Positions 1 through 64,000 of a stretch of 64,000 nucleotides of DNA are shown here, one piece after another. The position numbers were made by a program, and so were the translations under genes. The first letter of the stretch is position 1. Every line of letters starts with the position of its first letter. Source of the DNA: Natronosalvus vescus (GTDB lineage Archaea; Halobacteriota; Halobacteria; Halobacteriales; Natrialbaceae); NCBI RefSeq assembly GCF_023973145.1, contig NZ_CP099546.1, forward strand, positions 372,001 through 436,000. Reading direction: 5' to 3'. The notes under the pieces are model-generated. The model was not told the origin of the DNA. It made no database searches and worked only from the letters and a program-made list of their open reading frames with translations.

Positions 1-270
1 TCGAGTTCGTTGACGAGCGAGAAGACGACGACCGGAATCCGGGGGCCGACGCGGTCGACGACTGCCTCGAGCTGGTCGACGCCGTCGACGTCGCTGTCGT
101 GACAGACGACGATACAATCTGGGACGTCCTGGCGTGACGACACGGTTGGATTCGGTTGGCGTTCGAGCCCTGCCGGCTGGTCGACGACGTCGACGGCGAT
201 GGTCGGGGCGTGTTCCCGGAGCGTCCGGGCTCACGAGCGTGACGGCGACCGGGCCCGCGGTGTGTTCCAT
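1..270 (-). pseudogene. Left-truncated receiver-like protein with apparent frameshift
   Basis: The gene runs off the left edge. The ATG at 268-270 opens MEHTAGPVAVTLVSPDA in one frame. From about position 221 downwards the sensible protein continues in another frame: RTLREHAPTIAVDVVDQP, then DVPDCIVVCHDSDVDGVDQ, then RIPVVVFSLVNEL at the edge. The second part looks like a response-regulator receiver or the N-terminal module of a haloarchaeal bacterio-opsin-activator-type sensor. The frame change lies near 219-230. An alternative is a real GTG start further in (the codon before SSRQ), which would drop the first 50 residues. True frameshift, sequencing error and late start cannot be separated here. 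Confidence 0.45.
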
Positions 271-416
271 GGTGACTGTGGTCTCTACGCATGCTCTGTC
301 CCCTGCGGTCAAAATAGTAGCGCCCCGTCAGGTTCGTCGTGGGCGAATGTGTTCGTTTGGTGGGCGTCACACTGGTTCGAGGCGGAAGCCCACGAGTTCA
401 CTTGTGGATACTTGAC

Positions 417-1355
417 CTATCGCTTCGCGCACCCCGTCTGCATCCCCTCGCTGTTGTACGCCGAGCCGAGGCGTCCTTGCGAATCGATCGCGATCACGCC
501 AGCGCTCGAGCCCGTGAGTTCGCCGAACTCCTCGATGGCGAGGTCGGTGGCCTGCTGGGCATCGAGTCCGCGCTCAACGTGGCGGGCGACCCGTCTCGAG
601 AGGGTGACGCGGGCGATGTCCTCGCCGGCTCCCGTCGCGCTCACGCCCGCGGCCGGACAGCAATAGAACCCGGAGCCGACCTGTGGAACGTCGCCAACTC
701 GGCCCGCGAGGGCGAGCCAGCGCCCGCCCGTCGAGGTCGCCGCAGCGAGGCGCTCGCCGTCGAAGGCAACCGCGCCGACGGTGTCGTGGTCGTGTTCGTC
801 GCCGACACCGGGGGCCGTGTCCGACCCGTCCTCCTCGTCGCGTCCGTCCGGATCCGTTCGCCCGTACTGGTCGCGAATCCACTCGAGCTGAGCGCGCGGA
901 TCGTCCCCGGGAGCCTCGAGCTCGGCCCACTTCTCGCTGGTGCGTTCGGACCAGAGGTCGGCGCCGGTCTCGATTCCGTAGGCCGCCGCCAGCGCGACGG
1001 CGTGGTCGCCCGAAACGAACCCGTGCGGGGTCTCTTCCATGACGAGGCGGGCCACGCTCACGGCGTGTTCGACGTCGGCCATCGAACAGGCGGCACCGAC
1101 CGCCCGGTCGCTGGTCATGATGCCGGCGTCGGTTCGGATCCGACCGTCGCTCTGGACAGCGCCTCCAACTCCTGCGTTAAAGCGCGGCGAGGACTCGAGG
1201 ACGTGAATCGCGCGTTCGACGGCGTCGACCGGCGTTTCGGCGGCAGCTCCCGTCTCGGCCGCTTCGTCGAGGACGGCCTGTCGTGGCTCCGGTTCTTCCG
1301 GCGTGCCGCCGGCGCCGCCGTGGACGATCACCTGCATCTGTGGCTGTGCGGGCAT
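417..1355 (-). CDS. Isoaspartyl peptidase / L-asparaginase (Ntn hydrolase)
   Basis: 312 residues of the plant-type asparaginase (T2) family, which self-cleaves and hydrolyses asparagine or isoaspartyl dipeptides. The N terminus has the family VHGGAGG motif. FNAGVGGAV and DAGIM follow near residues 59-80. The autocleavage threonine is Thr192 in DHDTVGAVAF. Downstream come STGG near residue 210 and a glycine-rich stretch (GSGFY...SATGAGE) that shapes the active site. The stretch at 166-190 before the cleavage Thr is long, acidic and His-rich, which is normal for the variable linker. An internal Met7 (start at 1337) is an alternative start. Cytoplasmic; no operon partner. Confidence 0.9.
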   Translation of the reverse strand: MPAQPQMQVIVHGGAGGTPEEPEPRQAVLDEAAETGAAAETPVDAVERAIHVLESSPRFNAGVGGAVQSDGRIRTDAGIMTSDRAVGAACSMADVEHAVSVARLVMEETPHGFVSGDHAVALAAAYGIETGADLWSERTSEKWAELEAPGDDPRAQLEWIRDQYGRTDPDGRDEEDGSDTAPGVGDEHDHDTVGAVAFDGERLAAATSTGGRWLALAGRVGDVPQVGSGFYCCPAAGVSATGAGEDIARVTLSRRVARHVERGLDAQQATDLAIEEFGELTGSSAGVIAIDSQGRLGSAYNSEGMQTGCAKR

Positions 1356-1452
1356 CTCTACTCAGGCGATTTCGCGGCACCCAAATGATTCTTTGTATAC
1401 GCGCCGTCGTTTTCCCACACACTTACCATACCGGCTCGAGTATCGGTCGGCG

Positions 1453-1746
1453 ATGAGTCCGATCGCGTTCCTGGTCGTCTTCTGTGCGGTGATGGCCATC
1501 GTCGCGGCCAGCCGTATCGACTGGTCTCGAGGCCCCGAGATCGGCGACACCGAGGGGATCGCACTCGCCGTTCTCGGACTGACGCTCCTGTCCGCGCTCT
1601 GGCTTTCCGTCGACGAAGGGTGGCTCGGCCTCTCGATCCTGTCGGTGCTGGTCGCCGTCGTTGGTACCGGGGCGCTGGTGTGGGGGATGGTCGTGATCTA
1701 TCACTCGGTGCCGTCCGAGCAGCCATGGGACGGTCACCGCGAGTGA
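1453..1746 (+). CDS. Small three-helix membrane protein
   Basis: 97 residues with three predicted membrane segments: IAFLVVFCAVMAIVAA near the start, IALAVLGLTLLSALWL, and LSILSVLVAVVGTGALVWGM. A charged loop (RIDWSRGPEIGDTEG) separates the first two. The ATG at 1453 puts the first helix directly at the N terminus; the open frame extends upstream but that part is not protein-like. No named family recognised. It faces away from the asparaginase gene and its own upstream region is only about 97 bases. Confidence 0.65.
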   Translation: MSPIAFLVVFCAVMAIVAASRIDWSRGPEIGDTEGIALAVLGLTLLSALWLSVDEGWLGLSILSVLVAVVGTGALVWGMVVIYHSVPSEQPWDGHRE

Positions 1747-1864
1747 CCACCGTTCGAGACGTCTTGGAACCGCTCGAGGATGCTTGCTGTCGGTTCAGCC
1801 GTCCAGTTGGGCGGCGAACGACTGTGGTCGTACTACCTTCCAGCCAGCGCTAAATGGGAGGCCT

Positions 1865-1880
1865 TTTACCCCAAGGTAAA
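1865..1880. promoter_or_regulatory. Inverted repeat just upstream of icd
   Basis: A perfect 6-bp inverted repeat (TTTACC, loop CCAA, GGTAAA) is centred about 24 bases before the icd ATG. It covers the place where a TATA/BRE or a repressor site would sit for a short-leader transcript, so it may be an operator. Visible in sequence; role inferred. Confidence 0.35.
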
Positions 1881-1896
1881 CCACCTAGGAACGATC

Positions 1897-3159
1897 ATGA
1901 GCTACGAGCAAGTCGAGGTCCCCGAAGACGGGGAGAAGATTACGCTCGCCGACGAGGAAACTGGCGAGCTCGACGTACCATCGAACCCGATCATCCCGAT
2001 CATCCACGGCGACGGCATCGGCACCGACGTTGGGCCCGCGGCCCAGAAAGTGCTCGACGCCGCGGCGGAGGCGACCGGGCGATCGATCGCCTGGATGCGC
2101 GTCTACGCCGGTGCGAGCGCCCGCGACAAGTACGACGAGAACCTTCCCGAGGACACCGTCAACGCCATCCGCGAACACCGCGTCGCAATCAAAGGCCCGC
2201 TGACGACGCCCGTCGGCGCTGGCTTCCGCTCGCTCAACGTCGCGCTTCGCCAGACGCTCGACATGTACGCGAACGTCCGACCGACCTACCACATCGACGG
2301 CGTCCCCTCGCCCGTCAAATCGCCCGAGAAGATGGATATGATCACCTTCCGGGAGAACACGGAGGACGTCTACGCCGGCGTCGAGTGGGAAGCCGGCACC
2401 GACGAGGTCGAGCAGGTTCGCACGTTCCTCGAGGAGGACATGGAGATCGCCGACGTCATCCACGAGGGTCCGGTCGGCATCGGCGTCAAGCCGATCTCCG
2501 AATTCGGTTCCAAACGCCTCATCCGCGAGGCCATCGACTACGCCATCGCGAACGACCGCGACTCCGTGACCCTCGTCCACAAGGGGAACATCATGAAGTT
2601 CACCGAGGGCGCGTTCCGCGACTGGGGCTACGAACTCGCCGAGGAGGAGTACGGCGACGATGTCATCACCGAGGACGAACTCTGGGAGGAGTACGACGGC
2701 GAACAGCCCGAAGGCACCGTGGTCGTCAACGACCGCATCGCCGACAACATGCTCCAGCAGCTCTTGACCCGCACCGACGAGTACTCCGTCATCGCGACGA
2801 TGAACCTCAACGGCGACTACATGTCCGACGCCGCCGGTGCCCAGATCGGCGGCCTCGGTATCGCCCCCGGGGCGAACTTCGGCCACGGGCGCTGTCTCGC
2901 CGAACCCGTCCACGGCAGTGCACCAAAGTACGCCGGCGAGGACAAGGTCAACCCGACCGCGATGATTCTCTCCGGCCGTGAGATGCTCGATTACCTGGGC
3001 TGGAACGACGCCGCCGACCTCGTGCGCGACGCCGTCGAGGAGACCATCTCGTCCGGGACGGTCACCTACGACCTCCACCGCCAGATCGAGGGCGGTACCA
3101 AGGTCGCCACGAGCGAGTTCGCCGACGCCGTCGTCGAGAACATCGAGCAGCTGTCCTAA
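1897..3159 (+). CDS. icd: Isocitrate dehydrogenase (NADP+)
   Basis: 420 residues, usual length for the bacterial/archaeal homodimeric enzyme. It oxidises isocitrate to 2-oxoglutarate and CO2 in the TCA cycle. Family motifs are IIHGDGIGTDV near residue 30, YANVRPT in the substrate region, FRENTEDVYAGVEW, HKGNIMKFTEGAFRDWGYE, and near the C terminus HGSAPKYAGEDKVNPTA, whose Lys and Tyr are typical NADP determinants. The start is the ATG at 1897, which gives MSYEQVEVPEDGEK; the upstream extension of the frame is low-quality sequence. Monocistronic, convergent with the lipoyl/E1 operon. Confidence 0.97.
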   Translation: MSYEQVEVPEDGEKITLADEETGELDVPSNPIIPIIHGDGIGTDVGPAAQKVLDAAAEATGRSIAWMRVYAGASARDKYDENLPEDTVNAIREHRVAIKGPLTTPVGAGFRSLNVALRQTLDMYANVRPTYHIDGVPSPVKSPEKMDMITFRENTEDVYAGVEWEAGTDEVEQVRTFLEEDMEIADVIHEGPVGIGVKPISEFGSKRLIREAIDYAIANDRDSVTLVHKGNIMKFTEGAFRDWGYELAEEEYGDDVITEDELWEEYDGEQPEGTVVVNDRIADNMLQQLLTRTDEYSVIATMNLNGDYMSDAAGAQIGGLGIAPGANFGHGRCLAEPVHGSAPKYAGEDKVNPTAMILSGREMLDYLGWNDAADLVRDAVEETISSGTVTYDLHRQIEGGTKVATSEFADAVVENIEQLS

Positions 3160-3198
3160 GCCGGGTTCTCGCGAGCAGACCTCGTTTTCTCTTTTTCA

Positions 3199-3330
3199 TC
3201 TCCTCGAGGCCCCCGTCTGCTGTTTCGTTCCGACCTCGAGGCTCCCGTCTTCCAGGGGCCGAGGCTCTCTGGCCGTCAGGCCTCGAGGGTTCTCGACCGT
3301 CATGACTCGAGGCCTCCCGACCGTCAGCTC
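3199..3330. repeat. Degenerate CTCGAGG-containing repeats between convergent genes
   Basis: Between the stops of icd and the lipoyl gene are about five imperfect copies of a 22-30 base unit built on CTCGAGG followed by CCCGTC or ACCGTCA (around 3203, 3234, 3260, 3281 and 3305). The last copies run into the end of the lipoyl gene (LES-stop). It may act in bidirectional termination. Confidence 0.5.
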
Positions 3331-3572
3331 TCGAGTCGCCCCAACGAATCCCCGCGCCGAAACTCCTCGTTTTCGCCGACTACGATCGTCTCGAGCGTGC
3401 CCGTCGCCGGTGCGGGTACGTCGACGCTGACCTTCTCGATCTGGATCTCACAGAGGGTGTCACCCTCTTCGACGGTCGCCCCCTCGCGAACGAACCACGT
3501 CGCGACGACGGCTTCGTCCACTTCCTCGGCGTCAGCGGGCCAGAACGCCTCGGAGTCGATGTCGACCGTCAT
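3324..3572 (-). CDS. Stand-alone lipoyl-domain protein
   Basis: 82 residues that form one lipoyl/biotinyl domain and nothing else. The lipoylated lysine should be Lys47 in EIQIEKVSVDVPAP, with the hairpin ending PATGTL and the second-half GENEEFRRGD matching the usual fold. In an E2 enzyme this domain is fused to a peripheral-subunit-binding domain and an acyltransferase core; here the protein stops after the domain. Its ATG overlaps the E1beta stop (ATGA), so it is coupled to the E1 genes. It probably carries acyl groups made by this E1. The E2 and E3 partners are not in the window. Confidence 0.88.
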   Translation of the reverse strand: MTVDIDSEAFWPADAEEVDEAVVATWFVREGATVEEGDTLCEIQIEKVSVDVPAPATGTLETIVVGENEEFRRGDSLGRLES

Positions 3573-4603
3573 TCCTGGATCGACTCGATGGCGGCCGCGA
3601 TGTCGTCCGTGCTCGGCTGAAACTCCTCCTCGAGCGGGCGGGCGTACGGGATCGGCGTATCGGGGGCCGTCACCCGGTCGACCGCCTCGAGGTCGTCGAG
3701 GGCCCCCTCGGTCGCTCGGGCGATCAGTTCTCCACTGACGCCGTAGGAGTGGTAGTCCTCGTCGACGACGACCAGCCGCCCGGTCTTGCGGACGGACTCG
3801 AGGACAGTCTCGGTGTCGAGGGGAACGAGCGTTCGGAGGTCGATCACCTCCGTCTCGATGCCATCCTCCGCGAGGCTTTCGGCGGCCTCGAGCGCCCGGT
3901 GGACGTGGAGGCCGAGAGTAACGACGGTGACGTCGTCGCCCTCGCGTTTGACGTCGGCCTCACCGAACTCGATCTCGTAGGGCTCTTCCGGAACGCCGGT
4001 TTTCGGCCCCTCGGGGGCGGGCATCCAGGCCAGCCCCATCAGCCGCTTGTGGAACATGAAGACCACCGGATCGTCGTCGCGGATCGCGGCGTGCATGAGC
4101 CCCTTGGCGTCGTACGCCGTCGACGGGACGACGACCTTCATCCCGGGGAGGTGGGCGAAGGTGCCGTACAGCGTCTGGGAGTGCTGGGCGGCGTCGTTGT
4201 AGGTGCCGCCGACGGCCGTCATGAGCACCATCGGCACCGACACCGAGCCCCCGGACATGTAGGCGGTCTTCGCCATGTTGTTGTAGATCTGATCCATCGC
4301 GACGCCGAAGAAGTCGACGAACATCAACTCACAGATCGGGCGCATCCCCTGCATCGCCGCGCCGACGCCAGCGCCGATGAACCCCGTCTCGGAGATCGGC
4401 ACGTCCATGATCCGGTCGTGACCGAAGTCCTCGAGCAGCCCCTGGGTCGAGTCGAAGATACCGCCGTAGTCGGCGATGTCCTCGCCCATGACGAAGACGT
4501 CCTCGCTCTCGTTCATCTCGTGGGCGATCGCTTCCACCATCGCCCGGCTCATCGTTAGTTCACGGCTCGCTGCGTCAGGATCGGATGCCTGCGTCTGAGC
4601 CAT
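3569..4603 (-). CDS. 2-oxoacid dehydrogenase E1 component, beta subunit
   Basis: 344 residues. Transketolase-like pyrimidine domain followed by the C-terminal transketolase domain. Family motifs include FVMGEDIADYGG, ISETGFIGAGVGAAMQGMRPI, EMFVDFFGVAMDQIYNN, the HSQTLYGTFAHLPGMKVVVPS segment split around the phosphate site, and near the end GRLVVVDEDYHSYGVSGE. It pairs with the alpha subunit to decarboxylate a 2-oxoacid with thiamin diphosphate. Sequence resembles acetoin, pyruvate or branched-chain enzymes; substrate cannot be read from sequence. Start and upstream stop share one base (TGATG), showing coupling to E1alpha. Confidence 0.92.
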   Translation of the reverse strand: MAQTQASDPDAASRELTMSRAMVEAIAHEMNESEDVFVMGEDIADYGGIFDSTQGLLEDFGHDRIMDVPISETGFIGAGVGAAMQGMRPICELMFVDFFGVAMDQIYNNMAKTAYMSGGSVSVPMVLMTAVGGTYNDAAQHSQTLYGTFAHLPGMKVVVPSTAYDAKGLMHAAIRDDDPVVFMFHKRLMGLAWMPAPEGPKTGVPEEPYEIEFGEADVKREGDDVTVVTLGLHVHRALEAAESLAEDGIETEVIDLRTLVPLDTETVLESVRKTGRLVVVDEDYHSYGVSGELIARATEGALDDLEAVDRVTAPDTPIPYARPLEEEFQPSTDDIAAAIESIQE

Positions 4604-5649
4604 CAGTCCTCACCACCGTCGGCCGCGGCGAGTTTCCGATCCGCCCGTTCGGGCCACCCCTCGAGTTCGTCCGTGAAGACGTCGTCGTACGTCTCCCCGG
4701 GATCGGGCTGGGGCTGGTCTTTCGCCCACTCGATCGCCTCGTCGACGCGGTCGTGGGCGCGTTCGCGGATCGCTTCGAGGTCGTCGTCCTCGACGCCGTG
4801 CTCGCGGAGTCGGTCGGCGAGCCGTTCGATGGAGTCGCGTGCGTGAGCGGCGTCGACGTCCGCGTCCGCGCGATAGGCCTCGGGATCCCCCATGAAGTGC
4901 CCCATCCGTCGGTGGAGTTGCACCTCGAGCAGCGTCGGGCCGTTTCCGTCTCGAGCCCGGCCGATCGCGGTTTCGGCGGCCTCGTACACGGCGACGGCGT
5001 CGTCGCTATCGACGCGCTCGCCGCGGACGTCGAACCCGTCGGCTCGCCGGGATCCATCTTCGACGTCTGTCACGCGTGCTTTGGGCATGCTGATCGCCCA
5101 GTCGTTGTCCTCGATGACGAACACGACGGGGAGGTCGTGGACGCCGGCGAGGTTGAGCGACTCGAGGAACCCGCCCTGGCTGATCGCCCCCTCGCCGAGG
5201 AAGGCGACGGCCACGTCGTCCGTATTTCGTTTTTTCGCCGCCATAGCCGCCCCGACGGCGGGGGGACAACCCTGGGCGATGATGCCGCTGCAGGCGAAGT
5301 TCACGTCGGGATCGTACAGGTGCATGTGCCCGCCTTTCCCCTTCGAGAGTCCCGTCTCGCGACCGAAAATCTCTGCTGTCATCCGTTTCAGATCGACTCC
5401 CTTCGAAATGGCGACGTGATGGGGTCGGTGCGGAGCCGTCACCGTGTCCGAGTCGCGGAGGTGGGCACAGACGCCCGCCCCCGACGCCTCGTGACCCGCC
5501 GCCAGGTGTAACTCGCCCGGAATCGGGCCCGCGGAGATGTCGAACGCGGGCTGTTTCCCCTCAAGGTACTCCTCCTGCAGTCGCTCTTCGTAGTACCGTG
5601 CCGTGACCATTTCCTCGTACATCCGTTGTAGTGTGTCATCTCCTACCAT
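4603..5649 (-). CDS. 2-oxoacid dehydrogenase E1 component, alpha subunit
   Basis: 348 residues. TPP-binding subunit: GKGGHMHL, the GEGA...EDNDWAIS magnesium/TPP motif near the middle, and SGIIAQGCPPAVGAA. First gene of the E1alpha-E1beta-lipoyl operon. The open frame extends another 65 codons upstream, but the ATG at 5649 starts the conserved LQRMYEEMVTARYYEERL segment and lies about 30 bases after a TATA-like box, as expected for a leaderless haloarchaeal transcript. Substrate uncertain: acetoin, branched-chain or pyruvate. Confidence 0.92.
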   Translation of the reverse strand: MVGDDTLQRMYEEMVTARYYEERLQEEYLEGKQPAFDISAGPIPGELHLAAGHEASGAGVCAHLRDSDTVTAPHRPHHVAISKGVDLKRMTAEIFGRETGLSKGKGGHMHLYDPDVNFACSGIIAQGCPPAVGAAMAAKKRNTDDVAVAFLGEGAISQGGFLESLNLAGVHDLPVVFVIEDNDWAISMPKARVTDVEDGSRRADGFDVRGERVDSDDAVAVYEAAETAIGRARDGNGPTLLEVQLHRRMGHFMGDPEAYRADADVDAAHARDSIERLADRLREHGVEDDDLEAIRERAHDRVDEAIEWAKDQPQPDPGETYDDVFTDELEGWPERADRKLAAADGGED

Positions 5650-5668
5650 ATGCAGGGGAACGCACACC

Positions 5669-5691
5669 AAGGAGGTGCTTAAAGGAGGTGC
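5669..5691 (-). promoter_or_regulatory. TATA-like box flanked by direct repeats (E1alpha promoter)
   Basis: On the minus strand CTTTAAG at 5678-5684 lies about 30 bases before the E1alpha ATG. It is embedded between two identical 10-base copies (plus strand AAGGAGGTGC at 5669-5678 and 5682-5691). Position fits a core promoter with an overlapping regulator site. Confidence 0.45.
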
Positions 5692-5941
5692 CGCGCTGCC
5701 ATCCTGCGGCAGTCGGCGTCGTGATTGACGACACTGCAGCCCGAAAAAGTGCGGAACCGACAGCGCTCTCCCCGAAGCTCTGAGAACGAATACCGTCGAC
5801 TCGGGAAGCGACAGCGTTTGTCTGCTCGAGCAGCGACCACACACAGTCTCCAGCCGAAATCGCCCACAATCGACCAGCGTGGGGTTCCTGGCGCGATAAT
5901 CTCCCGGGTCAATCCGGTACAGGTCGGTGATGAAGTAATAA

Positions 5942-5965
5942 GTTTTAAACTAACGGGGTTAAAAC
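5942..5965 (+). promoter_or_regulatory. Inverted repeat over the TATA position of the 5976 gene
   Basis: GTTTTAA and TTAAAAC form a perfect 7-bp inverted repeat with a 10-base spacer. The left arm is about 30 bases before the ATG at 5976, the expected TATA position. The repeat may therefore be both core promoter and operator. Symmetry is directly visible; function inferred. Confidence 0.45.
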
Positions 5966-5975
5966 AACGAGAAAA

Positions 5976-6560
5976 ATGTCGTCAATTCTTGGGGTGCTGT
6001 TCAACCTGCTCACGTTCCCCGGACTCGTCTTGAACGGATTCGTGCAGAACTACTACGTACAACGGTACAGCGTGCCGGTCGAACGGCTCGACGCCGACGC
6101 ACTCGAGAACCTGGACGACGACGAACTCGAGGAGCGACTCGACGGTGTTGACGCCAGCCTGGATGCGGACGAGTCGGGCGAAGTCGTCGTCGACTTTTAC
6201 GGCATCGACGACTACCGGAGCGCGTTCGTCGTCACGCTGGTGCCGTTTTTCGTCTGCTCGATGGTTGCGTTCGCCACCTTCGTCCTCGCGGTGCCGCTCC
6301 TCGAGGGGGAGGTTCGGCTCTGGTGGCTGCCGTTCTGGCTCGGTCTCGCCGTCGGCGCACACACGTTTCCGAACGCCGTCGCGACTGACGCGCTCTGGCA
6401 ACAGTCCCGGTCGACCGGGAGTCCGCTTCGGTTCGTCGGGTATCCCGTCGTCGCGGTTTCGAAGGTCGTCAACGCCCTCCGATTTCTCTGGATCGACCTG
6501 GTTTATGCGCTCGTCCTCTTTATCGCGGCGAAAGCGCTGATCGGGGCGCTCGTTTTCTGA
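5976..6560 (+). CDS. Conserved multi-pass membrane protein
   Basis: 194 residues. A short N-terminal hydrophobic segment (ILGVLFNLLTFPGLVLNG) is followed by a soluble acidic part (residues about 30-75) and three strong membrane helices: VVTLVPFFVCSMVAFATFVL, a tryptophan-rich segment (LWWLPFWLGLAVGAH) and a C-terminal helix (FLWIDLVYALVLFIAAK). The motif GAHTFPNAVATDALW after the third segment looks conserved-family-like and could bind metal (His), but I do not recognise the family. Monocistronic, leaderless promoter with inverted repeat. Confidence 0.7.
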   Translation: MSSILGVLFNLLTFPGLVLNGFVQNYYVQRYSVPVERLDADALENLDDDELEERLDGVDASLDADESGEVVVDFYGIDDYRSAFVVTLVPFFVCSMVAFATFVLAVPLLEGEVRLWWLPFWLGLAVGAHTFPNAVATDALWQQSRSTGSPLRFVGYPVVAVSKVVNALRFLWIDLVYALVLFIAAKALIGALVF

Positions 6561-6617
6561 CCGACAGTCGACTCCCTTCTCACGGACGAACCGGGCCGCC
6601 GTTCGGTTCGGTGCCGA

Positions 6618-7274
6618 TCACCGTTCCTCGTCGGGGACGGCGTCGAGCCCCGATAGCTCGCCGGTTCGCTCCCGTCGGATCAGGTCGCGGACGAACAGCC
6701 GACACTGGCGAACGAGGTCTGTCCGGTCGTCGTAGGCGTAGATGCGCACGTCCCAGCGATCCCTGACGGCGGCGATCATCGCGCTGCGGACGCCCGACTC
6801 GTGGACGAACATGACCCGCTCGCGGTGTTCGTCGTCTTCGTCGCCGGCGTACAGCGCCTCGAGAACCGCGCCGACCTCGATGCCGACGCCGAGGTTGTCC
6901 CCCATCGCAGGCACGACGTAGATCACGGCGTTGCTCGCGCGGGCGAACGCGATGGACTGGGCGGCCGCGTCCAGCTCCTCGAGCGGGACGTCGACGTCGA
7001 TGGCGAGGAAGGCGTTGACGCCCGCCTCGGTGCGGAGGTGATCGCGTACCTCGAGCATGAGATCGAGGGCTACTTCCTCGCGCTCGGGTTCTCGGGAATG
7101 TTCGGTGCGACTCGCCGCCGTGAGTGCCCCGAAGTCGACCGACGCCGGCACGTCACCGGGGTCGAGGGTTTCGAGCGCGCGCTCGAGGTCGAACGCCTTG
7201 TACGGTCCCATGAGGTAGACGAGAAATTGTGGGCGCGGGAGGTCGCCGAGTTCGTCGATGATCCGGTCGCGCAT
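6618..7274 (-). CDS. DUF7509-like protein, deoxyribosyltransferase-like fold
   Basis: 218 residues. The N terminus FLVYLMGPYKAFD resembles the glycine-proline start of nucleoside 2-deoxyribosyltransferase-like folds, and the later IAFARASNAVIYVVPAMGDN...GVGIEVGAVLEAL resembles the segment that carries the catalytic glutamate (GxxxExG). The N-terminal region LRTEAGVNAFLAIDVDVPLEELD is typical of haloarchaeal homologues. Enzymatic activity is not established. The gene stands alone with a strong TATA-like box 21-30 bases before the ATG. Confidence 0.6.
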   Translation of the reverse strand: MRDRIIDELGDLPRPQFLVYLMGPYKAFDLERALETLDPGDVPASVDFGALTAASRTEHSREPEREEVALDLMLEVRDHLRTEAGVNAFLAIDVDVPLEELDAAAQSIAFARASNAVIYVVPAMGDNLGVGIEVGAVLEALYAGDEDDEHRERVMFVHESGVRSAMIAAVRDRWDVRIYAYDDRTDLVRQCRLFVRDLIRRERTGELSGLDAVPDEER

Positions 7275-7294
7275 ACCGGTGGTGCTCGTCGGTC

Positions 7295-7304
7295 TTATAT
7301 AAAT
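7295..7304 (-). promoter_or_regulatory. TATA box of the 6618-7274 gene
   Basis: Minus-strand ATTTATATAA lies 21-30 bases upstream of the ATG at 7274. That is the normal spacing for a leaderless haloarchaeal transcript. Confidence 0.55.
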
Positions 7305-7369
7305 GCACGCCGTTTCAGCAACGACTGACTCAGCAAACGCTTATGCGGGTGGGGAACCGACCGTGAACC

Positions 7370-7753
7370 ATGGCCCAGTCCGATCGCACGAGTCGGCAGT
7401 TCGGCGACGATATCCTCCCCGAGTCGAGCGTCCTCTCGCTCGAGGAGTACCTCGCAATGCAGCGGGCGATCGGAAACGAATCTCGGTTTCGGATCCTCAA
7501 TCGCCTCGTCGAGGACGGCTCCCACAGCGCGAGCGAGCTACGAGATGCCCTCGAGATCCGGTCGAACACGTTGCACTACCACCTCGACGAACTCGTCGAC
7601 GTCGGCCTGGTCGAAAATCGGAAACGGAACGAGCCCGATTCGAGCGGGCTCTACTCGTACTACCGGGCGACCTCCCTCGGCGACGGCCTGCTCACCGAGG
7701 GGGTTCGAGAGCTGATGGCCCGCGAGTGGGACGCCCTCGAGCGCTATAGCTAG
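7370..7753 (+). CDS. Winged-helix transcriptional regulator (ArsR-like)
   Basis: 127 residues. A short charged N terminus precedes a winged helix: AIGNESRFRILNRLVEDG (helices 1-2), HSASELRDALEIRSNTLHYHL (helix-turn-helix; recognition helix SNTLHYHLDELV), then VDVGLVENRKRN and a beta wing ending SGLYSYYRAT. The C-terminal helix (LLTEGVRELMAREWDALERY) could dimerise. No ligand-binding domain or metal cysteines. No neighbour is obviously controlled by it. Confidence 0.8.
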   Translation: MAQSDRTSRQFGDDILPESSVLSLEEYLAMQRAIGNESRFRILNRLVEDGSHSASELRDALEIRSNTLHYHLDELVDVGLVENRKRNEPDSSGLYSYYRATSLGDGLLTEGVRELMAREWDALERYS

Positions 7754-7839
7754 CCGGCTCGCTCGTTGCTCGTATGTCGTCGCTCGTCGCTCGCTTGTCG
7801 TCTAACTCACGTCACCGGTTCGGATTGCCGCCCGCCGGA

Positions 7840-8178
7840 TCACTCCTGCCAGCTTGGATTCTCTCGCGGCGGGTCGAAGATGTCCACGCCTTTCACCGTC
7901 TCTTCGCCACGATTTTCGGCCGCGTGTGGCTGGTCGCCCGGAATGCCGTAGGCGTCGCCGGGGCCACAGACGATTTCGTCGCCGTCGGTCAGAAACGTCA
8001 GTTCCCCCTGGTAAATGAACCCCGTTTGCTCGTGGGGGTGGCTGTGTTCCTCGACGGCAGCGCCGGGTTCGATTTCGAAGTGCTGGACGTTCATGGAGTC
8101 GGTGCCTGCCATGATCGCGAGGTGGACGCCCTCGGCGGCTTCGGCGGTCTCGACGTCGGACAGTGAGACGTGTTCCAT
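7840..8178 (-). CDS. Cupin-domain protein
   Basis: 112 residues, a single small beta-barrel cupin. The metal-binding motif HSHPHEQTGFIYQGEL (HxHxxE-type) and the second motif PGDAYGIPGDQPHAAEN are both present. Start chosen at the ATG at 8178 (MEHVSLSDVETAE); the upstream extension of the open frame is not protein-like. Such stand-alone cupins are metal-dependent sugar- or acid-binding proteins of unknown substrate. No operon partner. Confidence 0.85.
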   Translation of the reverse strand: MEHVSLSDVETAEAAEGVHLAIMAGTDSMNVQHFEIEPGAAVEEHSHPHEQTGFIYQGELTFLTDGDEIVCGPGDAYGIPGDQPHAAENRGEETVKGVDIFDPPRENPSWQE

Positions 8179-8361
8179 GGTGGAACGTTGACGGCTAGCA
8201 CGGTAAGGATTGCTGCTGCGGCAGCGTGCTCGAGTGGCGTGTCGTGTGGGGAATGAACCGGATGTCACGTGACGTAAAGCTCACTCGAGTGACAGCGATC
8301 TGAGACGAGGTGGAAAGTGGCGACCGCGGGAGCTATGTGACTGGCAGCAGCCAACGGCATC

Positions 8362-8784
8362 ATGACTGATCGTCCTGCGTCCAATCGAACCGGCGCGCTC
8401 CACCACCTCGAGTTGTACGCCAGCGATCTCGACCGGTCAGTTGCGTTCTGGTCGTGGCTGCTCGCGGAACTGGGATACGAACCGTACCAGGAGTGGGAGA
8501 CTGGCCGGTCGTGGAAACTGGATTCGACGTATCTGGTGCTCGTCGAGGCCGAAGCACGCTTTCGGGACGAGGGATACCACCGTTGTCACCCCGGACTGAA
8601 CCACCTCGCTTTTCACGCCGAATCGCGCGACTACGTCGACGACCTCACCGAACGGTGTCGAGACCGGGGCGTTCCAATCCTCTACGAGGATCGCCATCCC
8701 CACGCGGGCGGGCCGGATCACTACGCGCTGTACGTCGAGGATCCCGAGCGGATCAAGGTCGAACTCGTCGCACCGAGCGCCTGA
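8362..8784 (+). CDS. VOC-family (glyoxalase/bleomycin resistance-type) protein
   Basis: 140 residues with both beta-alpha-beta-beta-beta modules. Module 1 starts LHHLELYASDLDRSVAFWSWLL; module 2 starts GLNHLAFHAESRDYVDDL and ends DPERIKVELVAPS. Probable metal ligands are His in module 1, His in GLNHLAFH and Glu in KVELV. Typical of metal-dependent vicinal-oxygen-chelate enzymes acting on small thiol or dioxygen substrates; substrate unknown. Confidence 0.85.
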   Translation: MTDRPASNRTGALHHLELYASDLDRSVAFWSWLLAELGYEPYQEWETGRSWKLDSTYLVLVEAEARFRDEGYHRCHPGLNHLAFHAESRDYVDDLTERCRDRGVPILYEDRHPHAGGPDHYALYVEDPERIKVELVAPSA

Positions 8785-8838
8785 GTACGCCCGCGAAGGT
8801 AGCGAAGATTCAACACCACGCGGTGCGGAACCCAGGAT

Positions 8839-9363
8839 ATGTACGCCGTCGTGGGCTGTAGTGAGTGCTCACACCTCTGGTTGATCGAGGGTCGATCGAA
8901 GACCACCCAGTGTCCCCGGTGTGGCTCTCGCCGCCCGTACGAGCGCCGAAAGAAGTTCGTCGAAACCGACGATCCGGATCACGCTCGAGAGGTGCGCGCG
9001 TCGATGCTCGCCACCCGCCAGGGTGAGGGCGACGCCTTCGCCCGCGTCGATTCGTTCGCCGACCTCGAGTCTCAGGTCGAAGCGGGAGTCGTCAGCGACG
9101 AGACCTACCTCGAGGAGTCGGGACTCGACCCCGAGGAAGTCGCGGCGGCCGGCGACCGCGACCCCCGCCAGCCAGCCCGAAGCGGGAACAAACGTGAGAT
9201 CATCGAGGCCGCGCTCGCCGACCTCGAGACCCCGACCGAGGACGAAATCGTCGCCTACGCTGGTGAACGGGGACTCGAGGCAGGGGAGGTGCAGAAGGCC
9301 CTCGAGAAGCTGGTTCGAAGTGGCGACGTCAGCGAGAGCCGTGGGGAGTATCGGTTGCTGTGA
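8839..9363 (+). CDS. Zinc-ribbon + winged-helix protein (DUF5817-like)
   Basis: 174 residues. The N terminus is a zinc ribbon with CSEC and CPRC knuckles (residues about 7-32). A positively charged segment (RRPYERRKKF) follows, then an acidic helical middle, and a C-terminal winged helix: RKEIIEAAL-like KREIIEAALADLETPTEDE, then EVQKALEKLVRSGDVSESRGEYR. This architecture is that of a DNA- or RNA-associated haloarchaeal family seen across the class, probably transcription- or translation-related. Function unproven. Confidence 0.75.
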   Translation: MYAVVGCSECSHLWLIEGRSKTTQCPRCGSRRPYERRKKFVETDDPDHAREVRASMLATRQGEGDAFARVDSFADLESQVEAGVVSDETYLEESGLDPEEVAAAGDRDPRQPARSGNKREIIEAALADLETPTEDEIVAYAGERGLEAGEVQKALEKLVRSGDVSESRGEYRLL

Positions 9364-9462
9364 TGTGATGTGGTGTGACGAGTGTCGTTTCGAGGGCGTC
9401 CGTGACCCACCTCGTCACCGTCGATCGCTATCCCTTTCCCCCCTCGAGTGCTTGTCAACGGC

Positions 9463-9807
9463 ATGACGGAGACGCTCGAGGTGCAGGGGACGGTCGTCGG
9501 GATCGGACTGCTCGCGGCGGTGCTCGTCGTGGCGTTCGGGACGATCGTCAGCGAGACGATTTTTGGGGTCGACACGTTGACCGTGGCGATGTGGATCTTC
9601 GCCGCTACGTTCGCCGTCATCTCGTTGCTCCACGCCTGGGTCGGTCAGTACAACTTCGCGTGGGGACACGGCGGCGCGGCCTTCGGGTGGGGGCTCGTGT
9701 TGCTCGGCTCGAGTACGTTTCAGATCGGGCTGGGCGTTGCACTCCTCGTGCTCTCCGGGATCTACATCGCGCTGCTCAGTCGGCGTGCGACTGCACAGGC
9801 GACCTGA
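9463..9807 (+). CDS. Small multi-pass membrane protein
   Basis: 114 residues with four hydrophobic stretches: VVGIGLLAAVLVVAFGTIV, LTVAMWIFAATFAVISLLHAW, GGAAFGWGLVLLGSSTFQIG and LGVALLVLSGIYIALLS. The ATG at 9463 (MTETLEVQG) is preferred to an in-frame ATG five codons earlier. The loop VGQYNFAWGHGG has His and Trp that could be functional. No named family recognised. Confidence 0.65.
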   Translation: MTETLEVQGTVVGIGLLAAVLVVAFGTIVSETIFGVDTLTVAMWIFAATFAVISLLHAWVGQYNFAWGHGGAAFGWGLVLLGSSTFQIGLGVALLVLSGIYIALLSRRATAQAT

Positions 9808-9901
9808 GGCCACCCCATCCAACCCATACTGTTTGTACCGGGTCACCGGCGATTACCGACCCGCTCGGGCAATTGCCGGGAAGCGACTACGATAGACCGT
9901 C

Positions 9902-10030
9902 TCACAGTACCCCGATCGTGGCCGCGATCGACAGCACGAGGGCGACGATCGTGACCACCAGTTCGACCAGTATCAGGTACTGGACGAATCGATGCTTCTC
10001 GATTCGTGGGGACGAACACTCACAACTCAT
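9902..10030 (-). CDS. 42-residue single-span membrane protein
   Basis: ATG at 10028-10030 and TGA at 9902-9904. The product starts MSCECSSPRIEKHRFVQ, with two N-terminal cysteines, then one long hydrophobic helix (YLILVELVVTIVALVLSI) to the C terminus. Charge distribution fits an N-in single-span protein. Too short for most gene callers, but the clean hydrophobic helix and good codon use make it credible. It occupies the otherwise empty gap between the 9463 gene and the regulator at 10267. Confidence 0.5.
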   Translation of the reverse strand: MSCECSSPRIEKHRFVQYLILVELVVTIVALVLSIAATIGVL

Positions 10031-10266
10031 TGGTGGTGCGTCCGCAGGTGCTCACCGAACGGACGCATCCATGGCTACCGTCCGGTCGGCAAAATACCGT
10101 CGCCAACACCTCAGGGTGAAAGTGAAAGTGAATAGGAAAACGCGTTTATTGACTGGAACAGGGTTCCGAGACACTGTCCCATCACATTTTTATCCCGGCT
10201 GTTTTCAGTGAAACTGATACGGCGTCGACACCCAGTTCACCAACGACGGGAGACGCCACCGCCGGT

Positions 10267-10944
10267 TCAGTCCTGGGCGGATACCGACCCGGACTCGCGC
10301 AACTCCCAGCCGCGTTCGGTTCGCTGGACGAGTCCCTCGTCGGCCAGCACCTCGAGCAAGTCGGCGATCACTTCCCGCGGCACGCCGACGTCCCGGCTGA
10401 GGTCGCCGATACCTTTGGGTTCGTGACGAATACTCGCCAGCACGTCCGCGTGGATTCGACTCTCCCGGCCGACGCCAGCGGCTTCGGAGATGTTATCGAG
10501 CGTCTCACAGAGTCGACCCTGTACCCACCGCTGGGCCAGCGAGAGTTCGTTTTCGAGGCGCTCCAGGTCGTCGAGCGTCGACAGCAGGCTGTCGAGGTCG
10601 TCTGTCTGCTCGAGAGCGATATCGAGCGAGAGATGTCGATAGGTGGTGATGTCGACGGTGTTGTTCCGTGGATAGGCGCTCTTGCTGTCGAAGCCGTACG
10701 GCGAGAGGTTGACCTCGAGGCGAACGTTTCGGGCGATGTGAAAGTACTTTCGCCGCTGATCGTCGACGTGGCTCTCGATGAGGCCGGCTTCCTCGAGTTT
10801 TCGGAGGTGGCCGATGACGGCCTTTGGACTGACGCCGAGATACTCCGAAATCTCTGTGACGTAGCAGGGTTTGCGCGAGAGAAGGCGAAGAATTCGTCGC
10901 CGGTTCTCGTTTCCGAGCAGATCCAGCAACGCAGCGGAGTCCAT
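10267..10944 (-). CDS. ArsR-family regulator with two winged helices
   Basis: 225 residues. N-terminal winged helix: LLGNENRRRILRLLSRKP, CYVTEISEYLGVSPKAVIGHL, then KLEEAGLIESHVDDQRRKYFHI. The middle (residues about 75-165) is a mixed region with a likely coiled segment LDDLERLENELSLAQRW. A second winged helix closes the protein: IRHEPKGIGDLSRDVGVPRE, VIADLLEVLADEGLVQRTERGWEL. This long form is common in haloarchaea and often sits beside stress genes; target unknown. Minus-strand TATA-like CTATATTT near 11025 is about 80 bases before the start. Confidence 0.8.
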   Translation of the reverse strand: MDSAALLDLLGNENRRRILRLLSRKPCYVTEISEYLGVSPKAVIGHLRKLEEAGLIESHVDDQRRKYFHIARNVRLEVNLSPYGFDSKSAYPRNNTVDITTYRHLSLDIALEQTDDLDSLLSTLDDLERLENELSLAQRWVQGRLCETLDNISEAAGVGRESRIHADVLASIRHEPKGIGDLSRDVGVPREVIADLLEVLADEGLVQRTERGWELRESGSVSAQD

Positions 10945-11166
10945 CTACCCGGTCTTAGCGATGGGGACTGAAAAGCGTGTCTGCTCACTCAATACCACAG
11001 CGGTCGCCGTAGTAATCGAAATATAGTAGCCACTGCACGTCATTGTACACCTGATCGCCGATACGTCTGGTGGTCAGTGTGCAAATCGGTTCAGTTGGTA
11101 CGATCGCTGTGGGACACCGTCGAATCCGCTGGGTGGAACGAACAACTCGATGCGGGTAGTCGCTGG

Positions 11167-12015
11167 TTACTCGTCGAAGTCGGATCCGTCATCGTCATCG
11201 TCTGGTTCCGACTCGTCGCCGTCGTCGCCGTCGCTGTTGTCATCAGTCGACTTTTCGGACTCTTTGGCTTCGTCACCGTTGTTCGACTTTTCGCTCGAGT
11301 TGTCGTCAGTACCGTCACCGTCTCCATCCCCGGAAGCGTTCGGCGTGTCATCGGGCGGGCCAGCGCTGTCGTTTCCGCTGTTGTTGGATTGGTTTTCACC
11401 GGTTTGGTTGTCGTCGACTCCGGGGCTATCGTTCTGTCCAGGTGTCTCCTCACCCGGGCCTGCGTCGTCTGGTGGGCCGCGTGGCGGGTCAACACCCGCA
11501 ATCTGCTGGGCTCGTTCGGCGACTTCCTGCCCGCCGAGCTCGGAGGCGTTCTGCCGGAGCGTGTTGAGCTCAGTTACGTTGACGCCAGCCCCTCTCGCTC
11601 GCTGTTCGGTCTGCTCGAGCGACCGGTCGATTCCGGCGAGCTCGACGGTGATCCGCGTCATACGTGTGTTATACTCGGACGGATGGAGGTCGTCTCGCTG
11701 TTCACGTAGTTCCTGGTACTCCGCTTCGAGTTCCTCGAGTTTGGACTCGTGGGCTGCTGTTCGCTCCTCTATGAGCGCAGCACGTCGGTCGTCGTCACCC
11801 TTTTCGAATTTCGCCGTAAATATTCCGTCATCAACGGTGTGTGCGGCGTTTGCCGTGTTCGCTTGCATGAACGTCGAGACCTCGTCGCTCACCGACTGGG
11901 ACTCGTCGTCGGTATCGTGCTCGTCGGTCATCCCCCCAGTGGCGGCCACCGGTGCAACCAGGAGCCCGATGACTGCCAGCAAAGCGAGGCATACCACGGC
12001 GCGGTTCGTTGGCAT
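11167..12015 (-). CDS. Secreted coiled-coil protein with long acidic tail
   Basis: 282 residues. Sec-type signal peptide at the N terminus (NRAVVCLALLAVIGLLVAPVAA, cleavage after ATG-like A-T-G-G). Residues about 60-170 are helical and charged with a predicted coiled coil (HESKLEELEAEYQELREQRD, then LAGIDRSLEQTEQRARG). From about residue 195 the protein is low-complexity Asp/Glu/Ser/Asn/Gly, with several N-x-S/T sequons (possible N-glycosylation) and ends DDDDGSDFDE. The start at 12015 is the only one that places the signal peptide first. Function unknown; likely cell-surface. Confidence 0.7.
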   Translation of the reverse strand: MPTNRAVVCLALLAVIGLLVAPVAATGGMTDEHDTDDESQSVSDEVSTFMQANTANAAHTVDDGIFTAKFEKGDDDRRAALIEERTAAHESKLEELEAEYQELREQRDDLHPSEYNTRMTRITVELAGIDRSLEQTEQRARGAGVNVTELNTLRQNASELGGQEVAERAQQIAGVDPPRGPPDDAGPGEETPGQNDSPGVDDNQTGENQSNNSGNDSAGPPDDTPNASGDGDGDGTDDNSSEKSNNGDEAKESEKSTDDNSDGDDGDESEPDDDDDGSDFDE

Positions 12016-12095
12016 TACCTGATCGATACCCGTTCGGTGGTAAAAAGCCGGACTTTCGTTTGCATCGTTCAGGCTCCCCGTGGAACCGTTCGAAC

Positions 12096-12115
12096 CGTTT
12101 TGAGCGTTCAAAACG
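12096..12115. repeat. Perfect 8-bp hairpin
   Basis: CGTTTTGA, loop GCGT, TCAAAACG. It is 81 bases upstream of the minus-strand start at 12015 and follows a GAACCGTT direct repeat (12083 and 12092). Candidate operator or RNA hairpin. Confidence 0.45.
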
Positions 12116-12221
12116 CCAGACGGCGGTACTGTATGTAATGTGGCAATTTCCGGACAGAAGCGTCGTTCGCTTACCGAAACGAGACCATCGGTGGGCGATC
12201 ACGCAACGCGGGACGGTCGAG

Positions 12222-12242
12222 CCGTTTCGGCCACCGAAACGG
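12222..12242. repeat. Perfect 9-bp hairpin
   Basis: CCGTTTCGG, loop CCA, CCGAAACGG. The half-site CCGAAAC recurs near 12175 (TTACCGAAACGAG). Candidate regulator site or RNA hairpin in the leader of the 12369 gene. Confidence 0.45.
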
Positions 12243-12368
12243 GAGGCTCGCGCTGGCGAGTTCCCCCGAGTGGAGGCCGATTTCCCCGCCAAAAGGACGC
12301 TGAAAGCGCTCACTCTTAAAGGTACTCGCAGAATAGTTATGTGGCACCGACGCATGGTGGTAGTTAAC

Positions 12369-12779
12369 ATGTTCGAGGCTTTCTCCGGAAGCTACTATCT
12401 CGGACGTCTCTACGTGACGCCGACTAGCGGCGATCACGCCCGTATGGAGCGGACACAGCACGAACGCATCAACGAAGCCGTCTACGCGACCGGCGACGGA
12501 ATCGAACGCCTCGATACCCCGCTCGTGATGAAACTCGAGACCGGCCACTTTCCGGTACACGGTGACGAGGCCGTCCCCACGAATACGCTCGCGGTTCCCG
12601 AGTCGTTCCTCGAGGGAACGCGTATTCGGAATCCGCCAACGTTACGGGAGGTGTTTCTCGCTCGCCGTGAACGCGCCAAACAACTCCTGGGGTTCGGCTT
12701 TGGCGGCGTGCGGGAGCAGTGGGAGCTGCCTGACCCGAGGTGGAGCGACGACACTGAAGACGAAGAAACCGGGACGTAA
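12369..12779 (+). CDS. DUF5802-like haloarchaeal protein
   Basis: 136 residues. Starts MFEAFSGSYYLGRLYVTPT, then QHERINEAVYATGDGIERLD, LVMKLETGHFPVHGDEAVP and LREVFLARRERAKQLLGFGFGG. This matches a small conserved haloarchaeal family of unknown function. The ATG at 12369 is preferred since the upstream 120 codons of the open frame are not protein-like. It ends 36 bases before the Vms1-like gene, so the two may be co-transcribed. Confidence 0.75.
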   Translation: MFEAFSGSYYLGRLYVTPTSGDHARMERTQHERINEAVYATGDGIERLDTPLVMKLETGHFPVHGDEAVPTNTLAVPESFLEGTRIRNPPTLREVFLARRERAKQLLGFGFGGVREQWELPDPRWSDDTEDEETGT

Positions 12780-12815
12780 AAGTAGGTCCCGTTCGCGTAT
12801 TCGCTCGATATCGCG

Positions 12816-13826
12816 ATGATCGATAAGCTGCTCGGGCGGGCCACACTCAAAGCCCGTATCGACGAACTCGAGGACGAAAACGAGGGGCTGCGCCGACGCT
12901 ACGAGGCCGAATCCGACCGTCGATCGGAGGCCGCAACTGCTCGACAGCGGGCCGAACGCGAGCAGAACCAACTCCAGGATCGCATCGCCCAGCTCGAGGG
13001 TGAACTCGAGCGCCTCGAAGCCGAGCACGAACACGCTCGCGACGATGGCCACGCGGTCGAGCCACGTCGGCGGGATCGGCTCCGTGGCGCGGAACTGACG
13101 GCCGTTCTCGACCGCCTCGAATCCGTCCGAACGGAACCGGAGGGTGCGTTGACGGCGACGCTTCCGGCGAACTGGGAGCTCTCGGACGGCGTCCCCGATC
13201 CGCTCACCGACATCTTCGGCGACCGGACTGTCTTGCTCGAGGATGTCGCGCCGGCCATCGTGTACGCTGACGATGCTCAACTGATCTCGGTGGCATTGTC
13301 GCCCCCGATCGATCCGTCCGTCGCCGAGTCGGGGTCGGGGCAGTCAGGGAAGCCCGCAACGGCAAACCGACGGTCGGCTAACGCGGAAACGATCACTCTC
13401 GAGTGGGGAGACCGCTTCCAGGTTGATCGATCGTGGTTCTGTCCCCAAGGGGAGTTCACGCTGGCGCTGGTTCGCGCGGATCTGTTCGCCCTCGGCGTCT
13501 ACGACGGCGACGAACGGATCGATTACCACGGGTTCGAAAGCGACGTCAAAGGCAGTCACTCCAAGGGCGGCTTCTCACAGGGGCGGTTCGAACGAATTCG
13601 GGAAGGGCAGATCGCCGATCACCTCGAGCGCTGCCGGGACGCGCTGTCTTCTCACCGGACGGATCCGCTGTACCTCGTCGGCCAGCGGGAAGCGATCTCG
13701 AGGCTGGTCGAGAACTGGGGCGTCGATCCCGAGGCGACCGCTGCGGTCGACGCGACGGGGAAGCCGAAATCGGCGCTCGAGGACGCGTTTCGCTCGTTTT
13801 TCACGACGGAGCTGTTGGTCGTTTGA
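12816..13826 (+). CDS. Vms1/Ankzf1-family peptidyl-tRNA hydrolase
   Basis: 336 residues. A coiled coil covers residues about 10-75 (KARIDELEDENEGLRRRYEAE and on). The C-terminal half has the eRF1-like fold: WFCPQGEFTLALVRADLFALGVYDG, DYHGFESDVKGSHSKGGFSQ, then RFERIREGQIADHLERC, PLYLVGQREAISRL and the end SFFTTELLVV. The SKGGFSQxRFER segment corresponds to the release-factor loop, whose Gln/Arg neighbourhood is needed for tRNA cleavage in Vms1. Expected role: freeing nascent chains from tRNA on stalled 50S subunits. Confidence 0.85.
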   Translation: MIDKLLGRATLKARIDELEDENEGLRRRYEAESDRRSEAATARQRAEREQNQLQDRIAQLEGELERLEAEHEHARDDGHAVEPRRRDRLRGAELTAVLDRLESVRTEPEGALTATLPANWELSDGVPDPLTDIFGDRTVLLEDVAPAIVYADDAQLISVALSPPIDPSVAESGSGQSGKPATANRRSANAETITLEWGDRFQVDRSWFCPQGEFTLALVRADLFALGVYDGDERIDYHGFESDVKGSHSKGGFSQGRFERIREGQIADHLERCRDALSSHRTDPLYLVGQREAISRLVENWGVDPEATAAVDATGKPKSALEDAFRSFFTTELLVV

Positions 13827-13933
13827 AGTGACGAGAGTGGTGTTGCCGTCGAGGGAGTCGGTGGCCGGTTCACCTACCCACCAACTTCGCCGCGGGGTTC
13901 AGGATTAAGTTCCCCCTCGTCCTTGCCCCGTCT

Positions 13934-14950
13934 ATGCGTGTCGCAATTCTCGCTCACGAAAAGTTCCCCGACCGGGCCAAGACGGCTCTCGGTGTGCTCC
14001 GGTACGCCGATTACGACGTCGCTGCCGTCCTCGACCGCGACAGCGCCGGTCAGCGCGTCAACGATCTCGTCCCGGATGTCCAGGACGCCCCGATTGTCAC
14101 CGAAATGGCCGACCTCGAGGCCGACGCTGTCGACGCCCTGCTGATCGGAATCGCACCGGTCGGCGGCGGGTTCGACGAATCCTGGCGGGCGGACGTTCGG
14201 ACGGCGCTCGAACGCGGCTGCGATCTCATCTCCGGGTTACACTACTTCCTCGAGGAAGACGAGGAGATCGCCGCGCTGGCCGACGAGTACGGCTGTGATA
14301 TCTGGGACGTCCGCAAACCGCACGACGACCTCACCGTCGCCGAGGGGATCGCCGACGAGGTCGACGCGAATGTCGTGTTGACCGTCGGCACCGACTGCGG
14401 GGTCGGCAAGATGACGGCGACGATGGAATTGGCCCGGGACGCGAAAGCGGCGGGTTACGACGCGGTCGCGATCCCGACCGGTCAGACGGGGATCATGATC
14501 GAGGGCTGGGGCAACCCCGTCGACCGCGTCATTAGCGACTTCACCGCCGGATCTGTCGAGGAGATGATCATCGAGAAGGGCGACGACCACGACTACCTGT
14601 TCGTCGAAGGTCAGGGGAGCATTATCCACCCGGCGTATTCGGCCGTCACCTGCGGGATCCTTCACGGATCGATGCCCGATGCAATGGTTCTCTGTCACGA
14701 CGCTGGACGGGATGCCCTCGCCCACGGATTCGACGTGGCGATTCCTTCCGCCCAGACCTATGTCGACCTCTATGAAGGGCTGGCCGAGCCAGTCAAACAG
14801 GCGCCGGTCGTCGCGGGCGCACTCAACACGTACCGACTCGAGGACGACGACGCCCGCGAAGCGGTCGACGCGTTCGAGGCCGACCTCGGCAAACCGGCGA
14901 CCGACGTCGTCCGCTATGGCACGGACGAGATTCTGGAGGTGCTGCTATGA
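13934..14950 (+). CDS. dgcN: DUF1611 protein, DgcN-like (D-Glu N-acetyltransferase)
   Basis: 338 residues. N-terminal domain: MRVAILAHEKFPDRAKTALG, then LRYADYDVAAVLDRDSAG. C-terminal P-loop domain: TVGTDCGVGKMTATMEL (Walker A), AIPTGQTGIMIEGWG, and LFVEGQGSIIHPAYS. The DUF1611 family was recently assigned, in marine bacteria, as DgcN, which acetylates D-glutamate before racemisation by DgcA. The next gene is a DgcA-type epimerase and overlaps by four bases (ATGA), so context supports this. Alternative: a ligase in dipeptide or cell-envelope metabolism. Confidence 0.75.
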   Translation: MRVAILAHEKFPDRAKTALGVLRYADYDVAAVLDRDSAGQRVNDLVPDVQDAPIVTEMADLEADAVDALLIGIAPVGGGFDESWRADVRTALERGCDLISGLHYFLEEDEEIAALADEYGCDIWDVRKPHDDLTVAEGIADEVDANVVLTVGTDCGVGKMTATMELARDAKAAGYDAVAIPTGQTGIMIEGWGNPVDRVISDFTAGSVEEMIIEKGDDHDYLFVEGQGSIIHPAYSAVTCGILHGSMPDAMVLCHDAGRDALAHGFDVAIPSAQTYVDLYEGLAEPVKQAPVVAGALNTYRLEDDDAREAVDAFEADLGKPATDVVRYGTDEILEVLL

Positions 14951-15990
14951 CTCTCGAGGCCTCGTTCGAGCGCGTCGTGATGCCCCTCGAGTTCCCGTTT
15001 ACTATCGCTCGAGGGACGGCAACGGAGGCCGAGAACGTCATCGTCACGATCGAAGACGACGCAGGGAACGTCGGCATCGGTGGCGCTGGCCCCTCCGCGC
15101 ACTACGGCGAGACCGCGGCGACGGTCGAGGCCGTGTTGCCAGACCTGCTCGCGGTCGTCGAGGACGTCGGCGACCCTCACCAGCTCGGGTTGATTGAGCG
15201 ACGGATGCGCGAGACCATCGAACGGAACCCGGCCGCTCGCTGTGCCGTCAGCATCGCGCTCCACGATCTCGTCACGAAACGCCTCGAGGTGCCGCTGTAT
15301 CGCTACTGGGGGCTCGATCCGTCGGAGACGGTCGAAAGCTCGTACACGATCGGGATCGACGACACCGAGACGATGCGTGAAAAGACCGAACTCGCCCTCG
15401 AGCGCGGCTACGGCACGCTCAAGGTCAAACTCGGCACCGACCGAGATATCGAGATCATCGAGACGATTCGCGACGTGGCCCCCGACGTTCGCCTCTACGT
15501 CGACGCGAACGAGGCCTGGACGCCGCGGGAAGCCGTCCGGAAGATCGAGGGGCTGGCGTCCTACGAGCTCGAGTTCGTCGAACAGCCGGTGCCCGCCGAG
15601 GATCCCGAGGGACTGAAATACGTCTACGAGCGGGCGGCGCTGCCGATCGCGGCCGACGAGTCCTGCATCACCGTCGAGGACGTCCCACAGATCGCGAACC
15701 GGTGTGACGTCGCCAACCTGAAGCTGATGAAGTGTGGCGGCCTCCGCGAGGCGATGCGGATCATCCACACCGCCCGTGCCCACGGCCTGCAGGTCATGTG
15801 CGGGTGTATGTCCGAGTCGAACGCGTCGATCGCCGCGGCTTGTCACCTCGCGCCGCTGCTCGATTACGCCGACCTCGATGGCTCGCTGTTGCTCGCGGAG
15901 GATCCGTACGACGGCGTCCCGCTTCCCGGTGGCGAGATCAATATCGCGAGCCTCGAGGGAACCGGAACCGGCGTCGTTCCATCACGGTAG
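14947..15990 (+). CDS. dgcA: Enolase-superfamily dipeptide epimerase / DgcA-like racemase
   Basis: 347 residues with the full catalytic set of the muconate-lactonising subgroup. KVK at 159-161 supplies the acid/base Lys161. Metal ligands are Asp186 (YVDANEAW), Glu212 (EFVEQP) and Asp237 (ADES), and the opposing base is Lys262 (NLKLMKCGG). This two-lysine layout is that of racemases/epimerases (Ala-Glu epimerase or N-acetyl-D-Glu racemase). ATGA overlap with the DUF1611 gene strongly links their roles. Confidence 0.88.
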   Translation: MTLEASFERVVMPLEFPFTIARGTATEAENVIVTIEDDAGNVGIGGAGPSAHYGETAATVEAVLPDLLAVVEDVGDPHQLGLIERRMRETIERNPAARCAVSIALHDLVTKRLEVPLYRYWGLDPSETVESSYTIGIDDTETMREKTELALERGYGTLKVKLGTDRDIEIIETIRDVAPDVRLYVDANEAWTPREAVRKIEGLASYELEFVEQPVPAEDPEGLKYVYERAALPIAADESCITVEDVPQIANRCDVANLKLMKCGGLREAMRIIHTARAHGLQVMCGCMSESNASIAAACHLAPLLDYADLDGSLLLAEDPYDGVPLPGGEINIASLEGTGTGVVPSR

Positions 15991-16087
15991 CGCCGGTCAG
16001 GAGGCACCAGCAGACGCTGACGAGCAGTATCGCCGGATAATGGCCGTTAGCGGGTGGAAAACTGCCGTCGACCGTCTTCTGACACAA

Positions 16088-16135
16088 ACCTGTGTGAGTC
16101 ATCAAAACACACTCTCAACCAACACTACCTGTGTG
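16088..16135. repeat. Direct ACCTGTGTG pair upstream of the 16185 gene
   Basis: ACCTGTGTG occurs at 16088-16096 and 16127-16135, 39 bases apart. The first is followed by AAAACACAC, which forms a GTGTG/CACAC inverted repeat with it. The pair is 50-97 bases before the ATG at 16185, in an AT-richer stretch. Candidate operators. Confidence 0.35.
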
Positions 16136-16184
16136 TTAACAGTGAACAAGATATTTGTGTCTGTGCGAAGTAGTGGAACTTCCC

Positions 16185-16580
16185 ATGTCTCTCGAGCCAC
16201 CCCGCCCAGAGAAACAGGTCGTCGACCGATGGAACCGGGCTTTCGAGGTGCTCTCCGCGGAACCTCGTCGGCAACTGGTGACCTCGCTTATGGATGCCGA
16301 ACCGGACGACCCCGTTTCGTTGCCATCAGCCGCACAGTCGCCGGTTCTTCCGGCCGATTCGGAGGAACTCACGGTACGGTTGCATCACCAGCATCTGCCG
16401 ATGCTCGCCGCTCACCAGTACGTCGAGTGGACGCACGAACCCTTTCAGGCGTCCCGCGGCGACAACTTCGATGAGCTAGCCCAGATCCTCGAATCGCTGT
16501 ATACGAACGCCGACTCGCTTCCGGACGACCTCGTTCACGGGTGTTCTCGGCTCGAGCACGAACGTAGCGACCTCGAATAG
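16185..16580 (+). CDS. Small DUF7344-like (winged-helix type) protein
   Basis: 131 residues. The segment VVDRWNRAFEVLSAEPRRQLVTSLMDA resembles the start of haloarchaeal DUF7344/ArsR-type domains (ALSxxRRRxIL). Later LTVRLHHQHLPMLAAHQYVEWTHEP resembles the second half, which is normally the wing. The C terminus is an acidic helix (FDELAQILESLYTNADSL). Likely a regulator or sensor component. It is preceded by repeated ACCTGTGTG elements. ATG at 16185 chosen; earlier in-frame ATG at 16155 is too close to the promoter-like region. Confidence 0.6.
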   Translation: MSLEPPRPEKQVVDRWNRAFEVLSAEPRRQLVTSLMDAEPDDPVSLPSAAQSPVLPADSEELTVRLHHQHLPMLAAHQYVEWTHEPFQASRGDNFDELAQILESLYTNADSLPDDLVHGCSRLEHERSDLE

Positions 16581-16695
16581 CCGGTCGAAGACGACGGGTG
16601 GGGCGACGCCGGTGCGTCGTGAAACAGTCTGTGAGAGGCGTGTCAGCGCTCGAGAGACCGACATGGCTTTGCCACCGGCGGCACAAGTGACGGAT

Positions 16696-16791
16696 ATGAA
16701 CGACCCGCAACTGCTTATGACCGCTGTCCTCGTCGTGGTTGTGCTGTTTTGTCTCGCCGCGATCTTGTACATCTCGATCGTGTGGGACTAG
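16696..16791 (+). CDS. 31-residue single-span membrane protein
   Basis: ATG at 16696, TAG at 16789-16791. The product is MNDPQLLMT, then a hydrophobic helix (AVLVVVVLFCLAAILYIS), then IVWD. Its hydrophobic span, acidic flank and position in a 270-base gap make it credible as a small membrane protein. Homology cannot be judged from so short a sequence. Confidence 0.45.
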   Translation: MNDPQLLMTAVLVVVVLFCLAAILYISIVWD

Positions 16792-16851
16792 GGATTCTGG
16801 CCCGTCACTGACCGTCAGCGATTGCCCGGTTGGTGCGACCGAAAGCGAGTT

Positions 16852-17910
16852 TTACTCGGTCTGGTCGTCCGCCGACGCCTCGAGACTCTCGATGATCGAG
16901 CGGTCGGGGTCTTTCGTCGGCAACATCGGCCCGACCGAGGCGGTTCGTCGCGTCACCGTCGCGGTACGAAGAATGTAGACCGTGAGGAGCGCGAGCGGGG
17001 AGAAGACGACCGCGAGCAGGCCGCTTACGACGAACGGGAGGCTCGTTAGCGAAACGACTGGCCCCGTCCGACCTGCATACAGAAAGCCGATCAGCATGGC
17101 GGACGTGATCGCCGGCACCCCAATCACCAGCGTCAACTGTGAGAACCGGGTCAGTTCCCGCTGGAGGTACGTCGTCTTGAAGTGCTCGCGGGCGATGAGG
17201 AACAGTTCGAACGTCTCGATCAACGCTCGCAGATCCTCGCGAGCGGCCGGTGAAAGCGCCGATTCGTGGTGGGCGAGGAGGTACATCGCCCCGTGGTGTT
17301 GCATGGCCGCGTCGTACTCGATGGTCGCAGACACGGCGTCGAACGTGCCGAAGGCGGCCGTCGAGAGTGTGTCGTCGACCCGTTCGATGCTGTCCTCGAC
17401 GGCGTCGATGTATCGCTCGAGTTCGCTGCGGGCGTTTTCGTCAGTGTCGTCGGCGTGACCCCGAAGACTGTCGGTTCGCTGGTGAATCCGGTCGGTGAGC
17501 GCCCCGAGCAGTTGGGAGGGGGTTCCCGGCGCGATGGGCGCGTCGATCGCGTCGGCGACGTCACTTCGGAACGTCGTCACCTCTTCGATCCGGTCGGCGG
17601 CCCGACCGGCCGAGGAGAACTCCTGTGAAAGGATGAGTTGATTGATCGAGACGACGATGGTGACGAGCGAGAACGTGCCGGCGACCATCCCACCCGCCAG
17701 TCGCGTGACCGAATCGTCGTTAGTGAACGCGATGAAGCCGAACGCGTCGAGCGCGATGAACAGGACGAACGCGCCTGCAGAGAGACTGAGAGCGAGAAAC
17801 AACCGGTTAGCGTCGATGAGCACCCATTCTCTGACTCGAACGAGCGCGCTGGTGGTCGACCCCGAACCGCCTGTCACGTCGTCGGCCGATGCCGTGCCAT
17901 CGCCGGGCAT
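16852..17910 (-). CDS. Haloarchaeal membrane protein, four helices
   Basis: 352 residues. Two N-terminal helices (LFLALSLSAGAFVLFIALDA and GMVAGTFSLVTIVVSINQLIL) form a hairpin. A soluble helical domain covers about 100-240 (FSSAGRAADRIEEVTTFRSD, EDSIERVDDTLSTAAFGTF). Two more helices follow: LVIGVPAITSAMLIGFLYAG and VSGLLAVVFSPLALLTVYIL. The C-terminal tail ends in acidic residues. No catalytic motif recognised; resembles conserved haloarchaeal membrane proteins of unknown role. The 16696 gene ends about 60 bases past its stop, so they converge. Confidence 0.7.
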   Translation of the reverse strand: MPGDGTASADDVTGGSGSTTSALVRVREWVLIDANRLFLALSLSAGAFVLFIALDAFGFIAFTNDDSVTRLAGGMVAGTFSLVTIVVSINQLILSQEFSSAGRAADRIEEVTTFRSDVADAIDAPIAPGTPSQLLGALTDRIHQRTDSLRGHADDTDENARSELERYIDAVEDSIERVDDTLSTAAFGTFDAVSATIEYDAAMQHHGAMYLLAHHESALSPAAREDLRALIETFELFLIAREHFKTTYLQRELTRFSQLTLVIGVPAITSAMLIGFLYAGRTGPVVSLTSLPFVVSGLLAVVFSPLALLTVYILRTATVTRRTASVGPMLPTKDPDRSIIESLEASADDQTE

Positions 17911-18232
17911 AATCCGTGTTCACCGAACGCGTGGAAAAACCTCGTCGTTGCACATGTTGTGCGGGCGTCTCGAGCGAGTGTTGTCTCGCGTTAATGCACC
18001 GTTGACCGCCCCATCTTCCGTCTACGTATCGTCGTTTAGTCGTCTTCGTCAACGCACCGTTGGCCAGACTGTTCCTCGTCAACGCATCGCCGTTCGCACC
18101 GCACCCTCATCAGCGCCCCTCGAGCGGTCATCCCGTCCTTCGCCATTGTCTCGTCGGTCGTCCCGTCCCTCGAGTCAGCACCCGGACGAGTGCAGGCCCC
18201 ACACTCAACCGAATCGACGCTGAGATACCTCC
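17911..18232. other. 322-base gene-free region with repeated GCACCGTTG motif
   Basis: Lies between the divergent genes at 17910 and 18233. Three related units occur: GTTAATGCACCGTTGACC near 17990, GTCAACGCACCGTTGGCC near 18048, and GTCAACGCATCGCCG near 18078. Together they look like a degenerate repeat with spacing of about 58 and 30 bases. No credible reading frame. Confidence 0.4.
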
Positions 18233-18742
18233 ATGGCGGACGACATTCGCTCCCGACGACGACTGCTCACGACGACGGGCGTGGCACTCGGGTCGACGCT
18301 CGGCCTCGCCGGCTGTCTCGGCCGCGGCGGCCCGGCCTACGATGGCGACGGCACCGAACCAGGTCGAACCCCGGTCGACGCCGACGGCGAGGCCCGAACG
18401 ACCGAGGAGATGGCAGCCGCCTCGGCGCTCGCCGTCACGGAACCAGCGGAGGGCGTCTCCCCCGTCGAGGGAATCGAGATCGCCGACCACGCGTTCGTCC
18501 TCGAGGACGATTTCCGCGGCTCGACGGTACAGGGACGGCTCGAAAACACCGGCGACGATCGGCTCTCGGTCGTCGAAGTTCGCGTACGTGTGTACGACGA
18601 GGCGGGGGCCCAACTGGGGCTGTATCTCGATCGCACCAGCGATCTCGAGGCCAACACTGCGTGGTCGTTTACGGTGATCCTGCTCGAGGCACCGTCGGAT
18701 ATTGCGTCCTACGATATCGCTGCGGTTGGTGCACCGGCGTGA
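18233..18742 (+). CDS. Tat lipoprotein with FxLYD-like domain
   Basis: 169 residues. Tat signal SRRRLLTTTGVAL followed by lipobox LAGC at about residues 25-29, so it is anchored outside the membrane by a lipid. The mature part starts with a disordered acidic linker. The C-terminal part (residues about 80-165) reads IEIADHAFVLEDDFRGSTV, GRLENTGDDRLSVVEVRVRVYDEAG, then LGLYLDRTSDLEANTAWSF and has the beta-sandwich pattern of the FxLYD family. Role unknown; likely a surface-binding protein. Confidence 0.75.
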   Translation: MADDIRSRRRLLTTTGVALGSTLGLAGCLGRGGPAYDGDGTEPGRTPVDADGEARTTEEMAAASALAVTEPAEGVSPVEGIEIADHAFVLEDDFRGSTVQGRLENTGDDRLSVVEVRVRVYDEAGAQLGLYLDRTSDLEANTAWSFTVILLEAPSDIASYDIAAVGAPA

Positions 18743-18773
18743 ACTCCTCCCGGGTACTGACCGCGCGTCGATT

Positions 18774-19616
18774 TTAGTTCTCAGTTTCCTCCTGGAGATC
18801 CTCGAGTTCGGCGTCGACTTCGTCGTCGTTCACTTCCGTCTCGAGATCCTCGAGTTCGGCGTCGATGTCGGCATCGGTTTCGACGTCGGCGTCGACCGCC
18901 TCCCCCTCGGACTCGGCTTCCCCACCGACTTCCGCCTTGAGCGTCTCGAGTTCGGCGTCGACGCCGCTGTCGGTCGAGAGCGCCTCGAGTTCGCGGTCGA
19001 TGGTGTCCTTGTCGGACAGCACGTCCTCGAAGGCACCCGACTCGTGGAGTTCGTCGAGCGCGGCAGCGCGGGCCTCCATGTCCTGGGTGCGCTCTTCGGC
19101 GCGTTCGATCGCGCGCCCGACGTCCTCGAATTCCTCTCCCGTGGCGGTCATCGCCTCCGAAACGGTCGAACTCGCCTCCGCGGCCTCGTAGCGGGCTTTC
19201 ATCGTCTCCTTCTTGGTGCGGAACTCCTCGATTCGGCTCTGGAGTTCGTCTTTCTGCTCGATCAGCCGATCTTGCTGTTGCTGGAGATCGGAGATCTGGC
19301 GCTCGAGCTCCTCGATCTGGTTCATCTTGGCTTTCTTCTTCTCGAGGGCGCGTCGGGCCAGATCCTCACGACCTTGCTGGACGGCCGTGCGCGCCTGGCC
19401 GTTGTGTTTGTCGACGTTCTCCTCGAGGCGGCGCTTTTGCATCTCGAGGCGCTTTTTCTGCGTCGTCAGATCGGCGATGCCACGTTTGACCTGCTGGAGC
19501 TGATCGCGCATCTGCTCGTAGGAGTAATCGAGCGTCTGCGTCGGATCCTCCTGGCGGTCGAGAAACGAACTGATCTTCGACCGGATGATGTAGGACGTCC
19601 GAGAGAGGATACCCAT
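18774..19616 (-). CDS. PspA/IM30-family protein
   Basis: 280 residues. Starts MGILSRTSYIIRSKISSFLDRQEDP, the usual amphipathic N terminus, then long coiled coil (LDYSYEQMRDQLQQVKRGIA to about residue 200). These proteins protect or reshape membranes under stress (ESCRT-III-like). The last 80 residues are very acidic with repeated DAELEDLE-type units (VDAELETLKAEV, DIDAELEDLETEV, VDAELEDLQEE), longer than in bacterial PspA. ATG at 19616 is chosen because it starts the conserved MGILSR; the extension upstream is unlikely. Confidence 0.85.
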   Translation of the reverse strand: MGILSRTSYIIRSKISSFLDRQEDPTQTLDYSYEQMRDQLQQVKRGIADLTTQKKRLEMQKRRLEENVDKHNGQARTAVQQGREDLARRALEKKKAKMNQIEELERQISDLQQQQDRLIEQKDELQSRIEEFRTKKETMKARYEAAEASSTVSEAMTATGEEFEDVGRAIERAEERTQDMEARAAALDELHESGAFEDVLSDKDTIDRELEALSTDSGVDAELETLKAEVGGEAESEGEAVDADVETDADIDAELEDLETEVNDDEVDAELEDLQEETEN

Positions 19617-19759
19617 ACGTACTACGTGTCCCTCGTGGCTCTTAAAAACTTCACATCGATTACAGGCGAGCAGAACCGTCGGGGATTCTCTCGAAGACGG
19701 TCGACTCGGGCATCCGGTCAACGGGAAAGACGCTATCGACTCCTGGTGATCGCGAGTCG

Positions 19760-20277
19760 TTATCGTTCGCCGTGGTCGTCGTGTGTCGCGCGAGTGACCG
19801 CCGCTGAAGCTGTGCCCGGCCGTGCAATCAGCCAGGGATCACAGGGCTGCCAGGTTTCGACGATCCGGTAGCCCGCGAGTCGGACGACCATCGTCTTCCG
19901 GTTCGGCGGCGTGTTCCCCGTCGCGGATCCGTGGGACTCGATCCAGCTAGCCTCGTCGACGTTCCACTGGCAGTAGACGACGCCGTCGCCGCTGGCGAGG
20001 CCGTCGATGTGATAGGTGAGTCCGGGAAACGCTGCCCTGGCAATCTCCGCGTACGTTTTTAACGCATTCCGACCGACGAGAGTACCCCAACTGGTTTCGT
20101 AGGCGACGTGATCGTCGGCGACCAGGTCGTCGATGGTCGTCGAATCATCTCGGTCGATCGAGCCTCGGCGTACTGCTGAAGATATCGTCGCCACACCTCT
20201 TCGTGATCGATTTCCCGGCCTCTCACCGCTCGGTGGTTACGCTGTTCGCCGTCAGTGCTGTATTGGTCGCCACGCAT
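19760..20277 (-). pseudogene. SnoaL-like (NTF2-fold) protein, frameshifted
   Basis: Two frames together give one SnoaL/polyketide-cyclase-like protein. From the ATG at 20277 the first reads GREIDHEEVWRRYLQQYAEA. Past about 20160 the homologous continuation is in the frame ending at 19760: DRDDSTTIDDLVADDHVAYET, then FPGLTYHIDGLASGDG, VVYCQWNVDEASW, NRKTMVVRLAGYRIVETW. A one-base change near 20155-20165 would join them (the combined span, 518 bases, is not a multiple of three). If real, the gene is inactive; a sequencing error is equally possible. Another reading is a shorter protein starting at 20194, but it would lack the first helix of the fold. Confidence 0.6.
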
Positions 20278-20541
20278 GAACGTGTCATTCCCCAGGCTGG
20301 TTCGACGGGCGCGACGATAAGATTGCTATCTGGTAACAATTTTGCACCAACGGACTTGTGTGCAGCCGTTGCAAGGGCTCACGAGTTGCTCGGATCCCAG
20401 CTCGGGCTGGTCGTGTCACTACAGAGCACCTCGAGGCGGCGATTCCCTACTCATACGGCCCTCAGGAATGGTCGTCGGAACAGTCCGACCATGAAATACG
20501 AAAAAGCGGCGTTCAAGCCCTTCGAGTTCGAACGGGCGGCT

Positions 20542-21174
20542 ATGTCATCGTCCACGTCCGCGTCCATCGTCGTGCCCGGCGCTCGAGACGTCCGTGGGAC
20601 GCTCGAAGAGCCAGGGACGGATGCGTCGCCGTCGGCCATCGTCGTCGCCTGCCCACCCCATCCCCAGCACGGCGGGAACCGAAGCGATCGACGACTCGTG
20701 GCGGTCAGCGACTGGCTCGTCGACCACGGAATCGCCTGCCTCCGCATCGACTACGGCGAGTGGGACGAGGGTCGGGGCGAACGCACGGACGTCACGAACG
20801 CGATCCGTTGGGCGGCCGAGCGCTACGACCGTATCGGCGTCTTCGGCTTCAGTTTCGGCTCCGCGCTGGCGCTGCTCGCGAGCGGCGACGACCCTGCCGT
20901 CGAGGCGGTCGCCGCCCTCGCCCCACCGACGCGCCTCAACCCGGATCTCGAGGTGTTGCCGGCGCTCGAGTCCCTCGCTATCCCGGTGTTGATCGCCTAC
21001 GGCGTCCGGGATACGACAGTCGACTGGGAACCGGTCGTCGATCTGGGGGAGGAGCGCGACGACCGCGTGCTCGAGTGGTCGGCCGATCACTTCTTCATCG
21101 GGCAACACGAGGCGATCGCCGCCGACATCGGCTCGTTTTTCGCGGAGACGATCGGTTCGACAGACGCAGACTGA
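20542..21174 (+). CDS. Alpha/beta hydrolase (dienelactone-hydrolase-like)
   Basis: 210 residues. IVVACPPHPQHGG is the oxyanion-side loop after strand 3. The nucleophile is Ser104 in GFSFGS. The acid is probably Asp in AYGVRDTTVDW and the base His in SADHFFIGQHE. This matches the small archaeal group of alpha/beta hydrolases annotated as esterases or dienelactone hydrolases. The ATG at 20542 (MSSSTSASIVVPG) starts directly before the first beta-strand; the open frame upstream reaches 20203 but lacks conservation features. Substrate unknown. Confidence 0.85.
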   Translation: MSSSTSASIVVPGARDVRGTLEEPGTDASPSAIVVACPPHPQHGGNRSDRRLVAVSDWLVDHGIACLRIDYGEWDEGRGERTDVTNAIRWAAERYDRIGVFGFSFGSALALLASGDDPAVEAVAALAPPTRLNPDLEVLPALESLAIPVLIAYGVRDTTVDWEPVVDLGEERDDRVLEWSADHFFIGQHEAIAADIGSFFAETIGSTDAD

Positions 21175-21282
21175 GCCAACGAGTGCTCGAACTGCTCGTT
21201 GGGGATAGCGGCGAGAAATTCGTCGCGTCACTCGAGCCCATGGTGTGTGACGAGGGCCACGTAGCTCGAGGCGCTGTGAGCC

Positions 21283-21960
21283 CTACGTCGTCCGGAACGC
21301 CCGATCGCCCGCGTCGCCGAGACCGGGGACGATGAAGCCGTCGTCGTCGAGGTGATCGTCGATGGCGACGGTGAGGAGGTCGATGTCGGAGAACTGCTCG
21401 CCGACCCGCAACAGCCCTTCGGGTGCCGAGACCGCCGAGAGGACGATCAACTGCTCGGGATCGGCGGAGTTCTCGACGACGTGCTCGAGCACGGCGTTCA
21501 TCGTGCTGCCCGTCGCCAGCATCGGGTCGGCGACGATGACGGTGTCGTCGGGAGTGATCTCGGGCAGTTTGACGTAGTCGATCGTGATCGGGAACGTCCC
21601 GGTTTCGTCCCGGCCGGCTTCCTCGTCTCGACTGGCGCTGATGACACCCTGGCGGGCCCGTGGGAACGCTTTGAGTAGCCCTTCGACGAAGGGTGTCGCC
21701 GCCCGGAGGACGTTGATAATGACGATGTCGTCGAGACCCTTGACGCGCTCGCCCATCGTGGCCTCGAGGGGCGTCTCGATCTGAACGTACTCGGTCTCCA
21801 TTCGGCCGTCGATGATCTCGTAGCCACAGATGCGGCCGAGTTTCACGAGCCCCTTCCGAAAGCTCACCTGTTCGGTTTCGACGTCTCGCAGGCGCGAGAG
21901 CGTGTCCTTCGCCAGCGCGTGGGTGACGAGGTAGGCGTCACCACGGTCTTCGATCGGCAT
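21283..21960 (-). CDS. upp: Uracil phosphoribosyltransferase
   Basis: 225 residues. Converts uracil and PRPP to UMP (pyrimidine salvage). PRPP-binding motif [14 protein letters not shown] near residue 130. Other family signs are [21 protein letters not shown] near the start, [23 protein letters not shown] (the flexible-loop region) and [10 protein letters not shown]. The C terminus [14 protein letters not shown] matches the family end. Monocistronic in the window. Confidence 0.95.
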
Positions 21961-22118
21961 ACCGGTACTCGGCGGTCGATCCCATTGATCTTACCGATCT
22001 CTCAGAGCGACTCGAGGTGGGACGAAGCGATCGGAGTGCCACCGATCGGAGAGAGTGCACGTTCCAGTCCCGAAACTCGAGGGACACTTTTATGAGTCGT
22101 TTCTCCTGAAGAGAAGTA

Positions 22119-23909
22119 ATGAGCGAACGGAGCTTCCGACGTACCCTGGTCGGTGTCGTCCTCGCTGTTGCCCTCGTCACGGTCGCGGGTTTCGCGATCG
22201 CTGGTGCAGGCATCGGTGCGGTCGCCGGCGATGGGACAGCGGGAACGACCGCCGACGACCCGACAGCGCTCGAGCAGCCAGCGGCGCTCTCGAGTCAGCC
22301 AGCGGCGAGCCAGTCACCGCCACCCGTCGAACCGTGTGCCGCCGAACCGCCTGAAGACTTCGCCGCGCCCGAAGACGGCAACGACACGATCGGCTGGTTC
22401 GACGGCTACTGGTACAACCAGCCACTCGAGATCGACGCCGACGACGGCCTGACGGAGGCGGAACTCGAACAGGTGAGCGCTCGGACGGCCGCACGGTTCG
22501 AGGCACTGCGCTGTCTCACGTTCGAGTCGATGCCACCGGTCGAGATCGTCGACCGCGAGGAATTCGCCGAGCAAACCGAGGCCCAGTACGGCGAGGTCGA
22601 CCAGCGCACCAGCCAGTTCGACAACGCCCAGTTCGAGACGCTGTTGCTCATCGGCAGCGAGGAGGACGCAATTGAGGTACGCCAGCAGGATCGCAGCGCG
22701 ACCGTCGGCGGCTACTACGACTTCGTGAACGACGAAATCGTCGTCATCTCCGACGATCCCAACCAGTTGCAACTCGACGAGGCAATCCTGGCTCACGAAC
22801 TCGGCCACGCCCTCCAGAACCAGCACTTCGATCTCGCGCAGTACACCCGAGACACCCGCGATCTCGACAACGGCAAACTCGGCGTGATCGAAGGCGACGT
22901 CCACCGCGTCGAACAGCGCTACCTCGAGTACTGCCAGGAGGACTTGTGGAACGAGCCCTGTATCCTCGACGATGCGGAGGACGAGGGGGACGCCCAGGAG
23001 CCGCCGAACTGGGGGCTGTACTTCATGCAGTTCCAGCCCTACAGCGACGGTCCGTCGTTCGTCGACCACGTTTACGAGGAGGGCGGCTGGGACGCCGTCG
23101 ACGCCCTCTACGACGACATGCCGCGCTCGTCGGTCGAGGTGATATACCCCGAGCACTACGGCGAGTTCGAGACGGCCGACCTCGAGGTCGCGGATCGCTC
23201 GAGCGGCGACTGGGAGCGCCTGACGTTCGAGGACGGCCCCGACCACAACGTAATCGGCCAGGCCGGGCTGTCTGCGATATTCATGGATCCCGCCTACGAC
23301 GGCACGCCCATCGTCGACCCGAACACGTTCCTGAACATCGATCCCGAGACCGGCGACATCGACCCGTCGAACCCGCTGAACTACGACCTCGAGGCGACCA
23401 GCGGCTGGGAAGGTGACCGGCTCTACGTGTACGAGAACGACGATCACACCGGCTCGGTCTGGAAACTCGCCTGGAGCGACAACAGTGAGGCGGCGACGTT
23501 CGTCGACGCCTACGAGGCCCTCGTCGACGTTCGCGGCGGCCAGGCCGTCGACGGCTACGCCCACACCTACACCTTCGGCGAGGGTAGCGAGTTCGATATG
23601 GCCCTGACGATCTACCCCGATGACGACCGGGTCTGGATCGTCACCGCGCCGACCGTCGATGCCTTGACCGACGTCCACGACGACGTCGAGTTGGTCGAAG
23701 CCGGCGAGAGCCCGCTCGAGGACGACGATGCGGATGATTCCGACACCGACGCCGGCAACGATTCTGACGCCGACGACGACACCGACGCGGACGACGACGC
23801 TACCGGGGACGACGGTATTCCCGGGTTCGGCATTGTCGCCGCGGTGAGTGCGCTGCTCGCCACGGCCGGGTTTGCGATGCGTCTGGGCGGTCGGTTCCGC
23901 CTCGAGTAA
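22119..23909 (+). CDS. Hvo_1808-family surface protein, HExxH motif, PGF-CTERM
   Basis: 596 residues. N-terminal signal anchor (LVGVVLAVALVTVAGFAIAGAG). The mature part has a zincin-like HExxH at 226-230 in LAHELGHALQ, with a possible third ligand in IEGDVHRVEQRYLE. The C-terminal region ends in an Asp-rich linker (residues about 530-562) followed by a PGFG hydrophobic tail, which fits archaeosortase processing (PGF-CTERM). Zinc-metalloprotease activity is a prediction. Paralogue of the next gene. TATA-like CTTTTATG is about 30 bases before the ATG. Confidence 0.85.
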   Translation: MSERSFRRTLVGVVLAVALVTVAGFAIAGAGIGAVAGDGTAGTTADDPTALEQPAALSSQPAASQSPPPVEPCAAEPPEDFAAPEDGNDTIGWFDGYWYNQPLEIDADDGLTEAELEQVSARTAARFEALRCLTFESMPPVEIVDREEFAEQTEAQYGEVDQRTSQFDNAQFETLLLIGSEEDAIEVRQQDRSATVGGYYDFVNDEIVVISDDPNQLQLDEAILAHELGHALQNQHFDLAQYTRDTRDLDNGKLGVIEGDVHRVEQRYLEYCQEDLWNEPCILDDAEDEGDAQEPPNWGLYFMQFQPYSDGPSFVDHVYEEGGWDAVDALYDDMPRSSVEVIYPEHYGEFETADLEVADRSSGDWERLTFEDGPDHNVIGQAGLSAIFMDPAYDGTPIVDPNTFLNIDPETGDIDPSNPLNYDLEATSGWEGDRLYVYENDDHTGSVWKLAWSDNSEAATFVDAYEALVDVRGGQAVDGYAHTYTFGEGSEFDMALTIYPDDDRVWIVTAPTVDALTDVHDDVELVEAGESPLEDDDADDSDTDAGNDSDADDDTDADDDATGDDGIPGFGIVAAVSALLATAGFAMRLGGRFRLE

Positions 23910-24057
23910 CCGAGGGTACCTACCTCGAACAACCGAACAGCGATCATCCCGAGTACCCGAACGCAGCCACCTCGAGTAACCGAGACCACCAACCTCGAGT
24001 ATCCGAACGCAGCCACCTTCAGCAACCGAACGCAGCCACCTTCAGCAATCGAACAGC
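23901..24057. repeat. Degenerate 22-base tandem repeat between the paralogues
   Basis: Seven imperfect copies of CCTCGAGTAACCGAACGCAG-type units start at 23901, 23924, 23949, 23971, 23994, 24016 and 24038. Period is 22-23 bases except for one longer unit. The first copy overlaps the end of the upstream gene: its TAA stop is part of the unit (RLE-stop). Units with CGAACGCAGCCA are the best conserved. No stem-loop array or leader that would suggest CRISPR. Confidence 0.75.
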
Positions 24058-24095
24058 ACAACGCCTTTTTCATCTGCCGCCCTCTCGAGACACCA

Positions 24096-25559
24096 ATGCG
24101 CGTTCGTCGCCTCGCCGTCGCTGTCGGTGTCGTCTTCCTCGTCGTCCTTGCCGGCTGTACGGCACCCCTGTCGGTTCCGGACGACCGGCCGGGCGATCCG
24201 GATCGCGAACTGGGGAACGTCGCGGGGTACAATGCGACCGACACGATCGAAATCGACGATCCGAACCGTCTGAGCCACGCCGAACTCGAGGCCGTGACCT
24301 ACCGTGCTATGGCCCGCATCGAGGAGATTCGTGGCCTGCGGTTCACCGAGGACGTGGAGATCGAGGTGTACACGCGTGCGGAACTTCGTGAGTACTTCGA
24401 TCGCGGTGACGAACCGGCCGACGCCTTCACGAACGAACTCTGGCGGGCGGCGTTCGTCGTCGACGGCGAGACCGACGTGAACGACGCGTTCGATCAGCTG
24501 TACGGTGATGCGGTTCAGGGTTTTTACGTCGATAATCGGATCGTCATCGTCACCGACGACCCCGACACGATCCGGATCGATCGCGGAACGCTGGTGCACG
24601 AACTCGTCCACGCCCTCCAGGATCAGCAGTTCGGGCTCGAGCGTCAGGGACAGACCCTCGACGAACGCCGGGCGGAGAACGGACTGATCGAGGGCGAGGC
24701 GAACTACCTGCCGACGCTGTACGACCAGCGCTGTGGATCGGAGTGGGAGTGTCTTCCCGACCTGGAGCCACTGGAGGGGGCGGAAGCGGCGTCGGCGGGC
24801 GAACTCAATGTGGGGCTGTTCCTCTCGATCTACGCCCCCTACTCCGAGGGGCCGACGTTCGTCGAGCACCTCCACGAGACCGGCGGATGGGACGCTATCG
24901 ACACCGCCTTCGAGGATCGGCCGGTCAGCACCGCCCAGATTATACACCCTGAACGGTACCCCGACGACCGGCCGGTCGAGATCGACGTCGCGGATCGCTC
25001 GAGCCCCGGGTGGGAGCCGATAACGGACGAGGACGGCGCGGTGCGAACCGAGACGGTGGGTGAGGCGACGCTGTTCGCCGCGCTGTGGTCGAACGGCGCG
25101 CTCGAGCACTCGATCACGGCCGCCGGCACCGACCTATCGCCGTACAACTACTCGCATCCGACGACGGCGGCGTGGGCGGGTGACACGTTCGTCACTTACA
25201 ACGAGACGGACGGGCCGGAAACCGGTCACGTCTGGGTACTCGAGTTCCGGGATGCCGGGGGTGCCGACCGATTTGCGGAGGCGTACGAACGCCTCCTCGA
25301 GAATCGGGGTGCCGATGCCGTCGCGGACGCCGATGGGACGTACCGAATCACCGACGAGGCGTTCGTTGGCGCATATCGTGTCACCGTCGACGACAACCGA
25401 GTCGAACTCGTCGGCGCGCCGACGGTCGCTGACCTCGAGGCGATTCGACCACCCGAAAACGGGACGCTTGAGGCGACGAATGCACCCATCGTATCCGCCC
25501 CTGCGCGGAACGCGGTTACCGCAAGCGTTCCCACTGGAACGGTGTCGCTGGCAGGGTAA
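24096..25559 (+). CDS. Hvo_1808-family lipoprotein with HExxH motif
   Basis: 487 residues. Sec/lipoprotein signal RRLAVAVGVVFLVVLAGC, lipid anchor at the Cys after LAG. HExxH at 168-172 in LVHELVHALQDQQF; IEGEANYLPTLYDQRC follows, as in the paralogue upstream. It lacks the PGF-CTERM tail of the paralogue, and is anchored at the N terminus instead. Other shared blocks: YSEGPTFVEHLHETGGWDAID and HPERYPDDRP. Probable zinc-dependent surface peptidase-like protein, substrate unknown. Confidence 0.82.
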   Translation: MRVRRLAVAVGVVFLVVLAGCTAPLSVPDDRPGDPDRELGNVAGYNATDTIEIDDPNRLSHAELEAVTYRAMARIEEIRGLRFTEDVEIEVYTRAELREYFDRGDEPADAFTNELWRAAFVVDGETDVNDAFDQLYGDAVQGFYVDNRIVIVTDDPDTIRIDRGTLVHELVHALQDQQFGLERQGQTLDERRAENGLIEGEANYLPTLYDQRCGSEWECLPDLEPLEGAEAASAGELNVGLFLSIYAPYSEGPTFVEHLHETGGWDAIDTAFEDRPVSTAQIIHPERYPDDRPVEIDVADRSSPGWEPITDEDGAVRTETVGEATLFAALWSNGALEHSITAAGTDLSPYNYSHPTTAAWAGDTFVTYNETDGPETGHVWVLEFRDAGGADRFAEAYERLLENRGADAVADADGTYRITDEAFVGAYRVTVDDNRVELVGAPTVADLEAIRPPENGTLEATNAPIVSAPARNAVTASVPTGTVSLAG

Positions 25560-25737
25560 TATTGCACTCGAGTCTTCGTACCTCGTAGACTTCGTGGGAC
25601 ACCCCCACTAGTTTCCGACGAACACGTTCGGCCGTATTCCCGCCGAGAGAGATTCTGGTTGATCTTATATCCTCTGTAGGCTCCGAGTGGCGCCTGTAGC
25701 GAGTGGGTGCATCTCGATCACTCCTCCACACCAAACC
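25560..25737 (+). promoter_or_regulatory. nosZ upstream region
   Basis: 178 bases. A GTGGG/CCCAC inverted repeat (25594-25598, 25604-25608) could end the upstream transcript. A TATA-like CTTATATC near 25667-25674 would give a leader of about 40 bases to the nosZ ATG. Oxygen or nitrogen-oxide control is expected from biology, but no known site is recognised. Confidence 0.4.
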
Positions 25738-27633
25738 ATGACCGATCTCCCTGCAACCGATACGACGGAACCGACCACAGACGCCGACGACCGCGATCCA
25801 CTGTTCGCGCGGATTCCACGGCGTGACTTCATGAAAGCTGGCGCGGCGACCGGCGCACTGACAGCGCTCGCCGGCTGTACAGGCATTCTCGAGGGCGACG
25901 GCGGCAACGGCACAGCGGCCGCGAGTTCGGCCGATCATACCGTCCCGCCCGGTGAACTCGACGAGTACTACGCGTTCTTTTCCGGGGGCCACTCCGGCGA
26001 GGTACGCGTCTACGGCGTCCCCTCGATGCGCAGTCTCATGCGCATCCCCGTGTTCAACCTCGAGGGCGCTCGGGGCTACGGCTACGACGACGAGACTCGA
26101 GAGATGCTCGAGGACGCCGGGGGCTACACCTGGGGTGACGTTCACCACCCCCGCGTGAGCCAGACGGACAACGAGTACGACGGCCGATGGCTCTTCGTCA
26201 ACGACAAGGCCAACGGGCGCCTGGCCCGGATCTGCCTGAAGTACTTCGAGACCGACGCCATCGTCGACCTGCCGAACCAGCAGGGGACACACGGCGCCTG
26301 TGCGCTGATGCCAGACACGAAGTACATCTTCGGCGTCGGCGAGTTCCGCGTCCCGATGCCCAACGACGGACGGGATCTCGACGACCCGAGCGCGTACACG
26401 TCCGTGCTCTCGGCCGTCGACCCCGAGACGATGAACCCCGTCTTCGACGTGAAAGTTAGCGGTAACCTCGACAACGGCGACTCCGGGAAGAACGGCCGCT
26501 GGTTCTTCTCGACCTCCTACAACAGCGAGGAAGGCGTCACCGAGCAGGAGATGACCCAGGCGGATATGGACTGGGTCACCGCCTTCGACATGCCCGCGAT
26601 CGAGGAAGCCCTCGACAACGGCGACTACGAGGAAATAAACGGCGTCCCAGTTATCGACGGAACGAAAGACAGCCCGCTCAACGACGCCGACCGGCCGATC
26701 GTTCGGTACGTCGACGTGCCCTCGAACCCCCACGGCGTGACCGTCACGCCCGACGGGAAGTACGCGATCGCGTCCGGCAAACTCGACAACACGTGTACGA
26801 TCATGGAACTCGATCTCCTCGGCGAGGTCGACGACCCGAACGACGCCATCGTCGGCCGACCCGAAGTCGGCATGGGGCCGCTCCACACCCGATACGACGA
26901 CCGTGGCCACGCGTACACGTCACTGTTCGTCGACTCACAGGTCGTCAAGTGGGACATCGAGGCGGCCGTCGAATCCGAACCCGGGAGCGACGACGCGGTC
27001 ATCGAAAAGATCGACGTCCACTACAACCCTGGCCACCTGAACGCCTCCCAGTCGTTCTCCTCGGATCCGAAAGGCGACTGGCTGATCTCGCTGAACAAGC
27101 AGTCCCTCGACCGGTTCCTCCCGGTCGGGCCGACGTTCCCCGTGAACGACCAGCTGATTTACATCGGCGACGACGAGGAGGGAATGCAACTCGTCAAGGA
27201 CACGCCAACCTACCCCGAACCCCACGACGCGACGATCGTCCACCGGGACAACATCAACCCCGAGACCGTGTACGATCCGGACGACCTCGCGCTCGAGCCA
27301 GTCGGTGGCGGCGACAACGACATCACCCGCGAGGACGGTCGAGTCGAGGTCAGGATGATCAACCAGCGAAACCAGTTCGGTTTCCAGGATATCACCGTCC
27401 AGGAGGGTGACGAAGTCGAGATCACGACGACGAACATCGAAACCAGCGAGAACATCGTCCACTCCCTGGCGATCCCACAGTACGACATCAACGTCAAGAC
27501 CGCACCGCAGGAGACGCGAAAGGTGACGTTCACGGCCGACAAGCCGGGCGTCTACTGGATCTACTGTGCGTACTTCTGCAGCGCGCTCCACCTCGAGATG
27601 CGCTCGCGGCTCCTGGTCGAACCGGAGGACTGA
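25738..27633 (+). CDS. nosZ: Nitrous oxide reductase
   Basis: 631 residues. Reduces N2O to N2 outside the membrane, the last step of denitrification. Tat signal RRDFMK (Arg28-Arg29) and lipobox L44-A-G-C47, so it is a lipid-anchored form rather than a free periplasmic enzyme. The middle is the seven-bladed propeller with CuZ histidines (GGHSGEVRVYG, DVHHPRVSQ, LPNQQGTHGAC, NPHGVTVTPDG, YNPGHLNASQS). The C-terminal cupredoxin carries CuA ligands Cys610, Cys614, His618 and Met621. First gene of the nos operon. Confidence 0.97.
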   Translation: MTDLPATDTTEPTTDADDRDPLFARIPRRDFMKAGAATGALTALAGCTGILEGDGGNGTAAASSADHTVPPGELDEYYAFFSGGHSGEVRVYGVPSMRSLMRIPVFNLEGARGYGYDDETREMLEDAGGYTWGDVHHPRVSQTDNEYDGRWLFVNDKANGRLARICLKYFETDAIVDLPNQQGTHGACALMPDTKYIFGVGEFRVPMPNDGRDLDDPSAYTSVLSAVDPETMNPVFDVKVSGNLDNGDSGKNGRWFFSTSYNSEEGVTEQEMTQADMDWVTAFDMPAIEEALDNGDYEEINGVPVIDGTKDSPLNDADRPIVRYVDVPSNPHGVTVTPDGKYAIASGKLDNTCTIMELDLLGEVDDPNDAIVGRPEVGMGPLHTRYDDRGHAYTSLFVDSQVVKWDIEAAVESEPGSDDAVIEKIDVHYNPGHLNASQSFSSDPKGDWLISLNKQSLDRFLPVGPTFPVNDQLIYIGDDEEGMQLVKDTPTYPEPHDATIVHRDNINPETVYDPDDLALEPVGGGDNDITREDGRVEVRMINQRNQFGFQDITVQEGDEVEITTTNIETSENIVHSLAIPQYDINVKTAPQETRKVTFTADKPGVYWIYCAYFCSALHLEMRSRLLVEPED

Positions 27634-27639
27634 TCGCCG

Positions 27640-28497
27640 ATGGCCCGATCCGGACGACTCGCGACGATCGCCTCGCGCCTGACCGAACTCCGGCGGGCCC
27701 TTCCCCTCATAGCTGCGGCGCTGTTGTTGCTCGCCATCGCGTTACCGATGTGGCGAATTACGCTGACCGCCCCGCAGTACCCCGGTCGGGCGCTACCGGT
27801 CGAACTGTACGCCTATCCACGACTCGGCGGCGAGTACGCGGAGGTGCAACTGCTCAACAGGTACGTCGGGTTCTACTTCCCGGATCCGGTGTTCCTCGAC
27901 CCCAACTACGAGGTGCACGAGAAGGCCGTCGCCGTGCCCGAGTGGTCGATCGGCCCGCTTCCGTTCATCGCGGTGGCCGCCGCCGGCGTGTTCGTCGCGC
28001 TGGCGCCGACCGCCCGAAAGCTCAAACTCGGCCTGACCTGCCAGCTGATCGGGACGATCGCCGTCTTTGCCGGCATGTTCGCCATCATCCAGTACCGACT
28101 CCACCAGGTCGGCCACTCGCTGGATCCGGACGCACCGCTACGAGGCGTCGAGGGCTTCACGCCTCCAGTACTCGGCCCCTACGAGATCGCGAACATCAGC
28201 GGCAACGCCTGGTTCGGCCCGGGCGGCTACCTGACGATCGCCGCCATCGGCCTCCTCGTCGTCGCCTTCCTCCTGCGCGACTCCGAGGCGACGCTGCGGG
28301 ACGCGCCCGAACTCGTTCGCTCGAGTCTCGAGCGGCTCCGAAGACGGCTTCGCCGCGGGGAAGACGAGTACACCGACACTGACGACCAGCCTGCTGGGAC
28401 GTTCCACGCGCCAGCCGACGAATTCGAGGCACCGTCGACTCGACGCACTGACTCGAGCGACGCCGACCCGATCGACAGGGGAGGTGAGCGCTCGTGA
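27640..28497 (+). CDS. Nos-cluster membrane protein
   Basis: 285 residues, six bases after nosZ. Four membrane helices: LPLIAAALLLLAIALPMW, LPFIAVAAAGVFVALAPTA, LGLTCQLIGTIAVFAGMFAI and GGYLTIAAIGLLVVAFLLRD. The first outside loop (about 45-110) has conserved-looking GRALPVELYAYPRLGGEY and VGFYFPDP. The C-terminal 60 residues are cytoplasmic, first basic (RLRRRLRR) then acidic. Similar proteins follow nosZ in archaeal and some clade-II bacterial clusters, but I know no biochemical assignment. It may help electron or copper delivery. Its TGA overlaps the GTG start of nosD. Confidence 0.75.
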   Translation: MARSGRLATIASRLTELRRALPLIAAALLLLAIALPMWRITLTAPQYPGRALPVELYAYPRLGGEYAEVQLLNRYVGFYFPDPVFLDPNYEVHEKAVAVPEWSIGPLPFIAVAAAGVFVALAPTARKLKLGLTCQLIGTIAVFAGMFAIIQYRLHQVGHSLDPDAPLRGVEGFTPPVLGPYEIANISGNAWFGPGGYLTIAAIGLLVVAFLLRDSEATLRDAPELVRSSLERLRRRLRRGEDEYTDTDDQPAGTFHAPADEFEAPSTRRTDSSDADPIDRGGERS

Positions 28498-29879
28498 GAA
28501 CCGACGCCTGGTTCGCCGGTCTCGCCGTAATCGTTCTAGCGCTGCTCCTCGCCACGGCGCTCGTCGCCGCGACGGGCGCGTCAGAAAGCGCCGAGAGCGC
28601 CAGCGACTGGACGCCCGACGTCCCAGACATCCACGACATCGACGAACCTACCGAACCCGGCGTCGCAACCCTCGACGGCGAACACTTCGACTCCGTGCAG
28701 GCGGCGGTCGACGCCGCCCAGCCGGGTGACACCGTCGTCCTCGAGGGCACCTTCGAGGAACACGTCACCGTCGAAACCGACGGCCTGACGATCGTAGCGG
28801 CCGAGCGAGACGGCGCCGTCATCGACGGCGGGGGTGAAGGAACCGTCGTCGCGATCGAGGCTCCGAACGTCACGATCGAGGGCGTCTGGATTCGTGACAC
28901 GGGTCACGAACGCAATGGCGAACACGCCGGGGTCTTCGTCAACGGCTCCGACGCGACCGTGACGGACGTCCGACTCACCGACGTCAGTTTCGGCGTCTGG
29001 ATCAACGGCGTTTCGGACGTCACCGTCGAGGGATCGATGATCGCCGGTCGAGAGGACGTCTTCCCGCTCACCGACCGCGGTAACGGCATCCACCTCTGGG
29101 ACGCCGACGACGCCGTGTTACGAGACAACTACATCACCACCGTCCGGGACGGCATCTACTACTCGTGGTCGGAGGGTGTGCTCGCCGAGAACAACACCAT
29201 GTGGGAGATGCGCTACGGCGTCCACTACATGTACTCGAACGACAACCACCTCGAGGGGAACGTCGCCGCGAACAATGACGTCGGCTTCGCGTTGATGGTC
29301 TCGGAGAACATCACGCTCGTCGACAACGTCGCCGCGAACAACGATGGCACCAGCGCCCACGGCATCCTCCTCAAGGACGTCGAACGCAGCGAGATTCGCG
29401 GGAACGCCGTCGTCGCCAACGGTAACGGCTTCTACATCTACAACGCCCAGCACAACCGGCTCGTGGACAACCTCGTCCTCGAGAACCCCGTCGGCGTCCA
29501 CGCGACCGCCGGCTCGAGCGGCGGGGTCGTCGCGGGCAACAGCTTCATCGAGAACGACGAGCAGGCGTTCGCGACGACGACCGCGCAGATCGCCTGGAAC
29601 GACTCCGACCGGGGCAACTACTGGTCGGACGCCAGCGCCGTCGACCTCGACGGCGACGGCACCAGCGAGGTTCGTCATCGACCCGCGGGAACGGTGGAAC
29701 GACTCGTCCACGATCGGCCGCAGGCGGCGGTGTTCGCGGAGAGTCCGGCGTTCGACGCCGTTCGACTGGCCGAGAGTTCGTTCCCGGTCGTCGAATCCGC
29801 GGGCCTGATCGATCACCACCCGCTGGCGGAACCGCCACACGACAACTGGAGGGACTACTATGCAAATCACGATCACTGA
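28494..29879 (+). CDS. nosD: Nitrous oxide reductase maturation protein NosD
   Basis: 461 residues. Begins with GTG overlapping the upstream stop by four bases (GTGA). An N-terminal hydrophobic helix (GLAVIVLALLLATALVAATG) exports or anchors it. The rest is a right-handed beta-helix with repeated coils (VFVNGSDATVTDVRLTD, NNTMWEMRYGVHYMYSND, NVAANNDVGFALMVSEN). NosD works with the NosFY ABC transporter to supply sulfide/copper to CuZ. HYMYSND is the family hallmark. nosF starts inside its last 20 bases. Confidence 0.92.
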   Translation: MRTDAWFAGLAVIVLALLLATALVAATGASESAESASDWTPDVPDIHDIDEPTEPGVATLDGEHFDSVQAAVDAAQPGDTVVLEGTFEEHVTVETDGLTIVAAERDGAVIDGGGEGTVVAIEAPNVTIEGVWIRDTGHERNGEHAGVFVNGSDATVTDVRLTDVSFGVWINGVSDVTVEGSMIAGREDVFPLTDRGNGIHLWDADDAVLRDNYITTVRDGIYYSWSEGVLAENNTMWEMRYGVHYMYSNDNHLEGNVAANNDVGFALMVSENITLVDNVAANNDGTSAHGILLKDVERSEIRGNAVVANGNGFYIYNAQHNRLVDNLVLENPVGVHATAGSSGGVVAGNSFIENDEQAFATTTAQIAWNDSDRGNYWSDASAVDLDGDGTSEVRHRPAGTVERLVHDRPQAAVFAESPAFDAVRLAESSFPVVESAGLIDHHPLAEPPHDNWRDYYANHDH

Positions 29880-30924
29880 TATCCACAAACGATACGGCGA
29901 CGTCGTCGCCCTCGACGATCCTTCCTTCGAGATTCCGTCGGGATCGACGTTCGGCGTCCTGGGGACGAACGGCGCGGGAAAGAGTACGTTATTCGGCCTG
30001 CTGGTCGGTCACGACCGGCCCGATAGCGGAACGATCGACGTCGGCGGCCTCGACGTCGAGGAGGCGGGACACCGCGTGCGCGAGCGCGTCGGCTTCCTGC
30101 CCGAACACAGCGGTTTCCCCGGCTCGTTGACGGGACGGGAAGTCCTCTCGACGCACGCCCGGATTCGCGGCCTCGAGAACCGCGACGAGCGGATCGAGGA
30201 CGTCCTCGAACTCGTCGGGCTTAGCGATGCCGCCAATCGAGCGGTTTCCGGCTACTCGAACGGGATGGGCCGTCGCCTCGGACTGGCTGCGGCCCTGCTC
30301 CCGGAGCCACCAGTACTCGTTCTCGACGAGCCGACCGCCGGACTGGATCCGCGTGGCGTCGCGGCGTTTCACGACATCGTCACGCGCATCGGAAACGAGA
30401 CCGATACCACGGTCGTCCTCTCCTCACACGTACTCAGCGAGGTCGAGTCCCTCTGTGATCACGTCGCGATCCTCCACGACGGTCACCTCCACGCCAGCGG
30501 CTCCGTCGAGGCGCTGTGTGCGACTGGCGACACCGCCACCGTCAGCGTGGCGACGACGAGTCCCGACGCTCGCATCCACCTCCTCGATGAACTACAACTC
30601 CGTGTCGAGGATCTCGAGGTCGTTCGCCACGACGGCTCGAGTGACCGACTCGAACTTCGTTGTGACCGCAACCGGGCGTTCGATCTCGTGGCGCACCTCG
30701 AGTCCGACCTTGTCGAGCGCTTCGAGGTGCGCGAACCCGGGCTCGAAGCGGCGTTCCACCGGGCGATCGATGGGGAATCGGTCTCGGAACCGGTCTCGGA
30801 ATCGGTACCGGTGGCCGACGAACCGACCAGGGACGACGAGGTTCGGAGCGAGAGCACCGAACCAGCAGGAGGGGACACCGTCCTCGCCGAAGGGGACGCC
30901 GCCCCCGCGGAGGTGGGCCGATGA
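29860..30924 (+). CDS. nosF: NosF, ABC transporter ATPase
   Basis: 354 residues. Walker A GTNGAGKST, signature region AVSGYSNGMGRRLGLAAALL (degenerate LSGGQ, as usual for NosF), Walker B VLVLDEPTAGLDP and the switch His in VVLSSHVLSE. After the ATPase core (about residue 220) an extra domain of about 75 residues is followed by a highly acidic linker with repeated SEPVSESVPV that ends at the nosY overlap (ATGA). Drives NosDFY-dependent CuZ assembly. Strong Shine-Dalgarno-like GGAGGG sits just before the ATG. Confidence 0.93.
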   Translation: MQITITDIHKRYGDVVALDDPSFEIPSGSTFGVLGTNGAGKSTLFGLLVGHDRPDSGTIDVGGLDVEEAGHRVRERVGFLPEHSGFPGSLTGREVLSTHARIRGLENRDERIEDVLELVGLSDAANRAVSGYSNGMGRRLGLAAALLPEPPVLVLDEPTAGLDPRGVAAFHDIVTRIGNETDTTVVLSSHVLSEVESLCDHVAILHDGHLHASGSVEALCATGDTATVSVATTSPDARIHLLDELQLRVEDLEVVRHDGSSDRLELRCDRNRAFDLVAHLESDLVERFEVREPGLEAAFHRAIDGESVSEPVSESVPVADEPTRDDEVRSESTEPAGGDTVLAEGDAAPAEVGR

Positions 30925-31832
30925 CCCTTACGAGCGAGTACGAAGGTGACCTCGAGTCGGTCGAGCCGATCGACACGGCTCACGCCGACGAGACCACGTC
31001 CACCACGACGACGGCGACCTCGAAAGCCGTCGGCCGGCAGGTGCTGGTGCTCGCCGAATCGGAGTACCGACTGGCCGTCCGGAGTCGCTGGGCGGTCGCG
31101 CTGACCGGCATCTTCGCCGCGTTCGCCCTCGGGCTGACGACGTTCAGCGGCGCGAGCGTCAGCCCCGAGGGCTTCGACCGAACCGTCGCGAGCCTCGCGG
31201 TGCTGGCGGTCTACCTGGTTCCGCTGGTCGCGCTGGCGTTCAGCTACGACGCCATCGTCGGCCGGGAGGAGAGCGGCTGGCTCCAGACGCTGTTCTCCCT
31301 GCCCGTCTCGCGGGCCTGGATCGTCCTCGGCACCGGTCTCGGCCGAGGCGCCATCCTGACCAGTGCGACGATCATCGGCTTCGGCGTCGCGGGCGGCTTC
31401 CTGCTGCTCGAGTTCGGCCTGGCCGGCTTCGACACTTACGTCGCGTTCCTGCTCGCGACCGTCGCGCTCGGCCTGGCGTTTCTCGCCCTCGGCGTCCTCC
31501 TGTCGACGCTGGCGCGCGAGAAGACCCACGCGCTCGGCTTCGCCTTGCTGGCGTGGGCGTGGTTCGTCCTCGTCCACGACCTGCTCGCACTGGGCGTCCT
31601 GTCGGCGTTCGACCTCCCCGACGCGGCGCTTTCGGTGCTGTTACTCGCCAACCCGACGAGCGTCTTCCGGGCGCTCGTCCTCGGCAGTCTCGGCGCGGCT
31701 GGTGACGCTGGCTTCGCCTCCGTGCTCGCGGAGGCCGGCCTGTCGACCGGTGTCCTCCTCGGGGCGCTCCTCGCCTGGATCGTCGTGCCAATCGCGCTCG
31801 CGGCTGTCGTTATCCGCCGTCGGAGGGTCTAA
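30921..31832 (+). CDS. nosY: NosY, ABC transporter permease
   Basis: 303 residues. Six predicted helices. EYRLAVRSRWAVALTGIFAAF is the N-terminal start of the ABC2 permease family, then LAVLAVYLVPLVALAFSYDA, GREESGWLQTLFSLPVSRA (the coupling segment with SLPVSR), LGRGAILTSATIIGFGVAGG, LATVALGLAFLALGVLL and, at the C terminus, LLGALLAWIVVPIALAAVVI. Forms the membrane part of NosDFY. ATG overlaps the nosF stop (ATGA). Confidence 0.92.
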   Translation: MTLTSEYEGDLESVEPIDTAHADETTSTTTTATSKAVGRQVLVLAESEYRLAVRSRWAVALTGIFAAFALGLTTFSGASVSPEGFDRTVASLAVLAVYLVPLVALAFSYDAIVGREESGWLQTLFSLPVSRAWIVLGTGLGRGAILTSATIIGFGVAGGFLLLEFGLAGFDTYVAFLLATVALGLAFLALGVLLSTLAREKTHALGFALLAWAWFVLVHDLLALGVLSAFDLPDAALSVLLLANPTSVFRALVLGSLGAAGDAGFASVLAEAGLSTGVLLGALLAWIVVPIALAAVVIRRRRV

Positions 31833-31834
31833 TC

Positions 31835-32449
31835 ATGACTCCACAACACAATCGACAACACCACCATCACCACCGCCACGAGACACTCTCGCGTACCGAC
31901 CAGAACCATTCGAGCGGCTTCTCGAGGCGTCGATTCCTCGCTTGCACAGCGATCGCGACGACGGCTGGGCTCGCGGGCTGTCTCGGCAACGACGACGATG
32001 ACGCCCCGCCCGCAGAACCGATCGCCCTGACCGGCGGCCGCGAGTGTGCCGTCTGTGGCATGGTCATCGAGGATCACTACGGCCCCGCCGGGCAGGTGTT
32101 CTACGATGACGATGACGACGACCCAGTCACGTACGACAGCCTCACCGAACTCCTCGTCCACCACGACGAACAACGCCAGCGTGGCACCGACGCCCGCGGC
32201 GTATTCGTCACCGATTACTCGAGCGTCGACTACGACCTCGAGGAACAGGGCGGCTCGCCGTACATCTCGACCCACGCCGAACAGGAGGCGTTCGCGGACG
32301 CGACGGAACTGTTATATCTCGTCGACAGCGCGATACATGGCGCGATGGGCCCCGACCACGTTCCGTTTTCCAGCCGCGAAGACGCCGAGGCGCTTCGGGA
32401 GGACGTCGGCGGCGAAATCCGCGAGTGGGACGACCTGGTCGAGGGCTGA
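31835..32449 (+). CDS. nosL: NosL copper chaperone, Tat lipoprotein
   Basis: 204 residues. Copper(I)-binding NosL motif CAVCGMVIEDHYGPAGQVFYD. Tat signal SRRRFLACTAIA and lipobox LAGC place it outside the membrane. Unusually, the signal is preceded by a His-rich stretch (HNRQHHHHHRHE, residues 5-16). No other start codon exists between the ATG and the Tat motif, so this stretch is part of the signal peptide n-region. Two-base gap after nosY. NosL delivers Cu to the NosZ apoprotein via NosDFY. Confidence 0.93.
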   Translation: MTPQHNRQHHHHHRHETLSRTDQNHSSGFSRRRFLACTAIATTAGLAGCLGNDDDDAPPAEPIALTGGRECAVCGMVIEDHYGPAGQVFYDDDDDDPVTYDSLTELLVHHDEQRQRGTDARGVFVTDYSSVDYDLEEQGGSPYISTHAEQEAFADATELLYLVDSAIHGAMGPDHVPFSSREDAEALREDVGGEIREWDDLVEG

Positions 32450-32462
32450 CTCGAGAGCAGGG

Positions 32463-33047
32463 TTAGCGCAGGCCGAGATCCATCGTCCCGTCGCGCGTCC
32501 CAACGTCGATGGTACCGTTTCGATGGACGACGATGCCGAATCTGAGGAGGGTAATCCTGAGAACGGGATCGGTGGGCGATCCGCCGTCGCCCACAACCTG
32601 ACTCTCGACGTCGAACGTGATCGACTCGAGCGTCGGTGAACCGGCGGTGATCGAGTCGACAGCATCCGACGGTACGCCCCTGATCGTTCCCTCGACGGCG
32701 AACGCGATCGCCCCGGGAGGGCCGGCGTTCGAGTGAGGATCGTCGGTCGATTTTTCGTTCGTGAGTGAGAGGTCGTCGACCCCGGGCGTTTCGATGCCGA
32801 CGTCCACGGACTCGAGGCGAAGCGAGGCCTCGGATTGCAGGTCGGTCTCGATGGTTCGTGTCTGGTCGACGGTAATATCGATCCGTGCCGGTTTCAGGGA
32901 CGCACCCTCGAAGGCACCCAGTAGTTCCGGCGTCATCGTGATCACTCCCTCGGCTGCGACGTCGAGCCGATCCGGTGGTCGAGCCTCGATGGCTTCGCTG
33001 GTCACCCGAATATTCTGATTTGCGTCGATATCGACTGTGACACTCAT
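32463..33047 (-). CDS. Unrecognised beta-rich protein
   Basis: 194 residues with no signal, no helices and alternating beta-strand pattern (VTVDIDANQNIRVTSEAIE, RLDVAAEGVITMTPELLG, RIDITVDQTRTIETDLQ, SLRLESVDVGIETPG). Composition acidic but not extreme. Ends TIDVGTRDGTMDLGLR. Soluble cytoplasmic. I do not recognise a family and the neighbours (nosL convergent, small membrane protein behind) do not explain it. Confidence 0.65.
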   Translation of the reverse strand: MSVTVDIDANQNIRVTSEAIEARPPDRLDVAAEGVITMTPELLGAFEGASLKPARIDITVDQTRTIETDLQSEASLRLESVDVGIETPGVDDLSLTNEKSTDDPHSNAGPPGAIAFAVEGTIRGVPSDAVDSITAGSPTLESITFDVESQVVGDGGSPTDPVLRITLLRFGIVVHRNGTIDVGTRDGTMDLGLR

Positions 33048-33252
33048 TGGTTCATAGCACCCCTACGCTATTCGGGACTACACGGCCCAGGGGCGAAATA
33101 CCGTCGTGCTGCGCACAGACAGGTTCGATTCGGAGAATGACGTCGAACCAGCGAGTCGTCCTCCCTCGAGTGATGCTCGAGCGTCTACGCCCTGCCGGTT
33201 GATGCCGATCAGTGTCGCCGTTCGATACCGGACGCCATCGCCGCCGGTTCGA

Positions 33253-33453
33253 TTATCGGAACCGACGGTATGCCCGAAGGAGCACCGATGCGACCGTTCC
33301 GACGCCGGGCACCCGTGATGAGAGCGCCGCGGCACCGAGTAACAGCAGTCCACTGAGCCGTCGCCCCTTCGAAAATTCCATGGCTGCATCGATCACTGTC
33401 GTCACCGTACTCGCGTTTTTCAGCACGTCCGTCTGGTTGCTCGTTGTTGCCAT
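33253..33453 (-). CDS. 66-residue small membrane protein
   Basis: Starts MATTSNQTDVLKNASTVTTV, has one hydrophobic segment (LSGLLLLGAAALSSRVPGVG, moderate), then VASVLLRAYRRFR. It is hidden in a very long open frame that runs through the antisense strand of the nicotinate phosphoribosyltransferase gene; only this last part reads as protein. Start position is the ATG at 33453. Confidence 0.5.
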   Translation of the reverse strand: MATTSNQTDVLKNASTVTTVIDAAMEFSKGRRLSGLLLLGAAALSSRVPGVGTVASVLLRAYRRFR

Positions 33454-33624
33454 CGGTATCGAGTCGGTCAACGATTCCCGTAAGAAAACGCGGCCGGCTT
33501 GCAGGTGCTGGGTATTTCGACTGCGTTTCCCAGCCGTCGCTTCCGAGACTCGAGGCGACCCCGTCCGAACAGCGTGCCGAGTCGAAGAGAGTAGCTTTAA
33601 CGCGCTCGCCCGGCAAGCGAGCGT

Positions 33625-34779
33625 ATGTCGAATCCGTTTGGAATCGTTTCCACTGAGGCCATCCTCGAGGGGCAGGCGACCGACGCCTACTTCGAGCGAA
33701 CCAGGACGACGCTCGAGCACGCGGGCCGGAACCCCCACGTCGTCGCCGAGGTGACGGCGGATCAGTTCCCGACCGGGTCGTTCGAGGTGTTCGCGGGCGT
33801 CCACGACGTCGCCCGGCTGTTCGAGGAACGACCCGTCGACGTCGACGCTCTCCCGGAGGGACAGCTGTTCGACGGCGGGCCGGTGATGCGCATCGAAGGG
33901 AACTACCTCGACTTCGCCGAACTCGAGACCTCGCTGCTCGGCTTTTGTTCCCAGCCCAGTGGATTCGCGACGGGTGCGCTCGAGGCTCGCCTCGCCGCGC
34001 CCGACTCGCTCGTGCTCTCCTTCGGTGCTCGCCACGTCCACCCCGCGATCACGGGGACGGTCGAGCGGGCCGCCCTGCTGGCGGGGCTCGACGGTATCTC
34101 CCACGTCGCGGCGGGCGAGTTGCTCGGCCGGGAGGCCGGCGGGACGATGCCCCACGCGCTCGTACTCGCCTACGGCGAGGGAAACCAGGCAGACGCCTGG
34201 CTGGCGTTCGACGACGCCGTTCCCGAGGACGTCCCGCGGATCGCGCTGGTCGATACGTTCTGGGACGAGAGTTCGGAGGCGCTGCTGGCGGCGGAGACAC
34301 TCGAGGGTCGCCTCGACGGCGTCCGCATCGACACGACGGGGTCGCGACGCGGGGACTTCCGTCACATCGTCCGCGAAGTACGCTGGGAGCTCGATGCTCG
34401 AGGTTACGAGGACGTCGACATATTCTGCAGCGGCGGGCTCACCCCCGACTCGATTCGGGAACTCCGGAACGTTGCCGACGGTTTTGGGGTCGGCAGCCAC
34501 ATCACGGGCGCCGACAGCGTCGACTTTAGCCTCGACCTCGTCGAAATCGAGGGTGACCCGATCTCGAAACGCGGGAAGCTATCGGGGGACAAACAGGTGT
34601 ATCGAACTCCCGACGGCGGTCATCACGTCCGGTTGGCCGATCAGACCGCCCCGGAGAACGGGACGGCGCTGCTCGAGCCACTGGTTCGTGACGGGGATGT
34701 CGTCCGGGAACCTGATCTCGAGACGGCCACAAAACGGTGTCTCGAGGACGCCGCTACCGTTGGATTCGGTCGCGAGTAG
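33625..34779 (+). CDS. Nicotinate phosphoribosyltransferase
   Basis: 384 residues. Makes nicotinate mononucleotide from nicotinate and PRPP (Preiss-Handler NAD salvage). N-terminal domain includes TDAYFERTRTTLEH and FPTGSFEVFAGV. Active-site motifs: SFGARHVHPAI near residue 133, VDTFWDESSEA, VRIDTTGSRRGD and FCSGGLTPDSIREL; LSGDKQVYR near the end. Length and motif order fit the short archaeal form. Monocistronic, divergent from 33253. Confidence 0.93.
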   Translation: MSNPFGIVSTEAILEGQATDAYFERTRTTLEHAGRNPHVVAEVTADQFPTGSFEVFAGVHDVARLFEERPVDVDALPEGQLFDGGPVMRIEGNYLDFAELETSLLGFCSQPSGFATGALEARLAAPDSLVLSFGARHVHPAITGTVERAALLAGLDGISHVAAGELLGREAGGTMPHALVLAYGEGNQADAWLAFDDAVPEDVPRIALVDTFWDESSEALLAAETLEGRLDGVRIDTTGSRRGDFRHIVREVRWELDARGYEDVDIFCSGGLTPDSIRELRNVADGFGVGSHITGADSVDFSLDLVEIEGDPISKRGKLSGDKQVYRTPDGGHHVRLADQTAPENGTALLEPLVRDGDVVREPDLETATKRCLEDAATVGFGRE

Positions 34780-34806
34780 ACGGGGGATTCGACGGCGACG
34801 GGAGAC

Positions 34807-35409
34807 CTACAGCTCTTCGATGCTCCCATCGCTCGAGCGCTCGCGGAAGACCTGTCCCTCGAAGAGGGTGACGACGACGTCGTCGTCCTGCCAGGCCATC
34901 GGCGGGAGTCCCGCCTTCCGGCAGGTGCGGTCGAGGTACTCGCGCTCGCTCCAGCCGTTTTCGACCGGCACCGTTGGGTACAGCCAGCCTGTTTTGCCCC
35001 CGCCGTCGACGGCGACGCCGTGCGTGCCGAGCTCGAGGTCGCCGAGGGGGTCGTCGGTGAGGAGTACGTTTCTGACGGTACAGACGGAGACGGTGAGGTT
35101 CGAGAGCTCCGAGGGGGTTACCTCCGAGCCACAGGAATCCTCGCTGGCGGCCTCGATCGCCGCGTCAACGATGACGTGACCGAGCTGTTCTCCGGAACGA
35201 TACCCTCCCGCACAGCCACGGAGACTGCCGCGCCCGCGCGTCGACTCGAGGCGGACGAACGCGCCGGTGCGTTCGTAGAACGTCTCGCGCATGCTGCCTG
35301 GATGTTCTCGTTGGCCGTGTCGTACGAAAGATTCGACGGACTCACGCGCGAGTTCGACCGCACGCGCCCCGTCTTCATAAGAGAGGTCTGCACCCTGTCG
35401 CTGGGACAT
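34807..35409 (-). CDS. AMMECR1/TIGR00296-family protein
   Basis: 200 residues. AMMECR1 domain: GAFVRLESTRGRGSLRGCAGG (LRGCxG motif) near residue 50 and LGTHGVAVDGGGKTGWLYPTVP later, with the end VFRERSSDGSIEEL. The protein binds or acts on an unknown partner; conserved in archaea, bacteria and humans. Start at ATG 35409 (MSQRQGADLSYEDGARAV), matching the family N terminus; the further upstream Met is excluded. Convergent with the NAPRTase gene. Confidence 0.85.
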   Translation of the reverse strand: MSQRQGADLSYEDGARAVELARESVESFVRHGQREHPGSMRETFYERTGAFVRLESTRGRGSLRGCAGGYRSGEQLGHVIVDAAIEAASEDSCGSEVTPSELSNLTVSVCTVRNVLLTDDPLGDLELGTHGVAVDGGGKTGWLYPTVPVENGWSEREYLDRTCRKAGLPPMAWQDDDVVVTLFEGQVFRERSSDGSIEEL

Positions 35410-35667
35410 ACACACGAACAACGTCGTTGTTCCCCTAAAGCGCTTCCATTCGTGTGGGTGGATGTACACGATCGTGAGTAATTGATCCATAATCGGCTGA
35501 CTTCGTGGGGGTCGACGTAATTATGCGGAGCGTGACCCGCTCGAGGCGGAGCGCAATTGAAACAGTGTGTACCCTGCAGCTAACCCGATACTCGAGGCGG
35601 TAGTCCTCAATTGTCCGTTTCGCCTCGCGCGCGATTCTGAAAGAAAGCGGGTGTTACTCCAGCCGAG

Positions 35668-37392
35668 TCAGACGGCTTCGACGCCGGTGTTGCCGGTGCG
35701 AATCTGACAGGCGTCGTCGACGGGGATGACGAAGATTTTTCCGTCGCCGGGTTCGCCGGTGTTCGCCGCCTCGCGAATCGCCGCGACGACGTCGTCGACC
35801 GGGATGTCGGCGACGGCACACTCGATTTTGATCTTCTGGTGGAGGTCGACGGCGTACTCCTCGCCGCGCCACTGCCCCATCTTTGCGGGCTGAGAGCCGC
35901 GACCGGAGACGTTCGTCACCGTTAGCGACGGGGCACCGACGTCGGCGAGCGCCTTCTTCACCGCACTGAGGCGGTCGGGGCGGACGATGGCGGTAACCAT
36001 CGAAATCTCGCTCGTCACGGCGGTGCCGCCGTCGGCCCGCAGCGCGCCCCCGTCGGTCGCCAGTTCCGGCCGGCCGAACTCGGGGTAGGTGTCGACGCCG
36101 TGTTCGCTCACGTCGAGGCCGTCGCGCTCGTGTTCGGGCGTGACCCGCACCTGGCCGACGGCTTTGAACGCGCCGAAGATGGCCGCGGTCGCGACAACCG
36201 TCCAGAGCGTGAGGACGACGACGCCGAGAACCTGGGGGGCGAACGCGCTCGCCTCGATCGAGAGGATACCGCCGGCGATCAGGCCGCCGCCGATCGCCGT
36301 ACCCTCGAGCGACCACAGTGGGTAGAGGACGAGCCCGAGCATGCCGGCGCTGCCGTGGACGGGGAAGACCGCGCAGACGTCGTCGATCTTGAGACGTTTT
36401 TCGACGAACGAAAACACGATCGGGAGTTGTGCCCCGGCCAGGAGGCCGATCGCGAGCGCACCCATCGGCGTGATCAGGTCGGTCGGACCAGTGACGCCGA
36501 CCAGGCCGGCGAGCATGCCGTTGGCGGCGTACAGGGTGTCGACCTTGCCAGTGGTGTACAGCGACACGGCGGACGCGCCGAGGGCACCCATCCCCATCCC
36601 GAGAGCGGTGACCATGGCCACGCTGCCGACGTAGGCGAAGTCGCCGAGGACGACCGACCCGTTGTCCATCGAGACGACCGTGGCGGCGGTGCCGACGTTG
36701 AACCCGAACCAGCCGAAACAGAGGATCAGCGTGCCGAGGACGGCGAACGTCAGCGAGTGACCGGGGATGACGTTGCTGGTGCCGTCGTCGGTGAACTTGT
36801 CCAACCGGGCGCCGATCACCCACGCGGCCGTGAGTCCGGCGACGCCGCCGACGCCGTGGACGACCATGCCGCCGGCGAAGTCCGAGAAGCCCAGACTGGC
36901 GAGCAGCGGCGCGTCGGCACCGGGCGCGTACCAGACTAATCCAGCGGCCACCGGGTAGATGACCGCGGCGAGTAGGAAGGTGTAGGTGACGTACGCACGG
37001 AGTTTCGCCCGGCCAGCTACCGCCCCGGAGACGATGGTCGCGGCCGTCATCGCGAACACCGCGCTGAACAGCCACATGACCCAGTCGAACGATTCCGCGC
37101 CGAACATCGTCAGCGGGCTCGAGTCGCCCCCGACCAATGCCGCGCCGACGTTGTTGGCGATCCCCATCCCAATCAGGAAGAAGACGCCGATGCCGACCGC
37201 CCAGGTCAGCATGTTCTTCGTCAACTGGTTGGCAACGTTCTTCGAGCGAACCTGGCCCGCCTCGAGCATCGCGAATCCGGCGTGCATGAAGAAGATGAGG
37301 AACGTGACGACGAGCGCCCACACGAGGTTCATTCCGGTCACGAGCGTCTCAAGATCGGCGGTCGTCGCCTCGAGTGGAATGGACGTTAGCAT
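35668..37392 (-). CDS. Ammonium transporter fused to a PII (GlnK) domain
   Basis: 574 residues. Residues about 10-430 are an Amt channel with eleven helices: [20 protein letters not shown], the twin-His pore (VHGVGG near residue 170 and [11 protein letters not shown] near residue 325) and F-rich gate. After a linker (about 430-463), residues 465-574 form a complete GlnK: T-loop [16 protein letters not shown] with Tyr513, B-loop [17 protein letters not shown] terminus ACQIRTG. Normally GlnK is a separate protein that closes Amt; here transporter and gate are one chain. SD-like GGAGAT precedes the ATG by eight bases. Confidence 0.93.
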
Positions 37393-37934
37393 ACGTTCAT
37401 CTCCGTGTTTCGTCCACCGAAACCGGATCTATCTGGACGAGTGTTCATCAATTCTGACCTATCCTTTGCGTTCATGCTTCGTATCACGGTTGATTCGGAT
37501 GAGGGTGGATTGTATAAGGGTTAGTGTTGACGTTTGGTCACATCTGGGGTGTATTATACGGATGTCGCAGAAATACGGTGTCGTATAATGGTGTATAAGA
37601 TATCTGTTCGCCCACTTTTCGGTACGAACGGACAGCCGTTGTTGACGAACGTCGACACCGATACGAGCGGGTGTGAGGCAAACGTTGCCGAAATCCGTCG
37701 ATTGGCGGAATGCGCCTCGTCGAACGCGCTACTTCGACCGCTCGCGCGGCAGTATTTGCGAGCGTCCGGACGTGATCGGACTGTCGATGGACGTTCGGTC
37801 ACTCTCGCGTGTTGCGGACGGTAATGCAGTGCTCTCGAGTACGGGAGACACGGCTTTACCCGTTAACTGGGTGTCACTCACGCCACCTAACAGAACCCAA
37901 ATAACCGCCTCGAGTCGACGCACTCACCGACCCG
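37393..37934. other. 542-base intergenic region upstream of Amt-GlnK
   Basis: Holds the promoter region of the Amt-GlnK gene with repeated GTATAA elements (listed separately). A plus-strand frame from 37588 to 37824 would encode 78 residues (MVYKISVRPLFGT...), but with no conserved feature; I do not call it. The right 100 bases precede the hemB stop and show nothing else. Confidence 0.5.
37512..37598. promoter_or_regulatory. Cluster of GTATAA/TTATAC elements, divergent-like
   Basis: GTATAA at 37512-37517, 37583-37588 and 37593-37598, plus ATTATAC at 37553-37559, which forms a perfect 7-bp inverted repeat with GTATAAT at 37583-37589. Read on the minus strand these are TTATAC TATA-like boxes for the Amt gene. 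ACGG(A)TGTCG is also duplicated (37559 and 37576). Probably a complex nitrogen-responsive promoter. Confidence 0.45.
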
Positions 37935-38987
37935 TCAGCACAATTCCGCGACGTCCTCGGCGAAGTAGGTCAGAATCAGATCGGCTCCTGCCCGCTTGAT
38001 CGACAGCAGCGACTCGAGCGCGACGGCCTCGAGGTCGAGCCACCCTTTCTCGGCGGCGGCGTGGAGCATCGCGTACTCCCCGGAGACGTTGTAGGCGGCG
38101 ATGGGATGGTCGAACTCCCGGCGGAGGTCGCTCACGATGTCGAGATACGGGAGGGCGGGTTTGACCATCAGCACGTCCGCTCCCTGTTCCACGTCGAGGA
38201 AGACTTCCCGAATCGCTTCCCGGCGGTTAGCCGGATCCATCTGGTAGTGTCTTCGGTTGCCGAAGGCGGGTGCACCGTCGGCGGCGTCCCTGAAGGGGCC
38301 GTAGAAGGCGCTCTCGTACTTGGCCGCGTAGCTCATCACCGGGATGTCGGTGTGCCCCTCGTGATCGAGTGCGTCCCTGATCGCGCCGACCATCCCATCC
38401 ATCATCCCGCTCGGGGCGACCATCTCCGCGCCCGCCGCCGCGTGGGAGACGGCGATTTTCTCGAGCCTCTCCAGCGTGGCGTCGTTGTCGACGGTGAGGC
38501 CGCGGCTGGCGGTGGAGTCGTGCTGATGGTCGGTGCGGTCGGTTCGGTGACCGGGTTCGCCGTCGTGGTGGTCGTCACCCTCCCCAACCCCTGGCTCGAG
38601 CGGCCCACAGTGACCGTGATCGGTGTACTCACAGAGACAGACGTCCGTGATCACGTAGGCCTCGGTCTCCGCGGTGATCCGCCGTGTCGCCTCCTGGACG
38701 ACGCCGTCTTCGGCCCACGCCCGCGTCCCCTCGGAGTCTTTCGAGTGGGGAATCCCGAAGAGCATCACCGCCTCGACGCCGGTCTCGAGTACCTCTTCGA
38801 CGCGGGCGACGGCGTCCTTGATGGGCACACGCTCGTGACCGGGCATCGACTCGATGGGCACGCGCTCGTCGGTCGTCGCGTCAACGAACACGGGGGCGAT
38901 GAAATCCGACGGGGCGAGAGTCGTCTCGCTGACGAGCCCCCGAATCCGATCCTTTCGGAGTCGCCGGGGACGGTGTGTGAGATCCAT
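37935..38987 (-). CDS. hemB: Delta-aminolevulinic acid dehydratase (porphobilinogen synthase)
   Basis: 350 residues. Condenses two 5-aminolevulinates to porphobilinogen in heme/corrin synthesis. Active-site zinc cysteines are Cys117, Cys119 and Cys127 in DVCLCEYTDHGHCG; Schiff-base lysines are in SYAAKYESAFYGPF and LMVKPALPYLDI. The family end ESLLSIKRAGADLILTYFA is present. Residues about 131-163 are an insertion rich in His and Asp just after the last Cys. ATG at 38987 (MDLTHRPRRLRK) chosen; 377 codons of open frame upstream are antisense shadow of the 39144 gene. Confidence 0.95.
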   Translation of the reverse strand: MDLTHRPRRLRKDRIRGLVSETTLAPSDFIAPVFVDATTDERVPIESMPGHERVPIKDAVARVEEVLETGVEAVMLFGIPHSKDSEGTRAWAEDGVVQEATRRITAETEAYVITDVCLCEYTDHGHCGPLEPGVGEGDDHHDGEPGHRTDRTDHQHDSTASRGLTVDNDATLERLEKIAVSHAAAGAEMVAPSGMMDGMVGAIRDALDHEGHTDIPVMSYAAKYESAFYGPFRDAADGAPAFGNRRHYQMDPANRREAIREVFLDVEQGADVLMVKPALPYLDIVSDLRREFDHPIAAYNVSGEYAMLHAAAEKGWLDLEAVALESLLSIKRAGADLILTYFAEDVAELC

Positions 38988-39143
38988 ACGCGACCCTACC
39001 AACGGAACGGGCAAAAGCGGTGCGCTCGAGCGGTGCGGTCTGTCGACCACCAACGAACCTCCGAAGTGGGGGCGTCTCAGAACACTAAAACGCCGATTTG
39101 AGTTAGCCGGAAACTTATGCCTGAAGACTGAGTTCGCTCGAGT

Positions 39144-40715
39144 ATGAGACGCCGACGATTTCTCGCAGGGATGGCGGGTGCAAGTGCCACCCTCGCGGGG
39201 TGTACGGCACTCGGAAACGGTGACGATCCGAGCGATCGCGCCCCCTACGGAAGTGCGGATCCGGACTGGATCGACGACGGCGACGATGTCGACGCGAACG
39301 GCGATGAGGAACCGCCCGACGACGAGGGTTCCGAGGGCCCCACCGTCTCCCTGTTCGACGAGCCGACCGTCGTCGACTTCGAGACGGCACCCCTGACGGC
39401 GGCCGTCATCGACGGATCGACGTTCACGGCAGACGGGCTCGCGGTGGCGGTCGACTTCGAAAGGCCCGCGACCGCAGCGAGCCCCGCGACGCTCACCGCA
39501 ACGGTGGCCAATCAGCACTCCTTCGAGCAGACGTTTCGCTCCCGTCGTCTGCCGGGACTCGATTCGCCGACGATGTTGCGAAGGCGAGACCCTGATCGCC
39601 ACGTCGTCTTCCTCGCGCCGACGCCCGAGCATCCCTTCGCCGAAACGACACCGACGTACGACCGGGACGAGAACGGGCGCTGGCGTCTCGAGTCCACCAC
39701 TGGGGAGTGGTTCCCGGAGACGATCACGCTCGACCCCGAGGAGACGGTCGTCGGCGAGTACGTCCTGCTCGGTCACCCCGACTCGACGGAGCCGGCGATC
39801 GGGGCCGGTCGGTACCGGATCGGGCGTGGCGACGGCGGGTTCACGATCGCGTGCTGGTCGAGCGAGCGACCGGGGCCGGAGACGACGTCGACGTTCGAAG
39901 GGGTGACCGTGCCGTCGTTGCCGGACGATCAGCCCGACCCGTCGGTTCCCGAGACCGGCGAGAGCGACGAGAACACCGGAACCCGCTGGTTCCACGAGGC
40001 GACCCCCGAGACCGCAGTCTTCCTCGAGGCCGACACGGAATCGATCACCGCCCCGGGGTCGATCACGTTCTCGCTGGTCAACCACGGCCGGGACACGCTG
40101 CAGGGCAATCCCTACCACTGGCGGCTGTACAAACTCGTCGACGGCCGGTGGCTTCCGATCGAGCCGTGGGGGTGGCCGATGCCGATGGGGCGTCTCTCAC
40201 CCGGTGACGTCCACGAGTCCACGCTCGCGTGTTACGCCGGCGAGCCGGTGGCCTGTGACCACGCCCGATCCGTCGGACACCTCGGCGGTGGCCGATACGC
40301 CTACACCGCTGGCTACAGCGGGGGCGCCGAATCAAACGCTCACGCGGCGATATTCGACCTCGAGGCGCCCGCGGTCGCCGTCGACCTCGAGGACGACGCG
40401 GTCGTCGACCGACGCGACGAAAAAACCGTCGTCACGCTGCCGGAGTACGGTGAGGGTAGACAGCCCGCGACGATGACGGTAACTCACTCGAGCGACGACC
40501 CCGATCAGCAACTCCTGCCGGAGCAACTGTACCGGCAGCCGTTCCGGAGCCTTCGGAACACGCTCCCGGCGTTCGAGTCGGGCGTGCAGACTGTCCACCT
40601 CCGGGCCGACCGGAACGTCGTCGGACAGCCGTTCAGGGAAGCAGACACGGATGCACACACGATTAGGTACGAGGACACGGTCTTTGAGGTGTCGTGGTCG
40701 CTCGAGGACGAGTAA
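39144..40715 (+). CDS. Large Tat lipoprotein of unknown function
   Basis: 523 residues. RRRRFLAGMAGASATLAGC gives Tat signal and lipobox at once, so the mature protein hangs from the outer face of the membrane. An acidic linker follows. Two beta-sandwich regions are suggested: about 90-250 (VDFERPATAASPATLTATVANQH, ETVVGEYVLLGHPD) and about 290-420 (SITAPGSITFSLVNHGRDTLQG, WRLYKLVDGRWLPIEPWGWPMP). Both have the look of Ig-like domains found in haloarchaeal surface proteins. No enzymatic motif. Function unknown. Confidence 0.7.
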   Translation: MRRRRFLAGMAGASATLAGCTALGNGDDPSDRAPYGSADPDWIDDGDDVDANGDEEPPDDEGSEGPTVSLFDEPTVVDFETAPLTAAVIDGSTFTADGLAVAVDFERPATAASPATLTATVANQHSFEQTFRSRRLPGLDSPTMLRRRDPDRHVVFLAPTPEHPFAETTPTYDRDENGRWRLESTTGEWFPETITLDPEETVVGEYVLLGHPDSTEPAIGAGRYRIGRGDGGFTIACWSSERPGPETTSTFEGVTVPSLPDDQPDPSVPETGESDENTGTRWFHEATPETAVFLEADTESITAPGSITFSLVNHGRDTLQGNPYHWRLYKLVDGRWLPIEPWGWPMPMGRLSPGDVHESTLACYAGEPVACDHARSVGHLGGGRYAYTAGYSGGAESNAHAAIFDLEAPAVAVDLEDDAVVDRRDEKTVVTLPEYGEGRQPATMTVTHSSDDPDQQLLPEQLYRQPFRSLRNTLPAFESGVQTVHLRADRNVVGQPFREADTDAHTIRYEDTVFEVSWSLEDE

Positions 40716-40749
40716 ACGGCTGAATTCTCGGTCGCGTCGTACACCATAC

Positions 40750-41892
40750 TCAGATCATGGCCTCGTCACCCACCTCGGGGTGCGCTCGGACGAACCTCAC
40801 GAGGTCGTCGACGTAGGCGTGAAACGGCGGACACTCGATGCCGGTGCCTGCAAGCGCTCGTTGCGTGTTTGGACAGGCATAGCGCGTCGGGTGGTCGAGG
40901 TAGTCGACGGTTGCCGGCTCGGCCGGCAGCCCTGCCGACTCGAGGCCCGAGAGGACGGCTCGAGCGACGGGCTTTGGGGTCGGCACCGAGACGACGCGGT
41001 GACTCATCGCATCGGCGAGCGCGTCGACGAACGCCGGCACCGAACACGGGGCGGGATCACACAGCTGGTAGACCTCGCCGACGGTATCCTCGCGAGCGCT
41101 CAGGTGGGCGATGGCGTCGATGACGAAATCCTGGGGGACGACGTTGAGTTCGGCGCCACTGGAACCTGGCAGGGAGACCGCGAACGAACACGCTGCGGGC
41201 TGGGACAGGAGGAGACGGAGAAGGTAGTACGGGCCGTCGTACTTCCCGGTTTCGCCGGTTTCGCTGTCACCGACGACGATCGCGGGGCGGTAGATCGTCG
41301 CTGGAAGCCCCGATGCCATGCGCTCTTGCACCGCCACCTCTGCCCGGTACTTCGTCTCCTCGTAGTGGTTGTTGAACGACTGGCCCTTCTCGAGGTGATC
41401 CTCGGTGAAGACGCCGTCGTAGCGGCCGCTGACGTAGCAGGTGCTGACGTACTGGAACCGGTCGACTTCGAGGGCCTCGGCCGCGTCGAGGACGTGTTCG
41501 GTGCCACGCACGTTCACCGCTTCGGCCAGGTCAGCGTCGACGCCGAGGTCGTAGACGGCCGCCAGGTGGTACAGTTCGTCAACCGTCGAGAGCGGCTCGA
41601 GCCCACCGCCTTCGTCCAGGCCGAGATCCGGCTCGGTGATGTCGCCCTCGAGCAGCTGAATCGCGTCAGGATCGACACCGGCATCGCTGGTGAGCGCCCC
41701 GGCTCGACGCTCGGCTTGCTGTCGGTAGCGTGACTGGATTAGACAGGCGACCGGTTCGTCGCCGCGGGCGAGCAACCGCTCGAGCAGCGCGGAGCCGAGG
41801 AAGCCGGGGAACCCGGTGAGCATCACCCGCGGATCGCGGGGATGGCGTCGCGGCCGGCTTTTGCTTCCAGCGCCGTCGCCGATGTCGCTCAT
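40750..41892 (-). CDS. Thioester-reductase-like SDR (NAD-binding 4)
   Basis: 380 residues. Extended Rossmann fold: MLTGFPGFLGSALL (27-33, GxxGxxG) and the catalytic YEETK. This subgroup (NAD_binding_4) includes fatty acyl-CoA reductases and thioester reductases that free aldehydes from thioesters. PCSVPAFVDALADAMSHR and the C-terminal helix PPFHAYVDDLVRFVRAHPE fit the C-terminal lid. The ATG shares one base with the aldehyde dehydrogenase stop (TGATG), so the pair is coupled and likely acts on one aldehyde. Substrate unknown. Confidence 0.85.
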   Translation of the reverse strand: MSDIGDGAGSKSRPRRHPRDPRVMLTGFPGFLGSALLERLLARGDEPVACLIQSRYRQQAERRAGALTSDAGVDPDAIQLLEGDITEPDLGLDEGGGLEPLSTVDELYHLAAVYDLGVDADLAEAVNVRGTEHVLDAAEALEVDRFQYVSTCYVSGRYDGVFTEDHLEKGQSFNNHYEETKYRAEVAVQERMASGLPATIYRPAIVVGDSETGETGKYDGPYYLLRLLLSQPAACSFAVSLPGSSGAELNVVPQDFVIDAIAHLSAREDTVGEVYQLCDPAPCSVPAFVDALADAMSHRVVSVPTPKPVARAVLSGLESAGLPAEPATVDYLDHPTRYACPNTQRALAGTGIECPPFHAYVDDLVRFVRAHPEVGDEAMI

Positions 41893-43439
41893 CACAGCCA
41901 CCTCGAGAGGCGCCGTCTGACGTTGGTCGCCGCGAGCAACGACCGGGTTGTCCACGTCGCTGGCACTCCCGATGGCGGCGCGAGCGACCCGATCCGCGAG
42001 CTGGCGATCGTCTTGGACTCGAGATACCGTTCGATTCCCTCGGGGCCGTGACGTCGGCCCAGCCCGGAGTCGCCGACCCCGCCCATCGGCGCATCCGTAG
42101 CCGCCCAGCCGGCGATGTAGGCGTCGTTGACGCAGACGGTACCGGCCTCGATTTCCTGGGCGAGCCGACGACCTCGTTCGCGGTCACCCGTCCAGACGCT
42201 CGCGTTCAACCCGTAGTCGCTGTCGTTTGCTGCCTCGATCGCCGCTCGAGGACCGTCGACGGGGGTGACGGTGACGACGGGGCCGAAGGTCTCCTCCTGG
42301 GCGACTCGCGCGTCCGGATCGACGTCGGTCAGAATCGTCGGCTCGTAGACGAACGGACCGACGTCCGGGCGGGCCCGCCCACCGGTCAGGACGGACGCCC
42401 CGCGGCCGACGGCGTCGTCGACGTGCTCCTCGACGCGCTCGAGCTGGGCGTCGTCGATGAGCGAGCCGACGTCGGAGCCGTAGCCGACCTCGGTGCCGAG
42501 GGACAGACGGCGGGTTTCGCCGACGAACGCGTCGAGAAACCGCTCGTAGATCGCGGACTCGACGTAGAGGCGCTCGGCGGCGAGACACAGCTGTCCGGCG
42601 TTCGTGAAACAGCCCTGGACGGCGCCGCGGGCGGCCTCTTCGAAATTCGCGTTGGCGAGGACGATCATCGGGTTCTTCCCGCCTAACTCGAGCGAACAGT
42701 CGATCAGGTTCCGTCCGGCCCGTTCGGCGACGGCGCGGCCGGTTTCGGTGCTGCCGGTGAACGCGACGTAGTCGACCCGATCGACGAGCGCCGGGCCGAC
42801 GACCGATCCGTCGCCGGTAACGACCTCGAAGACGCCATCGGGGAGGCCCGCTTTCGCGAGCAGTTCGGCGAGCGCGAGCGCGATGAACGGCGTCTTTTCG
42901 TCGGGCTTCAGGACGACGGCGTTGCCCGCGAGCAGGGCGGGGACGGCGTCGGTGATCGACAGGGTCAGTGGATAGTTCCAAGGGGAGATGACGCCGACGA
43001 CGCCGACCGGCTTCTTCGTCACCGTCGCGTCGGTCGCGAGCGGAAACGCCCCGTCTCGGGTCTGGTCGGCGAGAATCGACTCAGCTCGGCTCGCATAGTA
43101 TGAACAGGTCGTCGGCACGTCGAGCAGTTCCTCGACGGCGTGGGCACGGGCCTTCCCCGTCTCGAGCTGTACCAGATCGAGCAGTTCCTCGCGTCGCTCG
43201 AGTACGAGGTCGCCGAAGTCCTCGAGGATGGCTGCCCGTTCGGCGGGGTCGAATTCGATCCACTCGGATTGGGCCGCCTGGGCGCGGCTGACGGCGGCCG
43301 CAACGTCGTCGTCGGTACAGCGAGGGATCTGCCCGATTGGCTCGTCAGTGGCGGGTGCCGTGACGGTGATCGGCTCGCGTTCGGGGGCGTCCGTGGAGAC
43401 GCGACCGGTGATTTCTTCGAGCCATTTTTCGTTCGTCAT
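41892..43439 (-). CDS. Aldehyde dehydrogenase (succinate-semialdehyde-type)
   Basis: 515 residues. NAD(P)-dependent oxidation of an aldehyde to an acid. Catalytic Cys in NAGQLCLAAERLYVES, general-base Glu in SLELGGKNPMIVL, cofactor loop FTGSTETGRAVAERAG, and ISPWNYPL. Resembles the succinic-semialdehyde group. Start: ATG at 43439 (MTNEKWLEEI) chosen as the better conserved beginning; an in-frame ATG at 43478 adds 13 residues. The downstream SDR is translationally coupled. An aldehyde made by the SDR may be the substrate. Confidence 0.9.
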   Translation of the reverse strand: MTNEKWLEEITGRVSTDAPEREPITVTAPATDEPIGQIPRCTDDDVAAAVSRAQAAQSEWIEFDPAERAAILEDFGDLVLERREELLDLVQLETGKARAHAVEELLDVPTTCSYYASRAESILADQTRDGAFPLATDATVTKKPVGVVGVISPWNYPLTLSITDAVPALLAGNAVVLKPDEKTPFIALALAELLAKAGLPDGVFEVVTGDGSVVGPALVDRVDYVAFTGSTETGRAVAERAGRNLIDCSLELGGKNPMIVLANANFEEAARGAVQGCFTNAGQLCLAAERLYVESAIYERFLDAFVGETRRLSLGTEVGYGSDVGSLIDDAQLERVEEHVDDAVGRGASVLTGGRARPDVGPFVYEPTILTDVDPDARVAQEETFGPVVTVTPVDGPRAAIEAANDSDYGLNASVWTGDRERGRRLAQEIEAGTVCVNDAYIAGWAATDAPMGGVGDSGLGRRHGPEGIERYLESKTIASSRIGSLAPPSGVPATWTTRSLLAATNVRRRLSRWL

Positions 43440-43711
43440 AGTCCGCTCGAGGTGTCCCGGTAGCGACGGCACTGTCATGTCAGGGGGTATGAATTGGAGC
43501 GACCTGTAGCTATCGTAGTGATGGGGTGTTCGCTCCGCTCATAGCAGGCGCTCGGGGACAACCGACCGGCCCGAGCGACGCACGCTGACGACGGTGGTCG
43601 ACACGAGTGACCCACACCGGTGTCGGAGAGCGGCACAGACGACACGCCCTCCCAGAATGGGTTCGACGCGTGTACCAGACGGGCTTTACCCATCGGACAC
43701 CGATTCTCCGT

Positions 43712-44296
43712 ATGCGCGAACACGAGTCCACTGTGTCGCTGCCGGTGTCTCGACGACGCTTGCTGGCGCTTGCGGGCGTCGGAACCCTCGGTGCGGTTGC
43801 CGGCTGTCTCGATGACAACGACACACCGGACGCCCAGGAGTTCACCGACGAGGACGCCTGCCAGAACTGTGGCATGCTCGTCACCCAGCAACCCGGGCCC
43901 AGCGGGCAGGCGTTCTACGACGACCACCCCGACCTCGAGGACGGGTGGGCCCCCTTCTGTAGCGGCACCTGCACCTACGGCTGGACGCTCGAGCAGGGGA
44001 ACGCGGGCAACGATCCGCTCGTCACCTACCTCACTGATTACGCCATCGTCGACTGGGGGGTCTCCGACGACGGCGACCTGCGTTTCATCTCGGCCCACCA
44101 CGACGGCGACGAGCAAGCGGACGCCACTGATCTCACGATGGTCACCGGAAGCGAACTTCGAGGGTCGATGGGACAGGATCTGATCGGCTTCTCCGATACG
44201 GACGAGGCCGAGGCGTTGCAGGACGAGTACGGCGGCGAACTCGTCATCCACGACGAGGTCACCCTCGAGCTGGTCGATAGTCTCGGCGGAATGTGA
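43712..44296 (+). CDS. NosL-like Tat lipoprotein (second copy)
   Basis: 194 residues. Tat signal SRRRLLALAGVGTLGAVAGC with lipobox at the Cys. NosL-type copper motif CQNCGMLVTQQPGPSGQAFYD, plus an extra cysteine pair further on (FCSGTCTYGW), absent from the nosL of the nos operon. Convergent with the PQQ-propeller gene. It belongs by content to the second nos-like accessory set on the other strand. Likely a copper carrier for another copper enzyme or a specialised partner. ATG at 43712 places the signal at the N terminus. Confidence 0.85.
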   Translation: MREHESTVSLPVSRRRLLALAGVGTLGAVAGCLDDNDTPDAQEFTDEDACQNCGMLVTQQPGPSGQAFYDDHPDLEDGWAPFCSGTCTYGWTLEQGNAGNDPLVTYLTDYAIVDWGVSDDGDLRFISAHHDGDEQADATDLTMVTGSELRGSMGQDLIGFSDTDEAEALQDEYGGELVIHDEVTLELVDSLGGM

Positions 44297-44383
44297 GCGG
44301 AAACGGTGTGCTTGCTTTCGCTGGGGTGGGCAATCGGCGACAAATTGATGCCCCGTTCCCTACGAGGTGTCTCGAACGCTTCG

Positions 44384-45877
44384 TTACTCGGTCGATTCGT
44401 CGGTTCGGGCCCGGCGGCGAAGCCACTCGAGTCCGAGCGCGCCGCCGATGAGCCCGGCACCGGTCGTAAATCCGGGCGAGCCGTCGGCCGGGAACGATGC
44501 GACGTCCGACGTTTCGACGCTGTCGTCCCCGTCCCCTTTCCCGTCGCTGTCGTCCGTCGCACTCTCGTCCGCGTCGTCTACGGAGCAGCCGACGCTGTCG
44601 TTTTCGTCGTCCTCACTCGAGTTGTCGTCTCCGTCCTCGTTTGGCGTTTCGTCCTCGCTCGTTGACTCTCGGAGGGCGACGAGCTCGCCATCGTGGTCGA
44701 CGTACAGGGTTTCGTCGCTGATCGCCCGAATCTGCCCGATCGGGGCATCCGTCGTCGTCAGTGACCAGCGTTCGCTTCCGTCGTGCTTGTCGAGGGCGAC
44801 GAGCGCCTCATCGTACTCGCTCCACTCCGCTTCGGCGTCTCCGAAGTGCACGTAGACCGTGTCGCCACAGACGACGCCCTGTCCGGCGTTGTACGCACTC
44901 GAGACGTCCCAGCTTGGATCGTCTCCCTCGGGGGCGCTCGCGAAGAACGAATGGTTGTTCCCACTGACGTAGATCTCTTCGCCGAGAGTCGTTTCGTGGC
45001 GGGTTTCAGACCAGATCAGTTCCTGCAACTCCCCGGTCTGTGCGTCGTGGACACCCTGCTCGACGTCCGACCACCAGTCGACGATGACTGCGTTCGAATT
45101 CGCGTGAATCGGCCCCGCGAAGTCCTGGTAGACCTCCTCGTCTCGCCAGACGTCCTCGCCGGTCGTCGGCTCCACCGCGTGGACGGTTCGTTGCGTCGCG
45201 GCGTACACCACGCCGTTCGCGGCGGCGGGAGATCGGTTGAAGCCGAACGTGTACTCCTCGTCGCTCCCGGGAGTCGTGACCGTTACCGAATCGCGTGCCC
45301 ACCGCGTCGAGCCATCGCCGATCTCGAGGGCGTACAGCGCGCCGTCGGCGACGACGTAGACGCCGCCGTAGCCGACGGCGTGTTCGCTCACTTCCCCGTC
45401 GCCGGCCAGTTCGCGCTCCCACCGAACGCGCCCGTCTTCGCGGTCGAGCGCCACGATCCCTGCTTGGTTTGCGAGGACGACCGTCTCACCGATGACGGCC
45501 GGATTGGCTGCCTCGACGTCGGCGTTCGTCCAGACGACCGTTCCGTCCGCGGCGTCGACGGCGATGACGCCCTCGGCGCTCGAGGTGTACACCGTGCCGT
45601 TGGTGATGGCGACCGAGCCGTCGTGATCGACCGACCAGGCGGCATCGAGCGCCCCGGCGTCGAACTCGTAGGTGGCGTCGACGTCTCTCGTGTGGCCGGG
45701 GTCGCCCCGGTAGGACGCCCAGTCTTCGTCCATCTCGGGCATTGGGTCGATGCTGGGGTCGAGGAGGGCGTCGGCGTCGCCAGCTGTGGCACCCGCTGTT
45801 GTCGTCGAGGCGAGACCGATCCCGGCCGCGAGTGTTGCACCTGTCGTGAGAAATGTGCGGCGATTGTACGTGGACAT
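44384..45877 (-). CDS. Tat-exported PQQ-type beta-propeller protein
   Basis: 497 residues. Tat signal NRRTFLTTGATLAAGIGLAS. Repeated beta-propeller units with WxxD and AxDxxDGxxxW patterns: VIAVDAADGTVVWTNADVEA, IVALDREDGRVRWERELAGD, LYALEIGDGSTRWARDSV, VHAVEPTTGEDVWRDEE, LVALDKHDGSERWSL. This fits a PQQ-like propeller of 6-8 blades; no calcium/quinone ligands checked, so cofactor use is open. After an acidic linker (about 425-465) a C-terminal hydrophobic tail (PGFTTGAGLIGGALGLEWL) looks PGF-CTERM-like. Last gene downstream of the second ABC set. Confidence 0.8.
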   Translation of the reverse strand: MSTYNRRTFLTTGATLAAGIGLASTTTAGATAGDADALLDPSIDPMPEMDEDWASYRGDPGHTRDVDATYEFDAGALDAAWSVDHDGSVAITNGTVYTSSAEGVIAVDAADGTVVWTNADVEAANPAVIGETVVLANQAGIVALDREDGRVRWERELAGDGEVSEHAVGYGGVYVVADGALYALEIGDGSTRWARDSVTVTTPGSDEEYTFGFNRSPAAANGVVYAATQRTVHAVEPTTGEDVWRDEEVYQDFAGPIHANSNAVIVDWWSDVEQGVHDAQTGELQELIWSETRHETTLGEEIYVSGNNHSFFASAPEGDDPSWDVSSAYNAGQGVVCGDTVYVHFGDAEAEWSEYDEALVALDKHDGSERWSLTTTDAPIGQIRAISDETLYVDHDGELVALRESTSEDETPNEDGDDNSSEDDENDSVGCSVDDADESATDDSDGKGDGDDSVETSDVASFPADGSPGFTTGAGLIGGALGLEWLRRRARTDESTE

Positions 45878-46020
45878 GTGATGGCTGTGTCACGCCGCCC
45901 TCAATACTATCGGGCGTATAGCGGACGATCCTACTTTCGAAACTGTTGCAACACGAAAAAACCGGCGATAAATCAGCCATGGCTGTCGAAATTGGCTCTC
46001 CATCGGGAGGCGATGGCCGG

Positions 46021-46926
46021 TCAGACTCGGTCGACGGCGACGGTCGCGACCGCCAGCGAAGCGACCGTCCACAGCGCCAGCCCGAGCAGGCTCGCAATCG
46101 GGGACGCCGTTCGCGGCCCCGGCCCCGAGGCGGCGATCACGGCCGTCTCGAGGACGAGTCCACGGAACGCGCTGAGGGGGCTCAGCGCCAGCGTGTAGAT
46201 GAGCGATCCGTCACTGATGAACCCCGCCGAAAATCCGTAGACGATCGCGAGGTCACCAGCCAGGAGCACTCCCAGTAGCGCGATCACCGTCAGTGCGAGT
46301 GCACTCCTGGCGGTACTCGCGACCGCCGAAATCGCGACCGCGACGGCGAGGACGACGAGCCCGAACACCGCGGCGAGGACGATCAGCCGGAGGAACAACA
46401 GCGGCGAGTCCGCACCGGCGTGGGTCGCGTAGATGCGGATCGTCTCCCGCTCGGTGAGGGCGACGGCGGCGAAGACGGCCAGCAGCGGCCCAACGATGGC
46501 GACGACCAGCCCGGCCGCCCGCCCGACGTAGACGCCGAGGACGACCTGCCAGGCCGAGACCGGATACGTTCGCAACACTTCGAGTTCTCCGCGCCGGGTG
46601 TCGGCCAGGATCGCCCGGTAGCCGAAGGCGACGGCGACGATTGGGACGAGCAACTCGAGGGGCGTCAGCAGGTCGACGATGGTGGGGACGTAGCCGGCCC
46701 GAACGCCGCCACCGGCCCACGCGACGCCGAGGAGAACGACGGTCAGCGACGCTGCAAGGACGGAGAAGGTCGGCGTCCTGGCGACGGTGTGGAGTTCGCG
46801 GCGGACGATCGTCGAGAGAATCGAGACGGAACCGGGCGCGTGTTCGTGGCGTCGGCGCGCTGCCTTCGGCACTGTCTCGTCGGGTTCCTCGAGCGCCGCG
46901 GACCCGGATCCGGACTCCGAGCTCAC
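46021..46926 (-). CDS. ABC permease, NosY-like (second set)
   Basis: 301 residues. GTG start overlapping the ATPase stop (GTGA). N terminus is cytoplasmic and acidic. Then STIVRRELHTVARTPTFSVLA and helices including VLAASLTVVLLGVAWAGGGV, LLVPIVAVAFGYRAILADT, followed by RRGELEVLRTYPVSAWQVVLG (the coupling motif), AAGLVVAIVGPLLAVFAAVAL, LIVLAAVFGLVVLAVAVAIS, and a last helix LGLALWTVASLAVATVAV. Architecture is that of NosY. Confidence 0.87.
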   Translation of the reverse strand: MSSESGSGSAALEEPDETVPKAARRRHEHAPGSVSILSTIVRRELHTVARTPTFSVLAASLTVVLLGVAWAGGGVRAGYVPTIVDLLTPLELLVPIVAVAFGYRAILADTRRGELEVLRTYPVSAWQVVLGVYVGRAAGLVVAIVGPLLAVFAAVALTERETIRIYATHAGADSPLLFLRLIVLAAVFGLVVLAVAVAISAVASTARSALALTVIALLGVLLAGDLAIVYGFSAGFISDGSLIYTLALSPLSAFRGLVLETAVIAASGPGPRTASPIASLLGLALWTVASLAVATVAVDRV

Positions 46927-47690
46927 GTCGACTCACCTCTGACCCGAACAGTTCCGGCCTCTCCTACGACCGAGGCTTCGTAGGCCTCGAGAAGCGACGT
47001 CACCTCGAGTTCGTCGACGATCGACGCCGGCGCCCCCGTCTGTACGAGCCCGCCATCGTCGAGCAGCGCCACGGTGTCGGCGTGGCGGTCGACCAGCTCG
47101 AGGTCGTGTGAACTCACCAGGACGGCCTGGCCGCTCGCGGTCAACTCGTTCGCGACGTCGAAGACGTGCGCGCGCATCCCCGGGTCGAGCCCGCTCGCGG
47201 GTTCGTCCAGGACGACCACCGGCGGGTCGCCGATCGTCGCCTGTGCGATGCCCAGGAGCCGGGTCATCCCTCCCGACAGCGCCTCGACGTTCCGATCGGC
47301 TGCCGCTTCGAGCCCCACGTGCTCGAGATGGGTCATGGCGACGTCGGCGTCGGCACCGACGAGTTCGGCGTAGAACGTGAGCGTCCGCCGGACGGTGAAG
47401 CCGGGGCGGAACGACGGCTGCTGGGGGAGGTAGCCGATGTCGCGAGCCACGTCGGGGCCGCGATATTGCAGCCGTCCCGCGCTCGGACGGAGAAGTCGGG
47501 CCATGATCCGGAGCAGCGTCGTCTTGCCCGAGCCGTTCGGCCCGATCAACGCCGTCATCTCCCCGGCGGGGACGCCGAGTGAGACGCCGTCGAGCACGTC
47601 GACGCTGCCGTAGGCGTGCTCGATGTCGCTCGCCTCGAGGATCGCCTCGGATGGCTCGGTCGTCGCTTCGGTGGATGTGTTCGGTGTCAC
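46923..47690 (-). CDS. ABC ATPase, NosF-like (second set)
   Basis: 255 residues, GTG start. Walker A GPNGSGKTTLL, signature ALSGGMTRLLGIAQ, Walker B VVVLDEPASGLDPG, switch LVSSHDLELVDRH. Shorter than the first-cluster NosF and lacks its acidic tail. A 27-base tandem repeat lies between it and the NosD-like gene upstream. Expected to drive the NosY-like permease. Confidence 0.9.
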   Translation of the reverse strand: MTPNTSTEATTEPSEAILEASDIEHAYGSVDVLDGVSLGVPAGEMTALIGPNGSGKTTLLRIMARLLRPSAGRLQYRGPDVARDIGYLPQQPSFRPGFTVRRTLTFYAELVGADADVAMTHLEHVGLEAAADRNVEALSGGMTRLLGIAQATIGDPPVVVLDEPASGLDPGMRAHVFDVANELTASGQAVLVSSHDLELVDRHADTVALLDDGGLVQTGAPASIVDELEVTSLLEAYEASVVGEAGTVRVRGEST

Positions 47691-47693
47691 GGG

Positions 47694-47768
47694 TGGGATT
47701 TGCTGTGTGATGCTGTTGCGTGGGGTTTACTGTGTGATGCTGTTGTATGGGGTTGCTATGTGGGATGG
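47694..47768. repeat. 27-base tandem repeat between nosD-like and ATPase genes
   Basis: Two nearly identical 27-base units (47694-47720 and 47721-47747; TGGGATTTGCTG... and TGGGGTTTACTG..., both ending GTGTGATGCTGTTG) plus a partial third from 47748. It fills the 86-base gap in an otherwise tight operon and is G/T-rich on the plus strand. It may affect translation of the ATPase or form RNA structure. Confidence 0.7.
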
Positions 47769-47776
47769 TCGGGTTC

Positions 47777-49690
47777 TCAACTCTCCAAGGTACTGCACAC
47801 GTACGTATCGTACACGAAGTCGGTGTCGTCGAACAGGTCGGGATCGGGTGGCTCACAGAGCGGTGCCGTATCGACGACCTCGCCTTCGCGCATTCCGGGA
47901 ACGGTGCCCGCGAGTTCGCCACGTACCTCGAGCGCGAGCGACTGGGCGAGCGTCGGCGTCCCATCGACGGTGTGAAGCGCTCCGTCGACCGGCGTGGTCG
48001 GGGTGTACGGGCGGTCGATTACGGTACCCTCGGTTATTCCGACGGCTCCCTCCCAGTAGTTTCCGGCGCCGTCGTGCGTCCAGACGCGGAGCGGCCCGGT
48101 GGTCACCTCGGCGTGGACGTCGTTGTCGATGAAGGCGTTCCCGACGACCCGACTCGTGGGCACGGTCGAACTCGCGAGGACGCCGCGCTCGTTCCCGGCG
48201 ACGAGATTTCCCTCGTACAGCGAGTTGTCCGCGTTCGTCGTAAAGCCGACGCCGTTGTCTATCAGGACGTTTCGAGCGACGTAACTGTCGCTCCCGCTCA
48301 TGCGGATGCCGCTGGGGGCGTCCCGGACGTCGTTCCCGACGAATGCGTTCCCCCGCGGGGCGGTCATCACGATGAGGCCCGCAAGCTCCTGGTCGCGCAC
48401 GTGGTTGTCCGCGACGAGCGCGTCCGAGGTGTGCATCAGATGGACGCCGAATCGCCCGCCGAGCAGCTCGTTGTCCCTGACGACGATGTCGTGAGAGCGG
48501 TGGGTGTAGACGCCGTCCCTGCCGCCCGTGATCGTCGACTGCTCGATGACGCCGGGCGAGCGCATGGCCATGACGCCCATGAACCCCTCCCGCCACTCCT
48601 CGCTCCCGGTTATCGTCGACGATCGGACGACTGCGTCGGGGCTATCGCGCAACAGCACGCCGTTCGATCGGGTCTCGACCGTCACGTCCTCGAGCAATAC
48701 GCCCGGGGCGTCCACCACGGCGATCGCGGCGTCGCCGTGGCCGTAGCCCTGCTCGACGTTGCTGTCCCAGGTGTCGGCTGCGATGTCCGCGTCGGGATCC
48801 ATGAACCGGTCGCCGACGCCGGTGACCGAGAGGCCCGTGATGGCGACGCGGTCGTCGTTCACGGTGATCACCGAGCCGTTGCCGTCGCCCTGGACGAGCG
48901 GGTCACCCTCGCCGGCGAGGGTGATCGACCGGTTGATCTCGACCGTTTCGTCGTACGTTCCCGCGGGCACGACGACCGTCGTTTCTGCGGGGGCCTCGTC
49001 GACAGCGGCCTGGATCGTCGGCGCGTCCTTGCCGACGACGAGGGAGTCGGGTCGGTCGCGAAGCTCGTTCGAGCGCTCGACCAGTTCGTCCGCCGCAGCG
49101 GCCTGACCGTCGACGCGGTCGCGGACGTGGCTGGCGTCGTCGACGTCGAACTCGCGCTCGAGGACGGCCTCCCAGGGGACGACGGTGCCGCCGTAGGTGT
49201 CGGCGAAGGCGGCCGCGTCGTCGGCCTCGGAGAAGGGGATCGCGGTCTCGCCGGCGGGGGTTCTGGCCTCGCTGTCGACGACGAAGTGGGCGCGTTCGGC
49301 GTCGACCCAGCCGCCGAACCTGTCAGTGACCGGGTATCCCTCCTCGGATAGCTCGAGCTCGGTCGGGCTGTAGTCGCTGACGTACACCGCGAGCGGGTAG
49401 CCAAACTGCTGGTCGTGGGCGGGCTGTCGGCTCGTGGTGACGAACGTCTCGACGCCGTAGTAACCGACGACGTACTGGTACTGCGAGTAGAACACCTGGA
49501 CGCGCGGAAGGTCGACGTCCTCGGGGAGCGCGCGCTCGTCCTCGAGGGTGAGTCCCATCGAGACGGTGTCGTCGAAGTGTACGGGGTCGGGGTCGCTCGC
49601 ACCGACGTCCACGACGAAGAGACCGACGATCGTGAGACAGACGAGCCCGAACGCGAGCCCGATCCAGACTACTCGCGGAATGTCGTCCAC
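47777..49690 (-). CDS. NosD-like beta-helix protein (second copy)
   Basis: 637 residues, longer than nosD (461). GTG start. Single N-terminal helix (VVWIGLAFGLVCLTIVGLFV). An extra domain (about 40-205) precedes the beta-helix: YSQYQYVVGYYGVETFVTTS, ARTPAGETAIPFSEADDAAAF (a NosL-like C-terminal pattern), after which the family starts with LVVGKDAPTIQAAVDEAPAETTV and carries coil repeats (GVLLRDSPDAVVRSSTITGSE, YTHRSHDIVVRDNELLGG, HLMHTSDALVADNHV). The HLMHTSD turn corresponds to HYMYSND of the first NosD. First gene of the second set. Confidence 0.85.
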   Translation of the reverse strand: MDDIPRVVWIGLAFGLVCLTIVGLFVVDVGASDPDPVHFDDTVSMGLTLEDERALPEDVDLPRVQVFYSQYQYVVGYYGVETFVTTSRQPAHDQQFGYPLAVYVSDYSPTELELSEEGYPVTDRFGGWVDAERAHFVVDSEARTPAGETAIPFSEADDAAAFADTYGGTVVPWEAVLEREFDVDDASHVRDRVDGQAAAADELVERSNELRDRPDSLVVGKDAPTIQAAVDEAPAETTVVVPAGTYDETVEINRSITLAGEGDPLVQGDGNGSVITVNDDRVAITGLSVTGVGDRFMDPDADIAADTWDSNVEQGYGHGDAAIAVVDAPGVLLEDVTVETRSNGVLLRDSPDAVVRSSTITGSEEWREGFMGVMAMRSPGVIEQSTITGGRDGVYTHRSHDIVVRDNELLGGRFGVHLMHTSDALVADNHVRDQELAGLIVMTAPRGNAFVGNDVRDAPSGIRMSGSDSYVARNVLIDNGVGFTTNADNSLYEGNLVAGNERGVLASSTVPTSRVVGNAFIDNDVHAEVTTGPLRVWTHDGAGNYWEGAVGITEGTVIDRPYTPTTPVDGALHTVDGTPTLAQSLALEVRGELAGTVPGMREGEVVDTAPLCEPPDPDLFDDTDFVYDTYVCSTLES

Positions 49691-49843
49691 GCGCTATTCT
49701 ACGTGGTGGGCGAGCAAATACCGTCTGGTTCGCTCGTCGAAAAGGCCTGCGAAGCGGGATCGCCGACGAATTTCCCCGACCAACTCGGCAATAATTGCAA
49801 CGAGATAGGAGGGCTTTTCACGACGTCCTGTGGATAGAAAACT

Positions 49844-51016
49844 ATGCTCGATTACGTCTCCCTCGAGGCCGACCTCGACGCCGAAGAGCGCCTGATCCGG
49901 GACAGCGCCCGGGAGTTCGTCGACGACCGGGTTCGCCCCGAGATCGGTGACCACTTCGAAGCCGGCACCTTCCCGACCGAGTTGATCCCCGAGATGGGCG
50001 AGATGGGTTTTTACGCCCCCAACCTCGAGGGGTACGGCTCGCCGGGTGTCTCGGAAACCGCCTACGGATTGCTGATGCAGGAACTCGAGGCCTGTGACTC
50101 GGGGCTGCGTTCGATGGCCTCCGTGCAGGGCGCGCTCGTCATGTACCCCATTCACGCCTACGGGAGCGAAGCCCAGAAGGAGGAGTGGCTACCCAAACTC
50201 GGCTCCGGTGAGGCCGTGGGCTGTTTCGGGCTGACCGAGCCAGAACACGGGTCGAACCCGGCGGGGATGGAGACCTACGCGGAGAAAGACGCCGACGGCT
50301 ACGTGCTGAACGGCTCGAAAACCTGGATCACCAACTCCCCAATCTCGGACGTCGCCGTCGTCTGGGCGAAAGACCGCTCGAGCGAGGCGACGGGCGGCGA
50401 CGCGGTTCGAGGCTTCCTCGTCGAGACCGATCGCGACGGCGTGTCGACGAACAAGATCACCGAGAAGCTCTCGTTGCGCGCGTCGATCACCGGCGAAATC
50501 GGTCTCAACGGCGTGCGCGTCCCCGAGGAGAACGTCCTACCAGGAGTGCAGGGGATGAAAGGGCCGCTGTCGTGTCTCACCCAGGCGCGCTACGGCATCG
50601 CCTGGGGCGCTATTGGCGCGGCTCGAGACTGTTTCGAGACCGCCCGCGAGTACGCGACCGAGCGCGATCAGTTCGGGGGACCGATCGCCCGATTCCAGCT
50701 CCAGCAAGCCAAGCTGGCGGAGATGGCGACCCAGATCACGCTCGCCCAACTGCTGGCACACCGCCTCGCGGAGTTGAAGGAACGCGGGGATCTCCGTCCC
50801 CAGCACGTCTCTATGGCCAAGCGCAACAACGTCCGGATGGCCCGGAACCAGGCTCGAGTGGCCCGCGAGATGCTCGGCGGTAACGGTATTACAACGGATT
50901 ACTCGCCGATGCGCCACATGGCCAACATGGAGACGGTCTATACCTACGAGGGTACTCACGACATCCACACTCTCGTCCTCGGCCAGGATCTGACGGGCTA
51001 CGCCGCGTTCGAGTAG
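49844..51016 (+). CDS. Acyl-CoA dehydrogenase, glutaryl-CoA type
   Basis: 390 residues. FAD-dependent. LGCFGLTEP-like VGCFGLTEPEHGSNP, FAD contact KTWITNSP, and catalytic Glu in YEGTHDIHTLVLGQDLTG. The arrangement LRSMASVQGALVMYPIHAYGS and GIAWGAIGAARDCF matches glutaryl-CoA dehydrogenase more than short-chain ones, so the likely reaction is glutaryl-CoA to crotonyl-CoA and CO2 (lysine/tryptophan degradation), though other substrates remain possible. No operon partner. Divergent from the second nosD. Confidence 0.88.
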   Translation: MLDYVSLEADLDAEERLIRDSAREFVDDRVRPEIGDHFEAGTFPTELIPEMGEMGFYAPNLEGYGSPGVSETAYGLLMQELEACDSGLRSMASVQGALVMYPIHAYGSEAQKEEWLPKLGSGEAVGCFGLTEPEHGSNPAGMETYAEKDADGYVLNGSKTWITNSPISDVAVVWAKDRSSEATGGDAVRGFLVETDRDGVSTNKITEKLSLRASITGEIGLNGVRVPEENVLPGVQGMKGPLSCLTQARYGIAWGAIGAARDCFETAREYATERDQFGGPIARFQLQQAKLAEMATQITLAQLLAHRLAELKERGDLRPQHVSMAKRNNVRMARNQARVAREMLGGNGITTDYSPMRHMANMETVYTYEGTHDIHTLVLGQDLTGYAAFE

Positions 51017-51142
51017 CGACGTCTGGTTTACTATCGCTTTTGTATCCTCACACTATAAAAATTGAAGTGCCGGGTTGTGGACGACTCGGTGGCCCACGGC
51101 GTGTCAGACGCACGCTCGAGGAATACCTGGCTTGATGGCCAG

Positions 51143-51643
51143 TTATTTCAGCATCGAGCGGAGGCGAGCGAGGAGCCCTGGGCTGGCCGATTCGGTTCGG
51201 TCGGTAGCGGTTGTGTCGGTTTCATCGGGGGCTGCGGCGTCAGCGAAGGCAGCTGTCGTATTGGTGCATTCGGCGTCAGCGGCGGGAACGGCGGTCTCGG
51301 CGTCGTCCCCTGTCCCGGCATCGGTAGCAGTCTCGGTAACCGCCTCGAGGATGTACTCGTACTGGTCGATCAGCGCCTGATTGCGTCGGCGCTGGTCGCG
51401 TAGCGTGCGCTCGAGGGCGGCGATGCGGGTCTCGAGGTGCAGTCGTTCGATTCGGATGGGCAGGGCGACGGTATCGGCGTGTGGGCGCTGGTGCTGTGAG
51501 TCGGCGGCTGCAACGGTCTCGGGTTGGTGTTCGGCGGCGCGAGCACGATCGATCGGGAACGTGTCGGCGGTGGCGGCGTCGACGTCCGATTTCGAGGTGT
51601 CGTCGGCTGGGTGGGTAACGGACATCGGATTTCGGGGTACCAT
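51143..51643 (-). CDS. Coiled-coil/low-complexity protein of unknown function
   Basis: 166 residues. Ala/Thr/Asp-rich ends and a central helical segment (IRIERLHLETRIAALERTLRDQ, then RRRNQALIDQYEYILEAV) that could form a coiled coil. A second Met (start 51625) would begin MSVTHPADD. The C terminus LLARLRSMLK is amphipathic and could touch the membrane. No family recognised. Convergent neighbour is the acyl-CoA dehydrogenase; the threonine synthase lies behind on the same strand. Confidence 0.55.
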   Translation of the reverse strand: MVPRNPMSVTHPADDTSKSDVDAATADTFPIDRARAAEHQPETVAAADSQHQRPHADTVALPIRIERLHLETRIAALERTLRDQRRRNQALIDQYEYILEAVTETATDAGTGDDAETAVPAADAECTNTTAAFADAAAPDETDTTATDRTESASPGLLARLRSMLK

Positions 51644-51727
51644 GGCCCAGCCTAAAAGGTTCAGTCAGTCGCTCGTCAGACGCGTCCGACGGGCGTCGCT
51701 CGCCCGACGGACGGACTGTCAAATTGG

Positions 51728-53017
51728 CTATTTGTCTCCCGTCAGTACTGTGAGTACTCCCTCGGTGTCGGCCGGGACTGGCTCGGGCTCGCGACCGGCG
51801 GCCGCGGCGGCGTCTGGATCCTTGAGCAGGTGGCCGGTGGTGAGGCAGGCGACGCGTTCGGCGTCGTCGACGACGCCGCGTTCGCGGAGTGCTCGCAGGC
51901 CGGCCACCGAGGCTGCGGAGGCGGGTTCGACGCCAATACCCTCCTCGGCCAGGTCGCGCTGAGCGGCCGTGATCTGCTCGTCGCTGACGCTGATCGCGGT
52001 GCCGCCGGTTTCCCGTATTCCGGGGAGCGCCTTGGGTGCGTTCACGGGGTTGCCGATGCGGATGGCCGTCGCCCGCGTTTCGACCTCGTCCCAGCGCCGT
52101 ACCGCGTCGGCTCCCTTCTCGATCGCTTCGACCATCGGTGCGGCACCTTCGGCCTGAACGCCCGTCAGTTTCGGGACGTCTTCCGGTTCGAGTTCGCCCG
52201 CCTGGACGAGTTCGCGGAACGCCTTGTACAGTGCCGACGTGTTGCCGGCGTTGCCGACGGGGAGGACGATCCGATCCGGCCACGCGCCGTAGTCGTCGCG
52301 AAAGCCCTCGAGGATCTCGAGGCCGATGGTCTTCTGGCCCTCCAGTCGGAACGGGTTCAGCGAGTTGAGCAGGTAGGCCTCCCCGCGAGTGGCGAGTTCC
52401 TGAACGATGTCGAGACAGTGATCGAAGTTCCCGTCGACCTCGAGAATGCGGGCCCCGTGGAGGCTCGCCTGGGCGATTTTCCCCGCAGCGACCTTCCCCG
52501 CCGGCAGGAGGACGAGCGTCTCCATCCCGCCCCGGGAGCCGTAGGCGGCGAGGGCGGCGCTGGTGTTGCCCGTGGAGGCACAGGCCAGCCGATCGACGCC
52601 GAGTTCCGCCGCGACCGCCACGCCGACGGTCATGCCGCGATCCTTGAAGCTCCCGGTGGGGTTCATTCCCTCGTGTTTGATTCGCAACGACTCGACCCCG
52701 AGGTCGGCCTCGAGTCGTGGCACGCGATACAGCGGGGTGTCGCCTTCTTGGATGGTGACGTCGACGTCGAGGGGGAGCGCCTCGGCATATCGCCAGACGC
52801 CACGCCCCGAGAAGTCATCGAACGTCGGGAGGTCGGCGTAGCGAACCTCGAGCAGGCCGTCACAGGAGTCGCAGGTGTATCGGATCGTTTCGAAGGGTGC
52901 GAACGTCTCACCACAGGCGATACACGCGAGCCAGGTGCCGTCGGCTGCCACGTCAGGCGGGGAAGCAGGCTCGGCCGTAAGAGAGAGGGAACGGGTGTGG
53001 CTGTCCTCGGTACTCAT
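51728..53017 (-). CDS. thrC: Threonine synthase
   Basis: 429 residues. PLP enzyme that turns O-phosphohomoserine into threonine. N-terminal zinc ribbon Cys32-x2-Cys35 ... Cys49-x2-Cys52, frequent in archaeal ThrC. PLP lysine is Lys125 in GSFKDRGM. ASTGNTSAALAAYGSRGG binds phosphate, and LPVGNAGNTSALYKAF and TGVQAEGAAPMVEAI follow. C-terminal ATDAEEG region EEGIGVEPASAASVAGLRAL is typical. Monocistronic. Confidence 0.95.
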   Translation of the reverse strand: MSTEDSHTRSLSLTAEPASPPDVAADGTWLACIACGETFAPFETIRYTCDSCDGLLEVRYADLPTFDDFSGRGVWRYAEALPLDVDVTIQEGDTPLYRVPRLEADLGVESLRIKHEGMNPTGSFKDRGMTVGVAVAAELGVDRLACASTGNTSAALAAYGSRGGMETLVLLPAGKVAAGKIAQASLHGARILEVDGNFDHCLDIVQELATRGEAYLLNSLNPFRLEGQKTIGLEILEGFRDDYGAWPDRIVLPVGNAGNTSALYKAFRELVQAGELEPEDVPKLTGVQAEGAAPMVEAIEKGADAVRRWDEVETRATAIRIGNPVNAPKALPGIRETGGTAISVSDEQITAAQRDLAEEGIGVEPASAASVAGLRALRERGVVDDAERVACLTTGHLLKDPDAAAAAGREPEPVPADTEGVLTVLTGDK

Positions 53018-53154
53018 TACCCGCCGGAAGGGGAGCGAGGGGGAAAAGTGGGTGGATTGATGCGGATGCTGCCAACGCCGTGTAAAGAGTGTCGTACCAT
53101 TGCACCGCCGATTGCCCGCCGACGGGTCGGCGATCGGCGTCAGTGACTACCCTA

Positions 53155-53541
53155 TCACCCGGTTCGTTCGCCGTCGAACTCGTCGATCACACCGTGGACG
53201 GTTGCCACCCAGGCGTCGAGCGCTTCGTGGAGGATCTCCTTGGCTTCGGGCAGCGCGATCGCCGTGTACTGGTAGATGTAGCCGCCGCCGTCGAGCAGCC
53301 GTCGATCCCGGTGAGCGAGGCCCCGATCGATCAGCGTCGACAGCGACCGGTTGACCGTGCTTCGGTCACGGTCGAGTGCGGTCGCGAGTTCCTCGATCGT
53401 ACTGCCCGGGTACTCGAGTAACACCAGATAGGTGCGCGTTTCGTGGTCTTCGATCCCGAATACGCAGCTCATGACCTCCCGAAACGGGGGGTCGGATTGC
53501 TCCATCAACGCCCCGAGCCGATGGCGTGGGTCTGTGGTCAT
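53155..53541 (-). CDS. Helix-turn-helix regulator (TrmB/MarR-like)
   Basis: 128 residues. A winged helix in the middle: HETRTYLVLLEYPGSTIEELATAL, then DRDRSTVNRSLSTLIDRGLA and HRDRRLLDGGGYIYQYTAI. The last 40 residues form an amphipathic helix (LPEAKEILHEALDAWVATVHGV), typical of dimerisation. Start at 53541 (MTTDPRHRLGAL). Single cysteine, so redox sensing is not obvious. No clear target gene. Confidence 0.75.
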   Translation of the reverse strand: MTTDPRHRLGALMEQSDPPFREVMSCVFGIEDHETRTYLVLLEYPGSTIEELATALDRDRSTVNRSLSTLIDRGLAHRDRRLLDGGGYIYQYTAIALPEAKEILHEALDAWVATVHGVIDEFDGERTG

Positions 53542-53621
53542 AGTCCTCCTTGGGGATGTTGGGTAAAAATTCCACCTCCGTTCGACCCGCTTCGACAGCG
53601 ACAGCAACGGTGCCCGGTCGT

Positions 53622-53891
53622 TCACGATCCCGATTTCGGTGATTCGTTCGTGTCTCCATCCGAGGCGTAGCCCATATTCCGGATGCACGTTCGCATTTCT
53701 TCGACGCTCTCGTGGCGGTGAAGCCGGGTCGGCGTGTCACAGTAGTAGATCCCGCCGTCGACGCGAAGCGTAACCTCGTGTTCGCTGCCGAGCGTCTCGA
53801 GGGTGACGACGACTCGATACCCGTCTTCGAGCAACTCGAGGATCGTTTCGGTGGATCGCTCGCCAGCGGTGATTCGGAGCGGTTCCGTCAT
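53622..53891 (-). CDS. Small conserved haloarchaeal protein
   Basis: 89 residues. Reads MTEPLRITAGERSTETILELLEDG to the wing-like RVVVTLETLGSEHEVTLRVDGGIYYCDTPTRLHRHES, ending in a helical MRTCIRNMGYASDG. A compact alpha/beta fold without known family. Start at 53891, since the upstream extension of the frame is Arg-rich. Two cysteines and a His pair could bind metal, but spacing is not diagnostic. Confidence 0.6.
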   Translation of the reverse strand: MTEPLRITAGERSTETILELLEDGYRVVVTLETLGSEHEVTLRVDGGIYYCDTPTRLHRHESVEEMRTCIRNMGYASDGDTNESPKSGS

Positions 53892-54138
53892 TACGGCCGC
53901 ATTCGTCGGGGGCGAAAAAAGCGCTTCTCCTCGTCGGGCGCGGCTTCGGTGTTTCGTTGGCTGCCCTGCTCGACCCCTCGCGGTCGGCCTCACTCACCGT
54001 CCCGTATTCCACAGCCTTCCTCGCTCACCGTTGCGTATCTCGCGTCGTCATCGCTCCCCTCGGAGCGTCTCGCGGTTGTGCAGCGCCGATACCGATCCGC
54101 CACACGCATACGTTCGAACTCGACGTCCTCTCGATCGC

Positions 54139-54636
54139 ATGGCATCAGATACCACGACCCAAACTGCCGTCTCGAATCGAAACGCGCTCACACCCTGGCA
54201 AGCCGGGGTCGTCGGCGGATTGCTCGGCTCCATCGCGTTCGGCGCGATCATGGTGTTCGTTATCCCCGATCCCGTCCTCGAGGTCGCGATTCCGAGTATG
54301 TACGGTATCGAGGCAACCCCGGACAGCCCGGCTGAGGGCGCTGGCTGGGTGATCCACCTGTCACACGGTGCCGTGCTCGGCGTCGTGTTCGCAGCCATCC
54401 TGTCCATCGGAGCCGTCCGAACCTGGGTGGACACAGTGCTCAAAACGGCGATCGTTGGCCTCGTCTACGGCGTCGTCGTCTGGGCGGCTCTCGCGGTCGT
54501 CGTCATGCCGATCTGGCTCGATGCGGTCGGGTTCCCCGGTGCGCCGCCGCTGCCGAATGTGGCTCCGCTCAGCCTCCTCGGTCACGCCCTCTACGGTGTC
54601 GTGCTAGGCATCGCGTACGCGTTCCTCGAGCGTTAA
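54139..54636 (+). CDS. Four-helix membrane protein
   Basis: 165 residues. Hydrophobic helices: WQAGVVGGLLGSIAFGAIMVF, WVIHLSHGAVLGVVFAAILS, VLKTAIVGLVYGVVVWAALAV and LLGHALYGVVLGIAYAFLE. His in SHGAV and GHAL and the sequence FPGAPPLPNV are of interest as possible family signatures. Such proteins are often labelled histidine kinase in haloarchaeal genomes, but no kinase domain is present. Likely a DUF6789-type family member; role unknown. Confidence 0.65.
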   Translation: MASDTTTQTAVSNRNALTPWQAGVVGGLLGSIAFGAIMVFVIPDPVLEVAIPSMYGIEATPDSPAEGAGWVIHLSHGAVLGVVFAAILSIGAVRTWVDTVLKTAIVGLVYGVVVWAALAVVVMPIWLDAVGFPGAPPLPNVAPLSLLGHALYGVVLGIAYAFLER

Positions 54637-54820
54637 CAGGGACTGTTGTAACCCTGTCCTGTCGATCGCCCAATAGGGGTCGGCGGCCAGCGGTACGTAA
54701 CTCCAACGATCCCTAGAAGATTCGCTGTACGGGCCGGGAGAATACGACCCGAATCGCGTCGCCCAACCCCCGTATCCACTTCGACACACACAAATCCGGG
54801 CACCCCATCGCTGTAGGTAC

Positions 54821-55159
54821 ATGAATGCAATCGTCGCCGGCCCCGACGAAGAGGGGATTGCCGACGCACTCGAGGCCGCTGGCGTAACGGTCACCCGTCT
54901 GAACCTCGACGGGCACGTGACACGCCCGATGCTCGAAGAGGCTGGTATTCTCGAGGCGGGATTGTACGTGCTGACCGACGTCGCCGAATCGACGACGATT
55001 CCGATCGTGCGTGATCTCACGGACGAGATCCGGACGGTCGTCTACGATCGGAATACGATTCCCGAGTTCGTCCGTGGCCAACTCGACCTCGCAGTTGACC
55101 CGCGACTGATCGATCCGGAGATGCTCGCTAGCGAGCTCGTCACCGATCCTGACGAGTAA
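54821..55159 (+). CDS. DUF7126-like protein (CTP-synthetase-like label)
   Basis: 112 residues. Starts MNAIVAGPDEEGIADALEAAG, a Rossmann-type beta-alpha-beta with a GPDEEG turn like TrkA-N domains; VTVTRLNLDGHVTRPMLEEAG, GLYVLTDVAESTTIPIVRDL follow, then a tail. Sometimes annotated as CTP synthetase because of a weak match, but it lacks any synthetase domain. Likely a nucleotide-binding regulator. Confidence 0.65.
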   Translation: MNAIVAGPDEEGIADALEAAGVTVTRLNLDGHVTRPMLEEAGILEAGLYVLTDVAESTTIPIVRDLTDEIRTVVYDRNTIPEFVRGQLDLAVDPRLIDPEMLASELVTDPDE

Positions 55160-55666
55160 CCCGAGGAACCGTTCGTGGATTCGGGTCGACAATTGACACG
55201 TCCGAAAGGCCGATGCAATTAAACAGCTATGATCAATTGTGTTGTTTGTGGAATACCGGTGGTATGAACTATCTCGATGGTGAAATCGGCCGATTAAATC
55301 CTGGTTAAGTGTGGGGGAATCCCACCGAAGTGGCTGGACTGACACCCCAGTTGAAGTAACCTCCTCTCGTTGCGTCTGATGGAGGTCGACGGGCGCACCC
55401 ACCACCCACAGGCACTCATGCCTTGACCCCGTGACTTCCAGCAACCCACCACAGCACCCTTCCCCACCATTGCCGCGCTGTGTGTGCGGACGCGGGCCTG
55501 CACCTCCCTCGTCCCGCACACGGCTGTCGACGGTGGAGGCTCTGCACCGGCCTCTTCCGTCCCTGCAATTTTCCGTTCTCGAGCGACTATTCGTCCTCGA
55601 TCCAGTAGATCCACCCTGGCCTCAGCCACCCGCTTTCGTCGATCACCCGCCCTCACGCCCGGCCGA
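55160..55666. other. 507-base gene-free region with nested complementary segments
   Basis: No reading frame is trusted. The first 150 bases are AT-richer. From 55305 to 55355 short complements are clustered: GTGGG/CCCAC, CCAC/GTGG with a CGAA tetraloop, and CTGG/CCAG. On the minus strand a frame with TGSRHECLWVV, GAPVDLHQTQREEVTSTG and PLRWDSPTLNQ looks faintly protein-like. It might be the decayed 3' end of a TnpB-type element or a structural RNA. Not assigned. Confidence 0.4.
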
Positions 55667-56389
55667 TCACTCCCCGAGATCGACCTTGAGGGACTGCAAT
55701 ACCGGAATCTCCTCGAGACGCGCCTCTGAGAGACGATCCCAGTCGATTCCAGACGGCTTCGTCGACGCGTCGGGGCGGATCACCCGCTCAGGCGTGACGA
55801 CCAGATCCATTGGTACGTCGTGGTCGTCGGCCTCGATGTCCTCGCTCGAGCGGTGCTGGCGCTCGTGAATCGTCGTCGCAACGGGCGTCTCCGCATCGAC
55901 CAGTCCCAGTTCTCGGAGGATCGCGTACTCGAGGTCGCTGTACCCCTCGCCCTTGCCAATGCGCACGCCGGCTTCGCTCACCGCGACGCTTCCGGAGACG
56001 ATCAGGTCGATCGGTTCGACGTCCGCCGGCACGACCTGCACGCCGTGTTTTGACGAGCCCGACACCGTGGTCGCCTCGTCGTAGTCCTCGGGGTCGAGGA
56101 CGTTCGGGTCGAGCTCGAGAAAGCACGCTTCATCGCGTAGACGTGGCACGGCCATGTAGACGGTTTTCCCCGCCCGAAGCGCGCGGCGGCGGACGGGAAG
56201 CTGTGGAGCGTCGGGGTTCGCCTTGATCGTCTCCGCCTCGCGCCACTCGGGCTGGTCGGCCAGGCGGCCGGCGGCTTCGCTCGCACCCGCGAAGTTCGGG
56301 ATGCGGCCGTGGGGTGGAAACGGAAATCTGGCCGTTCCGCTCCCCTCGAGGTCGTCCCACACCGCCTCGCGAATCGACTGTTTGTCCAT
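55667..56389 (-). CDS. 5-formyltetrahydrofolate cyclo-ligase
   Basis: 240 residues. Converts 5-formyl-THF to 5,10-methenyl-THF with ATP. Motif RIGKGEGYSDLEYAILRELG is diagnostic (GKGxGYSD). N terminus MDKQSIREAVWDDLEGSG and FPFPPHGRIPNF match archaeal members. The C-terminal half ends VLQSLKVDLGE. Monocistronic. Diverges from the thioredoxin gene. Confidence 0.9.
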   Translation of the reverse strand: MDKQSIREAVWDDLEGSGTARFPFPPHGRIPNFAGASEAAGRLADQPEWREAETIKANPDAPQLPVRRRALRAGKTVYMAVPRLRDEACFLELDPNVLDPEDYDEATTVSGSSKHGVQVVPADVEPIDLIVSGSVAVSEAGVRIGKGEGYSDLEYAILRELGLVDAETPVATTIHERQHRSSEDIEADDHDVPMDLVVTPERVIRPDASTKPSGIDWDRLSEARLEEIPVLQSLKVDLGE

Positions 56390-56558
56390 GACGGCCGTGG
56401 GGCCTCCGCGTAGTTGGTTCCTTCCCTCAGTTACGGGGGACGAATTCGCTGTGCGATCGTTTCAAACGGATCATTAGTGCCGGCGTGACCGGAATTCCGG
56501 CAAGCATACACAGGTGGGAAACCCTTATGCGCAACGGGCGGAAAGGGTCGATAACGGT

Positions 56559-56828
56559 ATGACTGTTACGCTCAAGGACTTCTACGCGGATTGGTGTGGC
56601 CCCTGTAAGACCCAGGATCCCATCCTCGAGGAACTCGAGGACGACTGGGACGGCCGGTTCGAGGTCGAGAAAGTGAACGTCGACGAGGAACAGGACGTCG
56701 CCAACGAGTACCAGGTTCGGTCGCTGCCGACGCTCATCATCGAGAACGACGACGGCATCGTCGAGCGCTTCGTCGGTGTCACCCAGCGCGAGGACATCGA
56801 AGACGCCCTTGAGAGCGCTGGCGCGTAG
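56559..56828 (+). CDS. Thioredoxin-like protein
   Basis: 89 residues, short thioredoxin fold. Redox motif WCGPC (Cys13, Cys16), cis-Pro in RSLPTLIIEN, and ending in VGVTQREDIEDALESAG. Cytoplasmic. The ATG at 56559 gives MTVTLKDFYADWCGPC; an earlier frame start adds 15 residues that are not conserved. Reduces disulfides; no reductase in the window. Confidence 0.92.
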   Translation: MTVTLKDFYADWCGPCKTQDPILEELEDDWDGRFEVEKVNVDEEQDVANEYQVRSLPTLIIENDDGIVERFVGVTQREDIEDALESAGA

Positions 56829-56978
56829 CCCTTCTCGGATTCGAGTTGTCGTCACGTCACGAGCCGTCGGTTGCCGCTCACTCCTCGAGTGGCTAAACTG
56901 GATGAACCAAATAAACGATTCGTGAATTATCTGGAGTATCTGACTGTTATAGGGGTGGTGCGTTCAATTGATCTCGTA

Positions 56979-58019
56979 ATGCCCCCATCGGATCGATCGG
57001 AGACGACAGCTCGAGACCAGCCCGATACCCACACACAGCGACTGAAACGCCGGACGTTTATCGGCGCAAGCGGCGGTGTCGGTGCAACGCTGCTCGCTGG
57101 CTGTACCGCAGAAAGCGACCCGATCGGTGACGATTCCGACGCCGAATCGCCCGATAGCGACTCGTCGACGGACGACGACTTGAGCGGCGAGAACGGGTCG
57201 TCCGGGAATTTCCGCCTGCTAATCAGCGACCTTCCCGCCGACATCGGTGACTTCGACTCACTCGATGTGTCGTTCGACCGGGCCCGGATCTTCAGAGCGG
57301 GTGGGGACGACGAGGACGAATCAGCTGACGATGACAATGACGATGCTGCCAGCGCCTCCGACACTGACGAGGCGGATGACACCACTGGCGATGACGACGG
57401 TGGTGACGACGAAACCGACGGGGAAGCCGACGGTGATGCTCGAGATGACGAAACGAACGGCACTGGTGACGGCGACGATGACGAAACCGAGGACACTGGA
57501 AACGACTCGAACGGACGCGGGTTCTTCGAACTCAACCTCGAGGGTGCGACCGTCGACCTCACCCAGGTCGTCGGCGGCAAGGCGATGAAAGTCTTCGACG
57601 GCGACCTCGAGCCGGGCCGGTACAACAAAATCGAACTGTACGCTGCCGATATCGAGGGTATCGTCGACGGCGAGGTTGCGGACGTAAAGATCCCGAGCGA
57701 GAAGCTCCAGATCGTCAAACCGTTCGAAGTGACGGAAGAGGATCCTGTCACGTTCGTCTTCGACATCAACGTCGTCAGGAAAGGCCACGGCGGCTACAAC
57801 CTCCTGCCGGTTATCACGAAAAGTGGCGTCGTCGGCGAAGACGTCGACGTCGAGGAGATCGATCCGGAAGACGATGGCGACGGCGAAAACGAAGACGAGA
57901 CCGGCGACGACGATACCGTAGAGGAAGACGACGCGGCTGACGACGCTGTCGAAGACGATGGGGAACAGTCTGACGCGCCCGGGGAAGGTGAGGCGGACGA
58001 CTCGGACGAAGACGACTGA
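56979..58019 (+). CDS. DUF4382 Tat lipoprotein
   Basis: 346 residues. Tat/lipobox signal KRRTFIGASGGVGATLLAGC. The DUF4382 domain is interrupted: FRLLISDLPADIGDFDSLDV (start) and, after a long Asp/Glu/Gly-rich insert (about residues 112-180), GRGFFELNLEGATVDLTQVVG, EPGRYNKIELYAADIEGIVDG and RKGHGGYNLLPVITKSGVVG. A second acidic tail ends the protein. The same interrupted form is common in haloarchaea. Surface protein of unknown role. TATA-like GTTATAGG is about 33 bases before the ATG. Confidence 0.82.
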   Translation: MPPSDRSETTARDQPDTHTQRLKRRTFIGASGGVGATLLAGCTAESDPIGDDSDAESPDSDSSTDDDLSGENGSSGNFRLLISDLPADIGDFDSLDVSFDRARIFRAGGDDEDESADDDNDDAASASDTDEADDTTGDDDGGDDETDGEADGDARDDETNGTGDGDDDETEDTGNDSNGRGFFELNLEGATVDLTQVVGGKAMKVFDGDLEPGRYNKIELYAADIEGIVDGEVADVKIPSEKLQIVKPFEVTEEDPVTFVFDINVVRKGHGGYNLLPVITKSGVVGEDVDVEEIDPEDDGDGENEDETGDDDTVEEDDAADDAVEDDGEQSDAPGEGEADDSDEDD

Positions 58020-58189
58020 CACACAGGCGTCCTCGAGCCCGACTTATCACTGCGAGCCTGACTGACCGCTCTCAGCCCGATTGCTGATCACGGTAGCAAC
58101 CGCTCGAGGCACAGCCAACAGTCAAATACCGGTCTGGCCCTCGAGAACACGGATCTGGTTCGGTTCGGAAATCGATCGTCGACCGGTAC

Positions 58190-58858
58190 CTAGTGGAACC
58201 GGACGCCGACGTCGCGCATCTCGTCGTTGTACCGGGCGATGTTGATCACGAGTGGCGTCACGCTCTCGACCTCGGCGGCATTGGCGATCGGTCCGACATC
58301 GAGCGCCCGGATCCCGTCGATTTCCTCGGCGAGGCGGCCAACGGTCGCCTTCGCGTCCGCGTCGTCACTCACGAGGAGCGTATCCACGCCGAGATCGACG
58401 TCCAGATTCGAGAGTTTGGCCGCAGCGAGGTTGTGGAACGCTCCCACCACGGGTACCTCCTCGGGCGCGCGCTGGGCGACCAGCGCGGTCACGCTCCCCG
58501 TCCCCGGTGGGTGGTAGTGCAGCCCATCCTCGTCGCCTTTCATCCCGACTGCGGGACTCACGAGAATCGTGTCCGCGTCGAGTTTCTCGGCGACCGACTC
58601 GACGGTGTCGCCGACGTGATACGGCGGGACGGCGAGGACGACGATGTCCGCCCGGTCGGCCGCCATTTCGTTGACGAATCCTTTGACGCTCGCCTCGATG
58701 CCGCGTTCCTCGAGTTCCTCGACGTACGCCGTCGCGCTGTCTCGCGCCTTTTCGGGGTCTCGAGAGCCGATCAACACGTCGTGGTCGGTGTCGTGCGCCC
58801 AGCGCAGCGCCAGTCCTTCGCCGATGTCGCCGGTTCCACCGAGGAGTGCGATTCGCAT
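58190..58858 (-). CDS. npdG: F420H2:NADP oxidoreductase (NADPH-dependent F420 reductase)
   Basis: 222 residues. Transfers hydride between coenzyme F420 and NADP. N-terminal Rossmann motif LLGGTGDIGEGLALRWA, NADP specificity segment IGSRDPEKA, then VVLAVPPYHVGDTVE and the F420-binding stretch PAVGMKG, with ALVAQRAPEEVPVVGAFHNLAAAKL and PLVINIARYN. Full length for the family. Shows that the organism makes F420. Confidence 0.92.
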   Translation of the reverse strand: MRIALLGGTGDIGEGLALRWAHDTDHDVLIGSRDPEKARDSATAYVEELEERGIEASVKGFVNEMAADRADIVVLAVPPYHVGDTVESVAEKLDADTILVSPAVGMKGDEDGLHYHPPGTGSVTALVAQRAPEEVPVVGAFHNLAAAKLSNLDVDLGVDTLLVSDDADAKATVGRLAEEIDGIRALDVGPIANAAEVESVTPLVINIARYNDEMRDVGVRFH

Positions 58859-58973
58859 ACTACATCGTCGGTGCGCCAGCGGGGTTAATGATTAGGTCTT
58901 CGGTCGCATCTGCCGGGGTCGTCACTCGTCGGCTGGAGCGTCACACTCACGACACGACCACGAACGGAAGAAC

Positions 58974-60581
58974 TCAGTTCTCGAACCGTGCCTGCACGAA
59001 CGGCTGGACGTCGTCGATGTCCGAGAGGCGAGAATCGGAGATCAACACCGCCTCGGTCTCCTCAAGGGGCACCGAGAGGCTGATCTCTTTCGTGCGGCCG
59101 TAGCGCCCCTTGGAGACGACGACGGCGTTGACGATGCCCAGCATGTCGAGTTCGCTGATGAGGTCCGTGACGCGTCGCTGGGTCAGGATGTCGGCGTCGA
59201 TCTCGTCACAGAGCCGTTTGTAGATGTTGAACACCTCACCGGTGTTGATGCTGTGAACGCCGTTTTTCTCCAGCGAGATGATCGAGAAGAGGACGAGTTT
59301 GCTCTGGGTCGGCAGGGTGCGGACGACCTCGACGACACGGTCGAGTTCGATCTTGTCCTGGGCCTGGCGAACGTGCTCTTCGACGATGGTCTCAGACTGG
59401 GCGCGCTCGGCGAGTTCACCCGCGGTTCGAAGCAGATCGAGCGCGCGTCGGGCGTCCCCGTGTTCCTGGGCGGCGAACGCCGCACACAGTGGGATGACGT
59501 CCGGCGAGAGAACGCCCTCTTTGAACGCGACCTCCGAGCGATGCTGGAGGATGTCGCGCAGCTGGTTGGCGTCGTACGGCGGGAAGACGATCTCCTCCTC
59601 ACCGAGGCTCGACTTGACCCGGGGGTCGAGGAAGTCAGTGAACTTCAGGTCGTTAGAGATGCCGATGATCGAGACCCGCGAGTTCTCGAGTTCGGAGTTC
59701 ATCCGTGAGAGGTTGTACAGGGTGTCGTCGCCCGACTTCTCGACCAGTTTGTCGATCTCGTCGAGCATGATGACGACGACCCGTTCGGAGTAATCGACCG
59801 CGTCGAAAAAGACGCTGTAGACCCGATCGGTCGGCCATCCGGTCATCGGTACCTCCTCGAAGCCGTCTCGGTCGGCCTCGAGGGACTCGATTTCCGCCTC
59901 GACATCCTCGGCCGTGTCGAAGGGCTCCTCGGCGAGGGGGTCGGTCTGTGCGTGTGGCGTGGACGCGTCGTCGGCTGCGTCGTCGGATGACGACTCGACC
60001 TCATCGCTGGTTGATTGGTCGTCGACGTCGTCCACTGTGGCCGCTTCGTGCTCGGTTTCGCCGTCCGTTTCGACTGCCTCCCGGAGGGACTCGAGTTCCT
60101 CGATGCGCTCGTCGATGCGCCTTTCGTTCTCCTCGATGAACTTGTTGGCGAGCTGTGCCAGGACGCGATACTGGGTGTCCGTCACCTCGCAGTTGATGTA
60201 CTCGACGTCACAGGGCACGCTGTACTTCTTCGACGTGCTCTCGAGTTCCTTGCTGACGAACTTCGCACTCGCAGTCTTTCCCGTCCCCGTTTTTCCGTAG
60301 ATCAGGATGTTCGACGGCGTCTCTCCACGGAGCGCGGCGACGAGAATCGTCGCCATCTTGTTGATCTGATCGCTTCGATGGGGGAGTTCGTGCGGGGTGT
60401 ACGATGGTCGTAGCACCTCCTTGTTTTCGAAAATCGGTTCGCCGCTCAGCAGGTCGTCGAACAGGCCCTGATTCGACTCCTCGTCGTCTCCATCACCCTC
60501 GAAGCTCATCGTGAACCCGACAGGTGTGTGTGGGTCTGTCGTCCGCCCTGTATCTGGTGTGTCTGAGTCCTCGTCTGACAT
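58974..60581 (-). CDS. orc1: Orc1/Cdc6 replication initiator
   Basis: 535 residues. AAA+ initiator that binds ORB sites and loads MCM. Walker A GKTGTGKT (96-103), Walker B VVIMLDEIDK (about 269-278), sensor region NSELENSRVSIIGISNDLKF with SSLGEEEIVFPPY, and a C-terminal winged helix (SKLVLFSIISLEKNG, TQRRVTDLISELDML). Between Walker A and B is an acidic insertion (about 150-245; SSSDDAADDA). The start at 60581 keeps the ORB1 element outside the gene; an earlier in-frame ATG (60635) would put it inside. Confidence 0.95.
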   Translation of the reverse strand: MSDEDSDTPDTGRTTDPHTPVGFTMSFEGDGDDEESNQGLFDDLLSGEPIFENKEVLRPSYTPHELPHRSDQINKMATILVAALRGETPSNILIYGKTGTGKTASAKFVSKELESTSKKYSVPCDVEYINCEVTDTQYRVLAQLANKFIEENERRIDERIEELESLREAVETDGETEHEAATVDDVDDQSTSDEVESSSDDAADDASTPHAQTDPLAEEPFDTAEDVEAEIESLEADRDGFEEVPMTGWPTDRVYSVFFDAVDYSERVVVIMLDEIDKLVEKSGDDTLYNLSRMNSELENSRVSIIGISNDLKFTDFLDPRVKSSLGEEEIVFPPYDANQLRDILQHRSEVAFKEGVLSPDVIPLCAAFAAQEHGDARRALDLLRTAGELAERAQSETIVEEHVRQAQDKIELDRVVEVVRTLPTQSKLVLFSIISLEKNGVHSINTGEVFNIYKRLCDEIDADILTQRRVTDLISELDMLGIVNAVVVSKGRYGRTKEISLSVPLEETEAVLISDSRLSDIDDVQPFVQARFEN

Positions 60582-60594
60582 TCGTCGTACACAT

Positions 60595-60617
60595 ACCCCC
60601 TCGTTTCGTGTGGAGCG
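60595..60617 (+). promoter_or_regulatory. ORB-like element 1
   Basis: ACCCCCTCGTTTCGTGTGGA... begins at 60595. It resembles the archaeal origin recognition box (G-string plus GTTTC/GGAAAC dyad, here in reverse orientation). It overlaps the palindrome at 60610-60623. Confidence 0.5.
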
Positions 60618-60942
60618 CTCCACCCAGAACGACACGAAAACCCCGTTAGGCGCCGGTTATCGCATGTCCTGTGTATGGCCTCTCTCTTACGGAGTCCAGT
60701 TGATGCAAACGAACCAGAGGGACACATAGGTAATAAACGCTTCCCTTCAACGCGAGTGACTCTCTGGTTCGGGCTAGTCCGTACGAGTTCTGTTGGCCAT
60801 CGTCGATTATCCGAAACGGTCAATATATCCCTTCTAGAGCAGTAATTCGGCAGAATTCAATTATGCCCGTTCATCAGAACGTGAAATTATGTGTGGGTTT
60901 ACTGTTCAATTCCGAGATGTGATCCCCGAATCGGTATGCTAA

Positions 60943-60965
60943 ACCCTCCGTTTCACCTGGAACGG
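60943..60965 (+). promoter_or_regulatory. ORB-like element 2
   Basis: ACCCTCCGTTTCACCTGGAA... begins at 60943, with C-run, GTTTC and TGGAAC in the same order and direction as element 1. Good match to the haloarchaeal ORB pattern as remembered; spacing 348 bases between the two. Confidence 0.55.
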
Positions 60966-61044
60966 CACACTCGTACCGACCGATGCGGTGTAAGCGACGC
61001 TTCAGATGGCCGATTGTGGGTCGCGGTCGTGGTTGCAGGCGTTT

Positions 61045-61581
61045 CTAGAGATCAGGATCGGATGTATCCGAAAACTGGTCGACCGCGTCTTGTGTTTGTC
61101 GTTGTGCGTCGTCGTACGCGGCTCCGAGTGCGATCAGGAACCCGACGATGGCAGTCACGATGGCGATGGCACCGACCGCGACGACGGCGAGTGACAAGAC
61201 GGGCCCCGAGAGCACCTGTGCGGACGTCAGGAGGGCGATTGCGGTCACTGCCGCAATGAGAGTGACCAGACGACCGAACCGACCGGTATCGAATCCGTCT
61301 GACCCACCGTCGTCGTTCTCGAGGAGTTCGTTCAGGATACCCCGATAGGCACCGTCGCCAGTGGCGTCACCGAGGGAATGAATCGAGTGCGCGACCCACA
61401 ACCCGGCGGTGAGATTGAGCAAGGCAACGAAGGAGACGACCGCTACCTGACCCTCGAGGAATATTCCGATCAAAACCGCATTTGCGAACGTGAGCGTCAT
61501 CAACCCGTGTACGAGGAGCGAACGGGTGCCAAAGTCCTCGAGCGCTGTAATGTGTGCTACTCTCATGCTATCCATAGACAT
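61045..61581 (-). CDS. Four-helix membrane protein
   Basis: 178 residues. Helices: LVHGLMTLTFANAVLIGIF, QVAVVSFVALLNLTAGLWV, GRLVTLIAAVTAIALLTSAQ and AVVAVGAIAIVTAIVGFLIAL. A soluble Asp/Gly-rich loop (RGILNELLENDDGGSDG) joins the two hairpins. Start uncertain: Met1, Met3 or Met6 (61581, 61575, 61566). No family recognised. It flanks the candidate origin, facing away. Confidence 0.65.
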   Translation of the reverse strand: MSMDSMRVAHITALEDFGTRSLLVHGLMTLTFANAVLIGIFLEGQVAVVSFVALLNLTAGLWVAHSIHSLGDATGDGAYRGILNELLENDDGGSDGFDTGRFGRLVTLIAAVTAIALLTSAQVLSGPVLSLAVVAVGAIAIVTAIVGFLIALGAAYDDAQRQTQDAVDQFSDTSDPDL

Positions 61582-61722
61582 ACAGCGGGTATGGCGTTGC
61601 TCCCTTACAGTGTCGGTATCGAAGGGGTGATCTCCGATGGCACTGGAAGCTTTCTACGGGTTTAGTACGGAAATTGCCACGCTGACGGACACCCACTTCG
61701 GGCAACAGCCACCCCTCGACGT

Positions 61723-63414
61723 TCACTCGTACAATTCGTCTACCAGCTCGACACCGGTGAACTCGAGTCGCGCTCCGCCTGTCGCCCCTTCGGTCGCGCG
61801 AACCGACCAGCCGTGGACGCCGACGACTTTGTGGACGATGCTCAGTCCGAGCCCGGTTCCAGATGGTGAGTTGGTGTAGCCCTTCTCGAAAATTCGTTCG
61901 CGTTCGCCCACCGGAAACCCGCAACCGGTGTCCTCGATGTAAAAGCCGTCTTCGAGCGGCCCGATCGTCACCTGGAGTGGCTCTGACTGCGCTTCGGCGC
62001 TCTCGCCGTCCCTAGACTCGCTGTTCTGCCCCGACCTCTCGTGACCGACTGCGCGGTCGCGACCGGTATTCACTTCGGAAGCCCCGTGCTCGACGCTGTT
62101 TCGAAAGACGTTCTCGAGCAACTGTCGAATTCGATCCGGATCGCCGATGATCGTTTGGTGTGTTTCGACGGAAAGGTCGGCGTTTGGGGTCCAGACGTGC
62201 ATCCACGCCCGATTCGCCAGCTCCCCCAGATCGACCGGCGACTGGGCCTCGAGCTGTCGACCGGTGTGTGCGAGTTGCACCAGGTCGGTGACGAGTTCGT
62301 CGATCCGGTTCGCCGCGCCCAGCACCTGGTCGACGTGCTCGATGTCGCCCGTGTTGATCGCCAGATCTGCGCTCCCTCGAATTTCCATCAGCGGCCCCTG
62401 TAGATCGTGGGAGATCATCCCGGTGAAATCCTCGAGTTCCTGGAGCGTGATCAGCGTACTGCCCGACTCGGTGCCCACGCGGCTCGTTCGGATCTCGACG
62501 TCGCGGTCGACCCCATCGATCGTGAACGTGTGCTCGGCGACTGTCGAACCGTCCGTGCTGGGGAGCACGTCGGGCGCTTGCTCGCCCAACAGCGCCACTG
62601 GCTCCCGGCCGAGGATTCGTGCAGCCGATGGGTTGACGTCGACTACCCGGCCGTCCGCATCGACCACGACCATTCCGAGCTCCATCCGTTCGATGAGTTC
62701 CTTCCGGCCGAGCTCGCGCGTCGCCGGGATCAGTCGAACGAAATCGTAGCGAACGATGATGCCGACGGCGATCGCACTCGTGAGCAGGATTCCGAGCGGT
62801 GTGATCGCAAAGCCGTTTGGTGGGACTGGCAGGAAGAAGAGCACGTCGGCAACGATGCCGATCGAGATTGCCCCCGCGAGGGTGATTGCCTGCCACCGGT
62901 AGACGTGGTCGGCGACCACCGCGTATCGGACGAACGCACCGACGGCGACCACTGAGAGGACGAACGCGTAGGCGATCCAGGGGACGGCGATGAGCCCGTA
63001 CTCGTATGCGACGTGCTGGGGCGTCGACGCTGCCGTCACGTTCGCATAGAAGCGTCCGTGGAGGTCGTCGGTCAGCGCCAACAGGAGTGCCCCGAGCGCC
63101 GGAAGGGAGATCAGGACGCGACGCCCTGGCGTCAGCCACTCGTCGTAGCCGGTGTACTCGAGCGCGAAAAACAGCAGTGCGACGGGGATGATCGTGATCC
63201 CGACGTACCGGATCTGGAGCAACGTCGCCGAGACGGTGAACGACGTCGTCGCGTAGTTGAGCCCTGCGGTGATCATCCAGACGACGTCGCCAACGAGAAC
63301 CACGACGAGCCAGATAATGCCGGGTTGCTCTCGACGACGATAGGCGAACACGGCGAGCCAGATGCCAATCGCCGCACCGAATAACTGGACGAGTGCCAAC
63401 AGCGTTAGCGTCAT
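61723..63414 (-). CDS. Sensor histidine kinase, 7TM + PAS
   Basis: 563 residues. Residues 1-225 are seven hydrophobic helices (histidine-kinase N-terminal 7TM domain). A PAS-type domain (about 240-325) opens ERMELGMVVVDADGRVVDVNPSA. The phosphoacceptor is His336 in MISHDLQGPL. ATPase: N-box LLENVFRNSVEHGA, G1 DTGCGFP, G2 SGTGLGLSIV. Signals from membrane or light/redox; no paired receiver gene is nearby (haloarchaeal kinases often lack one). Confidence 0.92.
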   Translation of the reverse strand: MTLTLLALVQLFGAAIGIWLAVFAYRRREQPGIIWLVVVLVGDVVWMITAGLNYATTSFTVSATLLQIRYVGITIIPVALLFFALEYTGYDEWLTPGRRVLISLPALGALLLALTDDLHGRFYANVTAASTPQHVAYEYGLIAVPWIAYAFVLSVVAVGAFVRYAVVADHVYRWQAITLAGAISIGIVADVLFFLPVPPNGFAITPLGILLTSAIAVGIIVRYDFVRLIPATRELGRKELIERMELGMVVVDADGRVVDVNPSAARILGREPVALLGEQAPDVLPSTDGSTVAEHTFTIDGVDRDVEIRTSRVGTESGSTLITLQELEDFTGMISHDLQGPLMEIRGSADLAINTGDIEHVDQVLGAANRIDELVTDLVQLAHTGRQLEAQSPVDLGELANRAWMHVWTPNADLSVETHQTIIGDPDRIRQLLENVFRNSVEHGASEVNTGRDRAVGHERSGQNSESRDGESAEAQSEPLQVTIGPLEDGFYIEDTGCGFPVGERERIFEKGYTNSPSGTGLGLSIVHKVVGVHGWSVRATEGATGGARLEFTGVELVDELYE

Positions 63415-63586
63415 TGTTCTGCCACCACCACACCGGTCGTGTGCCTCGAGTAACCGGAGTTATCGTCAGATTGGACTACAGCTAAATGTACGTTCTGCTC
63501 GAACGACTGACGCGTGGCTATCGCTCGGAGACTCAGGCGGACGATTCGGGCAGAAAATTGGTGGGTTGGGTGGGGCCGTTACGGCA

Positions 63587-63895
63587 TCATCGCGTCCGCT
63601 GTCGACTCCAGCCTCGCATCGACAACACGATCAACAGGAGAGCAAACACGGCGACGAGGAGCCACTGGCCGGTCCACGTCTGGGTGAACTCCGCGAACAT
63701 TCCGAGGAGATCCAGCCCAAACGCTTGCCCGAGGGCAAACAGCAGCAGGATGAACCCGACCAGTGCGAGCGCGATCCGGAGGAGACTCCGGGTGATCATT
63801 GTCGCCTCGGACTCGGGCGACTGTGACGCGTTACGCGTGTCTGACTCGGCCTGGTGTGTATCCTGGGCCATGTGCGACTGTTTACTGTCCCCCAT
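63587..63895 (-). CDS. Small membrane protein
   Basis: 102 residues. Hydrophilic N terminus, then two helices: LLRIALALVGFILLLFALGQ and WLLVAVFALLLIVLSMRGW. Alternative start at Met9 (63871). Conserved-looking haloarchaeal small membrane protein; role unknown. Positively charged C terminus (RGWSRQRTR). Confidence 0.65.
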   Translation of the reverse strand: MGDSKQSHMAQDTHQAESDTRNASQSPESEATMITRSLLRIALALVGFILLLFALGQAFGLDLLGMFAEFTQTWTGQWLLVAVFALLLIVLSMRGWSRQRTR

Positions 63896-64000
63896 TACTA
63901 TTATTGGCGCGCTAGCAACTGTTCGAATTCACAAAACAAACCGTGACCATCACGAAACCAGCCAATAACGTCGCTGAAGTGATCTACTCGTTCCGGCGAT
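63896..64000. other. Right-edge intergenic sequence
   Basis: 105 bases with no gene. AT-richer stretch (ATTACTATTATTGG at its left) could be the promoter of the small membrane protein. Confidence 0.4.

Follow-up and report, generated by a model that had tools for sequence, protein, structure and literature searches.

Genes related to nosDFYL that a member of the class Halobacteria carries in addition to a complete nos operon probably help to build a ba3-type haem-copper oxidase, since the copy encoding a NosL-NosD fusion travels with this oxidase, and not with NosZ, across 391 genomes. As judged by sequence comparison, we favour the view that these genes encode a machine of the NosDFYL type that hands copper to a haem-copper oxidase, here most likely the ba3 oxidase encoded at ~2.226 Mb, and not to NosZ. 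The observations that bear on this assignment are the anatomy of the set, the conservation of its residues, its gene order and its pattern of co-occurrence. The set is widespread; it is tied to ba3 oxidase statistically, and physically to genes for SCO1 and DsbD_2 and, in some loci, for copper ATPases and oxidase subunits. The window analysed is a stretch of 64,000 nucleotides (G000:C1:372001-436000) from a single-contig genome.

The gene set and its fusion protein

The gene for the fusion protein (47777-49690, minus strand; 637 aa) is separated by 86 bp from a downstream gene for a NosF-like ABC ATPase (46923-47690, minus strand; 255 aa; PF00005, 102 bits), which overlaps by 4 bp the gene for a NosY-like ABC-2 permease (46021-46926, minus strand; 301 aa; PF12679, 39.8 bits). 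An ABC ATPase and an ABC-2 permease thus share an operon with the fusion, as in NosDFYL systems. Walker A (GPNGSGKTT), signature (LSGGM) and Walker B (VVLDEP) motifs were read from the translation of the ATPase. The permease gene is followed after 143 bp by a gene for a Tat-type PQQ/BamB-like propeller (44384-45877, minus strand), which was judged to lie outside the system (see below), and a gene for a stand-alone NosL lipoprotein (43712-44296, plus strand; PF05573) faces the set. The Pfam scores for NosL (118 bits), NosD (100.7 bits), ABC_tran (102 bits) and PQQ_2 (75.8 bits) are far over the respective cut-offs. A complete nos operon (25732-32449, plus strand), which includes nosZ and genes for a membrane protein, an unfused NosD, NosF, NosY and NosL, occupies ~25.7-32.4 kb of the window. 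The five genes were all found where a sequence-only reading of the window had placed them, and the second nosD-F-Y order that it described is present; its distance from the nos operon is ~11 kb.

The 637-aa protein, which had been described as NosD-like with an extra domain at residues 40-205, is a NosL-NosD fusion, since residues ~62-177 match PF05573 (58.7 bits). The extra domain therefore exists and is itself NosL. It is preceded by a predicted N-terminal membrane helix (residues ~6-23) and followed by a 27-residue linker helix (185-211) and a NosD β-helix (~214-510; PF05048, 100.7 bits). In an AlphaFold model built from 7 sequences, the β-helix is confident, with pLDDT >90 for most of residues 214-510; the helical linker was modelled, and the NosL-like domain is of moderate confidence only. 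The best PDB match of the fusion found by Foldseek is NosD of NosDFYL (7osf_A, E 2.5e-8), and phmmer aligned the fusion with Pseudomonas stutzeri NosD (7o0y, E 4.7e-12). Against the curated NosD model TIGR04247 (cut-off 300), the fusion scored 198.7 bits as a whole protein and 143 bits in the genome scan, both below the cut-off, whereas the NosD of the nos operon in the window passes with 387 bits.

Alignment of 89 fusions revealed that the NosL-like domain lacks cysteine in 83 of them. The domain has lost the CxM Cu(I) motif, Met45 is not conserved, and by eye the position corresponding to FCSxxC reads YSQY, with Y68 present in 89/89 and S69 in 87/89 sequences. In the NosD half, H417, M419 and M442 are present in all 89 fusions and are also invariant in 13 NosDs from nos operons; H417-x-M419 aligns with P. 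stutzeri NosD. Two further histidines, H526 and H573, are a feature of the fusions only. Near the C-terminus, C612 and C632 co-occur in 54/89 fusions and are mostly lost together, and the pair probably forms a disulfide. One fusion call (L053, 1290-4271) is 993 aa long, with more than 300 residues before the usual start, which may reflect either a genuine additional domain or an incorrect start call. The genome that includes the window also has very long open frames of about 3450 aa with several NosD-like β-helix segments (G000:C1:2968633-2972055 and 3227547-3229601), in a context unrelated to copper as far as it was looked at.

The stand-alone NosL has a Tat-like RRR and a lipobox Cys, a CxxCxM motif (CQNCGM) and, as noted in the earlier reading, FCSGTC. 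It thus combines a NosL fold with CxM on a lipoprotein, the features of NosL copper chaperones. Among the stand-alone NosLs at fusion loci, CxxCxM is present in 62/70 and FCSxxC in 54/70. CuA (CNEYC) and SCO proteins have the same CxxxC spacing as the latter motif. In the NosLs of fusion loci, CxxxC was found in 61/68 cases from genomes with ba3 oxidase versus 3/15 from genomes lacking it (p=1.8e-7, with related genomes counted individually). In contrast to the NosL of the set, the nos-operon NosL of the same genome does not include FCSxxC. The NosL of the set shares CxxCxM with clade II NosL, for which this motif has been described, and differs from the NosL of Paracoccus denitrificans and Achromobacter (2hpu; PMC6530538) in the additional conserved FCSxxC. 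In L043 (7027-9507; 323 and 475 aa), L049 and L085, lipoproteins whose C-terminal part is a NosL domain are encoded in tandem beside a solo fusion gene and the gene for an ordinary NosL, which suggests a third locus type in this family.

Co-occurrence with ba3 oxidase and neighbouring genes

Scanning of 391 Halobacteria genomes (threshold E<1e-50) detected the fusion in 240. For ba3 oxidase, subunit II from locus L052 was used as query. The matches split into a group with E <1e-30 and a group at E 1e-17 or weaker, and ba3 was assigned by subunit II similarity at E<1e-25, with a clear gap to other CuA proteins. Both fusion and ba3 are present in 214 genomes, only the fusion in 26, only ba3 in 48 and neither in 103 (odds ratio 17.7, p=2e-32). 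The association persists when stratified by genus (Cochran-Mantel-Haenszel odds ratio 17.1, p=2.6e-11, 23 informative genera). In the genus of the window's genome, ba3 oxidase is present in 4/4 fusion-positive genomes and absent from 3/3 fusion-negative ones. The genes often lie at distant positions, so that linkage does not explain this co-occurrence. In the window's genome, 1.8 Mb separate the set from the ba3 genes, which are located at 2.226 Mb and flanked by genes for DsbD_2 and a copper ATPase.

Subunit I of this oxidase has the HPVVY tyrosine typical of oxygen reductases and subunit II the CNEYC CuA motif. With the catalytic tyrosine present, the enzyme looks like an O2 reductase, and its assignment as an NO reductase was rejected. 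The CuA subunit (L146, 9825-10709) has a C-terminal extension of ~125 residues that is absent in L052, and long open frames at ba3 subunit II matches suggest the same extension in many genomes of the family to which the window's genome belongs.

Gene neighbourhoods were compared in 80 loci from other genomes, in which genes were called by composition and all proteins were clustered. Of 92 fusion anchors, 72 have the ATPase at +1 and 72 the permease at +2, and a NosL gene is near 76. Genes for SCO1/SenC (PF02630) and DsbD_2 (PF13386) are each near 38/92 anchors. As the window's genome encodes SCO1 only three times in 3.8 Mb, the chance of finding one near an anchor is estimated at ~1-2%. Other recurrent neighbours are an HVO_0163-type HTH regulator (26 anchors), DUF7471 (23) and further NosL lipoproteins (23). 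A single cluster in L052, and likewise in L072, encodes the fusion, ATPase, permease, NosL, a copper P-type ATPase, DsbD_2 and ba3-type CoxB-CoxA, and in L064 and L104 CoxB-CoxA are close to the set; linkage of oxidase genes to the set is limited to a few loci. The set has both the co-occurrence and the neighbourhood with oxidase and SCO1/SenC genes that would be expected of an oxidase assembly factor. Two complete fusion-ATPase-permease units are arranged in tandem in L092 and L094, two successive fusion genes precede a single ATPase-permease pair in L050, and several genomes have fusion genes that stand alone, with no ABC module.

The 48 genomes with ba3 oxidase alone show that the set is not indispensable for ba3 and, together with the 26 genomes with the fusion alone, that there is neither a strict requirement for it nor exclusivity. 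Of 20 inspected loci that encode the fusion in ba3-negative genomes, most retain the ATPase, permease and a NosL, and no alternative copper enzyme stood out among the 20. In genus g47, which lacks ba3, the set adjoins genes for SCO1, DUF420 and a thioredoxin-like protein, an arrangement consistent with the assembly of oxidases in general and not of ba3 alone.

It was also considered whether the set supplies copper outside the cytoplasm to several cuproproteins (halocyanin, NirK and various oxidases), ba3 being only the commonest client. Such a general role would account for the fusion in the 26 genomes lacking ba3, for the solo or tandem fusion paralogues and extra NosL lipoproteins of several genomes, and for a weak association of the fusion with NirK (odds ratio 2.2 raw, 1.98 with p=0.05 by genus, and 2.0 with p=0.12 by genus and ba3). 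However, the association with ba3 is far stronger than that with NosZ or NirK (odds ratios of 15.6, 1.27 and 1.32, respectively, in a joint logistic model), and the SCO1, DsbD_2 and copper ATPase neighbours, as well as SCO1 and DUF420 in g47, indicate oxidase assembly. The general role is therefore regarded as unlikely, and NirK as the main client was rejected given its weak association. The earlier proposal that the set matures another exported copper protein is favoured, with ba3-type haem-copper oxidase as the specific candidate.

The architecture of an ABC transporter and the copper P-type ATPase genes near some loci might likewise be expected of a copper tolerance or export system, or of a sulfur exporter, sited with respiratory genes by chance. 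However, a resistance system would not be expected to include a NosD β-helix and a lipoprotein chaperone or to co-occur with one enzyme class, and no resistance genes are among the top recurrent neighbours of the fusion anchors. We assign this explanation a low probability.

Relation to NosZ and to the adjoining propeller

NosZ is encoded in 113 of the same 391 genomes. It accompanies the fusion in 88; a further 152 genomes have the fusion without NosZ, and 25 have NosZ without the fusion. NosD is unfused in 12/12 nosZ loci examined elsewhere, as it is in the window's own nos operon. The set is thus not a nosZ appendage and, unlike NosDFYL of nos operons, is neither encoded with nosZ nor dependent on it. 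The possibility that the fusion serves as the nos-operon NosD in some genera, which arose from an annotation of Haloferax mediterranei (PMC9240420), was rejected on the same 12 loci; four of them are from genus g29, whose sampled members carry both fusion and NosZ, and NosD is unfused there.

A redundant second set for CuZ assembly of NosZ would be consistent with the homology to NosDFYL, the location of the nos operon 11 kb away and a raw odds ratio of 2.9 between fusion and NosZ. However, this ratio decreases to 1.6 (p=0.24) within genera and to 0.97 (p=1) within strata of genus and ba3. Together with the genomes that have only one of the two genes and with the unfused NosD of nosZ loci, this largely refutes the explanation, which we consider very improbable. 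The independence from NosZ proposed in the sequence-only reading is thus borne out, and the set is not confined to genomes with nosZ.

The propeller was suggested previously to be part of the set or the protein that it matures. Its tail, SPGFTTGAGL...RRR, resembles PGF-CTERM by eye, as had been pointed out, but has no match to a PGF-CTERM model in NCBIfam at E<=0.001. A search of 101 genomes of the family and all fusion loci indicated a dispersed, multi-copy protein family, with 6 copies in the window's genome and up to 11 in others, that looks mobile or rapidly duplicating. Adjacency to the set in the window is all that speaks for maturation of the propeller. However, among the 92 fusion anchors a propeller gene follows the permease only in the window, and its closest relatives in the genus (~55% identical) are encoded in genomes without the set and are missing from the other members that carry it. 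The propeller was hence rejected as partner or target, and its maturation is refuted as a general role of the set and has next to no probability.

Proposed copper route and relation to known systems

For the assembly of ba3 oxidase, we infer which way copper moves, which site receives it, what the degenerate NosL domain does and that the handover is driven by ATP; CuA is perhaps the likeliest site. Copper would arrive outside the membrane, possibly via a P1B-type copper ATPase encoded beside the oxidase. The lipoprotein NosL, with its CxxCxM and CxxxC motifs, would bind Cu(I) and dock on the membrane-anchored NosL-NosD fusion. As its copper ligands are lost, the fused NosL domain may be a structural or docking element and not a carrier. 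The NosF/NosY-like pair would reshape the fusion by hydrolysing ATP, and copper would pass by way of His417-x-Met419 and Met442 of the β-helix to the apo-oxidase, most likely to CuA of subunit II. SCO1/SenC and DsbD_2 would hold thiols and copper in the proper redox state. We propose tentatively that the NosDFY motor is not CuZ-specific, and that its haloarchaeal version with a pseudo-NosL domain and a CxxxC NosL loads the binuclear CuA of a ba3-type oxygen reductase. ATP-driven insertion of copper into a respiratory oxidase, which this proposal includes, would be an undescribed route.

Genes of the known oxidase assembly pathway, namely those for SCO1/SenC and P1B copper ATPases, recur beside the set. 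To our knowledge, no ATP-driven NosDFY-type module has been recognised in that pathway. A link between NosD-type machines and ba3 oxidase was not found in searches of an open-access library.

The set shares a β-helix NosD, an ABC ATPase, an ABC-2 permease and NosL with the NosDFY(L) system for NosZ maturation in P. stutzeri (7o0y, 7osf). It differs in that NosD is fused to a NosL-like domain free of Cys ligands and has an N-terminal membrane helix, that the fusion is below the curated NosD cut-off, and that it is untied from nosZ. NosL has been described as dedicated to CuZ in Paracoccus (PMC6530538). Clusters of nosD, nosL, nosY and nosF without nosZ are present in Bacillus azotoformans and were suggested to supply other copper proteins such as NirK (PMC3475470); no fusion was reported there, and the client suggested is not an oxidase. 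A plasmid-borne "nosD" of H. mediterranei is listed in an annotation table with NosL and NosD domains, the same combination as in the fusion, but was read as a NosZ accessory with no link to an oxidase, and H. volcanii is reported to have nosFY but no nosZ (PMC9240420).

The current view of NosDFYL is that it serves only CuZ of NosZ, and copper delivery to archaeal terminal oxidases has been little studied. If the proposed role is correct, the set, which is present in about 60% of the sampled Halobacteria, would extend ATP-driven copper handover to aerobic respiration, and would give a chaperone domain without its metal ligands a testable role. It would also explain the "orphan" nos accessory genes in genomes that lack nosZ, and would caution against taking such genes as evidence of N2O reduction.
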